Positions 1-49,706 of a stretch of 49,706 nucleotides of DNA are shown piece by piece. The translations under genes and the position numbers were made by a program. The DNA lies in IMG/VR virus record IMGVR_UViG_3300025093_000031, positions 1 to 49,706 of that record; one strand, given 5' to 3'. The stretch comes from a virus. Positions within the stretch are counted from its first letter, which is position 1. Each line of letters begins with the position of its first letter. A model generated the notes under the pieces. The model had not been told where the DNA came from, ran no database searches, and saw nothing but the letters and a program-made list of their open reading frames with translations.

Positions 1-200
1 TCAACAACGCAGCCCTGGTTCGACAGCAAGCTTTACTTAACACACAAAACCAAGGTTATCTGCAGCAAGGCATGTTAGCAACGGCAGGTGCTCTTGCCCA
101 GGGCGCACAAGCCGAGACTGGTGCTACCGTTCGTACTGCGTTGTCGAACAATCCTTATGCCGGCTCTGTGATGCAGGCTCCTCAAATTAGGTTTGGTTGA
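1..200 (+). CDS. C-terminal end of a virion-type protein (5' partial)
   Basis: Open from the window edge (frame beginning at base 3) to TGA at 198-200, giving the last 65 residues. The visible part is rich in Gln, Ala and Asn (for example ALVRQQALLNTQNQGYLQQG) with no charged catalytic pattern, as is common in phage internal or tail structural proteins. It is followed within 6 nt by the next plus-strand gene, so it belongs to the same late operon. No family was recognised; the structural role is inferred only from composition and position. Confidence 0.6.
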   Translation, partial: NNAALVRQQALLNTQNQGYLQQGMLATAGALAQGAQAETGATVRTALSNNPYAGSVMQAPQIRFG

Positions 201-205
201 TTGTC

Positions 206-673
206 ATGTCTTCATTTGCACAAGGTCGTCCATTTAACTCTGGTCCTGTATGGGATCGTATGCGTTTTGATTCGGGTCAGACTAGTACCACTATGCCTAT
301 TGCAGGTGGGTTTATGTCTGATTTAATCGGGTTTGCTTCTAATCCCGCTCTTAGTAAACTGCCTGAAGACATGCGTGGTTTTGCTCTCATGGGAGGCATG
401 TTAAGCCTTCGTGATGCAGAAGCAGCTCGTCGGTCTGAAGCGATGTTTGACAAAGCTCTTGCTTATCAACGCCAAGCAGCACAAGAAGCAAACGAGATGG
501 GTATTCGTAATACGGTAATTGGTTCGTTCCTTAAGGATGTTCCAGCTGCCATTAGCAATGCCTTTGCACAAAGACAACGTTATACACCTGAGCAAATTGA
601 AATAGCCGCCCGTGGTGCAGGACAAATGCAACGCCCTTATCAATCCCGTAACTATTACGGCTTTGTCGGTTAA
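206..673 (+). CDS. Hypothetical late (virion-associated) protein, 155 aa
   Basis: The ATG at 206 is preferred over an in-frame TTG at 197 because the TTG overlaps the upstream stop and has no ribosome-binding site. The protein begins MSSFAQGRPFNSG, has a glycine/methionine-rich middle and an alanine-rich helical segment (about residues 70-110), and ends in an aromatic tail (NYYGFVG). No known domain was recognised. It sits between a partial structural gene and a glycine-rich membrane-type protein in a tight unidirectional cluster, which suggests an internal virion or tail role. Confidence 0.6.
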   Translation: MSSFAQGRPFNSGPVWDRMRFDSGQTSTTMPIAGGFMSDLIGFASNPALSKLPEDMRGFALMGGMLSLRDAEAARRSEAMFDKALAYQRQAAQEANEMGIRNTVIGSFLKDVPAAISNAFAQRQRYTPEQIEIAARGAGQMQRPYQSRNYYGFVG

Positions 674-690
674 AATAAGGAAAAATAACC

Positions 691-1122
691 ATGGCAAGTA
701 GCGCTAGCTCTATAGGTCGATTCTTCCCAGATATTTTTGGCGGAGGAGCAGCCATGTCAGGAGCTGGTACTAGCGCAACTACCTCAGCAGCAACAGGAGC
801 AGGATCAATGGCATTAGGACCTTGGATGGCAGCATCGGCAGGTATTCAAGGCCTTGCCGGAATTGTTGGGGGCGCCATGGGGCAGCAGTCTGCCCGCGAA
901 GCTCAGAACGAAGCTAATAAATGGGGCGTTCGGAACATTGGCTTAGATATGGCCATGCAAGATCGTGATATGGGCAGTCAAATGCAAGCTTTACGTGGGG
1001 GATATAGCTTCATGCAAAGTCCTATATTCCAAGCAAAAAATCAGCAAGATTTCAGGCAAAATTTCATGCTGTCCGGGAAGTTTGACCCGTACTTAACGGC
1101 CATGGCTTCACGTCTTTCATAA
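691..1122 (+). CDS. Gly/Ala-rich internal virion-like protein, 143 aa
   Basis: After a polar N-terminus, residues about 15-65 form a Gly/Ala/Ser-rich hydrophobic stretch (SAGIQGLAGIVGGAMGQQSA) followed by a polar helical C-terminus. This layout resembles small internal core proteins of T7-like phages (the gp14 type), which can insert into the host envelope during DNA ejection, but no sequence motif proves it. The start ATG at 691 follows a purine-rich AAGGAAAAATAACC leader. It is part of the late plus-strand cluster. A membrane-active structural protein is a reasonable but unproven reading. Confidence 0.55.
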   Translation: MASSASSIGRFFPDIFGGGAAMSGAGTSATTSAATGAGSMALGPWMAASAGIQGLAGIVGGAMGQQSAREAQNEANKWGVRNIGLDMAMQDRDMGSQMQALRGGYSFMQSPIFQAKNQQDFRQNFMLSGKFDPYLTAMASRLS

Positions 1123-1135
1123 AAACTTGTTGTTT

Positions 1136-1141
1136 TAGACT
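1136..1141 (+). promoter_or_regulatory. -10-like element TAGACT
   Basis: TAGACT lies in the 40-nt gap upstream of the ATG at 1163. It is one variant of a TARAMT hexamer found in many plus-strand gaps in this window, with no clear -35 box. A role as late promoter is inferred from recurrence. Confidence 0.3.
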
Positions 1142-1162
1142 GGAACGATAGAGGCAATACAC

Positions 1163-1714
1163 ATGTCATTTGGTAAATCTCCTGGCGAAGGCCACCATAC
1201 AAGCCTTTCAATCTTTGAAGATTACCCTGCAAAGGTATCACGCCTTTCTCGTAAGGAGCGCAAAGGGATTAAAAAAACAGCTAGAGAACTCTTCGAGCAG
1301 AGTCCTAGCGATGCTATTAGTTTTTTATCGGGTTATAGAGGGTATACAAACTTTCGTCCGGATGCACTAATTGGTAAATACAGTGCAGCTGATGTTAATT
1401 ATGAGGCATATAAACCAATTGCTGAGGTTTCTTTCCAGGATCTGTTAAGCCGTCCTATGACAGATGCTGAGTGGGCCGATACCACTAGCTATGCCAAGGC
1501 GATGGGAGCCAAGGATCCCAGTTCTTTTCAGGCTTTGTTAAATTCTCGGATTCTTTCTGCAAACCCTGGCGCTGTTAAAAGTGAAGCCGATTTGGACTGG
1601 GAGCGTACCTATGGCCCAATGACCAGAAATGCAAAAGGTGAGCTGCAACGCGGAAGGTTCCAATTTAACCCCGGCAATGTATCTTCCCTTGTTGGTACCA
1701 TGCTTGGTGCATAG
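1163..1714 (+). CDS. Hypothetical late protein, 183 aa
   Basis: The protein starts MSFGKSPGEGHHTS, with a basic segment (about residues 27-45, SRKERKGIKKTARELF) and then a mixed alpha region; it ends in a hydrophobic VGTMLGA tail. No catalytic motif or family was recognised. The gap before it carries a TAGACT element and the gap after it leads to another MSF-starting gene at 1750. Position in the late cluster upstream of the terminase suggests a virion or packaging-associated protein; this is inference from context only. Confidence 0.6.
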   Translation: MSFGKSPGEGHHTSLSIFEDYPAKVSRLSRKERKGIKKTARELFEQSPSDAISFLSGYRGYTNFRPDALIGKYSAADVNYEAYKPIAEVSFQDLLSRPMTDAEWADTTSYAKAMGAKDPSSFQALLNSRILSANPGAVKSEADLDWERTYGPMTRNAKGELQRGRFQFNPGNVSSLVGTMLGA

Positions 1715-1749
1715 TAAAGTAGTTTAAATACGGTAGGACGCATTAAACT

Positions 1750-2241
1750 ATGTCTTTTTCCACTCAATATGGCCAATCAGCAGTTCTGTTTGGCCACGAG
1801 GATTATGCAGCTGCCAAACAAAGAGGTGCATCAGATGCTGAAATTCTCGCTTGGCTGTCAGGTAATCAGGGTCTTTTAGCTGGTAAAAATGTTCCCGGTG
1901 GAGGCGGTCTTTACGATGAAATTAAACAGAGAACAACTCAAGGAACATTGGGGATTACTGCACCAGAATTTCAAGCTGCACAAACAGCCGCTGAACTGCA
2001 GACACGTTCTCAGATTTCCAACTACGGATGGGACGCACAGAAAGCAATGGAAAATGTTCGGCAAGCAGCCGAGACAGAACGTCTTAAGTATGAAATTGAT
2101 AATCGCATTCCTGTGGTACAAGCAGAAGCCAAAGGCAAAATTGATCTACAAAAAATTGTTAACGCTGGATTGGAAAACGTTACTAGAATTGAACGTGGTG
2201 CTGACATGATGCGCAGCATTACCAGTATGTTTAATTTCTAG
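1750..2241 (+). CDS. Hypothetical late protein with helical C-terminus, 163 aa
   Basis: Residues 1-60 are mixed; residues about 75-150 are strongly helical and Ala/Glu/Gln-rich (AAELQTRSQISNYGWDAQKA), compatible with a coiled coil. It ends MRSITSMFNF, an aromatic C-terminus similar in style to the SMMGKF end of the next protein. Its first residues (MSF) and spacing parallel the 1163 gene, but no real sequence relationship is visible. No enzymatic motif. Likely virion-associated by position. Confidence 0.6.
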   Translation: MSFSTQYGQSAVLFGHEDYAAAKQRGASDAEILAWLSGNQGLLAGKNVPGGGGLYDEIKQRTTQGTLGITAPEFQAAQTAAELQTRSQISNYGWDAQKAMENVRQAAETERLKYEIDNRIPVVQAEAKGKIDLQKIVNAGLENVTRIERGADMMRSITSMFNF

Positions 2242-2282
2242 GTAAAACATACTAAAATAACTTTAGGTTTAATCTTTTAAAC

Positions 2283-2591
2283 ATGGCTTACAATCTCGCT
2301 GCAACTACTAACGTCTCTAGCGGCAAACGCGCTGGCGACCAGAGTAAATTCCGTGCTACCAAAGAACAGCTCATGTCCGAGGGCATGAGTGAAGCAGAAG
2401 CCCAAGCATTGGCAGATGAGATCACCACCCGCAAGTACGGCGGTGGTATGTCTGATGCCGAGCTTCAAGATTTTGAAACTTTAATTGGCCGTCTTGAAGG
2501 TTCCAAAATGCGTCAGGCTGCACAAGCTAACCGTGCACGTCAACGGGACACCTTTGCTGCAGGCCTTGCCAGCATGATGGGTAAATTCTGA
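2283..2591 (+). CDS. Small late protein carrying a duplicated C-terminal tag, 102 aa
   Basis: Starts MAYNLAATTNV. The last ~50 residues, from GGGMSDAELQDFETLIGRLE to GLASMMGKF, recur almost unchanged at the end of an otherwise different protein encoded at 39892-40434. The N-terminal ~52 residues have no counterpart there. The tag is amphipathic and Arg-rich near its end, which would suit a docking or packaging helix; function is unknown. A TAAAAT element sits in the 40-nt gap upstream. The near identity of the DNA points to recent duplication or gene conversion rather than old paralogy. Confidence 0.7.
   Translation: MAYNLAATTNVSSGKRAGDQSKFRATKEQLMSEGMSEAEAQALADEITTRKYGGGMSDAELQDFETLIGRLEGSKMRQAAQANRARQRDTFAAGLASMMGKF
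2439..2591 (+). repeat. 153-nt duplicated segment, copy 1
   Basis: This stretch encodes the shared C-terminal tag and its stop. It matches 40282-40434 with roughly the first 70 nt identical and only scattered, mostly silent, changes after that. The copies are about 38 kb apart and in the same orientation. Confidence 0.9.
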
Positions 2592-2612
2592 TCTATATAA
2601 AGCCTGGTTGTA

Positions 2613-2774
2613 ATGAAAGAGACAGATACCGTTTCTGAACTTAATCGTTACCGCCAGGCTGCTGACGTTGCTTACCGCTACGCCAAAAACAAATTAGAAC
2701 AGGATAAACAATCTTCTTCTGGTCAAAAAGAAGAAGATGTTTTTAAGGCAGATAACAAAGAGGAAGTGCGTTAA
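2613..2774 (+). CDS. Small hypothetical protein, 53 aa
   Basis: ATG at 2613 opens a short frame ending at TAA 2772-2774, which overlaps the next start as TAATG. The product is charged and helical (MKETDTVSELNRYRQAADVA; Lys/Glu/Asp-rich C-terminus) with no cysteines or membrane segment. The overlap with the next gene supports translational coupling and therefore that it is a real gene. Function unknown; small coiled-coil accessory proteins are common next to phage terminases. Confidence 0.6.
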   Translation: MKETDTVSELNRYRQAADVAYRYAKNKLEQDKQSSSGQKEEDVFKADNKEEVR

Positions 2775-3067
2775 TGGCTGACTTTGAAGCCTATTGGGAC
2801 GAAAGTAAAAGCCCAGCAAACCCTGATCCTTACGATCTTTTGTTTGATGAGGACAAAGCACGTAAGGCAGCGTCTGCTGTTAAAATCTTCCAGGATGTAT
2901 CTGTTGGTTCGTCCAAGGAAAAAATGAAGGAAGCAGGTGAGCAAGAACGTGCCTCAATCGGAAAGACCGGTGAAGAACAGCGTAAGTCTGCAGCACAAGC
3001 CCAGCAGTTCGGTCAAGAAGACGAAGCTCGAGATTACGCGCAATCCCAAAGAGCATATCGATATTGA
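2774..3067 (+). CDS. Hypothetical acidic/helical protein, 97 aa
   Basis: Starts at the ATG of a TAATG junction with the 53-aa gene. Residues 1-30 are acidic and aromatic (MADFEAYWDESKSPANPDPY); the remainder is a Lys/Glu/Gln/Ala helix ending in AQSQRAYRY. Its 3' end overlaps the beginning of the next gene in another frame by up to 131 nt. No known family. Context, just before the terminase genes, suggests a packaging or virion accessory role. Confidence 0.6.
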   Translation: MADFEAYWDESKSPANPDPYDLLFDEDKARKAASAVKIFQDVSVGSSKEKMKEAGEQERASIGKTGEEQRKSAAQAQQFGQEDEARDYAQSQRAYRY

Positions 3068-3554
3068 GGTATTCGACCAATGGGTCGATAATCTTGACTC
3101 ACCTACCGAGAATGCGTTCAGAGCTTTTTGCGCCGAAACTTTTTCGGTGATTGAATGCTATTTATATGCACGTTTCCTTGGATATAACGGAGGTATCGCT
3201 GGATGTGATTACTGGCTACAAAAGTACTATCCAAAACCTGATCACAGGAAAGTACTTTTGTACGAAATCGATGAGATGCAGGAGGATATCCGTAAACTCC
3301 GTGAAGACGTAGATAACGGCATTGTCAAGCGTGATGCAGGAGTTGCGCGTATCGCTGGTATGCAAAAAGAATTACGTGGGACTATTGCACAAGTAGAGCT
3401 GTTTACTTCTAATAAAGATCGCAAGGGCCTGTTAATGGCGGGTGCGGATCGCGCTATTCGTGAACTCCTTACTATCTTTAAGGATGATCCTATTGAAATG
3501 CCCCTGGAAGAGGCTTCGATGAGTGTATGGTCTCACATGCAACTTGAAGAATAA
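2937..3554 (+). CDS. Candidate small terminase subunit-like protein, up to 205 aa
   Basis: The well-formed part runs from about residue 36 (NPKEHIDIEVFDQW) to the C-terminus; it is alpha-helical, with a likely coiled coil (YEIDEMQEDIRKLREDV) and a repeated charged pattern. Its place two genes upstream of the large terminase is where many phages keep the small, DNA-recognising subunit, but no diagnostic motif was seen. The start is uncertain: GTG 2937 or a second GTG near 2970 both overlap the previous gene, and no ATG exists before the conserved-looking part. Confidence is for the gene, less for the role. Confidence 0.6.
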   Translation: MSKNVPQSERPVKNSVSLQHKPSSSVKKTKLEITRNPKEHIDIEVFDQWVDNLDSPTENAFRAFCAETFSVIECYLYARFLGYNGGIAGCDYWLQKYYPKPDHRKVLLYEIDEMQEDIRKLREDVDNGIVKRDAGVARIAGMQKELRGTIAQVELFTSNKDRKGLLMAGADRAIRELLTIFKDDPIEMPLEEASMSVWSHMQLEE

Positions 3555-3572
3555 TTAATTTAGACTTGTTTC

Positions 3573-3929
3573 ATGGAAAAACCATCGCCGCAGCCACCAG
3601 TTTTTGGTGAAAATATTGCTGGCCGCATGGCTGATGTAGTACGTAAACTACAGAAGAATCGCGAGCAGCATGCTGGTGTGCGTCGTCCAACACCAATTGC
3701 CCAAAAGGTTTCTCAAGGGCAAGAAGTGATGAATGCCTTAATGGAAAAGAAAGCCAATGAGCAAGAACAAGATGCCTCCAGAACTACTGGAGCACTTCAA
3801 GAAGAAAGAGGCCAAGAACAAGGACGGCAGCGAGATGTCGGACAACGAGAAGAGGAAGGCCGCTTTGGAGAAAGCTCGCAAGTACAAGGAACAGAAGAAG
3901 AAAGGCAACAACGAGGAAAAATAAGGTAG
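3573..3929 (+). CDS. Hypothetical protein upstream of terminase, 118 aa, with a second gene overprinted on its 3' half
   Basis: Residues 1-66 look like ordinary protein (MEKPSPQPPVFGENIAGRM, then a helix). From about residue 67 the sequence degenerates to Gln/Glu/Arg/Gly repeats, because the same DNA in the +1 frame encodes a much more natural Lys/Glu-rich 50-residue ORF (3772-3924). Either the real product is shorter, or the two frames are joined by a +1 frameshift, or both are made. It lies directly upstream of the large terminase. Confidence 0.55.
   Translation: MEKPSPQPPVFGENIAGRMADVVRKLQKNREQHAGVRRPTPIAQKVSQGQEVMNALMEKKANEQEQDASRTTGALQEERGQEQGRQRDVGQREEEGRFGESSQVQGTEEERQQRGKIR
3772..3924 (+). 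CDS. Overprinted small charged protein, 50 aa
   Basis: ATG 3772 starts a frame shifted +1 relative to the 3573 gene, ending at TAA 3922-3924. The product begins MPPELLEHFKKKEAKNKDGS and ends ARKYKEQKKKGNNEEK: a compact charged helix of a kind common in cyanophages. Codon content looks natural here and repetitive in the other frame, so this frame is probably the selected one. No strong Shine-Dalgarno was seen (CAAGAACAAG upstream), leaving open coupling to, or frameshifting from, the longer gene. Confidence 0.55.
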   Translation: MPPELLEHFKKKEAKNKDGSEMSDNEKRKAALEKARKYKEQKKKGNNEEK

Positions 3930-3959
3930 TATTCAGTAATACGCTGATTACTGCATAAG

Positions 3960-6497
3960 ATGCCTGCTTATCAACACCTTGCTTACCGACGTAACGCACA
4001 GGCTGCTGCACGCAGGCAACAAATTCGAGTTCCACGAAATCTTGAATCCCTGGAGAAAGCACGGGAAGATTTTGGGTTCTTTTGTGAGTATGTAGCAGAT
4101 AAACCACCAGCCGCTCACCACAAAGAATGGCACAGACAGTTTGTTACCGGCAATGATAGTAATTGTTTGATAAAGATTGCCGGTCCAAATGTTGATCTCT
4201 TGGCGCCGAGGGGCTCCGCCAAAAGTACCGTCCTTGGGTTGTTTACGGCATGGGCTATTGGTGTTCACACCATGGCAAAAATGCCGCTACAAATTCTTTA
4301 TCTTTCCTACACAGTCGATATTGCTCGATCTAAGTCTGCAACGATTAAACGAATCATTGAAAGCAAGCGCTACCAAGAAGTTTTTCCAAAGGTACGGCTA
4401 CTCAAGAACGTTACCAGCAATGAGTATTGGTCTATTGATCACAGGTTTGCAGGTATTGACACCACTGGTGAAGAACAATTCACACTCTGCGCTGCTGGCC
4501 TCAAGGGCTCCGTGACTTCTAAGCGCTCGCACTTGTGCTTGACAGGTGATACACTAGTTACGACCAACGTTGGTCAAGTGCCAATTAAAGCTATTTATGA
4601 AGATCCAGACCGATACCAAATTGCTGTTAGAAACTCAGAAACAAATCAAATTGATTGGAGCAACGTGGGGGCAGTTACAAGGCGTTTTACCAAAGGCATT
4701 GTTGACATTACAACAGCCTCTGGAAATCGTATTTCAGCAACTCCCGAGCACCCTTTCGTTACGCAAGACGGAAAACAAAAGAGGGCGGGAGATCTTAGTG
4801 CAGGGGATGTCCTTGTCAGAGCATCCAACAGGAGACAAGATAAAGAACTGTCTTTCCTGCGGGGGGCCAAAGAAAAAAACACAACGTATCTGCGAGGCTT
4901 GTTTTCGTACAACACAGGCTTTTCAGGTAAGGCCAACTTGTCCGCAGTGTGGCCAACAGTTTTGCGTAACCTCAAATCGCTTATCCCAACGTCTTTCAAA
5001 AAATCCATTAGTGATTTGTTGCAGCCATCAGTGTACTGGAGCAGCATCACGAAAGCTTCAGGAAAAATCTTGTCCAGTTTGTCAAGCATTATTTCGACCA
5101 GTCAGTCACAAAACAACTTGTTGCTCGCGGGAGTGTGCGAATCACCTTCATTCACGGCGAATGAAAAAGACTGGGAACAGCAATTACCAACACGGCTGCA
5201 GTTCCAACGATTTTCAGGAAATGAGACCGTTGATTTTGGAAAGGGACAATTTTACTTGCGTTGGATGCAATACAAAGGAGCGGAAGTTGTTATTAAGCAA
5301 CGGAACGTCCAGGACAAATCTTTGCGTACATCATATCGACCACAAAAAGACAAACAATATCCCGCAAAATTTGATTACATTATGTCGCCAGTGTCATGTG
5401 GCGCATCATCAGGTAACGGACAAGGCTGGTCGCCCGAGCCCGTTTCCAGAGTTGAGTTTCTTAGCGAAAGAGAGGAGTTCGTCTATGACCTAGAAGTAGA
5501 GCATTTAGACCACAACTTTATCGCTAATGGTTTAAATGTTTTGAATTGCATAATTGATGACGCGATCAAGTCAGCTGCAGATATTTCTAACCCTGACATC
5601 CGTAAACAGATGCAGGAGAACTGGAATGCGGTGATTGCACCAACAATGTTTGAGGGTGGACGTGCCATCTGTCTTGGTACGCGCTTCAGACATGACGATA
5701 TTCACTCCACAACATTCAACCCACAAAACAACTGGATTCAAATTGTGTTGTCCGCCATCTTGAACGACCCTAAAACAGGGGACGAATTCTCGTATTGGCC
5801 TGAGATGTGGTCACTGGATTACCTGAAAGAAAAGAAGAGGCAAGCACCTATTGCCTTCTCGTTCCAGTACATGAATCAGGTGATCAGACAGAATGAACTG
5901 TCCTTGGCACCAGAGCTTATTGTAAAAGCCGAGATCGCCACTGAGTTCGATACGATTGCTGTGGGAGTCGACCTATCTGCTGGTACAAAAGAAAAGAATG
6001 ATTACACGGTAATGACGCTTGCCGGTCGAATTGGCGATCAGATTCACGTGATTGATTACCGCCGGTTGCGTGTCATGGGCAACCTTGAAAAGCTGGATGC
6101 CCTTAAAGAACTTCTTAATGATTGGTCTATCGTGGGACGTGACGAAAACGGAAATTACTATCCGACCTACTCCACATGCGATATTTATTCAGAAGCTGTG
6201 CAATACCAGGCTTCTCTTGAATCAGACTTCAAGCGTGTTTGTTTAAACAATGAAAATCTTTATAACTTAAATTGGCACGCAGTCAAAGGATTCCGCGCCG
6301 ATAAACTTGCGCGTTTCCGTGGTTGCATGGGTCTTTTTGAAGATCGTAAGATAATTTTCAATCGATTCCGTAACTTCACGGCAATGTTCGAAGAGCTGAC
6401 GAACTTTGGTATTAGCAGTCACGACGATTGCGTCGATAGCTTGGTTTGGGTCATTAACGGTTTGATGCGCAAAGGAAAACTACAGGTTGATTACTAG
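3960..6497 (+). CDS. terL: Terminase large subunit (TerL) interrupted by an intein
   Basis: 845 residues before splicing and 508 after removal of a 337-residue intein. TerL is the ATPase/nuclease motor that packages DNA into the prohead. Walker A is at residues 82-90 (APRGSAKST); Walker B (IIDD) follows immediately after the intein. The C-terminal RNase H-like nuclease has its acidic residues in GVDLSAG, CDIYSEA and HDDCVDSL. The extein joins ...SKRSHL to CIIDDAIK, restoring an uninterrupted Walker B strand, so splicing is needed for a working motor. Start ATG 3960. The intein insertion at the most conserved site of an essential gene is typical of homing elements. Confidence 0.9.
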   Translation: MPAYQHLAYRRNAQAAARRQQIRVPRNLESLEKAREDFGFFCEYVADKPPAAHHKEWHRQFVTGNDSNCLIKIAGPNVDLLAPRGSAKSTVLGLFTAWAIGVHTMAKMPLQILYLSYTVDIARSKSATIKRIIESKRYQEVFPKVRLLKNVTSNEYWSIDHRFAGIDTTGEEQFTLCAAGLKGSVTSKRSHLCLTGDTLVTTNVGQVPIKAIYEDPDRYQIAVRNSETNQIDWSNVGAVTRRFTKGIVDITTASGNRISATPEHPFVTQDGKQKRAGDLSAGDVLVRASNRRQDKELSFLRGAKEKNTTYLRGLFSYNTGFSGKANLSAVWPTVLRNLKSLIPTSFKKSISDLLQPSVYWSSITKASGKILSSLSSIISTSQSQNNLLLAGVCESPSFTANEKDWEQQLPTRLQFQRFSGNETVDFGKGQFYLRWMQYKGAEVVIKQRNVQDKSLRTSYRPQKDKQYPAKFDYIMSPVSCGASSGNGQGWSPEPVSRVEFLSEREEFVYDLEVEHLDHNFIANGLNVLNCIIDDAIKSAADISNPDIRKQMQENWNAVIAPTMFEGGRAICLGTRFRHDDIHSTTFNPQNNWIQIVLSAILNDPKTGDEFSYWPEMWSLDYLKEKKRQAPIAFSFQYMNQVIRQNELSLAPELIVKAEIATEFDTIAVGVDLSAGTKEKNDYTVMTLAGRIGDQIHVIDYRRLRVMGNLEKLDALKELLNDWSIVGRDENGNYYPTYSTCDIYSEAVQYQASLESDFKRVCLNNENLYNLNWHAVKGFRADKLARFRGCMGLFEDRKIIFNRFRNFTAMFEELTNFGISSHDDCVDSLVWVINGLMRKGKLQVDY
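4536..5546 (+). mobile_element. Intein in TerL (337 aa)
   Basis: The self-splicing element starts with Cys1 (CLTGDTLVTT, block A), has block B with the TxxH signature (SATPEHPFVT), and ends with block F/G (VYDLEVEHLDHNFIANG, then ...NVLN) followed by the +1 Cys of the extein. The penultimate residue is Leu rather than the usual His, which some active inteins tolerate. About 98 N-terminal and 36 C-terminal residues form the splicing domain. The roughly 200 residues between are low-complexity in this frame and contain no DOD or HNH motif; the endonuclease is instead encoded in the +1 frame. Confidence 0.88.
4807..5493 (+). CDS. HNH homing endonuclease nested out of frame inside the TerL intein
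   Basis: The +1 frame relative to TerL is open over 4570-5493; ATG 4807 is the best start (228 aa), just inside the intein after its N-terminal splicing domain. The product has several zinc-finger pairs (CLSCGG, CEAC, CPQCGQ, CCSHQC, CPVCQ, CCSREC) and a textbook HNH core: CVGC, then CVHHIDHKKTNNIPQNL and CRQCHVAHH. It ends 53 nt before the intein end. AGGGG abuts the ATG and GGGAG lies about 15 nt upstream, so independent initiation is possible but not strong. It presumably cuts intein-free terL genes to drive homing. Confidence 0.82.
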   Translation: MSLSEHPTGDKIKNCLSCGGPKKKTQRICEACFRTTQAFQVRPTCPQCGQQFCVTSNRLSQRLSKNPLVICCSHQCTGAASRKLQEKSCPVCQALFRPVSHKTTCCSRECANHLHSRRMKKTGNSNYQHGCSSNDFQEMRPLILERDNFTCVGCNTKERKLLLSNGTSRTNLCVHHIDHKKTNNIPQNLITLCRQCHVAHHQVTDKAGRPSPFPELSFLAKERSSSMT

Positions 6498-6501
6498 CCT
6501 T

Positions 6502-6507
6502 TAGAAT
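6502..6507 (+). promoter_or_regulatory. -10-like TAGAAT element
   Basis: TAGAAT lies between the terL stop and the GTG start at 6530. The same hexamer recurs at 7003, 17193, 19938, 23919, 28101 and 30906, each about 15-31 nt upstream of a start codon, with no consistent -35 box. Confidence 0.4.
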
Positions 6508-6529
6508 TAGAAAAAAGCCAATTCAGGTC

Positions 6530-6826
6530 GTGGGTCCGGAATATATTGCCATTGCTGTAACAGCTGTTGTATCCGCTGTGACAGGTGGTGGCTGGGTAGC
6601 CAACAAAATTATGGCCCAACAAAATGATCGCATTATAAGGGCTTTTGATTACATTGGATCCCAGAAAAGAAGGATTGATGTTTTGGAAGACGACCTGAAA
6701 CGTTTGCCGCTTGAATACGTGCTCAAGGTTGATTTCTTAAGAGAAATTCAACAGATGCATGAAAACTTTACGCAGATCAACGCTAAGCTTGATAAACTGG
6801 TCGAAAAGCTTCTCGACGCGAAATGA
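6530..6826 (+). CDS. Small membrane-anchored coiled-coil protein, 98 aa
   Basis: GTG start. Residues about 5-28 form a single hydrophobic segment (AIAVTAVVSAVTGGGWVANK); the rest is a charged helix with heptad character (RIDVLEDDLKRL, INAKLDKLVEKLL). This topology is shared by small phage holin- or hemolysin XhlA-like proteins and by inner-membrane spanins, and similar proteins occur near terminases in cyanophages. No signature distinguishes these. The stop overlaps the next start (ATGA), indicating translational coupling. Confidence 0.65.
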   Translation: MGPEYIAIAVTAVVSAVTGGGWVANKIMAQQNDRIIRAFDYIGSQKRRIDVLEDDLKRLPLEYVLKVDFLREIQQMHENFTQINAKLDKLVEKLLDAK

Positions 6827-7005
6827 GTTACATCTTAGAAGTCCAAGAGGACGAGAACGGATATCAGTACATTGTTTTTCCTGATGAAGTAACCGAAGAG
6901 CTTGGCTGGGAAGAAGGCGATGTTTTGAATTGGGATGTACGTGGTACTGGCATCGTTATTTCCAAGGTGAATGACGCAGCTGGTTACGAAGTTATAGAAG
7001 AGTAG
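6823..7005 (+). CDS. AbrB/SpoVT-like small protein, 60 aa
   Basis: The pattern PDEVTEELGWEEGDVLNWDV with a following GTGIVISKV strand matches the swapped-hairpin AbrB fold (a strand, an LGxxxGD turn, another strand), which binds DNA as a dimer in bacterial regulators. The length, 60 residues, fits one AbrB half-barrel unit. It is coupled to the upstream membrane protein by an ATGA overlap. A role in regulation or as an antitoxin-like factor is possible; the fold assignment is from pattern only. Confidence 0.6.
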   Translation: MSYILEVQEDENGYQYIVFPDEVTEELGWEEGDVLNWDVRGTGIVISKVNDAAGYEVIEE

Positions 7006-7008
7006 AAT
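7003..7008 (+). promoter_or_regulatory. -10-like TAGAAT element
   Basis: TAGAAT overlaps the stop codon of the 60-aa gene and lies about 30 nt upstream of the small ORF at 7039. It belongs to the recurrent plus-strand set. Confidence 0.35.
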
Positions 7009-7038
7009 AAGTGGATTGATCGTTAAAAGGAACAGCGT

Positions 7039-7119
7039 ATGCGTATGCGTGGGGCTGACCAGATGCAAGTAGGTCCCAATCAGTTTGTAACTTACCCTAT
7101 GCAACAGCGTCCTTTTTAA
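7039..7119 (+). CDS. Possible 26-aa peptide
   Basis: ATG 7039 preceded by AAAAGGAAC, ending at TAA 7117-7119. The predicted peptide is MRMRGADQMQVGPNQFVTYP plus six residues. The good ribosome-binding site and the fit between two genes support it, but it is too short to judge by composition. It may be a leader peptide or a conserved micro-protein of the portal operon. Confidence 0.35.
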   Translation: MRMRGADQMQVGPNQFVTYPMQQRPF

Positions 7120-7124
7120 AACCT

Positions 7125-7134
7125 GCTAGTATTT
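7125..7134 (+). promoter_or_regulatory. Promoter-like ACCTGCTAGTATTT before portal gene
   Basis: The 14-nt string ACCTGCTAGTATTT lies 20-35 nt before the portal start and recurs as ACCTGCTAAAATTT before the capsid gene (about 10465). Sharing of this motif by the two main head genes suggests a specific late promoter or processing site. The core resembles an extended -10 (TGCTANNAT). Confidence 0.45.
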
Positions 7135-7154
7135 AAACAACAAGGTAATAGATA

Positions 7155-9440
7155 ATGGCCGACGCTAAAGCCCGTTTACAAGAGATTATTAACGCTTACC
7201 TGGATAAGGACAGCGATATTGTTGTCGATACGGGCATTGTTGCGTCGCATATTGCTCAGATGAAACTTTTTGGCATTCGCCAAGGAGTTGAGTTCTTTCC
7301 ATCTCAAGACAACTTCGGTGCACAACGCAAGGACTTTATCGACCGTGTGCTCAAGTACAACAAAATGGATACACGCCTAGATTCGATCTGGGAGTATTTT
7401 TTGTGTGATGGCAAAGGTCTTTTTTACATCCGTCCCACGAAACAAAGCTATAGGCTTTACTACTTTCGTGAGCATGAATATCGTGCCTATTACAACGTTG
7501 ATGGCGAGCTGGATGAGGTTGTAATCATCTATAGCTACAAGGTGCGTAAAGGTAATGGTTTTGGCGATCAAATTAATACAACAAATATTACAGGCAATCA
7601 AAGTAGCTATAGTCCTGGAGCCAAACGTTACATTCGCTTGGCAATTAAAGCAAAAGAAATCGAAGAGACGCATTCAGATTCTGAATTAAATTTTGACATG
7701 CCAACTTATGCGCTTACGGGTAATACCAAGCAGTTAAAAAATAGCCTTGGTTTTATTCCATGCGTTGAGATCATTAACAATACTCAAGGGTTTTCAAATG
7801 AAGGTACTGGTGAGTTTGATGCCCTTGCTAATCACATCTGCACGCATGATGACTTGATGCGCACCATGCGCAAGAACATTACATTCTTTGGTAACCCAAC
7901 ATTATTGTCTTCTCGTCCCAAGACAGACCTGATGGAAGCCGGTGGTGACACCACAATTCAGCGTCCATCAATCGCAGCAAACTCTGGATTCACAAGCCCA
8001 TCACCGATGAGTAGGTCGATGTTTAAATCTGATCCAGTCAGTCGTGGCATGGACGGTCAGATCCGTGTACCACGTGTCATTGCAAATTTAGAACCAAACG
8101 ACCGTGTTGGCTACATTGTTCCAGACGCCATCACTGGCGACCAAAATGCTTTTGCACGTCAGTATCGTGAAGAAATTCGCACTGCTCTTGGTGGCGTTGA
8201 TGAGCTTTCCATCTCTGCTGGTGTTACCGCAACTGAATACAAATCTCTCTTTGGCCGCGTTGCCGCGACATCGAAGAAAAAAGCAAATGCCATTTACACC
8301 CACGGCATCTGTCGTTGTCTTGAACTAATTATTTATCAAGAAGAACAATTGTTCAAGACTACACTTGCAATGGCAGCAGGACTTGAGAAGCCCGTAGATC
8401 TACCAGATGAGGCTTCACCGGAAGAAGAAGCTGCCTATGAAGACGCGATGAAGCAATACAATGACATGCTCAAACGATTGATGATGGCTTGCGTGGAGAC
8501 ACAACAAATTCCACCCAAGGTTATTGGTCTTATTCCAGATGGTGATGTCACTATTTTGTGGCGTTGGATGGGTCCTGTTTACGAAGATTCAACCCAAGAT
8601 ATTCTCAATAACTCAATCGTGGTACGAAATCTGCAAGAATTAGGTGTTGATAGCATTGAAGCATTGAAATACCTCTTCCCGTCTAAGACGGATGAGGAAC
8701 GGGCCGAGATGTTATCTGGGTTCCCTTTCAGGATGGTGAACGAATTACAGGGTGCTTACTCTCAGTTCGCCAGGTTAGTGGGGGGCATGATGCAGACTCC
8801 CCACCCGCAAGCACCGGATCTTCCGATGGCTGCGGACCCAAGATTGGATCTAACTCCATATCTGTATCGAACTTTAGAAGCTCTACAAAAGGAGATGAGT
8901 TATGCAGGACGCTACCGTCCAATCGATCCCACAGACGAGCCAAGCACCAGTGGCGGTGGCTCCAAGCAATTACGTGGTTCCGGCAGCAGCTCCGGCACCC
9001 CAAGCTCCAGTGGGCAGTCCAGTCCAATATCAGGTGGGTACCAGCTACCCCCAAGCGGTGCCTCAGGCGGCCCTCAGCTACCAATCAGCCCCTATTCAGT
9101 ACGCCCCCCAATCCCAACCGGAGGCGGCGAGCAATCCATGGGAATCGGCGTTCAACAAGGTAGTGAACCTGTTGAGCAGTCCAGTTCAATCCCCGTTCCA
9201 GGGTCAACCATCACAGACGACGCAGTACGCTCCAGCCAATTACGGCCAGCTGTACAGCAACCCAGCTACGCAACAATTGGCTCCGCAGACCTGGTCACCC
9301 AACCAGGCTTACTCGCCCAGCTCTTCCCTAATCTCCTTAGCGGCATCCTCTCCGGAAGTAGCCAACGAGCTGCGGATGGAAGTGCAGAGCGCAATCGCCG
9401 ATTACCTGCATCTAAACGAGGAAAGTCGAAACGTAATTGA
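7155..9440 (+). CDS. Portal protein with overprinted C-terminal extension, 761 aa
   Basis: Size of the first ~580 residues, gene order (terminase, portal, scaffold, capsid) and local features (N-terminal helical region, long acidic helical stretch near residues 415-440 with EEAAYEDAMKQ) identify the dodecameric head-tail portal. From about residue 583 the sequence becomes Ser/Gly/Pro-rich and disordered (SGGGSKQLRGSGSSSGTPSS) and ends basic (KRGKSKRN); this part is encoded by DNA that also encodes the scaffold N-terminus in the next frame. Start ATG 7155 follows AACAAGGTAATAGATA. Confidence 0.78.
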   Translation: MADAKARLQEIINAYLDKDSDIVVDTGIVASHIAQMKLFGIRQGVEFFPSQDNFGAQRKDFIDRVLKYNKMDTRLDSIWEYFLCDGKGLFYIRPTKQSYRLYYFREHEYRAYYNVDGELDEVVIIYSYKVRKGNGFGDQINTTNITGNQSSYSPGAKRYIRLAIKAKEIEETHSDSELNFDMPTYALTGNTKQLKNSLGFIPCVEIINNTQGFSNEGTGEFDALANHICTHDDLMRTMRKNITFFGNPTLLSSRPKTDLMEAGGDTTIQRPSIAANSGFTSPSPMSRSMFKSDPVSRGMDGQIRVPRVIANLEPNDRVGYIVPDAITGDQNAFARQYREEIRTALGGVDELSISAGVTATEYKSLFGRVAATSKKKANAIYTHGICRCLELIIYQEEQLFKTTLAMAAGLEKPVDLPDEASPEEEAAYEDAMKQYNDMLKRLMMACVETQQIPPKVIGLIPDGDVTILWRWMGPVYEDSTQDILNNSIVVRNLQELGVDSIEALKYLFPSKTDEERAEMLSGFPFRMVNELQGAYSQFARLVGGMMQTPHPQAPDLPMAADPRLDLTPYLYRTLEALQKEMSYAGRYRPIDPTDEPSTSGGGSKQLRGSGSSSGTPSSSGQSSPISGGYQLPPSGASGGPQLPISPYSVRPPIPTGGGEQSMGIGVQQGSEPVEQSSSIPVPGSTITDDAVRSSQLRPAVQQPSYATIGSADLVTQPGLLAQLFPNLLSGILSGSSQRAADGSAERNRRLPASKRGKSKRN

Positions 9441-9900
9441 CGCGTACGGCTGGAACTCCCCTGCAATACTCAACAACTATGCCCTCCAGCTTGAAAATAT
9501 GCTGGATAGCGCCGTCGCTTGGGGCCATAAAGCACAAGAAGTTCTCGATCGTTATGCCGAATTTTCGGTTAACGAGCACCAGGAGAACCTTGCGTATAAC
9601 GAGATCCTGACCAATCCCGACGTTCTGAGCGATTATACGCTCAAGTTCTTCGGTCCTGAAGGTCCGTATCCTGTGTACGAAGATGAGTCCGAGCTGGAGA
9701 CTCGTGGTTATCCCACCTCTCCGATTCAGCAAGCACTTGGCCAGTTCCCTGCTCCTCCTGCTGCCGCTGCTCCTCAACAGCCTGAAAACTTCTGGGGTAG
9801 CTTTAAGCAACAAATGGATGTAGATCCTGCACAAGCCTGGCGCCTTCTGAACCAAGCTCAGCCTCAAGTCGTTGCAAACAAACTGTTTGTAATGGAGTGA
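8902..9900 (+). CDS. Scaffold-like protein, 332 aa, overlapping portal by 539 nt
   Basis: ATG 8902 has an AAAAGGAG site 7-8 nt upstream. Residues 1-140 are Ala/Pro/Gln/Tyr-rich and disordered; residues 145-270 are acidic and helical (NELRMEVQSAIADYLHLNEE), and the C-terminus ends in a helix (AQAWRLLNQAQPQVVANKLF). A disordered N-terminus with an acidic helical core and position between portal and capsid fit a head scaffolding protein. The overlap with the portal tail is in the +1 frame and unusually long, so both proteins share the DNA of their disordered regions. Confidence 0.68.
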   Translation: MQDATVQSIPQTSQAPVAVAPSNYVVPAAAPAPQAPVGSPVQYQVGTSYPQAVPQAALSYQSAPIQYAPQSQPEAASNPWESAFNKVVNLLSSPVQSPFQGQPSQTTQYAPANYGQLYSNPATQQLAPQTWSPNQAYSPSSSLISLAASSPEVANELRMEVQSAIADYLHLNEESRNVIDAYGWNSPAILNNYALQLENMLDSAVAWGHKAQEVLDRYAEFSVNEHQENLAYNEILTNPDVLSDYTLKFFGPEGPYPVYEDESELETRGYPTSPIQQALGQFPAPPAAAAPQQPENFWGSFKQQMDVDPAQAWRLLNQAQPQVVANKLFVME

Positions 9901-9904
9901 AGCG

Positions 9905-10450
9905 ATGCGTAATCGCTATAAGTTAGGTGTACCTGCTGCAGCTGGTTTGCTGACCGGCGGGTACGCCCTTTCTCAAGGTGAAGATCCAGGCTCTGCAATT
10001 CTTGCAGGTGCTGCAGGAGCTTTAGGTGCAGGAGGCGCTATGCTTGCTGCACGCGACGTGATCACTCCACGCATTGCTGGTAAGTATGGCAATGTAGTTA
10101 GCGGTTTGGAAAACGTGGCGGACAAGATCGACACCAAACGTCTTAATCTGCCAGCCGAAAGAGAAGAAGGATTACGTTCACGCGCTCTTCAAGGCCTTTC
10201 TAATGCGGCAATCTCTGCGGGAGTAGCCGCGGAGAAATACGGTACTCCGCGTAACATTTTGAAAGCTACCGCAGCCGGACTTGTTCCAGCGGCTGGGCTG
10301 GCGGCTGGCCTTGGCGGCGTAGCACTTGGCGCTATTCCTGGCGCTATGGGTGTACCCGGCTTCCAGCAAGGTGGTGCCATTGATCCGGAATCGCCCTATG
10401 TCTCCCAAAACCCAAGAGGTCTTGGTATGACAACTATGCAGTACGTGTAA
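9905..10450 (+). CDS. Gly/Ala-rich membrane-type head protein, 181 aa
   Basis: Begins 4 nt after the scaffold stop. Two long Gly/Ala hydrophobic stretches (residues about 8-50, GVPAAAGLLTGGYALSQG, and 118-152, AAGLVPAAGLAAGLGGVALG) flank a charged helix. The tail is Gly/Pro/Gln-rich. This resembles small ejection or internal head proteins. It sits between scaffold and major capsid in the same operon. No domain recognised. Confidence 0.6.
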   Translation: MRNRYKLGVPAAAGLLTGGYALSQGEDPGSAILAGAAGALGAGGAMLAARDVITPRIAGKYGNVVSGLENVADKIDTKRLNLPAEREEGLRSRALQGLSNAAISAGVAAEKYGTPRNILKATAAGLVPAAGLAAGLGGVALGAIPGAMGVPGFQQGGAIDPESPYVSQNPRGLGMTTMQYV

Positions 10451-10464
10451 CACATAAGTTCACT

Positions 10465-10478
10465 ACCTGCTAAAATTT
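10465..10478 (+). promoter_or_regulatory. Promoter-like ACCTGCTAAAATTT before capsid gene
   Basis: Same motif as before the portal gene, about 70 nt before the proposed capsid GTG start. It contains TAAAAT as a -10-like core. A dedicated promoter for the most abundant virion protein would be expected; activity is not proven. Confidence 0.45.
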
Positions 10479-10548
10479 GTGTTAGATAAGACACACGTGT
10501 CTTTATCTTTCACCCGATAAAAACACTGACACTGGAGGATAAACCAAG

Positions 10549-12859
10549 GTGTTTATTGATAGCTAGTTCAGTATCGGCGTACTGAACGCTCACGTTGTCA
10601 CCTTATCAAGTAATTGATAAGTGCACACCGGATGAATTCAGGGAAACCCTAACGTAAAGACGAGGGCAATCCTGAGCGAAGTCAATCAAGCGTGATTGAA
10701 ACGTGCAGAGACTACTGGGGGTAACACGATCTTGTTACGTAAAACCAGATTTAGCGTCCGGCATCCTACCAAGGATGAAGAGATAGTCCAACCCTCTAAG
10801 AAACTAGAGACTAGGTGAACGATTTTCCAAAAATCTTGGGTGCAGAGCTTTACCGCCCTCACCCTGCCTACATCGCCGAAATGGCAGTCGAGCCTGTGGT
10901 CGTCCATGACTTCACTCGTCAGCCTGGTCAAACTGTCCAGTTAGACCGTTGAATTTGTAGCGGTCTTTAAATCCTGTGAATTGCTGGAAACCCTTCAATG
11001 CGCTAGCATCGGGCAATCAGCAGCCAAGCCGCCCAGAAATGGTCGGAAGGTCCAACGACTACCCTTGGTCACACAGTGAACCTTTCTTTTTCCAAAGCGT
11101 GCACCTTGGGCGATGGATGCCTGGGGTATCCAAAAGGTAAAAATACTTGTTATTTATCTTTTACGCACTCAGAAAAACAAAAAGCTTTTCTTGAGTGGAA
11201 AATGTCCAAAGTCAATCAAGAACTAGGGACAAACGGAAAAGTTAATTCCAGAAAGGTTTACGATAAGCGCACCTTGAAAACTTATGATTCTTGCCATTCT
11301 ATGGTGACCAGTAAATTACTGGTTCCCTTAAGAGAACAATTTTATCCTGAAGGTAAAAAACAGTTTTCTCAAGGGTACCTAGATGGACTGGGCTTAGAAG
11401 CTTTAGCTGTTTTTTGGATGGATGACGGTTGTGTAGTAAGCTCCAATAACGTGGGCCTGCTTGCAACATATTGTTCTGAGCACGAAGCAAAAATAATTGC
11501 TTCTTGGATACACGATTTAACAAGCCTTAACCCAAGGCTTTATCTAGATCGAAAACACTATCGCTTAAGAATCTTAAGTGGAGAGATGCCTAAGTTTGTA
11601 ACGTTGTTACGGCCTTATGTGCATTCAACATTACAAAACAAAGTGACCCTGCATTACAAGAACAGAACAAAAAATTCTGAAATGTATGCAGCGAGTCTTA
11701 ACATTGCTTTTGCAGATGAAGACGATAAGAGGGCACGAGCGCAGGACAGGTAACATTTGTTACTTGATGATATAGTCTGAGCTTACGGGATGACAAACCG
11801 TAAGAACCAGGGGATAAAGAGCCCTTGGGATAACATTTGTATAAGTTCTGGGGTACCCCTGGTACTAAGGACAGCCGTGAGCGTATTGCCGATCAAACCA
11901 TCGGTACCGCTAACAGCCGTAACATCACCAAGGAGAAAGTCCTGGTGGTGCTTAAGGAATATACTGGTCCTGCAGATCCGGGTGATCCGACCCAGCCTTC
12001 GACCTTCAAGATTGCGCGCGAGACCCTGATTACCGCCCAGCGTCTTCTGCTGGACACCGGTAACCTGAATATGTTCCACCAGTCGATCGGTAGCCTGACG
12101 CTGCTTGACGACTATCGCCGCTGGCGTGATCGCGTGTTCATCGACGAACTCGCCAAAGCAGAAGCTAATGGTGCTGCTTCTACCTCCCAGGGTGGCTACT
12201 ACTTTGCTGGTGGTAAGACCAAGGATTCCCAAGGTCGTATCTCCTACACCACTGGTGAGTACGGCAACGAAGTGCAGCAGTTCCAGGTGAAGACCGACCT
12301 GCTGACCATTGTTAAGGATCTGCGTAAGCGTAACGTTCCGACCTTCACTGATGGTCTGTATCGTTGCATTTGCGATCCTACCTTCATGATGCACCTGCGT
12401 CGTGATAGTGACTTCCGTGAGATTGCCCGCTACGCTGGTAATCCTGGTCAAGGCATGTACATGGGTAACCCCATGATGCCTAACAACGCCAGCTTCTACA
12501 TGGGTCCCCAAGCTGGTCAGGGCTATTTCCTGGCTGGTGAGCCTGTGATGCCGACTGGTGTTCAGTTCGAAGGTGTTAAGTTCTTCGAGTCGACCAACTT
12601 CCCGACCAAGAATGTAACCGCATCTTTTGATGATGGTTCCAGCTATGCTTCTAAGGAAGTGGCCCAAGGTTACTTCTTCGGTCCTCAGTCGATTGGTGTT
12701 GGTATCGGTGGTCCTAACGCCCAGGTGCTGATCAACAACAACGATGACTTCAGCCGCTTCATCATCCTGATCTGGCAACTGTACGCTGGTTTCGAGATCC
12801 TGAACAAGGACTTTGTGACCACTGCTTACAGCTTCGTTCAAGACGACGGCACTGTTTGA
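10549..12859 (+). CDS. Major capsid protein, split by two group I introns (about 386 aa when spliced)
   Basis: The proposed mature message joins exon 1 (10549-10557, GTG TTT ATT), exon 2 (10818-10949, 44 codons starting NDFPKILGAELYRPHPAY) and exon 3 (11840-12859, 339 codons starting YKFWGTPGTKDSRERIADQT). A GGAGG site at 10534-10538 lies 10 nt before the GTG. Exon 3 alone has the size and composition of an HK97-fold capsid protein. The exon 2/3 junction is supported by perfect P1 and P10 pairings; the exon 1/2 junction is less sure, because a GTG at 10815 could instead start exon 2 without splicing. It follows the scaffold and precedes a decoration-type protein. Confidence 0.75.
10558..10817 (+). 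ncRNA. Group I intron 1 of capsid gene (about 260 nt, ORF-less)
   Basis: Core elements are clear: GAATTCAGGGAAACC, GGGCAATCCTGAGCGAAG, GTGCAGAGACTA and GAGATAGTCC in order. Pairings seen: P3 CCGGA 10628-10632 with TCCGG 10757-10761; P4 CAGG/CCTG; P7 GACTA 10710-10714 with TAGTC 10784-10788; P8 CATCC/GGATG; P9 CTCTA/TAGAG. The core closely resembles cyanobacterial tRNA-Leu introns. Ends are proposed from reading frame and P1: exon GTGTTTATT pairs with GATAAGTGC (10616-10624), with a U-G at the splice site and a long stem-loop (10561-10590) in the P1 loop. P10 is weak, so the 5' end is uncertain. Confidence 0.8.
10950..11839 (+). ncRNA. Group I intron 2 of capsid gene (890 nt, with LAGLIDADG ORF)
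   Basis: The 5' exon end AGACCGT pairs fully with the internal guide GCGGTCT (10960-10966), with the conserved U-G at the splice site. The first six bases of the 3' exon, TATAAG, pair with TTTGTA (10954-10959), a clean P10. The intron ends in G (11839). P7 pairs GACTA 11057-11061 with TAGTC 11773-11777; other core segments are GCTGGAAACCC and GGGCAATCAGCAGCCAAG. The endonuclease ORF is inserted between the two P7 strands, most likely in loop 8. Splicing joins ...QLDR to YKFWG in frame. Confidence 0.9.
11076..11753 (+). CDS. LAGLIDADG homing endonuclease in intron 2, 225 aa
   Basis: GTG start within the intron. Two LAGLIDADG-type helices are visible: ACTLGDGCLGYPK near the N-terminus and LEALAVFWMDDGCV near residue 110, so this is a single-chain, two-motif enzyme of usual length. 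The fold contains the expected acidic residue in each motif. It would cleave the intron-less capsid allele at the insertion site to spread the intron. The ORF sits in a peripheral loop, leaving the ribozyme core intact, the standard arrangement for mobile group I introns. Confidence 0.85.
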   Translation: MNLSFSKACTLGDGCLGYPKGKNTCYLSFTHSEKQKAFLEWKMSKVNQELGTNGKVNSRKVYDKRTLKTYDSCHSMVTSKLLVPLREQFYPEGKKQFSQGYLDGLGLEALAVFWMDDGCVVSSNNVGLLATYCSEHEAKIIASWIHDLTSLNPRLYLDRKHYRLRILSGEMPKFVTLLRPYVHSTLQNKVTLHYKNRTKNSEMYAASLNIAFADEDDKRARAQDR

Positions 12860-12892
12860 TAACTGATAAACCTACATAACAGGAAAAAATAA

Positions 12893-13684
12893 ATGTCCTA
12901 TTTGTCCGCTAAAAAGATCTACCCAGGTAACTGGGCAGAGCCCCTCAACGGTTGGTACCGTAACGTTGACACCAACGATTCTGGTTCCAACAACGCCTCT
13001 AACGGCGGCCCCACTTCTGTTCTGGCGATCCCTGGTTATCGCTACTTCCAGCAGCGTGGTTATGTGCCTGTCACCGCTACTTCCGGTGTTGGCGCCGTTG
13101 CTTCTGGCAGTGTGATCGTTCCTTCCCCTTATCGGAATGATGATACCCGCCCCGACATCACCGGCATGGTGATCTCTGGTAGCAGCACCACCCCTGCTTA
13201 TGTGTATCGCGCCACTGCATCCGTTGCTTCCGGCTGGGGTGATGGTCGTGTTGCTTCTGGTGTGTATGCCGCAACTGGCAACGTGATCACCTTTGGTCCT
13301 GGTCTGACTTCTACCGGCACCGCTGGTGAAGCCGTGGCACAAGCTAACCTCACCTCCACCACCTCTGGTTCTCAGCCTGGTGAAATCTTCTTCGCTGCTG
13401 GTACTGCAGCCTATAGCGCTCAGCCTTTCCTGACCGCTACCGGTGCTGCTGGCGTGGGTGTGGCCAATGTGTACAAGCAGATCACCTCTGCTACCACGTA
13501 CACCGTCCAAGCTCGTGAGTCGCAGACCGCTACTTCCACCTCGGGTGGTTGGTATATTTCCAGTGGTGATGCCTCTGGTGGTCGTACTGGTTACATCGTG
13601 GTTGAGGTGTGCTACCTCCAGCCTGATGAAGCCGCTGGCTACGAAGACATTGATGGCTACCTGCTTGGCCGCACTGTCAGCTGA
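12893..13684 (+). CDS. Capsid decoration/minor structural protein, 263 aa
   Basis: Starts MSYLSAKKIYPGNWAEPLNG, 33 nt after the capsid stop. Nearly all of it is Ser/Thr/Gly/Ala/Val-rich beta-type sequence without charged catalytic clusters, ending in a short acidic segment (EAAGYEDIDGYLLGRTVS). Codon use is strongly biased like the capsid gene, suggesting high expression. A head-decoration or minor capsid role is likely from this and position. A long minus-strand ORF here is a by-product of that codon bias. Confidence 0.65.
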   Translation: MSYLSAKKIYPGNWAEPLNGWYRNVDTNDSGSNNASNGGPTSVLAIPGYRYFQQRGYVPVTATSGVGAVASGSVIVPSPYRNDDTRPDITGMVISGSSTTPAYVYRATASVASGWGDGRVASGVYAATGNVITFGPGLTSTGTAGEAVAQANLTSTTSGSQPGEIFFAAGTAAYSAQPFLTATGAAGVGVANVYKQITSATTYTVQARESQTATSTSGGWYISSGDASGGRTGYIVVEVCYLQPDEAAGYEDIDGYLLGRTVS

Positions 13685-13695
13685 TTAGGTTAAAC

Positions 13696-13720
13696 TAAGA
13701 CCAGTGTAATTCTGGTCTTA
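13696..13720 (+). promoter_or_regulatory. Perfect 9-bp stem-loop ending at a start codon
   Basis: TAAGACCAG and CTGGTCTTA flank a 7-nt loop. The last A of the stem is the A of the ATG of the HhH gene, and no Shine-Dalgarno is visible. It may stall or mask initiation, act as a processing site after the highly expressed capsid genes, or weakly terminate; no U-run follows. Confidence 0.5.
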
Positions 13721-14148
13721 TGACAACCACTGCAGCAATGCTTTATCAGCACAAAAAAACAGGCGCAAGAGTCAAGATTGTAAGTGAATGGGATAACGGC
13801 GATTGGTTCATGGTCGAAGATCAGGACGGTCGCCTTTATACCGCATACAAGACTGAGCTTACGCCTGATGAAGCCGCCACCAAAACGGTAAAAACGCTTC
13901 AGGTAAAAGATAAAGCTGCAAAGGAAGAACCACGTACTTTTCCCCCGGACAACCGTTTAAATATCAATTCAGCTACCCCGCAAATGATCGCTGATCATAT
14001 CAAGGGTATTGGATTGAAAACAGCCCGAGAGATTAAAGATCTTCAGATGTCCTTATCGGGTGAAAGGTTCAACAATCTCGAACAACTGCGACAGATCCGT
14101 AGGGTTGACTGGGACGCCGTGATTGCTGCTGATTTAATCAGGGTTTGA
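13720..14148 (+). CDS. Helix-hairpin-helix protein, 142 aa
   Basis: The C-terminal 65 residues (LNINSATPQMIADHIKGIGL, then KTAREIKDLQ and a second similar unit) match the ComEA-type HhH DNA-binding domain. The N-terminal ~45 residues form a beta-rich segment (KKTGARVKIVSEWDNGDWF) resembling a small SH3-like barrel. Non-specific DNA binding in the head or at the head-tail connector is plausible. It is followed by a strong terminator, so it ends the capsid transcription unit. Start ATG lies inside a stem-loop. Confidence 0.7.
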   Translation: MTTTAAMLYQHKKTGARVKIVSEWDNGDWFMVEDQDGRLYTAYKTELTPDEAATKTVKTLQVKDKAAKEEPRTFPPDNRLNINSATPQMIADHIKGIGLKTAREIKDLQMSLSGERFNNLEQLRQIRRVDWDAVIAADLIRV

Positions 14149-14170
14149 TTACACTCTTCTCCTTACCAAG

Positions 14171-14193
14171 CCCCTGGGAAACCGGGGGTTTTT
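14171..14193 (+). terminator. Rho-independent terminator
   Basis: CCCCTGG and CCGGGGG pair (one T-G) around a GAAA tetraloop, followed by TTTTT. It closes the capsid-HhH unit on the plus strand. Confidence 0.9.
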
Positions 14194-14219
14194 CAGTCTT
14201 AAAATAAAAAGAAAAAGAT

Positions 14220-14897
14220 ATGGCTATAGGACCTGCACTATATTTAGGACGTGTTGGTTCCACTGGTACCTCCACAGCCCCACATGCGCATTGGGAAGTA
14301 TTGAAGGATGGAAAGCGTTTTCCTCTTTCCAAGGCACGTACTGATATTGGACAATATCTTCAATTCCGACTCCCTGGCAGTGAAGACTGGCAAGCTTTAT
14401 ACTCAAAGCAAGCTGACGATTTTGTTTTAAATCCAGCAGCAACACTTACGAGTCCTATGGGGATGCGCGTGCATCCAGTCCATGGTGACCGAAGGATGCA
14501 TGGCGGAGAGGACTATGGCTTACCCGAGGGAACTCAGTTACGTTTCTTGGGGCAAGGTTCTGTTGCTACCCATGCCAATCGCGGTGGCGCAGGCAATGTT
14601 TCTAGCTTGCGCACTGGTCCATATGAGTTGCAAACATTTCATCTAAGTGAATTACCAGATTCATCAACAACACGTGGAAAAAGCTTTGGAGAGGGTACAA
14701 CAACTGCTTCTGGTGCTGGCATTGACCCCAAGGAGTTCTTGATGGGTTATTTGCTTGGCACTGGTTTTACAGGCAAACAAAAAGAAAACGCAGCTACTTC
14801 AATGAAGCGCAATTTAATCGGCCAGCTATTACAACCACCAACTCAGCAGAATCCCCTGGATCTATTAAGGAGCCTACCCAATCCATATCTCAGTTAA
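14220..14897 (+). CDS. M23-type peptidase with permuted motif order, 225 aa
   Basis: Residues about 11-25 hold the usual C-terminal M23 motif (GSTGTSTAPHAHWEV, HxH zinc ligand). Residues about 78-105 hold the usual N-terminal motif (SPMGMRVHPVHG then MHGGEDYG, giving the HxxxD ligands), followed by FHLSELP near residue 140. Thus the order of halves is reversed relative to ordinary lysostaphin-like endopeptidases. Together they could complete one Zn site that cuts peptide cross-links in peptidoglycan. The C-terminus (LLQPPTQQNPLDLL...NPYLS) matches that of the GH104 protein at 16490. The start follows a terminator, so no missing upstream half exists. Confidence 0.72.
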   Translation: MAIGPALYLGRVGSTGTSTAPHAHWEVLKDGKRFPLSKARTDIGQYLQFRLPGSEDWQALYSKQADDFVLNPAATLTSPMGMRVHPVHGDRRMHGGEDYGLPEGTQLRFLGQGSVATHANRGGAGNVSSLRTGPYELQTFHLSELPDSSTTRGKSFGEGTTTASGAGIDPKEFLMGYLLGTGFTGKQKENAATSMKRNLIGQLLQPPTQQNPLDLLRSLPNPYLS

Positions 14898-14936
14898 TTC
14901 AGTACATTTATAATGAGAAACATACGGAAGTAGGTT

Positions 14937-15398
14937 GTGCAACTCAGCGACTTCGATAAGAGTAGAGTCCGTTATCATCTGGGCTACTTCACAGTTTCTG
15001 TGCCGGCGGGTGACTTCGCGCGGCTTGAAGAAGCTATGAACACGGTCCCTGATTCGTACTTTTACGATAAGATCGTTATTCAAATCGGCCGCTGCGACAC
15101 CGCCGAAAAGAAGACTGAGGTTGCCACTTCACCTTCTACTCGCCTTGAAAGTATTGCTGGTGACGTTGATCGTACGATTCGCTCCAGTAATGCCAAAGAG
15201 GCACTCAAGGTTTGGGATGAGATCTATCTCTACGAAACCAACCGTTTAGCCGGTATCCTTTACGTACCAAACTACAAGGATCCGTTCCAGGCCAGATATC
15301 GTTACGAACGCTCTGGCGCTGAATTCATCCAGAGTCTTCCAGGTCCTGCCGATACGGCTGTGGGATCGCGCATTTATCTAAACCTTAATTGGAGGTAG
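14937..15398 (+). CDS. Probable head-tail connector/tail completion protein, 153 aa
   Basis: GTG start 40 nt after the peptidase gene, with TATAAT at about 14910 upstream. The protein is a compact alpha/beta sequence (MQLSDFDKSRVRYHLGYFTV; RLAGILYVPNYKDPFQARYR) that resembles small connector proteins placed after the capsid gene in tailed phages. The central helix (DVDRTIRSSNAKEALKVWDE) fits this fold. No defining motif is known to me, so the role rests on size and gene order. Confidence 0.5.
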   Translation: MQLSDFDKSRVRYHLGYFTVSVPAGDFARLEEAMNTVPDSYFYDKIVIQIGRCDTAEKKTEVATSPSTRLESIAGDVDRTIRSSNAKEALKVWDEIYLYETNRLAGILYVPNYKDPFQARYRYERSGAEFIQSLPGPADTAVGSRIYLNLNWR

Positions 15399-15400
15399 TT

Positions 15401-16282
15401 ATGCCTAGTTTTGCAGGTGCACGGGAACTTCGTGGTTTACTTGGCTTGGGCCGCAATGTTGTGCAGGGCGCCGGTGTTTTTCTGGGGCCACAGCTTTTTA
15501 TGCAGGGAAGATCTGGTTCGGCCTTAGATAGAGGGGTTCAGAATCTCCCTGGGATTATCCCTGATCCACGGAACGATACTGGGCGCAACCTGGGACGATC
15601 TCTTGTAAACGAGCTCCAGTACATGGGGGGACAACTCGGTCGTGGTTCATTGCCTTACTTAGGTAATGAAATGCGTTACGCGGCAGGACAGCTATCGCAA
15701 GGTAATATTCCGTACACAAATGCTTCTTTTGGGGGCACCAAACCATTTGGTGACCAGCGTAATTACGGCCCTGGTTACAAGGAGAAAGAACTTGCCGCTG
15801 GTCAAGCAGCTGAAAGCTTTCGGCCAGGTGCTGGCTTCCCTGGTCAGCAAGCAGCCGCAGATCGTGCCTATGAAGCCGAAAAGTCTCGTGTAGCACAGAT
15901 GACCGCGCAAGATCCTGAACTTCAGCGTTATGAAAAGGCTCGCGCTGCAGCCAAAACACAAGAAGAAATGGATGCTGCACGTGACATTGGTATGCAAATG
16001 TGGGCCAAAGCTAATCCCCAACTTGCAGCCAAAGTACGTCCTAGTCAATCCGGATATGACGCCATCCAGGGATCATTGGCTGGCCAAGCAGCTTCTCAAG
16101 GCTACGGCTATCAAATGCCTCAGCAGATTATGATGACCCCTCCCCCTGGAGTTAATGCGCCTCAAGGGCTTCCAGCCGTCAGTTCTTTTGGGCCGACTGC
16201 AACCTACGGTCAACAAGGTTTGCAAATTGATCCAGAGATGGAAAAGAAATTCCAAGCTCTTCTAAACCAGGTGCAAAAGTGA
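15401..16282 (+). CDS. Hypothetical virion protein, 293 aa
   Basis: ATG 15401 is chosen because GGAGG lies 6 nt upstream; an earlier in-frame ATG at 15389 lies before that site. The N-terminus is Gly-rich and hydrophobic (LRGLLGLGRNVVQGAGVFLG); the middle is Ala/Glu/Lys/Gln helical; the C-terminus is Pro/Gly/Gln-rich and ends in a helix (MEKKFQALLNQVQK). This resembles internal or ejection proteins. Slightly overlaps nothing but the preceding stop. Function not recognised. Confidence 0.6.
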   Translation: MPSFAGARELRGLLGLGRNVVQGAGVFLGPQLFMQGRSGSALDRGVQNLPGIIPDPRNDTGRNLGRSLVNELQYMGGQLGRGSLPYLGNEMRYAAGQLSQGNIPYTNASFGGTKPFGDQRNYGPGYKEKELAAGQAAESFRPGAGFPGQQAAADRAYEAEKSRVAQMTAQDPELQRYEKARAAAKTQEEMDAARDIGMQMWAKANPQLAAKVRPSQSGYDAIQGSLAGQAASQGYGYQMPQQIMMTPPPGVNAPQGLPAVSSFGPTATYGQQGLQIDPEMEKKFQALLNQVQK

Positions 16283-16368
16283 TATTTTTGGCATCGCATA
16301 GCGTGTAAGACCAACCAACTGGACGCGAATCTTTGATTCATGGGGGCCAGTGTTGTTGCTTTAGATCC

Positions 16369-16485
16369 ATGATCCTTTGTCCCAATTTTGTTAAACGCCT
16401 TGCAGCTACTATCAGCCTGGTTGCAGTAACACAAGCAGTCTTTACTCCTGGTCTCAAGGCAAGTTCAAATTGGGTAGGAGCATAA
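16369..16485 (+). CDS. Possible 38-aa single-span membrane peptide
   Basis: ATG 16369 to TAA 16483-16485, ending 4 nt before the lysozyme gene. A basic N-terminus and hydrophobic core (RLAATISLVAVTQAVF) predict a membrane segment or signal peptide. It could be a small holin-like partner of the adjacent GH104 enzyme, but no Shine-Dalgarno is clear. The remaining part of the 16283-16489 gap shows nothing else. Confidence 0.35.
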   Translation: MILCPNFVKRLAATISLVAVTQAVFTPGLKASSNWVGA

Positions 16486-16489
16486 AACC

Positions 16490-17185
16490 ATGGCAGATCG
16501 TTCTTTCTACGAAAAGTTTCGGCAGACCCCAGAAGCACAAGGTTTGCTTCGTATGCTGCGCTTTGCAGAGGGAACGGAGCGTGGTGGCCCTGACTCTTAT
16601 CGCGTCATGTTTGGTGGCTCGTTAGCACCAGACCTGAAGCGGCATCCAGACAAGGTGATGAAAGGGAGGAGTACCGCAGCAGGTGCTTATCAATTCCTGA
16701 CTCCAACCTGGCAGGCACAACAGAAGAAGTTAGGACTCGGATCCTTCGGTCCCGTTGAACAAGATATTGCTGCTCTTGATCTAGCTCGTCAGCGAACCAT
16801 GGGCCTTGGCGGCCTTTCTTATTTACAAAAGAAAGGTCTGACACCAGAGTTTGTCGCTGCCTTGGCACCAGAGTGGGCATCATTACCTACAAGAGAAGGT
16901 AAAAGCTATTACGGCCAGCCGGTCAAAAGTTATTCGGAGCTTCAGAAAACTTACCAGCAGGGTTTGCAACCTTTATCGGGTGATCAAGCTCAGGGCGAGT
17001 CAAAGGGACAAGATATGTCTTCTTCTGGTTTGTTCCAGGGGTTTATGTCTGCTCTACTTGGCGCCCAACAAAAACAACCAACGACAAAAGATCTGCTGAA
17101 GCAAGAACTTATGTCGCAACTCCTGCGACCACCCACTGCATCTATTAATCCTTTTCAATTGCTTCTTAATAACCCATACGGTTAA
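16490..17185 (+). CDS. GH104-like virion lysozyme/transglycosylase, 231 aa
   Basis: The N-terminal 150 residues match the lambda R-type family: an early Glu in LRMLRFAEGTERGGPDSY, the STAAGAYQFLTPTW motif (residues ~61-74) and QDIAALDLARQR. It would cleave the glycan backbone of peptidoglycan. The C-terminal 60 residues are a linker ending in LMSQLLRPPTASINPFQLLL...NPYG, closely similar to the end of the M23-type protein. The shared tail suggests both enzymes dock on the same virion partner and work at entry rather than lysis. Confidence 0.8.
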   Translation: MADRSFYEKFRQTPEAQGLLRMLRFAEGTERGGPDSYRVMFGGSLAPDLKRHPDKVMKGRSTAAGAYQFLTPTWQAQQKKLGLGSFGPVEQDIAALDLARQRTMGLGGLSYLQKKGLTPEFVAALAPEWASLPTREGKSYYGQPVKSYSELQKTYQQGLQPLSGDQAQGESKGQDMSSSGLFQGFMSALLGAQQKQPTTKDLLKQELMSQLLRPPTASINPFQLLLNNPYG

Positions 17186-17192
17186 AACACGT

Positions 17193-17198
17193 TAGAAT
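17193..17198 (+). promoter_or_regulatory. -10-like TAGAAT element
   Basis: Lies 30 nt before the TTG start at 17228 in the gap after the lysozyme gene; member of the recurrent TARAMT set. Confidence 0.4.
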
Positions 17199-17227
17199 TA
17201 ACGAATCAGTAAAAGCGCAGTAGAACA

Positions 17228-18007
17228 TTGTCGGCAACTAGCAGCAACAAGCAACCGTTGTTTATTGATCGGCCGTTATTTGATTCGGTACGAGTAACAA
17301 CTCAGACTGTTGGCAGCTCTACTGCTAACACACTCTTTGTGCAAGGCGGCCAGGCTCCATCGATCCTTGTGGATATGGACGCTGCCTTGCAAGAGGATAA
17401 CAACAGTGGAGGCGTCGTTGATTCGATTACCATCACACGTAATGATTTTTACCGTGGCGTTGATTACACCGTTAATACCACAACTTCTGGTGATGTCATT
17501 TCTCTGGTAAGCGGCCAGGTTGTGTTTGTGGAAAACACCGGAGTTGTTGGTACGGCGCCTGCCAGTGGTTACGGCTACTACACATACACTGGCGGTACTA
17601 CACTAACGGGCGTTAATACAGCGCTTTTATACTCTGGCGGCACTGCGACCGGATTTTTGTACAACGGTGTGGCCTATGGGTATCAACCAGAAGTAACCTT
17701 TGTCTTTTATCACACGCGCAATACAACCGTACCGATTCCTGCTTCAGGTGATTACCGTGTGCTGTTTGCCAAAACAGTCCCTGCTAACAGCGGTACTGTT
17801 GACTGCTCTGACCTGATGCCGCAACTGGCTTCTCCCGTGGCGCAAGCAGGCAATACCAATGGTTTAGGACCCACGGCACCACTGCGCAATAAAGGCATCT
17901 ACCTGGAGCGTGGAGACCGCATTTACGTCGGCGTGTTCCCGGATGGACCCAATGCTTCTGGTTACGTGCCAGGTGCTCACATCATTGCTCAAGGCGGTTT
18001 CTTCTGA
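17228..18007 (+). CDS. Beta-rich structural (tail/decoration) protein, 259 aa
   Basis: TTG is the only start candidate upstream of the well-formed sequence (SATSSNKQPLFIDRPLFDSV). The protein is rich in Gly, Thr, Ser and Val with alternating hydrophobic pattern, typical of tail-sheath, tail-tube or head fibre proteins; it ends AHIIAQGGFF. Resembles the 12893 protein in composition but not in visible motifs. It is followed 2 nt later by another structural gene. Specific role unknown. Confidence 0.6.
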   Translation: MSATSSNKQPLFIDRPLFDSVRVTTQTVGSSTANTLFVQGGQAPSILVDMDAALQEDNNSGGVVDSITITRNDFYRGVDYTVNTTTSGDVISLVSGQVVFVENTGVVGTAPASGYGYYTYTGGTTLTGVNTALLYSGGTATGFLYNGVAYGYQPEVTFVFYHTRNTTVPIPASGDYRVLFAKTVPANSGTVDCSDLMPQLASPVAQAGNTNGLGPTAPLRNKGIYLERGDRIYVGVFPDGPNASGYVPGAHIIAQGGFF

Positions 18008-18009
18008 TT

Positions 18010-19560
18010 ATGGCCAAGAAGAGTGGAAGCTCTTTTGGTAATTTTAATCAATCAGAAGTAGCTGCACCTAATGGCGTAAAGCCTATAAGCACAGAGTTTT
18101 CTCGCGGCTCCGTTCCAGATTCTCTTTACACTATTAACAGAGAGTCTGCTTGGTCCCGTTGGAGAAGGGGCTATGAGCTTGCCACTGCCTCTAGCTACAA
18201 CAATGATTACAGCTATGAATTCAGTTATCAAATACCTAATGCAACAACAAGCGGAAACCCAACGCCTGTAGTATCAGGTGCTTTTGTCGGCTATCCAACA
18301 ACAAGCAAAGAGCTTGGAATGCACTGGGCAATTTGGCGTTACGCAGGCTCTGTGCGCTGTGATCAACTCACGGATCCAGTAAGCTCTCAAAAACTTTTTA
18401 TTGAATCAGTCACCGAAGACAGTAACTACTGGTATGTAAAATTAGCAGGAACCTGGAGCGCGACCAACCCACTTCCTCCGCCTTTTTTTATTTCAGTTTC
18501 AGGACAGCCAAACGGAACCAAACCAGCTAATACGGAAATTTTTGAAGATCGAATAATTACTGTTGATGGCGAGATTATTGATAAAGACACTATTAATCCG
18601 GAAACTCAAAAAAGATATGGCTACGTTCAGGCGGTTGTAGTGGCCATAGATCAAAACACAGGAGTGCTGACTTTTAAGAAGGCAGGTTCAGTGCAGGTCA
18701 CTCCCGACTCCGTTTTCGTCACCCCTTCTCCTGTTGGTTTTACGCCTGGAAGGTATTTGATCACTGGATCTAGGTACTGTTGTACTTGCCAAGATTTTAC
18801 GCGCCGGGATTATTCCTTCTTATCGGGAATGACGGCCAGCAATAACAAGCAGTTTCCTCGTACAGGATTGGCAAATATAAAACCAGGTAGGTTTGAGCTA
18901 ACAAAACGTGATGGGATCCTTGACAATCGGGCAATGACACCTAGGGATCAAAACAGATCCCTTGAGGTTATCTCTCCTGATGGTTTTGGTCTTGACTATG
19001 AGGTTACAGATTCAGCCGCAACTGGCTTTAACGTAGCAAGAGACAACCCTGGGGTTTATCGAGAGTTTGGCTCGACGTATACCAGGGGTACGTCTGATAT
19101 TGCGGTCGCAGGCTCTCGTTCAGAAGGCATGCCAACATACAATGATTACACATCTGTTACACAGACCACGGACAAAGACTCGATTGAGCAGATTACTATT
19201 ACGGCTGTCGACGATAGTTGGACGCCTCTGCTGGATGAACTGCGTTACTGCAAACATATCTATGCCTTGAAATTTAGAGACAATGTTTTTCCTCCTGAGC
19301 CATCCGATTTTCCGGTTGGAATAGGAAGCATGGCAGCCTGGGAACAGGCCTTGGTTGCAAAATCCGAAAAAGAACAAGAGAGTTTACGTGAGTTTAGACA
19401 GACAAAAAATGCGCTTGCAAAGATGGATGTACCTCCTTACAATTGCCAATCACCAATGATTTTTCCAATGCTTCAACGTCTGTTCAACTTTGCTACAGAC
19501 CGCATTGAGATTCAAAACTTTACGATGTTTGATAAAAACGGCATCCCCTATAGCCCATAA
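18010..19560 (+). CDS. Large virion structural protein, 516 aa
   Basis: Starts MAKKSGSSFGNFNQSEVAAP. Mixed beta-rich sequence with many Tyr, Ser, Thr; a cysteine cluster YCCTCQDFTRRDYSF near residue 260 and scattered later Cys (RYCKHIYALKF, PYNCQSP) might bind metal or form a structural site. C-terminal 110 residues are helical (AAWEQALVAKSEKEQESLRE). Its stop overlaps the minus-strand terminator of the convergent gene. Probably a tail or connector protein; no named family recognised. Confidence 0.6.
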   Translation: MAKKSGSSFGNFNQSEVAAPNGVKPISTEFSRGSVPDSLYTINRESAWSRWRRGYELATASSYNNDYSYEFSYQIPNATTSGNPTPVVSGAFVGYPTTSKELGMHWAIWRYAGSVRCDQLTDPVSSQKLFIESVTEDSNYWYVKLAGTWSATNPLPPPFFISVSGQPNGTKPANTEIFEDRIITVDGEIIDKDTINPETQKRYGYVQAVVVAIDQNTGVLTFKKAGSVQVTPDSVFVTPSPVGFTPGRYLITGSRYCCTCQDFTRRDYSFLSGMTASNNKQFPRTGLANIKPGRFELTKRDGILDNRAMTPRDQNRSLEVISPDGFGLDYEVTDSAATGFNVARDNPGVYREFGSTYTRGTSDIAVAGSRSEGMPTYNDYTSVTQTTDKDSIEQITITAVDDSWTPLLDELRYCKHIYALKFRDNVFPPEPSDFPVGIGSMAAWEQALVAKSEKEQESLREFRQTKNALAKMDVPPYNCQSPMIFPMLQRLFNFATDRIEIQNFTMFDKNGIPYSP

Positions 19561-19588
19561 AAAAGCAGCCCTTGCGCAAGGACTGCTC
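19560..19588 (-). terminator. Rho-independent terminator (minus strand)
   Basis: On the minus strand AGCAGTCCTTG and CAAGGGCTGCT pair across a CG turn and are followed by a T-run. It serves the convergent 72-aa gene and overlaps the stop of the structural gene on the other strand. Confidence 0.8.
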
Positions 19589-19611
19589 CCCTCGTCCATA
19601 GTGACCGGTTC

Positions 19612-19830
19612 TCAGGCGGCCACAGGCATCATACCTTGTTTTGTCAGTGCTTTCCGTACTGCTGTTACATTCCATCGATAGCTATCCCTGGAACGCGTCT
19701 CAGGGAATGCGGCATAATGGGGGCCAAGCTTTAGCGTACCGTCGTCGCGGTACTTAAAGAGTGTCTTCTTGTCAATGCCCAAGAGTTCTTCGAGTTTTTG
19801 GGCAGATACCCAACCGGGGTGTTTGGCCAT
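19612..19830 (-). CDS. Small helix-turn-helix DNA-binding protein, 72 aa
   Basis: The sequence GWVSAQKLEELLGIDKKTLF followed by KYRDDGTLKLGPHYAAFP and RYRW-like RDSYRWNVTAVRKAL is the pattern of excisionase/MerR-type winged HTH proteins. It lies alone on the minus strand inside a plus-strand late block, with its own terminator, next to an HNH gene, and could be a regulator or a cargo gene carried with the endonuclease. Target unknown. Confidence 0.65.
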   Translation of the reverse strand: MAKHPGWVSAQKLEELLGIDKKTLFKYRDDGTLKLGPHYAAFPETRSRDSYRWNVTAVRKALTKQGMMPVAA

Positions 19831-19937
19831 GAAGCTGGCAGTAGCTACTTATACACAGTACACAAAACAAATCGTATGTCAAGATTTGTCAGCATTTCTT
19901 TATCTCTTTGGTTTGTCCAGCAACTGTTTGGAGAATT

Positions 19938-19943
19938 TAGAAT
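19938..19943 (+). promoter_or_regulatory. -10-like TAGAAT element
   Basis: Upstream of the HNH gene start (19966), spacing 22 nt. Part of the recurrent set. Confidence 0.35.
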
Positions 19944-19965
19944 GAGTTAACGGCAATTGAAAAGC

Positions 19966-20322
19966 ATGTTTTGCAGCCAGCACGAGCCCCTTGCCCTGCT
20001 AGTTGAATTAACACCAAAACTTGCTAAAAAACGATTCAGAGAAAGCATATACCAAACCTGGGATTATCAATGTGGTTATTGCGGTGAAAAGGCAACAAGC
20101 CTTGATCATATTATTCCACGGTTTAAATCTGGCTGCTCTAATCGGCATAACCTCATTCCCGCATGTAAGAGATGCAATGCAAATAAAGGCTCCAGTGAAA
20201 TGGAAGCCTGGTACTTAAAACAAAGTTTCTTTAGTCAAGAAAACCTAGATAGAATAAAAGCTTGGATGGAGCCCGGCAGTTTTAACGTAATTGAACTCTA
20301 CAGGGACAAAGAAGCGTCATGA
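19966..20322 (+). CDS. HNH endonuclease, 118 aa
   Basis: A compact HNH domain: CGYCG, LDHIIPRFKSGCSNRHNLIP and CKRCNANKGS supply the zinc cysteines and the His-Asn-His catalytic set. ATG 19966 is preferred to TTG 19957. It is probably a free-standing homing endonuclease inserted between structural genes, together with the neighbouring HTH gene. The stop overlaps the next start (ATGA). Confidence 0.85.
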   Translation: MFCSQHEPLALLVELTPKLAKKRFRESIYQTWDYQCGYCGEKATSLDHIIPRFKSGCSNRHNLIPACKRCNANKGSSEMEAWYLKQSFFSQENLDRIKAWMEPGSFNVIELYRDKEAS

Positions 20323-22544
20323 TTCGATTTGAAGTGCAGAATGGAAATCTTGTTCCCATCGAGGAACAAGGTAACTCAACACAAAACTATATTGCCAAAG
20401 AGATTGCCAATAGGCTTAATGGTGTTTCTACTGGCGTAACAGATTACAAGTCTTTAATGAAAGCCTTGGATGAGCAGTTGTCCAAAGGTAATTATTACTA
20501 CAAAGATTACGTTGATGACCAAACAATTAAAGAGATTGAAGATTTTTATGTGAAAGCAGCCGGAATCAAACCTTGGGATTCAAGCAAGCAAGGCGCTGAT
20601 ATCACCAAGTTTGACTCAAAATTTTATTCTGGTCTGGTGCCAGATAAAGTACAAAGCTGGAAGGACGCATCAAAAAGTGTTTCTTTCGGCGGCAAAAAAA
20701 TTCCTGACGTAGATATTACGCGTACGTACACAACATTAGACGATTATCTTCACTCAGACTATACTTTTGTTGGCGCGCCAAGTGGACTACCTGGTACTAA
20801 AAGAGAATTTGATACGTACACAGAAACGCTGAGAGCTCCGACAAATCAAGAACAACAAATTTTAAGAGAAACAATTTTAGGTAAAACGGCAGACAAGCCT
20901 GAGTCATTGGCCGAGTTGGCCACACAAGATTTTGTTGACAAGCAAGGTGAGCGGGCGTTTGGCGCTTTAACGACTGATGTTTTAAAACAAACACTAGACG
21001 AATATAAACGTGCAATTAAACAAGAGCAGATGGCAGACATCCTCCAGGGGATGGGGATGCCTAATGTCACTGACTTTAAGTCCGATATCAAGAATGCAAT
21101 CCTTGGTGATCTTGGCGGTGGTGGTTTCCTTAGCCTAAGTAAAGACTCCAAATTTGGTAAAGGACTCTCCGAAAGCCTTGACAAGAGTCTTGGCATGGGC
21201 TCTTCTGTCTCTTATAACTGGCAGAAGTGGTTTGATGAAACCCTGGCAGAACGATACAAAAACATGAGTGAAATTGCGGATCCGAAAGATGCGCAAAAAA
21301 CATATGCACTTGAACAAGAATTTGTTAATGATTTTGTCAATGATTACTTGAAGCCTCGCTTTGACACATCTAAGTCAATTACTGAATTCATCAGTTATAT
21401 GGATGTAAAAGAAGATGAGCAAAACGTTCTTCAGACACAGTTGGTTTCTAGTGCTTTAAAAGACTTTGCCAATAAACAAGCACAGACGTATATCGATGGC
21501 TTACGTACAGCATCCACAACGAAAGAGTTTGATCCTAAATTTTATTGGAACCCCGAACTAATTTCTGGTACAGATGTAACTTCCAAGCAAAGCCTTTACC
21601 AACAACAGAAGGAAAATGTGCAATCAGCTTGGGATGCACGCGAATCAGACCAAGCAGTAACCGATGGTAAAACATGGAACCAATTAGCATATGAATATGG
21701 AGTTGATTTAAACAATAAGGATGATTTTGCTCGGCTGCACTATCAAGTTCTTGGGAAAAACAAAGGATATGACCCTGTTGCAGACACCTATACACGACAA
21801 GACTTAGCTGATTTTATTCAGAATGATCTAGCCAAAGCATTGGAAAGTGAGAAGGCGTCCTTTGGCAACCCAATTTTTGCTGAGTTTGTATCTGCTGAAT
21901 CCAAGGCAGCAGAGCTTGTTGACAAGATGAATGTTGCTGGTTTATCTCCTGAGCTTCAAGATAGACTTAAAGGACTTGGCATGAGTACCAAGGATAATCC
22001 AGTTGACCAGATCAAAGAAGCCTTGACTCAAATTTTGAGCACTGATCCGGCGGCTGAGATGCGAGAACGTATCCGTCAGCTCAATGAACAACGCATTAAA
22101 CCAACACAGAAAGAACTTGGGTACGGATATATCCAGCGTGATACAGACGAGGAAATTACACCGCCCGCTGGCGGAAGCGCACTGTTTAACGTCTTTAAGA
22201 AAGCTGGTTATGGCGGAACGGAATCAGAATTCTATACAGAGTTTTTTCCTGATGCAACAGAAGAAGATAAGAGTTTAAGTGCAGCTGATGTTGGAAAAGC
22301 TTCCACAAAAGAAGGTGCTATGAGCCTCTTGGGCTTTAGTATGCCAGATATGTCAGATCCTTTTGCAGCCATTGGGTCACTGGGTTCAATGCTTGATACA
22401 GACGACACAAGCAAAGCAGAGACTTATACACCCAAGCGTTCTACTTACTTTAAGTATTTTGAAGATGAAGAAGATGAAGGTGCGCCTTCCTATTTTAATA
22501 TGGGTACAGGAAGTAGCTTTGGATCGTTGCTTGGCTCTATCTGA
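20319..22544 (+). CDS. Large internal virion/ejection-type protein, 741 aa
   Basis: Largest unspecified structural protein here. It is predominantly alpha-helical, acidic and polar, with long Lys/Asp/Glu-rich stretches (DFYVKAAGIKPWDSSKQG; DRLKGLGMSTKDNPVD), a Gly-rich loop (DLGGGGFLSL) and an acidic C-terminus (FKYFEDEEDEGAPS). Such length and composition fit the internal core proteins that form an ejection channel in short-tailed phages, but no lytic domain is present in it. Coupled to the preceding HNH gene by an ATGA overlap and to the next by shared TGATG. Confidence 0.6.
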   Translation: MIRFEVQNGNLVPIEEQGNSTQNYIAKEIANRLNGVSTGVTDYKSLMKALDEQLSKGNYYYKDYVDDQTIKEIEDFYVKAAGIKPWDSSKQGADITKFDSKFYSGLVPDKVQSWKDASKSVSFGGKKIPDVDITRTYTTLDDYLHSDYTFVGAPSGLPGTKREFDTYTETLRAPTNQEQQILRETILGKTADKPESLAELATQDFVDKQGERAFGALTTDVLKQTLDEYKRAIKQEQMADILQGMGMPNVTDFKSDIKNAILGDLGGGGFLSLSKDSKFGKGLSESLDKSLGMGSSVSYNWQKWFDETLAERYKNMSEIADPKDAQKTYALEQEFVNDFVNDYLKPRFDTSKSITEFISYMDVKEDEQNVLQTQLVSSALKDFANKQAQTYIDGLRTASTTKEFDPKFYWNPELISGTDVTSKQSLYQQQKENVQSAWDARESDQAVTDGKTWNQLAYEYGVDLNNKDDFARLHYQVLGKNKGYDPVADTYTRQDLADFIQNDLAKALESEKASFGNPIFAEFVSAESKAAELVDKMNVAGLSPELQDRLKGLGMSTKDNPVDQIKEALTQILSTDPAAEMRERIRQLNEQRIKPTQKELGYGYIQRDTDEEITPPAGGSALFNVFKKAGYGGTESEFYTEFFPDATEEDKSLSAADVGKASTKEGAMSLLGFSMPDMSDPFAAIGSLGSMLDTDDTSKAETYTPKRSTYFKYFEDEEDEGAPSYFNMGTGSSFGSLLGSI

Positions 22545-22843
22545 TGTCTGATAAACGCAAGAAAGCAGCTAAGGCTGCCAAAATACATAAAGATTCGATG
22601 GAGTGTAACAAACCCCGCAAGACACCTGGCCATCCGACCAAAAGCCACGTCGTCAAGGCTTGCGAGGGGGGTGAGGAAAGGATCATTCGCTTTGGCCAAC
22701 AAGGCGTGAAGGGCGCTGGCAAAAACCCAACATCAGCCAAGGATAAAGCACGGAAGAAATCCTACTACGCTCGGCATAACGCACAAGATCCAAATCCCGA
22801 TAAGATGTCAGCTCGATACTGGAGCCATCGCGTAAAGTGGTAA
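22544..22843 (+). CDS. Small basic cyanophage-type protein, 99 aa
   Basis: Very basic, with conserved-looking blocks CNKPRKTPGHPTKSHVVKAC, then GGEERIIRFGQQGVKGAGKN and a C-terminal ARYWSHRVKW. This layout is familiar from small proteins of aquatic phages and large algal viruses that are annotated only as conserved hypothetical. Nucleic-acid binding is likely from charge. It begins at the stop of the 741-aa gene. Confidence 0.65.
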   Translation: MSDKRKKAAKAAKIHKDSMECNKPRKTPGHPTKSHVVKACEGGEERIIRFGQQGVKGAGKNPTSAKDKARKKSYYARHNAQDPNPDKMSARYWSHRVKW

Positions 22844-22847
22844 AATT

Positions 22848-23069
22848 ATGAAATTAGCAGGCAAGTATGCAACTGGCTATACACCAAATGTATTTCCAGA
22901 TCAAAATACAATGCAGCGTTTGGCCACAGAGGTTTCTGATCCTGGGCTTAGAAGTGCACTCTTAGATTTTCAATACCCTTTTTCAACCGCAGATGTTGCG
23001 TCGTCAAATTACTCTCCTGAAGTAAAGGCGGCAATTATGCAGGCTGCACGAACGGGTTCTATCGACTAA
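22848..23069 (+). CDS. Small virion-associated protein, 73 aa (paralogue of 45727 gene)
   Basis: MKLAGKYATGYTPNVFPDQN parallels MQLAGKYSGSQTGYTPDVFP of the 45727 product, and DFQYPFSTADVASSNYSPEV parallels EYQYPFKMSELLNSNYSPHV. Both are small helical proteins and lie right after basic Lys-rich small genes, so a whole gene pair appears duplicated. Function unknown. Confidence 0.65.
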   Translation: MKLAGKYATGYTPNVFPDQNTMQRLATEVSDPGLRSALLDFQYPFSTADVASSNYSPEVKAAIMQAARTGSID

Positions 23070-23095
23070 GATAACCTTGTCTTACTCCACTGGCA

Positions 23096-23218
23096 ATGGC
23101 AAAACCAAAGTCCACCGCACTCCAAATTGAGTCCAAGCCTAAGAAGACAAATCAAGGAGACGGCAAACACTCACGTCCTAACCACGGACGTAAGTTAAGT
23201 CGTGGTCAAGGCAAATAA
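23096..23218 (+). CDS. Small basic protein, 40 aa
   Basis: ATG 23096 to TAA 23218; the product starts MAKPKSTALQIESKPKKTNQ and ends in GRKLSRGQGK. The Lys/Gly/Asn-rich composition is typical of small conserved cyanophage proteins. No strong ribosome-binding site. Likely nucleic-acid binding, unproven. Confidence 0.55.
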   Translation: MAKPKSTALQIESKPKKTNQGDGKHSRPNHGRKLSRGQGK

Positions 23219-23255
23219 AAAGTATGTATGATTGGGAGTAATAATAGTTACTCCT

Positions 23256-23921
23256 ATGTCGGATCTTTCGCACGCAATTAACCTCATTCGTAAATACGAA
23301 GGGTTTAGCGAAAAGGCATATCCAGATCCGTGCTCAGGTGGAGAACCATACACCATCGGGTTTGGAACTCAGTTTTATCCCGATGGTTCTCCCGTCAGAC
23401 AAGGCCAGTATTGCAGCCAAGAAAAAGCACTGGAATACTTATTTCATGAAGTCAATATCATCGAAGCGCAACTGTTAAAACTCAACCTCGGCCTTGATGA
23501 TCACATGCGTCAAGCCTTGGTATCCTTCATTCATTCCATCGGGTGGGAACCTTTTCTTTACAGTCGTATCATCGACTGCTTAGAAGTAGAAGATTTCTCG
23601 GGTGCCACTGATGAAATTGGCAGGTGGATCTTTAACGAAGATCACAAGGTCATTGGTGGTCTCTTGGACCGCCGCAGGGAAGAAATGAATTTGTTCCTCC
23701 AAGAAGTGGATGCCAACCCCTGGGCCTCGACAGAAATCCTTCTCACTGCATTCCGCAACTACACCGCTGCTCCCCACGAGGTACGTGCTATCCGTGCCCT
23801 GGAAGAACGCGTTAGTCCTTACACCCTTTCAGAATTTGCCAATAACTTCAGGATTGACGACGATCCCTTCCCGGATTTTGAGCTGGATGACGTCGATAGT
23901 GAATTTGAACGCTACGATTAG
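23256..23921 (+). CDS. GH24 (T4-type) endolysin, 221 aa
   Basis: The catalytic block is canonical: Glu in RKYEGF, Asp in YPDPCSGGEPYTIGFGT, and the Thr of YTIG. Residues 1-150 form the lysozyme domain (IHSIGWEPFLYSRI; LDRRREEMNLFL). The C-terminal ~70 residues are acidic and extra relative to the family, ending DDVDSEFERYD. No signal peptide. ATG 23256 is preferred over the upstream start at 23232 because the family begins here. It hydrolyses peptidoglycan for lysis. Confidence 0.88.
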   Translation: MSDLSHAINLIRKYEGFSEKAYPDPCSGGEPYTIGFGTQFYPDGSPVRQGQYCSQEKALEYLFHEVNIIEAQLLKLNLGLDDHMRQALVSFIHSIGWEPFLYSRIIDCLEVEDFSGATDEIGRWIFNEDHKVIGGLLDRRREEMNLFLQEVDANPWASTEILLTAFRNYTAAPHEVRAIRALEERVSPYTLSEFANNFRIDDDPFPDFELDDVDSEFERYD

Positions 23922-23924
23922 AAT
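23919..23924 (+). promoter_or_regulatory. -10-like TAGAAT element
   Basis: Overlaps the endolysin stop and lies 15 nt before the NblA-like start. Member of the recurrent set. Confidence 0.35.
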
Positions 23925-23939
23925 AGCTGCAACGAGCAA

Positions 23940-24239
23940 ATGCAAAGTGGAATGGAGCGTTCTGTAGAGCCACAGGAATTTGAACTGCCTCTTGAGCTGC
24001 AATTTGCAATGCGTAAAGCAGAGCTGCAGTCAGAAGAGATGACCTGGGAACAACTCCGTTTTGCTTTGCTTAATCTGTTCCATCAACGCATGATGGAATG
24101 GGAGGCAATCAAAGCAATCATGGCGTCCGAAAACATTGAAGTGGATTGGGACTATCCAACGGATCTGGAACTGGCCGAACTCGCCGCCGCCTGTGGTTAT
24201 GACGACGAGGACGATGACGACGATCTTCAGCCGTTCTGA
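23940..24239 (+). CDS. NblA-like phycobilisome degradation protein, 99 aa
   Basis: Residues about 14-62 follow the NblA pattern: a L-x-L-x-x-Q-F opening (FELPLELQFAMRKAELQSEE), then MTWEQLRFALLNLFHQRM and MMEWEAIKAIMASENI, i.e. two helices with conserved spacing. Bacterial NblA is ~55-65 residues; here a C-terminal acidic tail (DYPTDLELAELAAACGYDDE) is added. NblA adaptors deliver phycobilisomes to Clp protease, and phage copies are known, for example in Microcystis phage Ma-LMM01. An inner ATG at 23952 is an alternative start. The call is from pattern only. Confidence 0.55.
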   Translation: MQSGMERSVEPQEFELPLELQFAMRKAELQSEEMTWEQLRFALLNLFHQRMMEWEAIKAIMASENIEVDWDYPTDLELAELAAACGYDDEDDDDDLQPF

Positions 24240-24517
24240 AGTGTTTCATCCAGTTGAATAAGACGATCCAGGTAGAACTGTGCCTTCTTCAGTGATTCTG
24301 TCCCGCCTTTATGGCGCTCACGCCACACGTACTTGGCGATATTACCCTTTAGATAGCCTCGGTACTCTTCTACGGTCAGCTGCGCGTCGATGGCTTCGAT
24401 ACATTCGATTCCGCCATCAGTGTAATGAGACGGATGATTGACGACATCTTCCTGGATCACCGGAGGCTCTTCTTTGGTGGCCCAGGGAACAGGGCATACG
24501 CCACCAGGGCACTCCAT
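24227..24517 (-). CDS. DUF3310 protein, 96 aa
   Basis: NHPSHYTDGGIECIEAIDAQ and GYLKGNIAKYVWRERHKGG are the hallmark blocks of DUF3310, a small phage family linked by annotation to nucleotide metabolism; it ends FYLDRLIQLDETLQ. ATG 24517 is chosen because the upstream extension of this frame is low-complexity and opposes a well-formed gene in another frame. The 3' end overlaps the NblA-like gene by 13 nt on the opposite strand. Confidence 0.85.
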   Translation of the reverse strand: MECPGGVCPVPWATKEEPPVIQEDVVNHPSHYTDGGIECIEAIDAQLTVEEYRGYLKGNIAKYVWRERHKGGTESLKKAQFYLDRLIQLDETLQNG

Positions 24518-24534
24518 TGCGTCAACAACAGTAC

Positions 24535-24879
24535 TTACCGGCTCAAGCCCCTCCGCTTTGCTGAAAGCATCAGTTCTTCCTCGTCCGGTTCCTCCAGCTC
24601 CAGGACCAGTGCTTTCGGTTTCGGAGAGGCTCCCATTGCTAAGCCCTCCTCCATCGATGGGATTAAACCAGTCGTTCCGGGCCGTGCCCCCTCGAGATTC
24701 AATGGATTCCTTTCTAGTCCCTGCTCGCATGCGACTAAACCACGATTGTACATGTCATACAATGGTACGTCATTTTCCTCATTGGCGAGAGGTTGACCGA
24801 AATCTTCTTCACTAAGACAACGGCACTTTAATTCATCCTGCACGAACGAATCTAAAAATCCGGCAGCGGAATGCATCAC
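24535..24879 (-). CDS. Hypothetical acidic protein, 114 aa
   Basis: Starts MMHSAAGFLDSFVQDELKCR and ends LMLSAKRRGLSR, natural in composition with an acidic run (ELEEPDEEEL). It ends 17 nt before DUF3310 start, so the two form an operon. The competing upstream extension of DUF3310 in another frame reads as a Gly/Ser/Thr shadow, supporting this frame. No family recognised. Confidence 0.6.
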   Translation of the reverse strand: MMHSAAGFLDSFVQDELKCRCLSEEDFGQPLANEENDVPLYDMYNRGLVACEQGLERNPLNLEGARPGTTGLIPSMEEGLAMGASPKPKALVLELEEPDEEELMLSAKRRGLSR

Positions 24880-24914
24880 GGGTTTAATCGATTTACTGTT
24901 CCTATAATTCTATT

Positions 24915-25241
24915 ATGGCTAACAGATTTAGACCTACTTACGATCCAGGTGTTGACTCTGGTACCTCTGGAGCTGAGGTATCAGATCTCAACCCGGAACA
25001 GGCGTACGACACAGACATGCGTCGTTTGTCAGAAGACTCTCGTGGATCAGCTGAATCCGTAAACAGGGATCAAAATCGTGTTGCCAAATTTATGCGTGCA
25101 GCTAGATCCGCTGGCGAATACAAAAAACGAAACTTAGTCCGTGAGCCGACCAGTGCTACGTCTGGTGATTCAGGTGGGCGTGCGGGATCTGTTGGTTACG
25201 CTCGCAAACCCACCTTACAGGCCGGTAAACCGTTTGGTTAA
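24915..25241 (+). CDS. Hypothetical protein, 108 aa
   Basis: Preceded by CTATAATTCTATT, a good -10-like element (TATAAT ~24903). The product begins MANRFRPTYDPGVDSGTSGA and is hydrophilic, Ser/Arg/Asp-rich, with a Gly/Lys/Pro tail; it may be disordered. It is convergent with dcd and shares 4 nt of overlap at its 3' end. No domain recognised. Confidence 0.5.
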   Translation: MANRFRPTYDPGVDSGTSGAEVSDLNPEQAYDTDMRRLSEDSRGSAESVNRDQNRVAKFMRAARSAGEYKKRNLVREPTSATSGDSGGRAGSVGYARKPTLQAGKPFG

Positions 25242-25825
25242 ACCTGAGAGAACACCACGTTGTTTGGTTGGTCTTGGTACTTACCCTTCCGATCTTGGTA
25301 CGTGGTATGGCAAGGGTTACCACGATAGAACAGCAGTTGCGTGATCCCTTCATTCGCATAGATACGATTGAAGAGGGCAGTGCAATTACTAATCTCTAGC
25401 GTTAGGTAACCTTCCCAACCGCTTTCAGCAGGCGTGATATTCACAAGGATGCCAGAACGCGCATAAGTAGATTTACCTACCGCCACAACAGTAACATCAC
25501 GAGGAAGTTTTAGACGCTCTTGCGCAACACCAAGACAATAGCCATACGGAGGAAGCAGGAAGTACTGACCACGTTCGTCCTCCAAGAGATCAGCGGGCTT
25601 GAGAATGGCAGGATCAAAGTCTTTTGGATCACAATCCCCAGCTTGCACCTTACCAAAAATTAAGCATTGCTTGGGAGACAGCCGGATATCATAACCGTAT
25701 GAGCTAAGGCCATAACTAAGAAGTTTGCGATCATTTTCTTTGTTGACCAGGTGATCAACAAAAGGTGAAATCATCTCTTCTTCTTCCGCAAGTTGCTTGA
25801 TCTCCCAATCGGCTAGGACGCTCAT
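25238..25825 (-). CDS. dcd: dCTP deaminase, 195 aa
   Basis: The block GKSTYARSGILVNITPAESG, followed by WEGYLTLEISN, is the trimeric dUTPase-fold active site of dCTP deaminase; Ser and Arg of the first part and the Glu of TLEIS correspond to the catalytic residues. Length (195) agrees with the bacterial enzyme (~193). It converts dCTP to dUTP for thymidylate supply. A C-terminal Tyr/Asn-rich tail (GKYQDQPNNVVFSQV) closes the site. It heads or belongs to a minus-strand nucleotide/DNA metabolism cluster. Confidence 0.9.
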   Translation of the reverse strand: MSVLADWEIKQLAEEEEMISPFVDHLVNKENDRKLLSYGLSSYGYDIRLSPKQCLIFGKVQAGDCDPKDFDPAILKPADLLEDERGQYFLLPPYGYCLGVAQERLKLPRDVTVVAVGKSTYARSGILVNITPAESGWEGYLTLEISNCTALFNRIYANEGITQLLFYRGNPCHTTYQDRKGKYQDQPNNVVFSQV

Positions 25826-25858
25826 AAATCCTCTTAATCGTCCTTTAGTATACCGAGA

Positions 25859-26479
25859 TTACAAGAGAAGATGCCCACGTTCTTCATAGATTTTTTGAAA
25901 ATGCTCCACAGCATCTCCAGCAGAATCCTGGGGTGGAAAGTAGACAACAAAAGAAGTGCACGTTTGTTTTTTCTTAATCTCACCGCCCTCGTGACTTAAC
26001 AGTGTGGGGACAGTTTTAAGAATGCACATTGGGAACTTAAAGATCTTAGGCTCATAACGAATCATGTCAGGACAGTTGCTGAAATACAGCCCCTGCTTAA
26101 TTTCATTTGCTAGCCACGCATGGTACATCCGTCTAAACCATACGGCATGAGACGATCTCAAACTTGGTGACGATGCCCTTGTCATCTTCCACCGTTGGTT
26201 CTCTTTATCCCAGTAGTACGCACCCGATGGTGGGAACAAGTAGCAGCTTCCGTACCACTGTTGGCAATTCAACCCATCATCCTGTGGGCTGTAAAACTCA
26301 TTCGCTTGGACGTACTCATTAGCAACCTTTGAGCTAGCCACATCAAGATCAATGCCACCCAATAGCTCATTAGCTGCTAGCACAAGGTCTTGATTAGTGA
26401 TATACTCCCTGCCTTCAATACGAGATGAATTACCACGAATGACGCGATTATCTACTTTGTTTTCAAGGTCTTCCGTCAT
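25859..26479 (-). CDS. Dam-like N6-adenine methyltransferase with altered catalytic motif, 206 aa
   Basis: The N-terminal half follows the phage DNA N-6-adenine-methyltransferase family: GGIDLDVASSKVANEYVQAN, then FYSPQDDGLNCQQW. Where the family has (N/D)PPY after the next strand, this protein has LFPPSG, losing both the acidic/amide and aromatic residues. The remainder keeps the family's Cys/Phe-rich beta pattern. It overlaps its neighbour by 4 nt. It may be inactive or use a divergent site; it could be a DNA-binding relic. Confidence 0.7.
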   Translation of the reverse strand: MTEDLENKVDNRVIRGNSSRIEGREYITNQDLVLAANELLGGIDLDVASSKVANEYVQANEFYSPQDDGLNCQQWYGSCYLFPPSGAYYWDKENQRWKMTRASSPSLRSSHAVWFRRMYHAWLANEIKQGLYFSNCPDMIRYEPKIFKFPMCILKTVPTLLSHEGGEIKKKQTCTSFVVYFPPQDSAGDAVEHFQKIYEERGHLLL

Positions 26480-26859
26480 GCCGCCTCCTTGTTGTAATCA
26501 ATTTCTATGAAACGGATTCCATCATCATCGTTGATGATGTAACCTGCCTTTTCCGTTGGATCAATTTTTTGTGCAGCCTGGAGAATACGACGGAATGTTT
26601 CCGCTAAATCTCCGTCATTATTACGTTCACAATCTTCTTGTGCAGTATGGATTTCTTTTAGTGTCCAAAAGAACATTGACCTCTCTTTGTTTTTGGGCTG
26701 GAACACCATGACACCTGGGCCTTCAACCTCCCACATCTTGCAGTACTGCTCACCCATGTCACCAAGAATTAACTTTATGGTGGCATCAAGCATCTTTGCT
26801 TTCGTTTCGTCCATCTCTGGACCAATCACAGAAGCAATCAGTTTTTCACGTCGATTCAT
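26476..26859 (-). CDS. Hypothetical protein, 127 aa
   Basis: Starts MNRREKLIASVIGPEMDETK and alternates helices with a beta-rich middle (GVMVFQPKNKERSMFFW), ending acidic. Overlaps both neighbours by a few nt, indicating co-translation in the early minus-strand operon. No family recognised. Confidence 0.65.
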   Translation of the reverse strand: MNRREKLIASVIGPEMDETKAKMLDATIKLILGDMGEQYCKMWEVEGPGVMVFQPKNKERSMFFWTLKEIHTAQEDCERNNDGDLAETFRRILQAAQKIDPTEKAGYIINDDDGIRFIEIDYNKEAA

Positions 26860-27313
26860 TCTTAAGCAATCCTTGGCGGTGTAAAGATTCCAGCAGCTTT
26901 GGCGTTGGTTTGTACATGACTACCAACTTGCCAAGTACGCCGCGTTTCTTGATGAGTTTGCCATCTTCATCTCGTACTTTATCAAATTCTCCAGACCGAA
27001 TTAGATATTCGGCTACACATCGCAACCGCCGCTTAAGAGGCAACTCTGCTGATGGAAACTTGCCACAGATCGTATCTGGTTCCAGGTTACGGAAAGCAAG
27101 ACGTAATCTATTGGCCAGCGTCATGCCAGAGTTGGTGTCTTCTTCTTCGTAGTTTTTTAAATTTTCTAGATAGCGGCGCAGGCACCCGTCATCGAAAGAA
27201 CCACTTGGCGGTAAGAAGTCAAACACCTGGTTCGCTAATGATTCTGGCAACAGCTCATCATAGTTCTCAATCGTTACTGAACTAATATCAATTCCCTGGA
27301 AGCGATGAGCCAT
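26846..27313 (-). CDS. Hypothetical protein, 155 aa
   Basis: Starts MAHRFQGIDISSVTIENYDE; mostly helical with basic patches (LKRRLRCVAEYLIRSGEFDK) and a C-terminal LLESLHRQGLLKN helix that could be a winged-helix-like fold. Coupled to the 27313-27723 gene by overlap at its 5' end. Function not recognised. Confidence 0.65.
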   Translation of the reverse strand: MAHRFQGIDISSVTIENYDELLPESLANQVFDFLPPSGSFDDGCLRRYLENLKNYEEEDTNSGMTLANRLRLAFRNLEPDTICGKFPSAELPLKRRLRCVAEYLIRSGEFDKVRDEDGKLIKKRGVLGKLVVMYKPTPKLLESLHRQGLLKNEST

Positions 27314-27723
27314 TATTCCAAAATTTCCTTTTGCGTCTTATATAAGTCATAGCGGCTGCGGATATTTTTGATTTCAATGTCCGTATTGCGTGCAAAGGAA
27401 TGGATTAGTCGCGTCCAGGGGATGCGGATAACAGCCTTGCGGTTGACATCTGGAGAGACGTTGACATAGTGAATACCTTCTACCCAGCCTTTTTCAGGAT
27501 CTTTCCTGCCAATTGCCATCCAATTGCGGATGGTTTGATCTGAGACACCTAAACGCCTTCCGCATTCTTCTGTTGAGATGTACTCATCAGCAAGAGACTC
27601 AGGGTTCGTCAGGTCTGTATCACCATTTTTGTAGCGGCTGTGCCACATAGAGCTAAGGATATTCTTGATTCCTCTTAGCTCATACGCAATGTCTTCAAGA
27701 CTTTTACGTAATCCGTACTGCAT
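27313..27723 (-). CDS. HTH (excisionase-like) DNA-binding protein, 136 aa
   Basis: DEYISTEECGRRLGVSDQTI followed by RNWMAIGRKDPEKGW is a helix-turn-helix typical of excisionase/MerR-like domains, at residues ~46-80. The rest is helical, with a long N-terminal segment and a C-terminal basic helix (RSRYDLYKTQKEI). First gene of the minus-strand operon, hence a possible regulator. Divergent from the 27776 membrane gene. Confidence 0.7.
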   Translation of the reverse strand: MQYGLRKSLEDIAYELRGIKNILSSMWHSRYKNGDTDLTNPESLADEYISTEECGRRLGVSDQTIRNWMAIGRKDPEKGWVEGIHYVNVSPDVNRKAVIRIPWTRLIHSFARNTDIEIKNIRSRYDLYKTQKEILE

Positions 27724-27775
27724 AACGTCACACCGTTTGTTTAGATGCTAATCTGTAAGCAAAACTTTTGTGACC

Positions 27776-28093
27776 ATGGAAGAACAAATCCCGCCGAGCC
27801 AGGCTCCTGTAGCTCAGCAGCCGCCCCAGCAGATCTCCTTAGAAGGTCAGATCACACCCGAGCAGTTGGCTGAGTTGAAAGCACGTGCCAGGCAAGTAGC
27901 AATCCAACAAGCCGTTGCGCAACAACAGCAAATCCCTCAGCCGCAACCACAAGTTATTTATGTGCGACGTAATTTGACCGTTGCCGAAGTGTTGCTTGTA
28001 CTACTGCTTTCCTGCGGAATTGTTACAGGAGTTCAATGGTCTTGGAACATGGTAACAAATTTCTTGCCGCGTGTCGAGATTAGGATGCGCTAA
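27776..28093 (+). CDS. Gln/Pro-rich single-span membrane protein, 105 aa
   Basis: ATG 27776. Residues 1-60 are Gln/Pro/Ala-rich and likely extended (MEEQIPPSQAPVAQQPPQQI); residues ~70-90 form a hydrophobic helix (TVAEVLLVLLLSCGIVTGVQ) followed by a short basic end. It sits immediately before the tail-fibre genes. It may be a holin-like or structural anchor; no evidence beyond topology. Confidence 0.55.
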   Translation: MEEQIPPSQAPVAQQPPQQISLEGQITPEQLAELKARARQVAIQQAVAQQQQIPQPQPQVIYVRRNLTVAEVLLVLLLSCGIVTGVQWSWNMVTNFLPRVEIRMR

Positions 28094-28100
28094 GGAAAGC

Positions 28101-28106
28101 TAGAAT
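28101..28106 (+). promoter_or_regulatory. -10-like TAGAAT element
   Basis: Situated 32 nt before the ATC start at 28138, following the membrane-protein stop; part of the recurrent set. Confidence 0.4.
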
Positions 28107-28137
28107 AACAACAAGGTAGAAATAAAGGGTTAGGGTC

Positions 28138-28776
28138 ATCGCTAACAGACGTATTTCAGAATTCCCTGCCATTAACGGCACGGATATTGATGAACAGGAT
28201 CTACTGACGCTGGTCCACGTTTTTGAGGTGGACCCTACCCTGCGCAACAAAAAAATTACCTTTACGCAGTTTAGGGCATATTTAGATCAGTATTACGCCA
28301 ACATTACAGGCGAAACGATTACAGGCAACGTAACAATTGCAGGTAATCTCACAGTTACAGGCACCAGTAACTTTACAAGCATCACTGGAACTAGCCTGGC
28401 AACCTTTAGTGGTGTTGTTGTACAAAATAATTTAACAACCAGTGGTACCGTCAGTGGTGCAGTAATTACCGGAAATACCGCACAATTTACAAACCTTACC
28501 GCTGTCAGTGGTACATTCACGGATCGAATCTCTGGCGCCACCGTTACTGGTGATACTTTCCAGGGGGGAGCCATCTCTGGCGTATCTGGTGTATTTACCA
28601 GTTACTTAAGTGGTGCAACTGTTACCGGAAATACTGGTCTGTTTACAGATGTGACCGGGAGCATTTTGCACATCACCACACCATCTGGCGCAACCCCCGC
28701 TATTGTTTGCTCTGGTGTTGTTTCCGGTAGTACAGCGGGTTTTGTAATTCAAGGACCGCTTGTAATCTTGCCTTAA
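28138..28776 (+). CDS. Tail fibre protein with non-canonical ATC start, 212 aa
   Basis: The frame reads xANRRISEFPAINGTDIDEQ and LLTLVHVFEVDPTLRNKKIT, an N-terminal particle-binding segment familiar from cyanophage tail fibres, but the codon before GCT AAC is ATC, not ATG. The first standard start is GTG at 28228, which would remove 30 of these residues. From residue ~60 the protein consists of Gly/Thr/Ser/Val repeats (SGATVTGNTG and variants). AUC is a rare initiator; it could be real, a mutation, or a sequence error. Confidence 0.65.
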   Translation: MANRRISEFPAINGTDIDEQDLLTLVHVFEVDPTLRNKKITFTQFRAYLDQYYANITGETITGNVTIAGNLTVTGTSNFTSITGTSLATFSGVVVQNNLTTSGTVSGAVITGNTAQFTNLTAVSGTFTDRISGATVTGDTFQGGAISGVSGVFTSYLSGATVTGNTGLFTDVTGSILHITTPSGATPAIVCSGVVSGSTAGFVIQGPLVILP

Positions 28777-28812
28777 TCACTCCGGCTAAAATAAAAAAAA
28801 GTAACAAAAAAC

Positions 28813-29988
28813 ATGGCTTACGGCATTGTCAAGGTCGATCAAATTACCTTTACTAACGGTGGTGCTGATCAAACCATTAGTGTTTCTGGTATTGTTCAAT
28901 CAATTTCTGGAAATATTACTGCCACTGGTACGATTCAAGGCGCCGCAATTATCGGCACGAGTACGGTCTCTGGTGCAACCGTGACAGGTAATGCAGGTGT
29001 CTTCACAACTGTCACTGGCGGTTCTGCGGGGTTCACGACAGTAACCGGAACAACTGTCACTGGTACCACCGCAAACTTTGCAACTCTTTCCGGCACAACG
29101 ATTACCGGATCGGTTGGTAATTTTGGTTCTGGCTCTGCAGCCGCGCCATCTGTTTCTGTTGGCACCACAGATAACGGCATTTATTCACCCGGCACAGACC
29201 AAGTAGCGATCTCGACTAATGGCGTTGGGCGTCTCTCAATCGACGCTAATGGCAATGTGGCTGTAGACACGAATACGCTCTACGTTGATGCTAACAATAA
29301 CAGAGTAGGGGTCGGCACTACGAGCCCTGACGTGCTGTTTGCGGTCAAAAGTCCAGGCTCAAGCGCAGAAACTGTAACCGAGTTTGGTAATTCTTTAATT
29401 AGTAACGGTCTGCAGATTCTTACCAATGGAAATCTCGACTGGGGCTTAAATGCGCGGAACTCACGGAATCTTACGTTTAGCACTAACCAACTCGAACGCG
29501 GCCGCATCACTTCAGGCGGCAACGTCGGGATCGGAACAACAAGCCCTGATTATCTTCTTGATTGCCAAAAAACTGGCTCACAACTGATTAGGAGTCGAAC
29601 GAATGACACAGGCTCGGGAGCGAGTACTGGCGGATTTCTTGGAGAATACCTTGGAGGAGGTGGTGGGACAAATACGCAAATCAGCATAGCTGCTGGTAAT
29701 AATTATGGCTTTTTATCCACACTTACCAATGCCGCGCTGTTTATTGGGACAAATAGTACGGAGAAATTAAGAATTGACACGTCTGGGCGAGTATTGATAG
29801 GCACAAGCAGCAATAGTGGCGGCGCATTGCTTCAAGTGAACGACAATCGTATTAGGATCGCAACTGCAAAAACTCCTGCATCCGCGACAGACACTGGAAC
29901 CACTGGCGAGATCTGCTGGGACGCCAATTACGTCTACGTTTGCACCGCTACCAACACTTGGAAGCGCTCTGCGTTGTCTACTTGGTAA
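28813..29988 (+). CDS. Long tail fibre protein, 391 aa
   Basis: Starts MAYGIVKVDQITFTNGGADQ. Residues 20-110 are Gly/Thr/Val repeats resembling those of the upstream fibre (SGATVTGNAGVFTTVTGG); residues 110-300 contain NNRVGVGTTSP and GNVGIGTTSPDYLLD, typical trimeric fibre repeats; the C-terminus (EICWDANYVYVCTATNTWKR) is a putative adhesion tip common in cyanophage fibres. Would contact the host surface. A bidirectional terminator follows. Confidence 0.85.
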   Translation: MAYGIVKVDQITFTNGGADQTISVSGIVQSISGNITATGTIQGAAIIGTSTVSGATVTGNAGVFTTVTGGSAGFTTVTGTTVTGTTANFATLSGTTITGSVGNFGSGSAAAPSVSVGTTDNGIYSPGTDQVAISTNGVGRLSIDANGNVAVDTNTLYVDANNNRVGVGTTSPDVLFAVKSPGSSAETVTEFGNSLISNGLQILTNGNLDWGLNARNSRNLTFSTNQLERGRITSGGNVGIGTTSPDYLLDCQKTGSQLIRSRTNDTGSGASTGGFLGEYLGGGGGTNTQISIAAGNNYGFLSTLTNAALFIGTNSTEKLRIDTSGRVLIGTSSNSGGALLQVNDNRIRIATAKTPASATDTGTTGEICWDANYVYVCTATNTWKRSALSTW

Positions 29989-30023
29989 CCAAGGAAGTTT
30001 CCTTCTCTAGTCACCTTAAGAAA

Positions 30024-30046
30024 AAAGCCCCTGCTTTAGGGGCTTT
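30024..30046. terminator. Bidirectional Rho-independent terminator
   Basis: AAAGCCCCT and AGGGGCTTT form a stem with a 5-nt loop, flanked by A-run on the left and T-run on the right, so it can end both the fibre gene (plus) and the KilA-N gene (minus). Confidence 0.9.
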
Positions 30047-30049
30047 CTT

Positions 30050-30793
30050 TTATTTGATTAGTGATTGAAGGGCTGACATTAACCAATTTTTTTGATAGCT
30101 TTTTACTTTTCGTGGCGCACCATCTACGTATTGAATACGTGTTGGAGGCTCTTGTTTAAATTCTTCACGATATTTACTGGCAACCAATTTACCAACGTGT
30201 GAAGATTCTTTGCGTGGTAACCGTTTTTGAAACAGCTCTAGGTATGCATCGCTGATTGTAATTTCTTCATCCCCTGGCGGCAAAAGAAAATCAGAATTAA
30301 CGCGCATTGCGTTATTCCTTGCTAAATCAGCAAACAAGATGCGATCGCGATCATCAAAAGACTCAAGTTCTTTTAAGAAACCAACCGACTCTTTGAGAAG
30401 GTTTAATACATCTGTACCAGAGATTACTGGTTGCGATACAGGCGCTTTAGGTTGTGTGCTTTCGGATTGCTCAAGGAACCATCCGTCCATCCACACGGCA
30501 AACGGTGCGCTGATCCAGCGGGCAAGGTCAATCGCTACTTGTGGATGGATAAAAGTGCCACCGTTACGGCCTTCGATTGACTGGTACAAAGAAACTACCG
30601 GAATCCCCGTTAGTTCAGAAAGCGCATCCAAATAACGCTGGCACCGCTCTGACTCTCGATAATCAGACCACCGTTTGCCATTGGCTTTGCACATTGCAGT
30701 CGCATTGACGTACCCATCCCTGGTACGACGACTGATGGGCGTGTCATTCCATGTGCGGACGACAAGAGTGTCCGAAGGTGTTAAGCTATCCAT
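30050..30793 (-). CDS. KilA-N domain protein, 247 aa
   Basis: The N-terminal half shows the KilA-N pattern: RTRDGYVNATAMCKANGKRW, then SIEGRNGGTFIHPQVAIDLA and ARWISAPFAVWMDGW. KilA-N is a nucleic-acid-binding domain of large DNA viruses and phages, often in antirepressor-like proteins. The C-terminal half is helical (VLNLLKESVGFLKELESF; RKESSHVGKLVASKYREEF) with a possible HTH. It lies alone on minus between plus-strand genes. Confidence 0.82.
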   Translation of the reverse strand: MDSLTPSDTLVVRTWNDTPISRRTRDGYVNATAMCKANGKRWSDYRESERCQRYLDALSELTGIPVVSLYQSIEGRNGGTFIHPQVAIDLARWISAPFAVWMDGWFLEQSESTQPKAPVSQPVISGTDVLNLLKESVGFLKELESFDDRDRILFADLARNNAMRVNSDFLLPPGDEEITISDAYLELFQKRLPRKESSHVGKLVASKYREEFKQEPPTRIQYVDGAPRKVKSYQKNWLMSALQSLIK

Positions 30794-30806
30794 AAGGTGT
30801 TTTAAG

Positions 30807-30833
30807 AGGAGCGGGGTGCAACCGCTCCTTTTT
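30807..30833 (+). terminator. Probable terminator / 5' hairpin
   Basis: AGGAGCGG and CCGCTCCT pair across a 7-nt loop, followed by TTTTT on the plus strand. It lies upstream of the KilA-N start; on the minus strand it would be a 5'-leader hairpin. Confidence 0.5.
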
Positions 30834-30905
30834 ATTGTACGTGCTTGCGAGACCGTTTGGACGAAAAAACTGCTACACTACTGGGTTTAGGAAAAACTTA
30901 CTTGA

Positions 30906-30911
30906 TAGAAT
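30906..30911 (+). promoter_or_regulatory. -10-like TAGAAT element
   Basis: 18 nt before the ATG at 30930; part of the recurrent set. Confidence 0.4.
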
Positions 30912-30929
30912 AAGAAAAAATATTTTGTT

Positions 30930-31253
30930 ATGGCTACCGCTACTTGGTCTATTGCAAACCTGGAACGTAAACTTCCCGATGGTGATACACCGCCTGATGG
31001 ACAGGTTTACACTGCGCATTGGACTGTAAACCTTGAAGATCAAGGGGAATCTGCCGGTGCTTACGGCTCTGTAGGGTTCGGTGATCCAGACCCTGGTAAC
31101 TACACACCTTTCGATCAGCTTACCCAAGACCAGGTTATTGGCTGGGTAAAAGCTGCCCTTGGCGATGAGCAAGTTGCATCTATTGAAGCAGCACTTGCAA
31201 AGCAAATCCAGCAAGAATTAAACCCAACTTCCGCAGCTGGAGTTCCTTGGTGA
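30930..31253 (+). CDS. Conserved-type hypothetical protein, 107 aa
   Basis: Starts MATATWSIANLERKLPDGDT; Gly/Asp-rich beta segment (AYGSVGFGDPDPGNYTPF) then a helical C-terminus (QVASIEAALAKQIQQEL). Similar small proteins are frequent near cyanophage tail fibres, but I cannot name the function. A TAGAAT element is 18 nt upstream. Confidence 0.6.
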   Translation: MATATWSIANLERKLPDGDTPPDGQVYTAHWTVNLEDQGESAGAYGSVGFGDPDPGNYTPFDQLTQDQVIGWVKAALGDEQVASIEAALAKQIQQELNPTSAAGVPW

Positions 31254-31287
31254 ATTTTGCTATACTTTGTGAAAACAATTGTTTGAT

Positions 31288-31472
31288 ATGGTCTGTACTA
31301 AAGCCAGCTTGTTTCTGCTATCAATTCCTTTGGTTCTGCACGTACCACTGGTGACGGTAACCTGATTGCTTTTTTTGCTAGCCTTATCGGTCAACTGATC
31401 GATACTCTTGAGTTTGCGCCAGAGGAAGAGGCCGTGGAAGAAACTAAAGTGAAAGAAGCCGTACCTGCTTGA
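31288..31472 (+). pseudogene. Small gene interrupted by a -1 frame break
   Basis: ATG 31288 opens MVCTKA and then reads into an unlikely sequence, while the -1 frame continues as QLVSAINSFGSARTTGDGNL and IAFFASLIGQLIDTLEFAPE to TGA at 31472. A natural product would be M-V-C-T-K-A-Q-L-V-S-A-I-N..., so one base appears missing after GCC around 31300-31306. No classical slippery heptamer is present. Either a decayed gene or a sequence error. The rest of the 31254-31515 gap shows a -10-like TATACT only. Confidence 0.5.
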
Positions 31473-31515
31473 TTTGTTGACCTGATCTAGAGTATTTATA
31501 TTGCTCTAGGTCGAT

Positions 31516-32526
31516 ATGTCAATCAAACTCACAGACGCCGCAAGGTTTTTTAATGAAGAACAGCATCAAATTGATGCGTTGGAATGGCTTCAGGACCAGC
31601 TCACTGCTGATGTCTTGGAGCTTTTTGCTGAGAAATATCGAAACAAACCAAAGCCTACTCCAATTATAGATAACACTTGGGACGGTGTTCTTGCTGCAGC
31701 TAAAACAGCTGGAGCTAAATGGCCTGAATGTGTTGCTGCACAGTGGGCGCTGGAATCAGGCTGGGGTCAACACACATCTGGTAAAAACAATTACTTTGGA
31801 CTTAAGGGATCTGGCTCTACAGTCAGCACCCAAGAATTCATCAACGGTCAATGGGTCACAATCAAGGCTGGATTCCTTGATTTTCCTGATTTACAAACTT
31901 GTGTTTGTTACCTTGTTGATCGCTGGTATAAAGACTTTGGTCGTTTCCAAGGTGTTAATCGGGCAGAAAGCAGGAACGAATGCGCTCGACTTTTGGTCAA
32001 GGAGTCCTACGCCACAGATCCTGACTATGCGACAAAATTAATTCAGATCATGGATCGTCAGCTCCAAAATATTGGAGAGAAAGAAGATTCCAACCCACAC
32101 AACAATAACTTCAACCCCTGGAGTCCATTCACATACAAAATCACACCTAATATCACCTACGGTGAGATTTGTTTAAATCAAGAAGGTCGTCGATTTACTA
32201 AACAGTATCAATGCGATACAGCAAAAGAATTATGCTTATTTTTGGAAAAAGTCCGTAAACAATTTGAGAACAAGCCGTTAATTATCACTAGCGGTTCACG
32301 TCCAGAACCCATCAATTCCGGAGTCGGTGGCGCTAAAAACAGTGAACATACTTACAACACACCATCTAAAGGTGCGATTGATTTTTATATTCAAGGGGCA
32401 GACATCTATGCCGTGCAGGATTGGTGTGATAAACAATGGAAATTTAGCCTAGGATACGGTGCGCCCAAGGGATTCGTGCATGTCGGAATGCGAGAAGGGA
32501 AGCCGTTCCTGCGTTGGGACTACTGA
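31516..32526 (+). CDS. Modular lysin: GH73-like glucosaminidase plus M15 peptidase, 336 aa
   Basis: Residues ~60-170: AAQWALESGWGQHTSGKNNY with following FGLKG is the N-acetylglucosaminidase (GH73) core with its catalytic Glu. Residues ~205-336: an M15 zinc peptidase with ITSGSRPEPINSG, SEHTYNTPSKGAIDFYI and GFVHVGMR supplying the His/Asp/His ligands. Such two-enzyme lysins cut both glycan and peptide. N-terminal ~50 residues are a helical leader. Located after the fibre genes, so it may be the lysis or a tail enzyme. Confidence 0.85.
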   Translation: MSIKLTDAARFFNEEQHQIDALEWLQDQLTADVLELFAEKYRNKPKPTPIIDNTWDGVLAAAKTAGAKWPECVAAQWALESGWGQHTSGKNNYFGLKGSGSTVSTQEFINGQWVTIKAGFLDFPDLQTCVCYLVDRWYKDFGRFQGVNRAESRNECARLLVKESYATDPDYATKLIQIMDRQLQNIGEKEDSNPHNNNFNPWSPFTYKITPNITYGEICLNQEGRRFTKQYQCDTAKELCLFLEKVRKQFENKPLIITSGSRPEPINSGVGGAKNSEHTYNTPSKGAIDFYIQGADIYAVQDWCDKQWKFSLGYGAPKGFVHVGMREGKPFLRWDY

Positions 32527-32527
32527 A

Positions 32528-32689
32528 GTGAAAAAATACAAGGAGCCGCAGATTCGCGTTAACATCTGCTGGCAAATTGGCAACGATAAAAAATGCGTGA
32601 CTTTACCTAAAGAGCACGCATATGAAACTAAAGATTGGGTTGAAGAACAGGGCGGCTGCGTGTTCTGGTTTCAAGCTTTAGATAACTAA
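32528..32689 (+). CDS. Small hypothetical protein, 53 aa
   Basis: GTG 32528, 2 nt after the lysin stop. Product begins MKKYKEPQIRVNICWQIGND and has two separated Cys residues and aromatic C-terminus (CVFWFQALDN). Small beta-rich; might be a lysin-associated factor. Function unknown. Confidence 0.5.
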   Translation: MKKYKEPQIRVNICWQIGNDKKCVTLPKEHAYETKDWVEEQGGCVFWFQALDN

Positions 32690-32851
32690 TCAGCGCTCCT
32701 TGGCACGACCCACAACTAATGCAAGGGTTTCAATGAGCTTGTACAGCTTGCCGACCAGCTTGTCATCATGGGGCGTGGGCGTGATTGAAACAATGATTGA
32801 GGCTACGGCGTGAATGGCAAGTGCTAATTCGATGTACTTGTTAAAGTCCAT
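32690..32851 (-). CDS. Putative holin, 53 aa
   Basis: ATG at 32851 (minus) follows AGGAGATAACC, an excellent ribosome-binding site. The product has one hydrophobic helix (IELALAIHAVASIIVSITP) then a charged Lys-rich amphipathic part (DDKLVGKLYKLIETLALV). Small proteins of this kind near lysins are typical cyanophage holin candidates. Convergent with the lysin operon; functional assignment is inferred. Confidence 0.6.
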   Translation of the reverse strand: MDFNKYIELALAIHAVASIIVSITPTPHDDKLVGKLYKLIETLALVVGRAKER

Positions 32852-32883
32852 GGTTATCTCCTATTTCTTTTATTGTACGTTCA

Positions 32884-33015
32884 CTACACATCGTAGATTA
32901 AACACTCAGGTGCTGACGGATTATTTGTGCAGTACAAAAGCCATGCAGCAGAAGGGCTTAAGTAAAAACGCTTGGGTTTTTGCTTCTTGAAAAGATTTTT
33001 AAGAATGTTGATCAT
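32884..33015 (-). CDS. Small basic protein, 43 aa
   Basis: ATG 33015 overlaps the stop of the upstream minus-strand gene as ATGA, so translation is probably coupled. The product is basic at first (MINILKNLFKKQKPKRFYLS) then hydrophobic and ends CLIYDV. May be membrane-associated. Function unknown. Confidence 0.5.
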   Translation of the reverse strand: MINILKNLFKKQKPKRFYLSPSAAWLLYCTNNPSAPECLIYDV

Positions 33016-33929
33016 GGCCTGTTGACTAACGGAACGAAGATCTCAGGGAAGCGGTCAGTTTCTTGGTGTTCTCTGCTCCATGCATTCTGCCATTCGGACA
33101 AGGAATGATCATGGATTGTGTCGTAATACGCATTGTCACCTACTTCAAGGATAATCTTAAAGTCATCAAAAGTTGTTGATGGGATTCGCTCACCAATATA
33201 CCAAGTTGAACCAGTTGAAACTGTAAGCGTTGCACCAGGATTGATTGTACAACTAGTTTCCGTAAAGGCATTAGCTCCTACTGGAATAGCAGTATCAATA
33301 GCTATGGGACTTAAAAGGTTTGACGCATCAATTTCAGTTTCTTGTAAACAGACAGAACCATTGGTATCTTCTAGCTCGAAAAAAGCCTCGTTTACTGGAA
33401 ACTCGATGACAACACCTAGGTTGTACTCTAGGGTCTCGTTGCGAGTCGATGAAACACAGATGAGATAACTTCCTGCCGCCAGGGGATAATACCTATCATC
33501 ACCACGATCAAGACGTAAACGTTCGTAGGTATTGTATAGATCAGATTGTGTATTCATTACCGTATCTAAATACGGAATGTACACGTCTCCATTGGAATCG
33601 ATATGGATAGAATCTGCATCAAATACAGGATTTCCCTGGATAGGAATTTTGTTTAGGTCATATGCAGATACTTGAATGTACTGTGGACGCGGCGGACCTT
33701 TCGTAAGAATAATCCAACCAGGAGACGCCAGATTTACCTGGAACCAGTGATTAAAAGTGCCTCCGCCAATACCGCCGTTAGATGTTTGACTTGTATCGGC
33801 ACGACCAATAGGTTTCCACTGCGCACCCAAGGTTCCATGGAGGTACCGCAGAGCAGTTTGGTTGAACGTGCCGATGACTAAAGGATTATTCTGAGTTCTT
33901 TGTGGCTGAGTTACTGAGTTCCTGGGCAT
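33012..33929 (-). CDS. Beta-rich fibre/adhesin-type structural protein, 305 aa
   Basis: ATG 33929 is preferred over 33962 because the latter overlaps the upstream gene deeply. Starts MPRNSVTQPQRTQNNPLVIG; continues as Asn/Asp/Ser/Val-rich beta sequence, with GGIGGGTFNHWFQVNLASPG and many Tyr/Asp patches. It ends in RFPEIFVPLVNRP. Resembles fibre or neck-appendage proteins, but no repeat signature. Co-transcribed with the two small lysis-region genes. Confidence 0.55.
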   Translation of the reverse strand: MPRNSVTQPQRTQNNPLVIGTFNQTALRYLHGTLGAQWKPIGRADTSQTSNGGIGGGTFNHWFQVNLASPGWIILTKGPPRPQYIQVSAYDLNKIPIQGNPVFDADSIHIDSNGDVYIPYLDTVMNTQSDLYNTYERLRLDRGDDRYYPLAAGSYLICVSSTRNETLEYNLGVVIEFPVNEAFFELEDTNGSVCLQETEIDASNLLSPIAIDTAIPVGANAFTETSCTINPGATLTVSTGSTWYIGERIPSTTFDDFKIILEVGDNAYYDTIHDHSLSEWQNAWSREHQETDRFPEIFVPLVNRP

Positions 33930-34635
33930 ATGAACTGTAATACAACTCCTGTTCTTCATCATAATCCGGGGTGTTTTTGTTCACCAGCGGATGTTGAATA
34001 GTGCTTTTGTACTGCCGCTCGACGAGTGGTTCAGGAGTTCCGGCAAGAAAACGTTGCGCTTGTTCCATTGCCTTAACAGGATCGAACTCTGGCTCAAACG
34101 GATAGATGGTCTGCGGCGGAAACATTCGATTCCAACTTGAGACTAAGTGGAGAGGGTTAAGACAGTTTTTATTTTTACACGTGCGTGTGACAAATAACTT
34201 ACCAACGTCCCCCCAGGCGCATTGGTAGATAATTTTGTGGACACTGACATTGCTGTTGTACTTGGCATCAAACCCTGTGACATAAGAGGGAAAACGCATG
34301 CGTTTATTGCCGAGCCATGGCACCTCCCAGCACTCATCCCAGTCGCCAACAGGGATTTGTTTCCAAAGCTCCAGAAGTCTTGACTTGTAGTTTTTATTGA
34401 GGTAGTTGACGTCAAAACCACAGTTGTTGCTTTGGATCTTACGGACGCACTCATAACACCAGTGGTCTTCTAGATGCCGGATGCGATGGCCGTGCTGGCA
34501 GTAGAAGCCACGATAGTAACCGTGTGTCCTGAGTTCTTCGTCTGGCATTTCATGGATGGCATCAATAACCGGGATTAAGGTAAAAGATTTTGCAAGCTGC
34601 AGCAGTTTAGATGCGTTGGTAAGGGAGTTTGCCAT
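33886..34635 (-). CDS. HNH/His-Me finger-type homing endonuclease, 249 aa
   Basis: The block VSVHKIIYQCAWGDVGKLFV with following CKNKNCLNPLHLVSSWNR is the zinc-binding-loop pattern (CxxxxC-NPxHL) of His-Me finger endonucleases. Upstream, CQHGHRIRHLEDHWCYEC forms a further Cys/His finger. Length and C-terminal tail are larger than minimal HNH domains. Probably a free-standing homing endonuclease; partner gene 34639 is a second, different HNH protein. Confidence 0.75.
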   Translation of the reverse strand: MANSLTNASKLLQLAKSFTLIPVIDAIHEMPDEELRTHGYYRGFYCQHGHRIRHLEDHWCYECVRKIQSNNCGFDVNYLNKNYKSRLLELWKQIPVGDWDECWEVPWLGNKRMRFPSYVTGFDAKYNSNVSVHKIIYQCAWGDVGKLFVTRTCKNKNCLNPLHLVSSWNRMFPPQTIYPFEPEFDPVKAMEQAQRFLAGTPEPLVERQYKSTIQHPLVNKNTPDYDEEQELYYSSYAQELSNSATKNSE

Positions 34636-34638
34636 TGA

Positions 34639-35064
34639 TCAGGCCTCTGGGTTGCAATTGCGTTGAACAAAGCTATAAATCATGTCCGGATCGCGGTGCA
34701 CAAGCTGACCTTCTTCGTTACGGACACGACGCCTGTACTTGGGTGCTGGACGCGTCCTACGTCGATACAGGGTCAGTTCCAGGCGGTTGTCACGTTCCCT
34801 GTTGCGTTTGTCGTGAAGGACATCTGCATCCCCTGGATCCTCGCCAGTACGTAAGTAGTACACGACCCGGTGAGCTGGATAGCGGACCCCAAGCAGCGAC
34901 ACAACATAGAAACGTGAGGTGCCATAGCGCTTTCCCGCTACTTCACCAGCATCATGGTAGCGATCAGAGGTTTTCCACTTGAGGCCACAAGGATGGTCAG
35001 GGGTGAGTTCCAGGTGCTCTTCTAGCCATGAGAGGGGCGGCAAAGGCTGGTAGTTACGGGCCAT
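34639..35064 (-). CDS. HNH endonuclease, 141 aa
   Basis: The region RFYVVSLLGVRYPAHRVVYY, then LRTGEDPGDADVLHDKRNRE and DNRLELTLYRRRTRP matches the His-Asn-His endonuclease core (AHR, LHDKRN, DNRLEL). ATG 35064 gives a natural start (MARNYQPLPPLSW); the longer frame upstream runs through the inverted repeats and is rejected. Adjacent to another endonuclease, so this is a mobile-gene pair. Confidence 0.8.
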   Translation of the reverse strand: MARNYQPLPPLSWLEEHLELTPDHPCGLKWKTSDRYHDAGEVAGKRYGTSRFYVVSLLGVRYPAHRVVYYLRTGEDPGDADVLHDKRNRERDNRLELTLYRRRTRPAPKYRRRVRNEEGQLVHRDPDMIYSFVQRNCNPEA

Positions 35065-35158
35065 AGCACCAGGGATGTCTGAACAAAGCAAGCATAGGGC
35101 AACAAGGGCGTAATAGCAAGGTGCATGCAGGTGTTGCGTCAGATTTAGCGTTGAAGTA

Positions 35159-35177
35159 GCTGCATATACCTTCTTAT
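35159..35177 (+). repeat. Direct repeat copy 1 (19 nt)
   Basis: GCTGCATATACCTTCTTAT matches 35388-35406 (GCTGCACATACCTTCTTAT) with one change. The two copies bracket the inverted repeats at 35189-35310. Confidence 0.8.
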
Positions 35178-35188
35178 ATTTCTTATAG

Positions 35189-35310
35189 GAGTCAAGGCTC
35201 ACTTTTTCAAAAGTGAAACAAAATTCTCGTTTATCCCAAATTAGTCTCATGTGTTATTGAGAGCCGTTCTCAGTAATTGTTTCACTTTTTCAAAAGTGAG
35301 CTTTGACTCA
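35189..35310. repeat. 33-bp inverted repeat pair with nested palindromes
   Basis: Arms at 35189-35221 and 35278-35310 are inverted copies with about three mismatches; each contains its own palindrome (CACTTTT..AAAAGTG). The 56-nt centre contains another stem (TGAGA/TCTCA, 35258-35272). It lies in a ~395-nt gene-free stretch with the flanking direct repeats, and could be an origin, a protein-binding control region or the footprint of a mobile element. Nothing else was seen in 35065-35459 except a terminator. Confidence 0.75.
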
Positions 35311-35387
35311 TACTAGATATATACGGATGTATATGCTGCTAGTTTGACCCCTTATAAGAGCGTAAACGCAGCTAGAGCGACACCTTT

Positions 35388-35406
35388 GCTGCACATACCT
35401 TCTTAT
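35388..35406 (+). repeat. Direct repeat copy 2 (19 nt)
   Basis: GCTGCACATACCTTCTTAT, one base different from copy 1 at 35159-35177. Confidence 0.8.
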
Positions 35407-35413
35407 CGCCAAT

Positions 35414-35439
35414 AAAAAAGCCCCCACCGAAGTGGAGGC
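35414..35439 (-). terminator. Rho-independent terminator (minus strand)
   Basis: Minus-strand GCCTCCAC and GTGGGGGC (one T-G) pair across a TTCG tetraloop, followed by TTTTTT. It ends the glycosyltransferase transcript. Confidence 0.92.
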
Positions 35440-35459
35440 CTGGTCACCCTGAGCAGTCC

Positions 35460-36740
35460 TTACGTTAGTGCCGGTTCTTGCTTCTTGCGCAGACTCCGGT
35501 TTTTCTTCCCCTTCTTACGTGGCTTCTCACTAATCTCAGCTGGGACTGAATGTTCGACCTCCTTCATGACATCTTCAAAGATGCCACCAAATTGAGACGC
35601 AACTGTGTCCCATGAGAATTGTTCATCCAGCACACGTCCCTGGCACTGCATCCCCACCCATTCGCGATATGTCTGGTCTTCGTACAGTTCGTTCAGGATT
35701 TCCGTGAGGTGATCAGATGACGGGCATGGCATTTCCCGTGCGTAGTTGGTGTCCACATCTACGTGGTCGCAACGGATCAGTTTGCCGTAGCCATCAAAGA
35801 TCTCTTTGCAGGACGTATGGTCAGGCAACACCTGGGGCACACCACAGGCAGCGTGTTCAAAGTTGACAAGCCCCCAGCCCTCGCCTTTGCAAGTGTTGAC
35901 GCCCACATCACAGGCGTTATAGATGGTGTTGAGCATGTCTACCGATACGTTCGGAGGCCCCTCCGTTTGCGTGGTCATGATGATGCGTCCGTTGGGATCC
36001 AGGCCCACCTTGGACATTTCACGACCAAAGACAGACATCACATCCCAGCCTTGATCTTTCATTCCCATGTGGAGATAAAGCCGTGCTTCTGGTTTATTAA
36101 CAGCAAACTGAGCAAAGCCTTGGATCGTAATATCAATCCTTTTACGGAATTGGTTGCGGTTGCCATTGAAGACGATAAACAGGTCTTCATCCAGCCCAAG
36201 CTTACGGCGGCATTCATCCCTGTCTTTGGGATAGAACTGACCAGGCGTAACGCCATGTGGAATTACGGCAATTGGCTTGTTAATACCGCCTTTTACAAAC
36301 TCATACGCACCAAATTCCGTGTAGGAAATGATGGCGTCCCAATCGTTGGCTGTATCCGCAAGGCATCCAATCCAGTTATATGAATCCATGGGGGCGTACC
36401 CCACAAACTTAAATTTACCTTGCTTATGTAGGTCTTGGATTTGACGGTACTGTTCGTTGATGATCCACATATCATTGATCGTGAACACAATGTCTGGTTG
36501 CTCACGTTCAACGATTTCACGGATGCGTTGCTCACCGAATGGTGCGGTTTGGAATCGGTTGGACGATGGATAAATCTTGAAATCTTTCTGTTGTTCACAT
36601 GGGTCACCCCACCAGTTGTGGCCGAGCACAACAATTTCAAAATCATCCTTAAGGCGAGTGATGACATTTTCGGTGACCCGAGCAAAGCCGGTCATTGCGA
36701 CAATGTCACCACACCACAGCACCTTGGTTTTTTTCGTCAT
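35460..36740 (-). CDS. Glycosyltransferase family 4-like, 426 aa
   Basis: The GT-B layout is visible: N-terminal VLWCGDIVAMTGFARVTENV, central FNGNRNQFRKRIDITIQGFA and C-terminal nucleotide-sugar binding part with GEGWGLVNFEHAACGVPQVL, the E-x7-E family signature. C-terminal ~30 residues are Lys/Arg-rich. It transfers a sugar from a nucleotide donor, possibly to DNA or to virion/host surface glycans. A terminator is directly downstream. Confidence 0.88.
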   Translation of the reverse strand: MTKKTKVLWCGDIVAMTGFARVTENVITRLKDDFEIVVLGHNWWGDPCEQQKDFKIYPSSNRFQTAPFGEQRIREIVEREQPDIVFTINDMWIINEQYRQIQDLHKQGKFKFVGYAPMDSYNWIGCLADTANDWDAIISYTEFGAYEFVKGGINKPIAVIPHGVTPGQFYPKDRDECRRKLGLDEDLFIVFNGNRNQFRKRIDITIQGFAQFAVNKPEARLYLHMGMKDQGWDVMSVFGREMSKVGLDPNGRIIMTTQTEGPPNVSVDMLNTIYNACDVGVNTCKGEGWGLVNFEHAACGVPQVLPDHTSCKEIFDGYGKLIRCDHVDVDTNYAREMPCPSSDHLTEILNELYEDQTYREWVGMQCQGRVLDEQFSWDTVASQFGGIFEDVMKEVEHSVPAEISEKPRKKGKKNRSLRKKQEPALT

Positions 36741-36769
36741 TAAAGCGAGCTACTCTCGCTTAACTATAC

Positions 36770-39397
36770 CTAAACATCAAGTGTTTTGTTTTCGGTTGTC
36801 CTTACATCCATGCCATACAGATCTTTGTATTTTTCTGGATCAGAAGCCACTTCTACAATGGAGGGGTAGTGTTCGTATTTATTTGGGTTTGATTCACGCA
36901 CCGCCGCGTTGTATATACGCATTCCCCTTGTCTCTTTTTTGCTGTAGACATTCAATTTGAGCTGATGCTTGCAAATATCAATGAATAACACCTCAAATCG
37001 AGCGCGTCCCACAAAACCTACATTACAGGCTTTGCAAAATTCTACATAGCTGGGATACAAATATTTATCCCATCCTTTGTAGCGGTTGCTGTTTGATTGA
37101 TCATAAATGCATTTACCAATAACAGAATTTATACCTGGGTCAAAAACAATATGTTGATTCATCCAATCCAATACAGGGTTGGAGCGTAGGCTTTGTTCTT
37201 TTTCATATTTTTGGAAGAAGTCTACGTGACGCGCAGTCTCCATTAGGTAGGAACGCATGTCATCTTCATTCATGTCCAATACCCAGTTCACCAGACCTGG
37301 CAGCAGAGGAGCGAACTCACCCTGTGGATTCCCTTTATTATCAAACTTAATCAGTTCTTTTTGCTCTGCTTGACCCCCTGTGAATGGACGGTCGAATGGA
37401 ATTGTGAGACGCCGACGAGCAAGCCCTGATGTGTAGTCGGTTGACTGAATAGCTTCATTGGCAGTGATGATTACCATCCCGTGGTACTGGAATGGATCTG
37501 CTGTTTCCCCTTGATACTTGCGTTCAGAACGGATCCAGTCATTACCAGTGATTGCTTTCAGGCGTGATACGGACCCACCCCAACGATCAGCATCTTGGAA
37601 CAGCAGAAGTTTTTTACCCATGTATGCCGCTGCTTCAAAACGGTTCTTCTCCATGTTTTCGAAGTCAGTGGAGTAAGTATTGCTTTTACCAACCAATGCA
37701 ACTGCTAGGTTTGCGTAAGTAGATTTACCCGACTTACCTGGACCTACAATTTCCAGGAACTTTTGAATCTCATAGGTGCCAAGCAGTGTTGCCCGTAGCC
37801 ATGCCCTAAGCACTTGTGTACGATTCCAAGAGTTGTGTTGTGTGTACTTCAACCATTTAATAATGTCTTCACATGTGGCGTAGGGATCATATTCATATGG
37901 CATCTGTTGCGTCATAAACAGCTTCTTGTTGAATGGCAGTAACTCCCTGGTTGCTACCTCAAGCACACCATTAGTGAATAAGAGGTAATCCGATCCGTCA
38001 TACCACTCATCAAACGGCACCAAAGCCTGGAGCTGCTTATAGACATCTTCCATGAGGCTGTGATTAAAGCCACGCGGCAGTGTATTGGATTTTGTTAACA
38101 TCTGCATCTTCTCTCGGATGGTGCCAAACATTTCGATCTTTGTGAGTTTGGACCAAAGACCTGCCCGTGGGTCGTATAAGAAAAATTGATTATGCGGTTG
38201 ACTAAACAGCAGGTTGCCCATATACATACTGAGTACATGGTCTGCCACTACGTTCGATGATTGGTTCCGCCCCCGTGCATCTTTTGGCTCTTTTGAGTTG
38301 TCTTGAGGCGACACCTGCCGCTTTTGAGTGGATTGATGGTTACGTGTTGAAGGAGCTTCAAGTTCAGCCAGCTTTTCCATGTGCTCTAAAATGTCTTGCT
38401 CAAGATCAGGAAGAAGTTTGGACACAGCTGTTAGTGTCGCATCATCAACAGGAAGTGCCCGGTGATCCTCGGAAGGAGCCCAGCCATTCTCCTTCGCAAC
38501 ATGAATGAGTGAGCCGATACCACGACCACCACCTTTACTAAACGACAACCAACGCTTATGGCACTCACCATCTTTGTACTTATCGGATTGTTTGGACCAT
38601 TCATCCCATTGGTCCAGCAACGATTCATCCAAGCTATGAAGCGATTGACCAACCATGATCCAGATGTCATAGTCATCCGTCGCCTCTGGAGGCATACCCC
38701 ACATGGCTTCAGTAGCTACTTGGATATCCCGTTCGAGATCGACTTTGGTTTGGACAGCGAAGTTGGGACCGATGAATCGTGATACTTCCTGCGCCGGTTT
38801 TCCCTGCTTGGCGTTTTTGGTGATGATGCTATTTAGCAACCATTCTGGGAATTCAGGCAGCTTATCAACCCATTCAAAACCAAGGCCTTCTTTGGTGTAG
38901 TAGCCATCAGTTTCTGGATGTAAACCCATCAAAACACCCTGATGTTTTTTCCACAGGATCTCAAGCTTTTCTTTGTTACCACTTGCGTGCCAGGTGTATT
39001 TGTTACGGATGAAGTGCTTGTGTTTATCGCGGTTTAGTTTGTAGAGTCGACGCTCCCTTCCCTCTTTACCGCTGCAGATGGTAAGGGAGGCAGGCAACGC
39101 ATCTTGTAGGGAGAGACCACTAATCTCTTCGATGAGTTTGTAGACGCTTGATCCATCAACATCAACCCAAACCAAACCATAAGGATGGTTGTAGGCAGGG
39201 CCGCCAAGTACGCCAATTGCTTTGCAGTCACCTGTTGCAAGTTCTTCTTCAATTTCTTTGACGCTAAATGGTTTGTTCTGCCAGCCCTGGACGTAAGGAT
39301 CTTTATTTGCGCCTAGTGGTGTTAGGGGCCAGTCAATAGGGATGAGATCAAGCCTAATTTCGCCAGGCTTAAGAGCTTGTTGATTTTGGCTTGTCAT
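36770..39397 (-). CDS. PrimPol-PriCT2-SF3 primase-helicase, 875 aa
   Basis: Residues ~1-190: archaeo-eukaryotic primase (PrimPol) with IPIDWPLTPLGANKDPYVQG and catalytic GLVWVDVDG. Residues ~225-310: PriCT-2 like region (DDYDIWIMVGQSLHSLDESL; KGGGRGIGSLIHVAKENGW). Residues ~520-700: SF3/D5 helicase with Walker A GPGKSGKST and KKLLLFQDADRW as Walker B. C-terminal winged-helix region. This is the main replication initiator: primer synthesis and fork unwinding. No DNA polymerase gene is visible in the window. Confidence 0.92.
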   Translation of the reverse strand: MTSQNQQALKPGEIRLDLIPIDWPLTPLGANKDPYVQGWQNKPFSVKEIEEELATGDCKAIGVLGGPAYNHPYGLVWVDVDGSSVYKLIEEISGLSLQDALPASLTICSGKEGRERRLYKLNRDKHKHFIRNKYTWHASGNKEKLEILWKKHQGVLMGLHPETDGYYTKEGLGFEWVDKLPEFPEWLLNSIITKNAKQGKPAQEVSRFIGPNFAVQTKVDLERDIQVATEAMWGMPPEATDDYDIWIMVGQSLHSLDESLLDQWDEWSKQSDKYKDGECHKRWLSFSKGGGRGIGSLIHVAKENGWAPSEDHRALPVDDATLTAVSKLLPDLEQDILEHMEKLAELEAPSTRNHQSTQKRQVSPQDNSKEPKDARGRNQSSNVVADHVLSMYMGNLLFSQPHNQFFLYDPRAGLWSKLTKIEMFGTIREKMQMLTKSNTLPRGFNHSLMEDVYKQLQALVPFDEWYDGSDYLLFTNGVLEVATRELLPFNKKLFMTQQMPYEYDPYATCEDIIKWLKYTQHNSWNRTQVLRAWLRATLLGTYEIQKFLEIVGPGKSGKSTYANLAVALVGKSNTYSTDFENMEKNRFEAAAYMGKKLLLFQDADRWGGSVSRLKAITGNDWIRSERKYQGETADPFQYHGMVIITANEAIQSTDYTSGLARRRLTIPFDRPFTGGQAEQKELIKFDNKGNPQGEFAPLLPGLVNWVLDMNEDDMRSYLMETARHVDFFQKYEKEQSLRSNPVLDWMNQHIVFDPGINSVIGKCIYDQSNSNRYKGWDKYLYPSYVEFCKACNVGFVGRARFEVLFIDICKHQLKLNVYSKKETRGMRIYNAAVRESNPNKYEHYPSIVEVASDPEKYKDLYGMDVRTTENKTLDV

Positions 39398-39582
39398 ACT
39401 TCCGTTTGCTGCAGGACTTCTACTTTAAGATCTTTCTCTGGGAATGAGCCTTCCTTTAGGATGTTGTAGGCATGGAGATGCATAAGGGTGGGCAGGACAA
39501 AACAATCCCCATCCACCGCACTGTTCATGCGGCTCAGGAGAGTATTCATCCACTCACCCACGCAGATCACGTGGATGTCCAT
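39394..39582 (-). CDS. Small hypothetical protein, 62 aa
   Basis: Starts MDIHVICVGEWMNTLLSRMN, with two Cys residues and a helical C-terminus. Its stop overlaps the helicase start as ATGA, so it belongs to the same operon. Function unknown; a replication accessory is possible. Confidence 0.6.
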   Translation of the reverse strand: MDIHVICVGEWMNTLLSRMNSAVDGDCFVLPTLMHLHAYNILKEGSFPEKDLKVEVLQQTEV

Positions 39583-39647
39583 GGAGGGCTCAGTTGTGTG
39601 TCTTCTTATCCTACGGCCGCTAAACCGTGCGGACCACCAAGGATGTA

Positions 39648-39839
39648 TTAAGTTTGTTGAGACTCACTAGACTCAGCTTCTTTATATTTAGCCCTTTTAT
39701 CAATTGCTTCAAATTCTTTCATCATCTTGTGGTATAGCTCTACAGCATCTTCCCTGGTGACTACCGAACGCTCACTTGCGATCTGCCATGCGAGACGCTT
39801 CCTGCACTCCATCTTGCCGTTGGTGTTGTAAGCCGTCAA
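39648..39839 (-). CDS. Small hypothetical protein, 63 aa
   Basis: Starts MTAYNTNGKMECRKRLAWQI; helical and basic/acidic, ending EAESSESQQT. First gene of the replication operon on the minus strand. Divergent from the 39892 gene; the 50-nt gap contains TTAGACTAGACG, which could be a shared promoter. No family recognised. Confidence 0.55.
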   Translation of the reverse strand: MTAYNTNGKMECRKRLAWQIASERSVVTREDAVELYHKMMKEFEAIDKRAKYKEAESSESQQT

Positions 39840-39891
39840 TGTACCAGGTGCCTGGATTCATTGTCTTAGACTAGACGAAAAGAGCAAAAAA

Positions 39892-40434
39892 ATGACGAAT
39901 TTTAATCTTGCTGCTTACTTAAAAGCACGGCCTGAAGCTGTTACTTACATTTCTGACGCACGTCAGGCAGGTATTGATACAGGAAAGGATTATACACAAC
40001 GCTACGGTAAAGATACAAGTGGTTGGGAACAAAGGTGGGTTGATCGTGCCAATAAAAAATATGGTACATCAGCAAAGGATGCCTCTGAGTTTAGTCCTGA
40101 TCAACTTGCACGGGTACATTTTGAAAACTGGGGACAAAACACTATAAACCAAAAAAAATACAAGGATGCCTTGGCTAGTTTAAGTGAAGGTGAGCGTCGC
40201 ACAGGAGATATTCGAGGTCTTAGCGATATTGATGAGGATACGCGTTCTGAATTGGTAAATGAAAGCCTTAGCAAACAATATGGCGGTGGTATGTCTGATG
40301 CCGAGCTTCAAGATTTTGAAACTTTAATTGGCCGTCTTGAAGGTTCCAAGATGCGTCAGGCAGCTCAATCTAACCGTGCACGTCAACGCGACACATTTGC
40401 CGGTGGCCTTGCCAGTATGATGGGCAATTTCTAA
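39892..40434 (+). CDS. Protein with duplicated C-terminal tag, 180 aa
   Basis: Residues 1-129 are specific to this protein (ARPEAVTYISDARQAGIDTG; WVDRANKKYGTSAKDASEFS). Residues 130-180 repeat the end of the 2283-2591 product almost exactly (GGGMSDAELQDFETLIGRLE to GLASMMGNF). Only gene on plus between two minus-strand replication genes; possibly a virion protein whose tag came from the late cluster. Convergent with the nuclease gene, overlapping by 4 nt. Confidence 0.7.
   Translation: MTNFNLAAYLKARPEAVTYISDARQAGIDTGKDYTQRYGKDTSGWEQRWVDRANKKYGTSAKDASEFSPDQLARVHFENWGQNTINQKKYKDALASLSEGERRTGDIRGLSDIDEDTRSELVNESLSKQYGGGMSDAELQDFETLIGRLEGSKMRQAAQSNRARQRDTFAGGLASMMGNF
40282..40434 (+). repeat. 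153-nt duplicated segment, copy 2
   Basis: Matches 2439-2591 with near identity over the first ~70 nt and scattered silent changes later. Encodes the shared C-terminal tag. Confidence 0.9.
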
Positions 40435-41285
40435 ATTAGATCTGGATCATAGACATTACAGTTGGTCACCTGGGCGTAATACTCCTCAACAATCTTGTAC
40501 CAATCTTCCCGAAGGGAATCTAAAAACCTTCGAGAGATTTTAAAAACCTGGGTACGTACCGGAGTAGACACAAGAATTGCCGCCTGCTGTACTTTCATTC
40601 CTAAGGTTTGTTCAATAGCAATGTCGTATGCAGCCAGTTGTTTACATGTTTTTTTAAATTTCATATGACCGCCGAGCAAGTCACGCCACTCTTGGGAGCC
40701 CTTCTCCAAATCTTTGGGCCACTTGCGGCTATATGGTTTGACGCTGGTTTTCAGATCAGCGAGCGTAAGTTTATTATTAGCGACGGCAATAATATCAGGG
40801 GCACCAGCCCAAGCACGTCCTTCTCCGTCACAACCCCATACACGAGCAACATCATCAGCGCCAATAGTGAAGTCAAACTTATCCAGAACAGGGGATTCGG
40901 CCCAAAGGACTTCCTGGAATTGATCCAGAATTGACGGCATGCCTGCCCAAAAGTCTGCATATTCCTCTTTGATTTCAGGGTTTTTGTTCCCTTTGAGGTA
41001 CTGCTCCATACCATAGTGAATGGCAGTGCCCCGCTCGGCTGCTTGTTCTTTGACACCTGGATTTGCTTTTGACCACATTTCAAGCTTCCGTTTGTTTGCT
41101 TCGGAAGCTGTTTCGCTGATGATAGTAGTTACAGACGGCGCAGGTCCAGTGGGTAACGGCGTTGTATAGTGACGTTTTCCGTTAAGCGTAATTCTGGCTG
41201 CGGTCCGGTTAATCGACCGCATCATTTCTGGTTGCTCGTCCTTGGCCTTAATCCAAGGATCGTGTGTATTTATTTTAGCAACCAT
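40431..41285 (-). CDS. PD-(D/E)XK nuclease, 284 aa
   Basis: Catalytic blocks are GTAIHYGMEQYL (motif I His region), GAPDIIAVANNKLTLADLKT (the D...DxK core) and CKQLAAYDIAIEQ (QxxxY), the order seen in RecB/Cas4-like exonucleases. It probably processes DNA ends in recombination or degrades host DNA. The N-terminus (PLPTGPAPSVTTIISETASE) resembles cyanophage exonucleases. Lies downstream of nothing on its strand; convergent with the 39892 gene. Confidence 0.87.
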   Translation of the reverse strand: MVAKINTHDPWIKAKDEQPEMMRSINRTAARITLNGKRHYTTPLPTGPAPSVTTIISETASEANKRKLEMWSKANPGVKEQAAERGTAIHYGMEQYLKGNKNPEIKEEYADFWAGMPSILDQFQEVLWAESPVLDKFDFTIGADDVARVWGCDGEGRAWAGAPDIIAVANNKLTLADLKTSVKPYSRKWPKDLEKGSQEWRDLLGGHMKFKKTCKQLAAYDIAIEQTLGMKVQQAAILVSTPVRTQVFKISRRFLDSLREDWYKIVEEYYAQVTNCNVYDPDLI

Positions 41286-41336
41286 TGATGGTTTTGTATA
41301 TTGCTGCTAATTTAGCATGAAAAGAACTGGAGTGCA

Positions 41337-41441
41337 GTGGACGACTTTAACTACACAATTGCCTCGATCCTGGGCGCCATGTTCCTTGTGATTAGCATGG
41401 ATGCCTACCTTTTCTTTACTGAAGTCCTCTCACGTCAATGA
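41337..41441 (+). CDS. Tiny membrane protein, 34 aa
   Basis: GTG 41337 follows GGAG by 4 nt. Product: a single hydrophobic helix, NYTIASILGAMFLVISMDAY, between short polar ends. Stop overlaps the next start as ATGA. Its function is unknown; it resembles small single-span membrane proteins. Confidence 0.55.
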   Translation: MDDFNYTIASILGAMFLVISMDAYLFFTEVLSRQ

Positions 41442-41605
41442 CCATGGGATCCAACCTTACACGCTTCTATTACGACTTTGATGACGATTGTCGAACTGGC
41501 TGCTTTGAAGGCCTGGTATTTGAGGATGTCGAAACCATTGAAGCAGATCAACGAGAACTGGAACTAAAGCAACAAGATATCCCTTATACTCGGATTGATC
41601 TGTAA
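41438..41605 (+). CDS. Small acidic protein, 55 aa
   Basis: ATG 41438 overlaps the previous stop. Product begins MTMGSNLTRFYYDFDDDCRT and is acidic throughout (FEDVETIEADQRELEL). Possibly structural or regulatory; unknown. Confidence 0.5.
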   Translation: MTMGSNLTRFYYDFDDDCRTGCFEGLVFEDVETIEADQRELELKQQDIPYTRIDL

Positions 41606-41616
41606 CCAATGGCGTT

Positions 41617-42279
41617 GTGAAGCTTGCCGCCAAGGATATTACCTTATATGCCGTATGCCTGGAGCATTGTCATGTGAGGTTTGATTCCAATGCCCGCATT
41701 ATCTCATTTTATGGAGATCAAGGGCCACATGCAGACGTTAATCCATATTGGGGTGAGCTTAGCTGCATGTACACTCTCTGGAACGAGTGTACAGATCCAT
41801 TTTTTGGTATTGTAAATTACCGTCGCAATTGGGAGGAACGATTCCTTAGTACCGCTGAGGATGACACGTTGTATATCCCACGCCATGTCACCTTCCCGTT
41901 TTCAGTGCAACAACAGTTTTCTCAAGGCCATGGTGGCGGCCTGGATGAAACTGTGGAGTTGTCTTTAGAGATGGCACGTGCCAAGAAGATTCCATTGACT
42001 GAGGAGATGCTTTTGGAGATGTGGTCTCAACCTAAGTTCTTTGAAACGCTCCAGGTGATGGGTCCAAACGATGCCATGAACCAATACTTTGATGTTGTGT
42101 TTGACATCCTCCTCCCTATTTGGGAAGAGGCTAAAGACTACTTTACATCTCAAGGTGGTTACAATAGGCGTGGCCCAGCCTTCTTGATGGAACGTCTGCT
42201 TACAGCAGTGTTCTTAAATAAGGAGCACTTTTTTGGTTCCCAAAAGATTCAAGAAATCCCTTTCGTTCTTTATCGATAA
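41617..42279 (+). CDS. DUF4422-type glycosyltransferase-like protein, 220 aa
   Basis: GTG start. The core GDQGPHADVNPYWGELSCMY, with TDPFFGIVNYRRNW and GPAFLMERLLTAVF, matches the DUF4422 pattern (often in polysaccharide clusters and thought to be sugar transferases). It starts the surface-sugar cassette with GT32, SDR and aminotransferase-fold genes. Substrate not predictable. Confidence 0.75.
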   Translation: MKLAAKDITLYAVCLEHCHVRFDSNARIISFYGDQGPHADVNPYWGELSCMYTLWNECTDPFFGIVNYRRNWEERFLSTAEDDTLYIPRHVTFPFSVQQQFSQGHGGGLDETVELSLEMARAKKIPLTEEMLLEMWSQPKFFETLQVMGPNDAMNQYFDVVFDILLPIWEEAKDYFTSQGGYNRRGPAFLMERLLTAVFLNKEHFFGSQKIQEIPFVLYR

Positions 42280-42281
42280 TT

Positions 42282-42989
42282 ATGCAGATTACGCAAATCT
42301 ATCTAACTGATAATGATTCAGATCTTTCCCTTTTCTTAAAGCAAGCAACTGATTCCGTGCGTAGCTGCTTCCCAGATCTACCTCACAAGATCTACAACAA
42401 TCAAGAGGTTGAACAATTCCTGGAAGAGCACTATGGCGAGGATGTTATTAATGCTTACCGCAAGGTCAAACCCTACTCCTACAAGTGTGACCTGGCACGT
42501 TACTGCATCGCCAATATAGTTGGTGGCTGGTACTTTGATATCTCCTTGCGTTGTCAGACGGGAGTCAAATTACCTGATGATTGCAGACTACTTGCGTTCC
42601 GTGATATCAACTTATACACAAAAGTGTCTTGGGCGTGTGATGGCGCTGCGTTTTACACAGTTCCTGATAATGAAGTATTAGATGAAGCAATCTTTCAGAT
42701 TGTTCGTAACATCGAAGACAATTACTATGGCTTGACACCGTTATGTCCTACAGGCCCCACTGCATGGGGCAAGGCAATTGCTGTAAGTAACATTGATGAC
42801 AAAGTAATTTTTGGTGATTCTGTCGAATTGACACCCAATCATTACAACAAGAACAAAGCCCTTGTTCTACCAGATGGAACAATTTTTGCGTTAAAGAAAC
42901 CTTCCTCTGGGGGCGACCTCAAATCTCTTGGCGCTACCGGTGTAAACAACTACAATGACCTTTGGTACACCGCCGACTTGTACAACTGA
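42282..42989 (+). CDS. GT32-like glycosyltransferase, 235 aa
   Basis: VKPYSYKCDLARYCIANIVG followed by GWYFDIS matches the capsular-type GT32 block (aDxxRYxxL...GGxYxD), though the last Asp of the usual DxD is Ser. N-terminus QITQIYLTDNDSDLSLFLKQ fits the nucleotide-sugar fold. Ends 1 nt before the SDR gene. Likely transfers a sugar in the same pathway. Confidence 0.72.
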   Translation: MQITQIYLTDNDSDLSLFLKQATDSVRSCFPDLPHKIYNNQEVEQFLEEHYGEDVINAYRKVKPYSYKCDLARYCIANIVGGWYFDISLRCQTGVKLPDDCRLLAFRDINLYTKVSWACDGAAFYTVPDNEVLDEAIFQIVRNIEDNYYGLTPLCPTGPTAWGKAIAVSNIDDKVIFGDSVELTPNHYNKNKALVLPDGTIFALKKPSSGGDLKSLGATGVNNYNDLWYTADLYN

Positions 42990-42990
42990 A

Positions 42991-43836
42991 ATGGATCTAA
43001 CACTTTACGGCGGCACCGGAATCATTGGTAGTTACTACCGTGGCATGTACGGCGGAGAATATGTGCCCCGTGGATATGCAGTCCCATTCACGGAAGATGT
43101 TTTATACCTAATTAGTACCACCGACAACTCCAATATCCATACCAATCCTCAGCTTGACATTCACACAAACCTTACGGTGTTAGCTGATCACCTGGCGCAC
43201 TGTAAAGACTTTGGCGTCAAAACATTTAACTTTGTTAGCAGCTGGTTTGTTTACGGGCCTAAATATACTAAGCCTACGGAATATGCTATCTGTGATCCCA
43301 ATGGTTTTTATTCTGTAACTAAGTATGCAGCCGAGAAGTTAGTCATGGAGTACTGCCAGGCTCATGATATGAATTGGCGTATTTTACGTCTTGGAAATGT
43401 TTATGGTGGCCCTGATAAGGGTACAGAAAAGCGCAATGCCCTTCACCGTATTATTCAATTCTTAAGAAAAGATAAAGATATTGAGGTGTATCGAGGCTTG
43501 TCTCGTGACTACATTCACATCCAAGATGTGTGTCGAGGCATCAACCACGCATGTCGCAAAGGAAATCTCAATACCATCTACAACATTGGTACTGGGATTG
43601 AGACCACGCTTTTTGACTGCGTTGAGTACTGCAAACAATCTTTAGGTTCAGACAGCAAAATAACTATCATCCCCGCCAAAGGTAGTTATAATCAAGCCAT
43701 CAGGTTTAGCTTGGATTGCACCAGGCTTTTCAACCTTGGCTATACGCCTTGCATATCCCTTCGTGATGGGCTGGAAGATTTATGTCACGCTCAAAAGTTT
43801 TGTACTCCGGTCCGTACTTTGACGGGACCGAAGTAG
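42991..43836 (+). CDS. Extended SDR nucleotide-sugar epimerase/dehydratase-like, 281 aa
   Basis: ATG 42991 is right after the GT32 stop. The NAD-binding GGTGIIGS motif is at the start; YSVTKYAAEK supplies Tyr and Lys; ILRLGNVYGGPDKGT and SRDYIHIQDVCRGI are typical of GDP/dTDP-sugar epimerases. Length is slightly short for the family (~300-330). It probably interconverts a nucleotide-sugar used by the adjacent dehydrase or transferases. Overlaps the next gene by 55 nt. Confidence 0.85.
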   Translation: MDLTLYGGTGIIGSYYRGMYGGEYVPRGYAVPFTEDVLYLISTTDNSNIHTNPQLDIHTNLTVLADHLAHCKDFGVKTFNFVSSWFVYGPKYTKPTEYAICDPNGFYSVTKYAAEKLVMEYCQAHDMNWRILRLGNVYGGPDKGTEKRNALHRIIQFLRKDKDIEVYRGLSRDYIHIQDVCRGINHACRKGNLNTIYNIGTGIETTLFDCVEYCKQSLGSDSKITIIPAKGSYNQAIRFSLDCTRLFNLGYTPCISLRDGLEDLCHAQKFCTPVRTLTGPK

Positions 43837-45038
43837 AGGCTGCAATCTCCACCTTACGTGAAGGAGCTTGGTACCCAGCGGGCAAGGAGGTCGATAAATT
43901 TGAACGCGCTTTCTCCAAGAAGTTTGGGTTTACTTCATCTCTTATGGTGAACAGCGGCAGCTCTGCCAACTTGGTAATGATTGCTGCGCTGAAAAAATAT
44001 TTTGATTGGCCGGATGGCGCTGAGGTTATTGTCAGTGTTGTTGGGTTCCCGACCACCGTCAATCCAATTATTCAGAATGGCCTGACTCCTAAGTTTGTGG
44101 ATATTACATGGGATGATTTGAATTGGGACTTAGATCAAGTAGAAGATGCGATCACGGACAAAACCGTTGCTGTATTCAGTAGCCCTGTTTTGGGTAATAG
44201 TTACGATCTGGATCGTCTACTCGATATCTGTGATGCGCACTCCATCCTTTATGTAGCAGACAATTGTGATTCCCTTGGCTCTAAGTGGGATGGCGAGTAT
44301 CTGACAAAGTATGCAGCCGCTGCATCTTGTTCATTTTATCCGGCGCACCACATCACAACCTTTGAAGGGGGTATGGTCTCCTCTAGTTTCCCTGGATTGA
44401 CAGAGCTCGCTCGTCAGTTTGCTTGGTGGGGACGCGACTGTTATTGCGTGGGCCAGTGCAACCTACTTGCCAATGGCTCTTGTGGTGAACGTTTCAAAGC
44501 ATGGCTACCTGATTATGACGTGGTTATTGATCACAAGTATGTATTCAGCCAGATTGGTTACAACTTAAAGCCGTTGGATCTACAGGGTTCCGTCGGTCAA
44601 GTACAACTGGACAAATTTGAGGAAATCCACACAATTCGCCGTCTTAACTACAAGACAATTGTGGATTATTTTCAGGACTACCCTGCAGAAGTTAAGATCA
44701 TTGGCGAGAAACCTTTAGCAGAAACCTCGTGGTTTGGTGTGCCAATTGTATGTGACAACCCAAATGTTAAACAGGCTTTACAACAGCATCTCGAAAGCTC
44801 TGGTATCCAGACACGCAACTACTTTGCTGGCAATCTTTTGTTGCATCCAGCTTATCGACATCTTGGTAATGCCAAAGATTTTCCCAATGCTTATGACGTA
44901 CTCAAGCGCGTCTTTTTCTTGGGTACATCACCGTCTCTTTCTTATGATGACCTGCATTATGTAGGGAAAACCATCCATGGCTTCCTGGTAAACACACCAG
45001 TTAAAGCTGATGGCTATAGCTATTGTCTTGATCTATAG
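43782..45038 (+). CDS. E1/RfbH-like PLP-dependent 3-dehydrase (DegT family), 418 aa
   Basis: DegT/DnrJ/EryC1 fold: MVNSGSSANLVMIAALKK at the cofactor loop, VADNCDSLGSKWDGEY, and SFYPAHHITTFEGGMV, where the usual PLP Lys is His. Lys-to-His here is the mark of CDP-4-keto-6-deoxyglucose 3-dehydrase (RfbH, E1) and ColD rather than aminotransferases. Cysteines in GRDCYCVGQCNLLANGSC fit the [2Fe-2S] ligand cluster of E1 enzymes. It would remove O3 to form a 3,6-dideoxyhexose. A partner E3-type reductase is not in this window. Confidence 0.85.
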   Translation: MSRSKVLYSGPYFDGTEVEAAISTLREGAWYPAGKEVDKFERAFSKKFGFTSSLMVNSGSSANLVMIAALKKYFDWPDGAEVIVSVVGFPTTVNPIIQNGLTPKFVDITWDDLNWDLDQVEDAITDKTVAVFSSPVLGNSYDLDRLLDICDAHSILYVADNCDSLGSKWDGEYLTKYAAAASCSFYPAHHITTFEGGMVSSSFPGLTELARQFAWWGRDCYCVGQCNLLANGSCGERFKAWLPDYDVVIDHKYVFSQIGYNLKPLDLQGSVGQVQLDKFEEIHTIRRLNYKTIVDYFQDYPAEVKIIGEKPLAETSWFGVPIVCDNPNVKQALQQHLESSGIQTRNYFAGNLLLHPAYRHLGNAKDFPNAYDVLKRVFFLGTSPSLSYDDLHYVGKTIHGFLVNTPVKADGYSYCLDL

Positions 45039-45107
45039 TTAGTAGAGGCGTTAAGTACACAGATGTTGTTGATTGCACCTATAGTAAGAACACCGAAAGA
45101 ATCCGAG

Positions 45108-45320
45108 ATGTCCCTCTCTACCCAAGTCAAAGAATCCCTGGATCAAGCAGCGTCCTGTTTACGTGAAGCCCTTGCTTTTGCAGCACGCACTGAGCATCCA
45201 ATCACCGTTAATTCACTGTCTGATCTTTTGATTCGCATTGAATCATTGGAGCAAGTCGATGATTTAATGCAAGCTTTTGCTCAAAAGGATGGCGAAAAGA
45301 AGAATCCTTACCGAGGCTGA
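45108..45320 (+). CDS. Small helical protein, 70 aa
   Basis: ATG 45108 preferred over 45063 because the protein then starts in typical form (MSLSTQVKESLDQAASCLRE). Helical, with LIRIESLEQVDDLMQAFAQ as a likely coiled coil. Similar small proteins are common in cyanophages. It overlaps the next gene by 32 nt. Confidence 0.6.
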   Translation: MSLSTQVKESLDQAASCLREALAFAARTEHPITVNSLSDLLIRIESLEQVDDLMQAFAQKDGEKKNPYRG

Positions 45321-45456
45321 ACGCCTCGAAAGATATCTAGCGACGTTACCGATACCTAAGCCGACTGCTAAGGAAATGGAGCAGGTATTATCGCGTCCAT
45401 GCAGGTGGCGTAAAATATTAGAAGAGCGTAATAAAAATCCTGATGGCCCAGGATGA
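45289..45456 (+). CDS. Small basic protein, 55 aa
   Basis: ATG 45289 within the 3' end of the previous gene in another frame. Product begins MAKRRILTEAERLERYLATL and ends RNKNPDGPG. Basic and helical. Its end overlaps the next start at 45443. The natural composition supports a real gene despite no separate ribosome-binding site. Confidence 0.5.
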   Translation: MAKRRILTEAERLERYLATLPIPKPTAKEMEQVLSRPCRWRKILEERNKNPDGPG

Positions 45457-45727
45457 TAGCAAGTACACTAAACCAGAATTACGTGAGCGGATTAAAAACC
45501 GCATCATGAATAGTTCTAAGGGCGGCAAACCAGGTCAGTGGTCTGCACGCCGCTCACAGATGCTTGCACGTGAGTACGAAGAAGCGGGTGGTGGGTACAA
45601 AGGTGGTAAGGGCGAAAAACAAAAGTCATTAGAGAAGTGGGGCAAAGAAAAGTGGATGACAAAGGACGAGTATGAAAAAAGAAAAAAGGCTAAGTCTGCA
45701 GCCAAGAAGTATAAGGAGGATAAGTGA
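45443..45727 (+). CDS. Lys-rich DUF5872-like protein, 94 aa
   Basis: The pattern YKGGKGEKQKSLEKWGKEKW followed by MTKDEYEKRKKAKSAAKKYK is a basic repeated module resembling DUF5872 proteins of phages and algal viruses. It probably binds nucleic acid. Its last 20 nt are repeated before the gene at 46033. Overlaps the 45727 gene. Confidence 0.55.
   Translation: MAQDDSKYTKPELRERIKNRIMNSSKGGKPGQWSARRSQMLAREYEEAGGGYKGGKGEKQKSLEKWGKEKWMTKDEYEKRKKAKSAAKKYKEDK
45699..45718 (+). repeat. 20-nt repeat carrying AAGGAG, copy 1
   Basis: CAGCCAAGAAGTATAAGGAG is identical to 46005-46024. Both copies end in a Shine-Dalgarno a few nt before a start codon (45727 and 46033). Confidence 0.85.
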
Positions 45728-45993
45728 TGCAGCTAGCAGGTAAATACTCTGGTAGTCAAACTGGATATACGCCAGATGTATTTCCGGATCAAGTGTTTAT
45801 GCAAGAGATTGCAAAACAAAGTCAAAACGACCCGGAAATGAGGCAAGCAGCTCTTGAATATCAGTACCCTTTCAAGATGTCTGAGCTGTTAAATAGTAAT
45901 TATTCACCTCACGTTAAAGAGGCAATTGCAAATGCTGCTAGCTATAAACAGCAAACCTGGTCTCAAGTAAAAAATAGATATGGCTTACGATAA
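45727..45993 (+). CDS. Small virion-type protein, 88 aa (paralogue of 22848 gene)
   Basis: MQLAGKYSGSQTGYTPDVFP and EYQYPFKMSELLNSNYSPHV correspond to the 22848 product. An extra C-terminal tail (YKQQTWSQVKNRYGLR) is present. A good AAGGAG site precedes ATG 45727. Same relative place (after a basic Lys-rich gene) as at 22.8 kb. Function unknown. Confidence 0.65.
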   Translation: MQLAGKYSGSQTGYTPDVFPDQVFMQEIAKQSQNDPEMRQAALEYQYPFKMSELLNSNYSPHVKEAIANAASYKQQTWSQVKNRYGLR

Positions 45994-46033
45994 GGTCAAA
46001 TCTTCAGCCAAGAAGTATAAGGAGAACAAGTAA
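45980..46033 (+). other. 17-codon mini-ORF, remnant of a duplicated gene end
   Basis: ATG 45980 to TAA 46033: the product MAYDKVKSSAKKYKENK mirrors the end of the 45443 protein (AKSAAKKYKEDK). It overlaps the previous stop and the next ATG, and brings the repeated AAGGAG. It may be a coupling peptide or the scar of a duplication. Confidence 0.45.
46005..46024 (+). repeat. 20-nt repeat carrying AAGGAG, copy 2
   Basis: Identical to 45699-45718; lies 8 nt before the 46033 start. Confidence 0.85.
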
Positions 46034-46941
46034 TGGGCGATCTATTTCAAAAATTCCTTAATCGCGTAAACCGTGGTTACAGTCAAGTAGATAAGAATGT
46101 ATTTGGAGGATTCCTCCCCGGCGGATCAGCAAGTCCAGTATCTCCTATAAAAAAGAAAACGCAACAACAAACAACTACTGCAGTTAAGACCGTCGCTGGC
46201 GGTTTGATGAATCAATTGCCTGATCGCATCAATCTTTTTGGGCGTTATGTAACAGGAGTTGGCAATACTAATTTACAACTTGATCCTTCCACATTAAGTG
46301 GATTAAGAGCAGCTGCATCTCCTGATCCAATGGCAAAAGGAATGGTTCCAAATCCTTTCAAAACACCAGAAGAACTTTTAGTTCGATTAGAAAAACAACT
46401 TGAAACAAGTGATCCACGAAACTTGAACAGCCCCTTGGGAAAGGAATTAAAACAAGTCGTTGAAGAAGGCAGAAAGAATAGAACAGCCCCTGATTTTGTT
46501 TTGGGACCTGTTCCTGCTTATGGGCCTGGGCTTCCTCGCTCTGGCGCTTATCAACCATATCAAAATCAAAGCATTGGGAAAGAAGTAACCAATACATTGG
46601 GATCTTTTAATACAGAAGTCGTCCCTGGAAAATCAATTCGTTTTATAGATACATACGATATGACTAATCTTTCTGAAGACCCCGATCTTGTTTCAGGTAA
46701 ATTCCAACCAATCAAAGCCCTGGAGGAAATACAAAGCATTTGGAATCCAACAAAAGGCAGTTTAAATCGCAGTATACCGCAATTTGCAAAAAATGAAATG
46801 GGCCAAGGTAAATACGGCGACATTAAAACAGCCGCTAGTTCTCCTGTTGCAAGTCCAGCCACTGCAGTTGGAAGAGCATTACTTTATGCAATGCCCTTGA
46901 AACCAACTCCATATTCAATTGATGTAACTATTCCTTACTAA
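46033..46941 (+). CDS. Virion-type protein, 302 aa (paralogue of 47941 gene)
   Basis: The N-terminus (LFQKFLNRVNRGYSQVDKNV then FGGFLPGG) is clearly related to the minus-strand product of 47941-48858 (LFQQFLNQVNRGYGQLDKKV, FGGALPGG). The rest is Asn/Pro/Lys/Gly-rich, with further weak parallels (GSFNTEVVPGKSIRFIDTYD against YDFNSYNVSTPLFAPG). Possibly an internal virion or tail component. The pair is in opposite orientation with the tRNA/HNH island in between. Confidence 0.6.
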   Translation: MGDLFQKFLNRVNRGYSQVDKNVFGGFLPGGSASPVSPIKKKTQQQTTTAVKTVAGGLMNQLPDRINLFGRYVTGVGNTNLQLDPSTLSGLRAAASPDPMAKGMVPNPFKTPEELLVRLEKQLETSDPRNLNSPLGKELKQVVEEGRKNRTAPDFVLGPVPAYGPGLPRSGAYQPYQNQSIGKEVTNTLGSFNTEVVPGKSIRFIDTYDMTNLSEDPDLVSGKFQPIKALEEIQSIWNPTKGSLNRSIPQFAKNEMGQGKYGDIKTAASSPVASPATAVGRALLYAMPLKPTPYSIDVTIPY

Positions 46942-46943
46942 TT

Positions 46944-47147
46944 ATGGCAGACAAGGCTATACAAAAGGGATATACCAAGCGTTACCTACCAGAAAAAGCT
47001 TGGGCCTCACTGTCAAAAGAAGAACGTGAGGAAACTGATCAGAAGAAAAGAGAAGGTAGCAGGCAAGGCAAACAGTTCATACCAAACACAGAGAAAGCAA
47101 AGAGAGCTGGTCGCGCTGCACGTCGTTATCGCGACAGTAAATCATGA
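46944..47147 (+). CDS. Basic DUF5872-like small protein, 67 aa
   Basis: MADKAIQKGYTKRYLPEKAW and LSKEEREETDQKKREGSRQG followed by KAKRAGRAARRYRDSKS form a highly basic, helical protein; the AKRAGRAARRY block is typical of small cyanophage/algal-virus DUF5872-type proteins. Starts 2 nt after the 46033 gene. Nucleic-acid binding likely. Confidence 0.6.
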   Translation: MADKAIQKGYTKRYLPEKAWASLSKEEREETDQKKREGSRQGKQFIPNTEKAKRAGRAARRYRDSKS

Positions 47148-47160
47148 TATCCTGACATGC

Positions 47161-47294
47161 AGAGCACTTCAGCTCTGGGAGTAATAGTCGAACACTCCCT
47201 CACGTAACGTACGTAACTCACGCCTCGGCCCGAGAGACTTAACGTTTGAGCAGGAAGGAAACTCTTGCCCCGGCTTAGTACACCGGGGTTTTTT
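47161..47294 (+). ncRNA. Structured RNA with intrinsic terminator
   Basis: Consecutive stems are visible: AGAGC/GCTCT (47161-47176), GGGAGT/ACTCCC (47177-47199), CTCG/CGAG (47224-47234) and the terminator. No ORF fits. It may be a separate small RNA or the 3' UTR of the basic-protein operon. No match to a known RNA family was recognised. Confidence 0.5.
47268..47294 (+). terminator. Strong Rho-independent terminator
   Basis: CCCCGG and CCGGGG pair around a 9-nt loop, followed by TTTTTT (47289-47294). It separates the protein genes from the tRNA region. Confidence 0.92.
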
Positions 47295-47297
47295 GTG

Positions 47298-47303
47298 TAT
47301 AAT
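47298..47303 (+). promoter_or_regulatory. -10 box TATAAT for the tRNA region
   Basis: A perfect TATAAT with TG upstream (TGTGTATAAT) immediately after the terminator; no clear -35. It is placed to transcribe the structured RNA/tRNA block. Confidence 0.55.
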
Positions 47304-47316
47304 AATTGTGTTCCCC

Positions 47317-47375
47317 CTCTCTTTCTGATGGGGCAGCTGTGGTGACTCGTTAGGCCCTGGAGCCTAGAAGGAGAG
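47317..47375 (+). ncRNA. Long-stem structured RNA element
   Basis: CTCTCTTTC (47317-47325) pairs with GAAGGAGAG (47367-47375) over 9 bp, and TAGGC/GCCTA (47351-47366) stacks directly on it around CCTGGA. The 25 nt 47326-47350 are unpaired or bulged. It is not a recognisable tRNA. Confidence 0.45.
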
Positions 47376-47385
47376 CCGAGATAGA

Positions 47386-47457
47386 GGTGCAGTCCCTGAT
47401 TGGATACGCCTGGTTAACTCACAGCCCGATTGTCGGTAAGCCAGTCACACTGCATCC
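47386..47457 (+). ncRNA. tRNA-like element (72 nt, isotype unclear)
   Basis: GGTGCAG pairs with CTGCATC (47450-47456) in a 7-bp acceptor-like stem, and the D-loop-like TGATTGGATAC follows. No proper T-loop or 5-bp anticodon stem is visible; a long internal stem (CTGG..CCAG) is present instead. It may be a degenerate or reshaped tRNA. Confidence 0.35.
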
Positions 47458-47461
47458 ATCA

Positions 47462-47562
47462 CACTCAGTCCGATCTAATTGGATAGGACGGCACCTGTTG
47501 ATGTACTGGACGCAGTGCTATACACAGGGAATGCGGTAAAGGTTCGAATCCTTTCTGAGTGC
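47462..47562 (+). tRNA. tRNA with oversized anticodon region (isotype undetermined)
   Basis: Acceptor CACTCAG (47462-47468) pairs with CTGAGTG (47555-47561); the T arm is perfect (AAAGG-TTCGAAT-CCTTT, 47538-47554); the D loop has AATTGGATAGG. Between D and T arms lie ~48 nt, including CCTGT/ACAGG and an inner GTACTG/CAGTGC stem, so no standard 7-nt anticodon loop can be assigned. At ~100 nt it is longer than class II tRNAs. It may contain a small insertion. Confidence 0.65.
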
Positions 47563-47566
47563 TTAA

Positions 47567-47637
47567 CGGGGTGTAGTAGAAAAGTATCACACTGCTTTTG
47601 GGAAGCAGAGGAGAAGGGGCAGTACCTTCCATCCCGA
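47567..47637 (+). tRNA. tRNA-Pro(TGG) with non-canonical elbow
   Basis: Acceptor CGGGGTG/CATCCCG is intact (one G-T) with A discriminator. The anticodon arm CTGCT-TTTGGGA-AGCAG gives anticodon TGG. The T stem GAAGG/CCTTC is intact, but its loop is GGCAGTA instead of TTCGANN, and the D region (AGTAGAAAAGTATCAC) lacks the GG that would contact it and has only a weak stem. No encoded CCA. It begins 5 nt after the previous tRNA. Confidence 0.8.
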
Positions 47638-47689
47638 TATAAACAATTTCAATAATTGACGTATATTGGTAATACTAATAACGTCATCA

Positions 47690-47944
47690 ATGGCTTGGGC
47701 CGACGCCAAGAAACGCATCGACAAGAATAGAAAGAAGCTTCTGGATTACAAGAAGACTTTGCAATGCCAGAAGTGTGGGTTGGATGATCATCGTGTCCTT
47801 GAGTTCCACCATGTAGGCGACAAGGACAATAACATCTCATCCATGGTGAACCACGGTTACTCCTGGAGCAGGGTAGAAGAAGAGATCAGTAAATGTATTC
47901 CACTCTGCTGCAATTGTCACAGGCTGGAGCATTGGATTAGTTAA
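47690..47944 (+). CDS. Small HNH endonuclease, 84 aa
   Basis: ATG 47690 gives MAWADAKKRIDKNRKKLLDY. The zinc/catalytic blocks are LQCQKCGLDDHRVLEFHHVG and CIPLCCNCHRLEHW, a minimal HNH fold. Placed directly after the tRNAs, a frequent insertion site for mobile genes. An upstream start at 47666 is rejected. Probably a homing endonuclease. Confidence 0.82.
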   Translation: MAWADAKKRIDKNRKKLLDYKKTLQCQKCGLDDHRVLEFHHVGDKDNNISSMVNHGYSWSRVEEEISKCIPLCCNCHRLEHWIS

Positions 47945-48858
47945 CGGAATTTAAAGTCAACAGGATAACCAGCTCCTGGTTGTATAAATCCAAATTTATC
48001 GGCAAGCCTTAGTGCTTTGTCAGCTAGCTTTCTACTGCTAACAGGCTCGCCAATAACACCACCAACCATTGATCCTGGAGCAAATAAAGGCGTACTTACA
48101 TTGTACGAATTAAAGTCATAACGTTCTCCTTTGGTACGACCATCTTCAACCTGGTACCTTCCCAGCGTGTTAACAAGTCCTTTATTGATAAGAGCTTCTT
48201 GTTCATTACTGAATTTCAATCCCCTTGGACCAATCATGTTGTATGCTGACATTGTGTAGTTGCGAGGGTCATAGTTAACTTTTCTTTCGGCTCCAAGTAC
48301 ATCTTCGTCTCCATAATATTCCAGTACATTTTTCATCCCAAGATTTTTAGCTAATTGATCTACATTTTGTTTTAGACGATCAACTTCTTGTTGTTGCTGA
48401 GCGCTTGCCGGAGAGCCGGTCCCATACATATTGAACATTTGGTTTTGTTGGCGTACAGTCCGGTATTGATCAAGCCATGCTTGATTTGCTGTTTTTAGTT
48501 CAATTAGTTTTTTATCTCTTTCCGTAGGATTAACAAGTCTTTCATTGACTAGTGTTTCTGCTGCACGCGTGTCAGCTGGGATGCGTGTTAAAGGGTTAGA
48601 AGTTCCGGATAAGAAACGAGCGAACATTCCTTCTTTAGCTGGAACAACTCCTTTTTCCATTGCAAAATCAAGCGCAGGAATTACAGCTTTATCTCTTATT
48701 GTTTTGTATACAGGAGATGTTGCGACTGCTCTTATTTTTGGGGCAATACTAGAAGATATAGAAGCTCCACCAGGAAGTGCTCCACCAAACACTTTTTTAT
48801 CAAGCTGGCCGTAACCGCGGTTAACTTGATTGAGAAACTGTTGAAATAAATTTGGCAT
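47941..48858 (-). CDS. Virion-type protein, 305 aa (paralogue of 46033 gene)
   Basis: N-terminus MPNLFQQFLNQVNRGYGQLD is shared with the 46033 product. The rest is Lys/Asn/Gln-rich, with a helical middle (QEVDRLKQNVDQLAKNLGMK) and a beta-like end (AGYPVDFKFR). Transcribed opposite to its paralogue, converging on the HNH gene by 4 nt. Likely structural; orientation suggests an inversion or independent insertion. Confidence 0.6.
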   Translation of the reverse strand: MPNLFQQFLNQVNRGYGQLDKKVFGGALPGGASISSSIAPKIRAVATSPVYKTIRDKAVIPALDFAMEKGVVPAKEGMFARFLSGTSNPLTRIPADTRAAETLVNERLVNPTERDKKLIELKTANQAWLDQYRTVRQQNQMFNMYGTGSPASAQQQQEVDRLKQNVDQLAKNLGMKNVLEYYGDEDVLGAERKVNYDPRNYTMSAYNMIGPRGLKFSNEQEALINKGLVNTLGRYQVEDGRTKGERYDFNSYNVSTPLFAPGSMVGGVIGEPVSSRKLADKALRLADKFGFIQPGAGYPVDFKFR

Positions 48859-49412
48859 TATCCGTTCCTAAGGCTAGCCTTGATCATCCATGCCGCTTTG
48901 AATGCTTCCCCGACAAGTTCAGCCATGTAGTTCTGGATGTCTACAGCACCTACCTTGGCAGCAACAGGCTCCAGCTTTTTAGCTTTCATGCCAAGCTCCT
49001 CAAGGTTTTTGTAGTAGGTGCCGAGCATCTCTTGTGGTTTATAGCTGGTGCAGTGCTTGAACTCTGGGCTTGCGTCCATCAAACCGTTATGACACATCGG
49101 AAGTAAGTAGTCCATGGAACGGACAAACTCACCGATTTTATCGAATTGATCTTGATGTGCTTCGTATTGCTTGCCAAGGAATTTATGAACACTCAAAAAG
49201 TTTGAGCACTCATAATTGAAATGCAGGAGATGAGATTGGACCTGGAGCTGATGGACATATGCCATCAAGCTAATTAGCTGTTGGATGAAGCTACCAACAT
49301 TGTTATTACCCTTGGACTTGCCAGGTGCTTTGGGTTTTGCCTGTGGTTGTGGCACCACTTCAAGTGTGAGGGGTTGCTGCAATTTCGGCGCTTCGGGACC
49401 AGGGGTATACAT
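48858..49412 (-). CDS. Dps/ferritin-like protein, 184 aa
   Basis: Residues ~60-105 follow the Dps pattern: QVQSHLLHFNYECSNFLSVH, then KFLGKQYEAHQDQFDKIGEF. The first metal His (LLHF), the second (SVHK), Asp and Glu of the later part (QFDKIGEF) are present, but the usual Asp in HxxxD is Gly (HKFLG). N-terminal ~35 residues are Pro/Lys-rich and disordered. ATG 49412 is chosen over a TTG at 49421. Could protect DNA or act as a structural four-helix protein. Confidence 0.65.
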   Translation of the reverse strand: MYTPGPEAPKLQQPLTLEVVPQPQAKPKAPGKSKGNNNVGSFIQQLISLMAYVHQLQVQSHLLHFNYECSNFLSVHKFLGKQYEAHQDQFDKIGEFVRSMDYLLPMCHNGLMDASPEFKHCTSYKPQEMLGTYYKNLEELGMKAKKLEPVAAKVGAVDIQNYMAELVGEAFKAAWMIKASLRNG

Positions 49413-49438
49413 AGTTTTCAATCAATCGTTTTAGCCTA

Positions 49439-49706
49439 TCAACGACTTATCTCCTCCCAGTCTAACGCAGCATATACATCGTCACCTGCAACTTTTGTTT
49501 GTAGAGTTAACGTAAAGTTTTCTGGTGTACCAGTTAAGCCGTCCCGTCTTAACTGGAAATTAAACAAAGCTTCTTTTAATATGTTTAATGGTGCTGTGCT
49601 TTGAGTTGTGGATGAGATATAGCCTTTGGCAAGCGTTGTGGCACCGCTAAGTGTGAGACCACTTAGGTTGTATTCAACCGCAGAGTTAGTACCTGCACTG
49701 GTCCAG
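49439..49706 (-). CDS. C-terminal end of a structural protein (5' partial)
   Basis: Open from the window edge to TGA at 49441-49439 on minus. The visible 88 residues are beta-rich (NSAVEYNLSGLTLSGATTLA; GTPENFTLTLQTKVAGDD), ending ALDWEEISR. This composition suits a tail, fibre or baseplate protein. The gene is the next one upstream of the Dps-like gene on the same strand. Confidence 0.6.
   Translation of the reverse strand, partial: WTSAGTNSAVEYNLSGLTLSGATTLAKGYISSTTQSTAPLNILKEALFNFQLRRDGLTGTPENFTLTLQTKVAGDDVYAALDWEEISR

Follow-up and report, generated by a model that had tools for sequence, protein, structure and literature searches.

Near the end of the window, the 49,706-nt stretch of a virus record analysed here, lies a cassette of structured RNAs that includes a new form of phage tRNA, hereafter called Pro*. 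Pro* is a tRNA-Pro(UGG) with a remodelled elbow. Beside it lies a tRNA-like cloverleaf without an anticodon loop, hereafter called element C. Because both recur in many related viruses, with mutations that compensate each other, they have the appearance of working RNAs kept by selection and not of broken tRNA genes. The contact between the D loop and the T loop is among the most conserved features of tRNAs. A family in which both loops have been exchanged, yet which is maintained as a phage tRNA-Pro, provides a natural test of how far the elbow is needed and of what attacks it, and it is relevant to why phages carry tRNAs at all, a question still open.

The RNA cassette and its surroundings

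The best annotated match in the cassette region was to Synechococcus phage S-EIV1, and the source phage is a cyanobacterial virus resembling S-EIV1. Three structured RNAs, A, C and Pro*, were located in the last 2.5 kb of the window, all on the + strand and bounded by a phrog_14910 gene (46944-47147) and an HNH endonuclease gene. The features are as follows.

47380-47460, + strand: element A, a conserved hairpin (GATAGAGG-N6-CNCTG ... N6-TCCATC) with a variable apical part; 16 distinct homologues
47462-47562, + strand: element C, long form, a tRNA-like cloverleaf with no anticodon loop; 89.8 bits with model R1, 14 distinct homologues
47462-47468, + strand: 5' strand of the C acceptor, pairing with 47555-47561, with discriminator C47562; compensatory changes in 6 of 7 acceptor pairs
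47491-47534, + strand: central arm of C in place of an anticodon arm, with helices GCA/TGC and CCTGT/ACAGG and the apical hairpin GTACTGGACGCAGTGC (47503-47518); the helices covary in alignment A4
47538-47554, + strand: T arm of C, AAAGG-TTCGAAT-CCTTT, with a canonical T loop; 100% of T-stem cells paired, double-sided changes in 3 of 5 pairs
47567-47637, + strand: Pro*, tRNA-Pro(UGG) with a remodelled elbow; 8 distinct sequences in 19 contigs
47580-47586, + strand: D loop of Pro*, AAAAGTA, GG absent; identical in 8 of 8 distinct sequences
47599-47601, + strand: anticodon TGG of Pro*, in the loop TTTGGGA (47597-47603); loop invariant, flanking anticodon stem covarying
47618-47624, + strand: T loop of Pro*, GGCAGTA; GGC[AG]GTA in 8 of 8 distinct sequences
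47690-47944, + strand: HNH endonuclease gene, following the RNA cassette; matches PHROG HNH families, best E 7.5e-21

The three RNAs are co-directional and separated by 1 nt (A to C) and 4 nt (C to Pro*), and are therefore probably cut from a single transcript. The first-pass annotation, which was made from the sequence without database searches, had described a degenerate or remodelled tRNA cluster at 47386-47637. This range covers C and Pro*, but its start falls inside the third element, hairpin A. ARAGORN reported 0 tRNAs in the window and so missed both Pro* and C, and within the cassette Pro* alone was recognised by Rfam, as a tRNA. Blastn searches with Pro* and with C against phage isolates gave no useful match.

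Several other features of the window were recorded. At 47145-47300 lies a leader-like RNA that contains a terminator and several hairpins; it is kept in contigs L002 (6130-6250) and L082 with GTAATAGTCGAA; a pattern search with GTAATAGTCGAA for this upstream leader gave matches mostly at chance expectation. The proteins encoded at 46033-46941 (+) and 47941-48858 (-) have a common N-terminus, LFQ.FLN.VNRGY.Q.DK.VFGG.LPGG, beyond which their sequences diverge. An intein (Pfam PF14890) is present in the terminase gene at 3960-6497, with an HNH reading frame (4570-5493) inside the intein in a different frame. A group I intron (97.8 bits) at 10571-10810 is followed by a LAGLIDADG endonuclease gene at 11076-11753.

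Pro* as a maintained tRNA-Pro

The covariance-model check proposed in the first-pass annotation placed Pro* among tRNAs, with a score of 38.9 bits against Rfam RF00005, over the curated cut-off of 29. The claim that this tRNA-Pro(TGG) has lost both the D-loop GG and the T-loop TTC was borne out by the Rfam alignment, in which the D loop is AAAAGUA and the T loop is GGCAGUA where UUCRANU is expected. The canonical elbow combination of a D-loop GG with a T-loop UUC was absent from all 8 distinct Pro* sequences, and a normal T loop was found in none of the 4 distinct Pro* sequences tested versus all 26 canonical tRNAs of the same loci. C56 and one D-loop G survive in Pro*, so that a G19-C56 pair is still possible. 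All other stems had also been thought to be kept. This holds for the acceptor, anticodon (loop UUUGGGA) and T stems, which are complete, but not for the D stem, which has one A-C mismatch in every copy. The tRNA-Pro identity features examined, namely anticodon UGG, U33, C1-G72 and A73, were all present and invariant in the alignment.

With the additional copies found by a search for the Pro* loops, there are the 8 distinct sequences and 19 viral contigs given above. Among these no change is seen in the D arm, and a single loop base differs in the T arm. The acceptor versions are CGGGATG/CATCCCG, CGGGGTG/CACCCCG and CGGAGCG/CGCTCCG; those of the anticodon stem are CTGCT/AGCAG, TTGCG/CGCAA and CCGTC/GGCGG. 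Double-sided changes were observed in six pairs (three in the acceptor and three in the anticodon stem), 95.2% of alignment cells were paired, and the covariation score was reached by 0 of 500 shuffles. Judged on these alignments, the pattern is that of a maintained tRNA. The fixed D and T arms are by themselves no proof of selection, since horizontal spread is possible, and recent horizontal spread could in part account for them; the compensatory stems carry most of the weight. The earlier suggestion that the paired loss of the two loops was selected is favoured by these compensatory stem changes, which accumulated while the odd arms stayed near-fixed.

Were Pro* and C decaying pseudogenes of a formerly canonical cluster drifting out of function, the fall in score to 31-42 bits from the canonical 65-76 and the failure of ARAGORN to find either RNA would be accounted for. 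We regard this as very improbable, because the same odd loops occur in 19 contigs and in several genomic contexts with compensatory stem changes, no Pro* copy was found with a broken acceptor, anticodon or T stem, and C covaries in all five helices; pseudogene decay is contradicted by this covariation. The description of the cluster as degenerate was not supported; in relatives either a canonical tRNA-Pro is present or Pro* is intact, its stem changes being compensatory. Decay in related phages, which the first-pass annotation had named as evidence that would count against its proposal, was looked for in these relatives and was not seen. A scan of 84,980 bacterial and archaeal species genomes with the Pro* pattern gave five matches, all with different spacing (50-57 bases versus 48 in Pro*), and these were taken as chance.

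The HNH gene of the window identifies this locus in some 80 related contigs. In most of the records fetched in this way the place holds canonical tRNAs (58-76 bits), Pro* (41-42 bits) or other tRNA-like RNAs (31-34 bits). In L002 and L003, the nearest relatives, this place is taken by a canonical tRNA-Pro(TGG) of 68.2 bits, followed by the same HNH gene, and many other relatives likewise have a canonical tRNA-Pro there. In this phage group Pro* occupies the spot of the relatives' canonical tRNA-Pro. A different arrangement was seen in L040, L031 and L048, in which a canonical tRNA-Pro is split in the anticodon loop, the anticodon is gone, and Pro* and an HNH gene lie between the halves. The 5' part ends in ...CTGCT, and the 3' part reads A-GCAG (A-GCAA in L040). 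In two of these split loci the HNH gene matched PHROG 4234 (E 7e-30 and 9e-33), L048 being judged by sequence alone, and a covariance search of the three loci with Intron_gpI gave no group I intron match. The stop codon of the HNH reading frame falls within Pro* in L226, the same junction is present in L221, and an HNH gene is also close to Pro* in L222. In L216 and L229, Pro* lies within tRNA arrays, and the part of each contig that was read showed no HNH gene.

Pro* was also found in large tRNA arrays of G080 (279 kb) and G081 (134 kb), in which ARAGORN named 21 and 24 tRNAs, respectively. No other tRNA-Pro was found among the ARAGORN calls in these two arrays, and Pro* is the only tRNA-Pro found there. 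Replacement of the canonical tRNA-Pro by Pro* is not strict, because G082 carries both, and strict mutual exclusion of the two was thereby ruled out. In L023, the interval from element A to element D, next to Pro*, holds a 215-aa reading frame (2132-2779) with a putative GIY-YIG-like N-terminus; PHROG gave no match for it.

Element C and other RNAs of the cassette

In the window, C is 101 nt long, with a 7-bp acceptor, a normal T arm and a long central arm. The neighbour of Pro* had been described as having a normal T arm and an over-long central region with an internal hairpin, and this agrees with the T arm and the GTACTGGACGCAGTGC-capped arm listed above. The sequence CTGGACGCAG, common to the window, S-EIV1, L068 and L079, was seen ahead of any pattern search for C. 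Fourteen distinct long forms align over their full length, and RNAalifold together with pair counts gave an acceptor, a D arm (2+2 pairs with a bulge), the long central arm and the T arm. Double-sided changes were present in 18 of the 26 pairs, 98.4% of cells were paired, all five helices covary, and C1-G72 is found in all 14 sequences. The folding energy of C was -35 kcal/mol versus -25.7 kcal/mol for shuffles (z -2.84). In a leave-one-out search, model R1 built from the 13 other sequences detected the window copy with a score of 89.8 bits (E 2.7e-20). For this neighbour, the earlier suggestion of a new RNA element is supported, and the element is conserved. Over 95 sources, R1 detected 41 C copies at 48-113 bits, the scores of canonical tRNAs lying mostly around 20 and not exceeding 31. 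Short forms of C, 75-78 nt in length, were detected by R1 in 28 cases (48-62 bits), and every long form tested was detected by the short-form model. The hairpin loops of the short forms are about 3-5 nt, and the long form has a nested hairpin.

Features shared by C with tRNAs are the 7-bp acceptor, the UUCRANU T loop and the D-loop GG (alignment A4 and pair counts), but an anticodon stem with a 7-nt loop is absent from both the long and the short forms. RF00005 gave no gathering-level match at 47462-47562, nor any in a scan up to E 10, and no match in the S-EIV1 record. Because a hairpin replaces the anticodon arm, C is probably non-decoding; it would be a co-transcribed tRNA mimic. The term tRNA mimic, proposed in the first-pass annotation for both RNAs, suits C better than Pro* because C has no anticodon loop; Pro* is more like a working tRNA, with its UGG, U33, C1-G72 and A73 and its position as the only tRNA-Pro found in two arrays. 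Two other identities for C were rejected. In a class II tRNA with a long variable arm the extra hairpin would follow the anticodon arm, but in C it is nested in the central arm. A spliced tRNA does not fit, as no intron family matched and removing one insertion from the long form does not yield the short form.

The N6/N6 helix of element A has all six pairs changed on both sides, with 98.9% of cells paired and a covariation score of 0.433 versus 0.139 in shuffles. A sister family, hereafter called B2, is a tRNA-like cloverleaf of about 72 nt that has a 3-bp stem and a GACAA loop for its anticodon arm; a search of the window for B2 found none, whereas S-EIV1 has A, B2 and C. The GACAA loop is invariant in alignment A5, although in the larger B2 set it was itself in the search pattern. 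The 54 distinct copies have 99.4% of cells paired and 134 double-sided cells. B2 occurs in more than 100 viral contigs, for example L306:1174-1245 (-) and L365:2728-2799, and in the cultured cyanophages S-PM2 (L433:5001-5085; locus 164,644-164,728 of S-PM2), S-RIM8, S-RIM32, S-CREM1 and others, mostly unannotated, as in S-PM2. The S-CREM1 copy is flanked by tRNA-Met and tRNA-Leu, and manA and wcaG RNAs belong to the same cluster. Because B2 is present in cultured cyanophages such as S-PM2, its function is testable in an existing phage-host system.

Further unnamed conserved RNAs, B1 (ACACCCC..GCTTAGCT..GATGATGCACAAA..GGGGGT), D (GGGTGCAACAAGGAACGTTGCA..CATCCTTGCCCT) and E (AAGGGGTT..GTCAGTGCCCTT), are shuffled between phages in such cassettes (L040 1961-2300, L038 2321-2760 and L043 2391-2780).

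Possible roles and comparison with known systems

The explanation that best joins these observations, and that we hold to be moderately probable, is that Pro* is a working surrogate tRNA-Pro evading an agent that reads the elbow, and that C is a non-decoding, co-transcribed tRNA mimic. Its support comes from homology, from conservation and covariation, from the replacement seen in relatives, and from the linkage to HNH genes found in several contexts. Pro* would be expressed, matured and charged, would substitute for the canonical tRNA-Pro(UGG) found at this locus in relatives, and would decode proline codons. Its acceptor and anticodon arms and its proline-type end (C1-G72, A73) would have been kept while the D and T loops were rewritten jointly and the elbow contact was rebuilt, and a nuclease or homing endonuclease reading the normal D/T-loop sequence would no longer act on it. 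Homing endonucleases that cut tRNA genes and tRNA-directed immunity are two plausible agents. C keeps the acceptor, D arm and T arm, which tRNA maturation enzymes read, with the anticodon arm swapped for a hairpin, and would most likely serve as a decoy, as a mature tRNA mimic or as a module for processing or stability. A decoy or processing role is favoured because features used by maturation enzymes are kept but C probably cannot decode. Since C and B2 retain a normal T loop, the agent avoided by Pro* would not be the driver of the whole cassette. The permanent mismatch in the D stem of Pro* tells against this explanation.

SegB cuts within tRNA genes at the motif RAWTSGAAC (PMC13096335), the reverse complement of which, GTTCSAWTY, is the usual T-loop DNA and is absent from Pro*. 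Pro* may be resistant to homing: an HNH mobile unit would destroy the anticodon of the canonical tRNA-Pro and bring with it a recoded tRNA that its own or another endonuclease cannot cut. This proposal is tentative, with somewhat less than an even chance of being right. It would fit the HNH gene and Pro* standing in place of the anticodon in the three split tRNA-Pro loci, the overlap of Pro* with the HNH frame in L226 and the nearby HNH gene in L222, but sits poorly with the arrays of L216 and L229. Homing of the SegB type is further opposed by the exact motif being present in only 2 of the 26 distinct canonical tRNAs of these loci, and by the nearby genes being HNH and not SegB-like.

A role in counter-immunity, in which Pro* would be unrecognisable to a tRNA-cleaving defence and C (with B2) would be a decoy soaking up such enzymes, is in our estimate somewhat unlikely; we know of no elbow-reading defence nuclease in these hosts. 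In its favour, C and B2 retain the tRNA elbow without an anticodon, and the logic has precedents: phage tRNAs changed in their loops escape anticodon nucleases (van den Berg et al. 2023, PMC10264068), and T5 tRNA-Tyr is shielded from retron-Eco7 by a distinctive variable loop (PMC13096335). The nuclease-evading tRNAs resemble Pro* in having altered loops and, as proposed for Pro*, retained decoding, but their changes are in the anticodon loop, whereas those of Pro* are in the D and T loops. A broader proposal, that the anticodon-less RNAs (C and B2) and elbow-recoded surrogates (Pro*) form a modular cyanophage arsenal jointly shielding phage translation from enzymes recognising the canonical elbow or tRNA genes, is rather doubtful. 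It is clearly unlikely that C (and B2) act as processing punctuation, with ends cut by RNase P and RNase Z that would free A and neighbouring RNAs from one transcript. The spacing of 1-4 nt between the window RNAs is consistent with this, as is the best preservation, within C, of the acceptor and T arm, the parts read by such enzymes; the conserved CTGGACGCAG apex of C and the GACAA loop of B2 would be left unexplained.

Canonical phage tRNA-Pro(UGG) and Pro* are alike in anticodon, C1-G72, A73, acceptor, anticodon and T stems, and genomic place in relatives, but the former score 65-76 bits versus 38.9-42 for Pro*, which lacks the D-loop GG and T-loop UUC. The anticodon-less cloverleaf families C and B2 are missing from Rfam and are, as far as searched (Rfam 15 and literature other than that specific to T4), unnamed. 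The nearest kind are T4 rnaC and rnaD, the species 1 and 2 stable RNAs of the T4 tRNA cluster, which are likewise phage RNAs beside tRNAs and a homing endonuclease gene, with no assigned role. Their homology with C or B2 was not supported: rnaC scored 20.3 bits with R1, at the level of ordinary tRNAs, and models R2 and R3 matched neither rnaC nor rnaD. The manA and wcaG RNAs of cyanophages (PMC2864571) are also structured RNAs in cyanophage tRNA clusters, and no match of A or C to either was obtained in the Rfam search. The pseudo-tRNA tRNA-Other of Bacillus cereus (PMC3399842) is a tRNA-like RNA outside translation, as is proposed for C, but it has a Trp anticodon, whereas C has no anticodon loop and belongs to a phage family with many covarying members.
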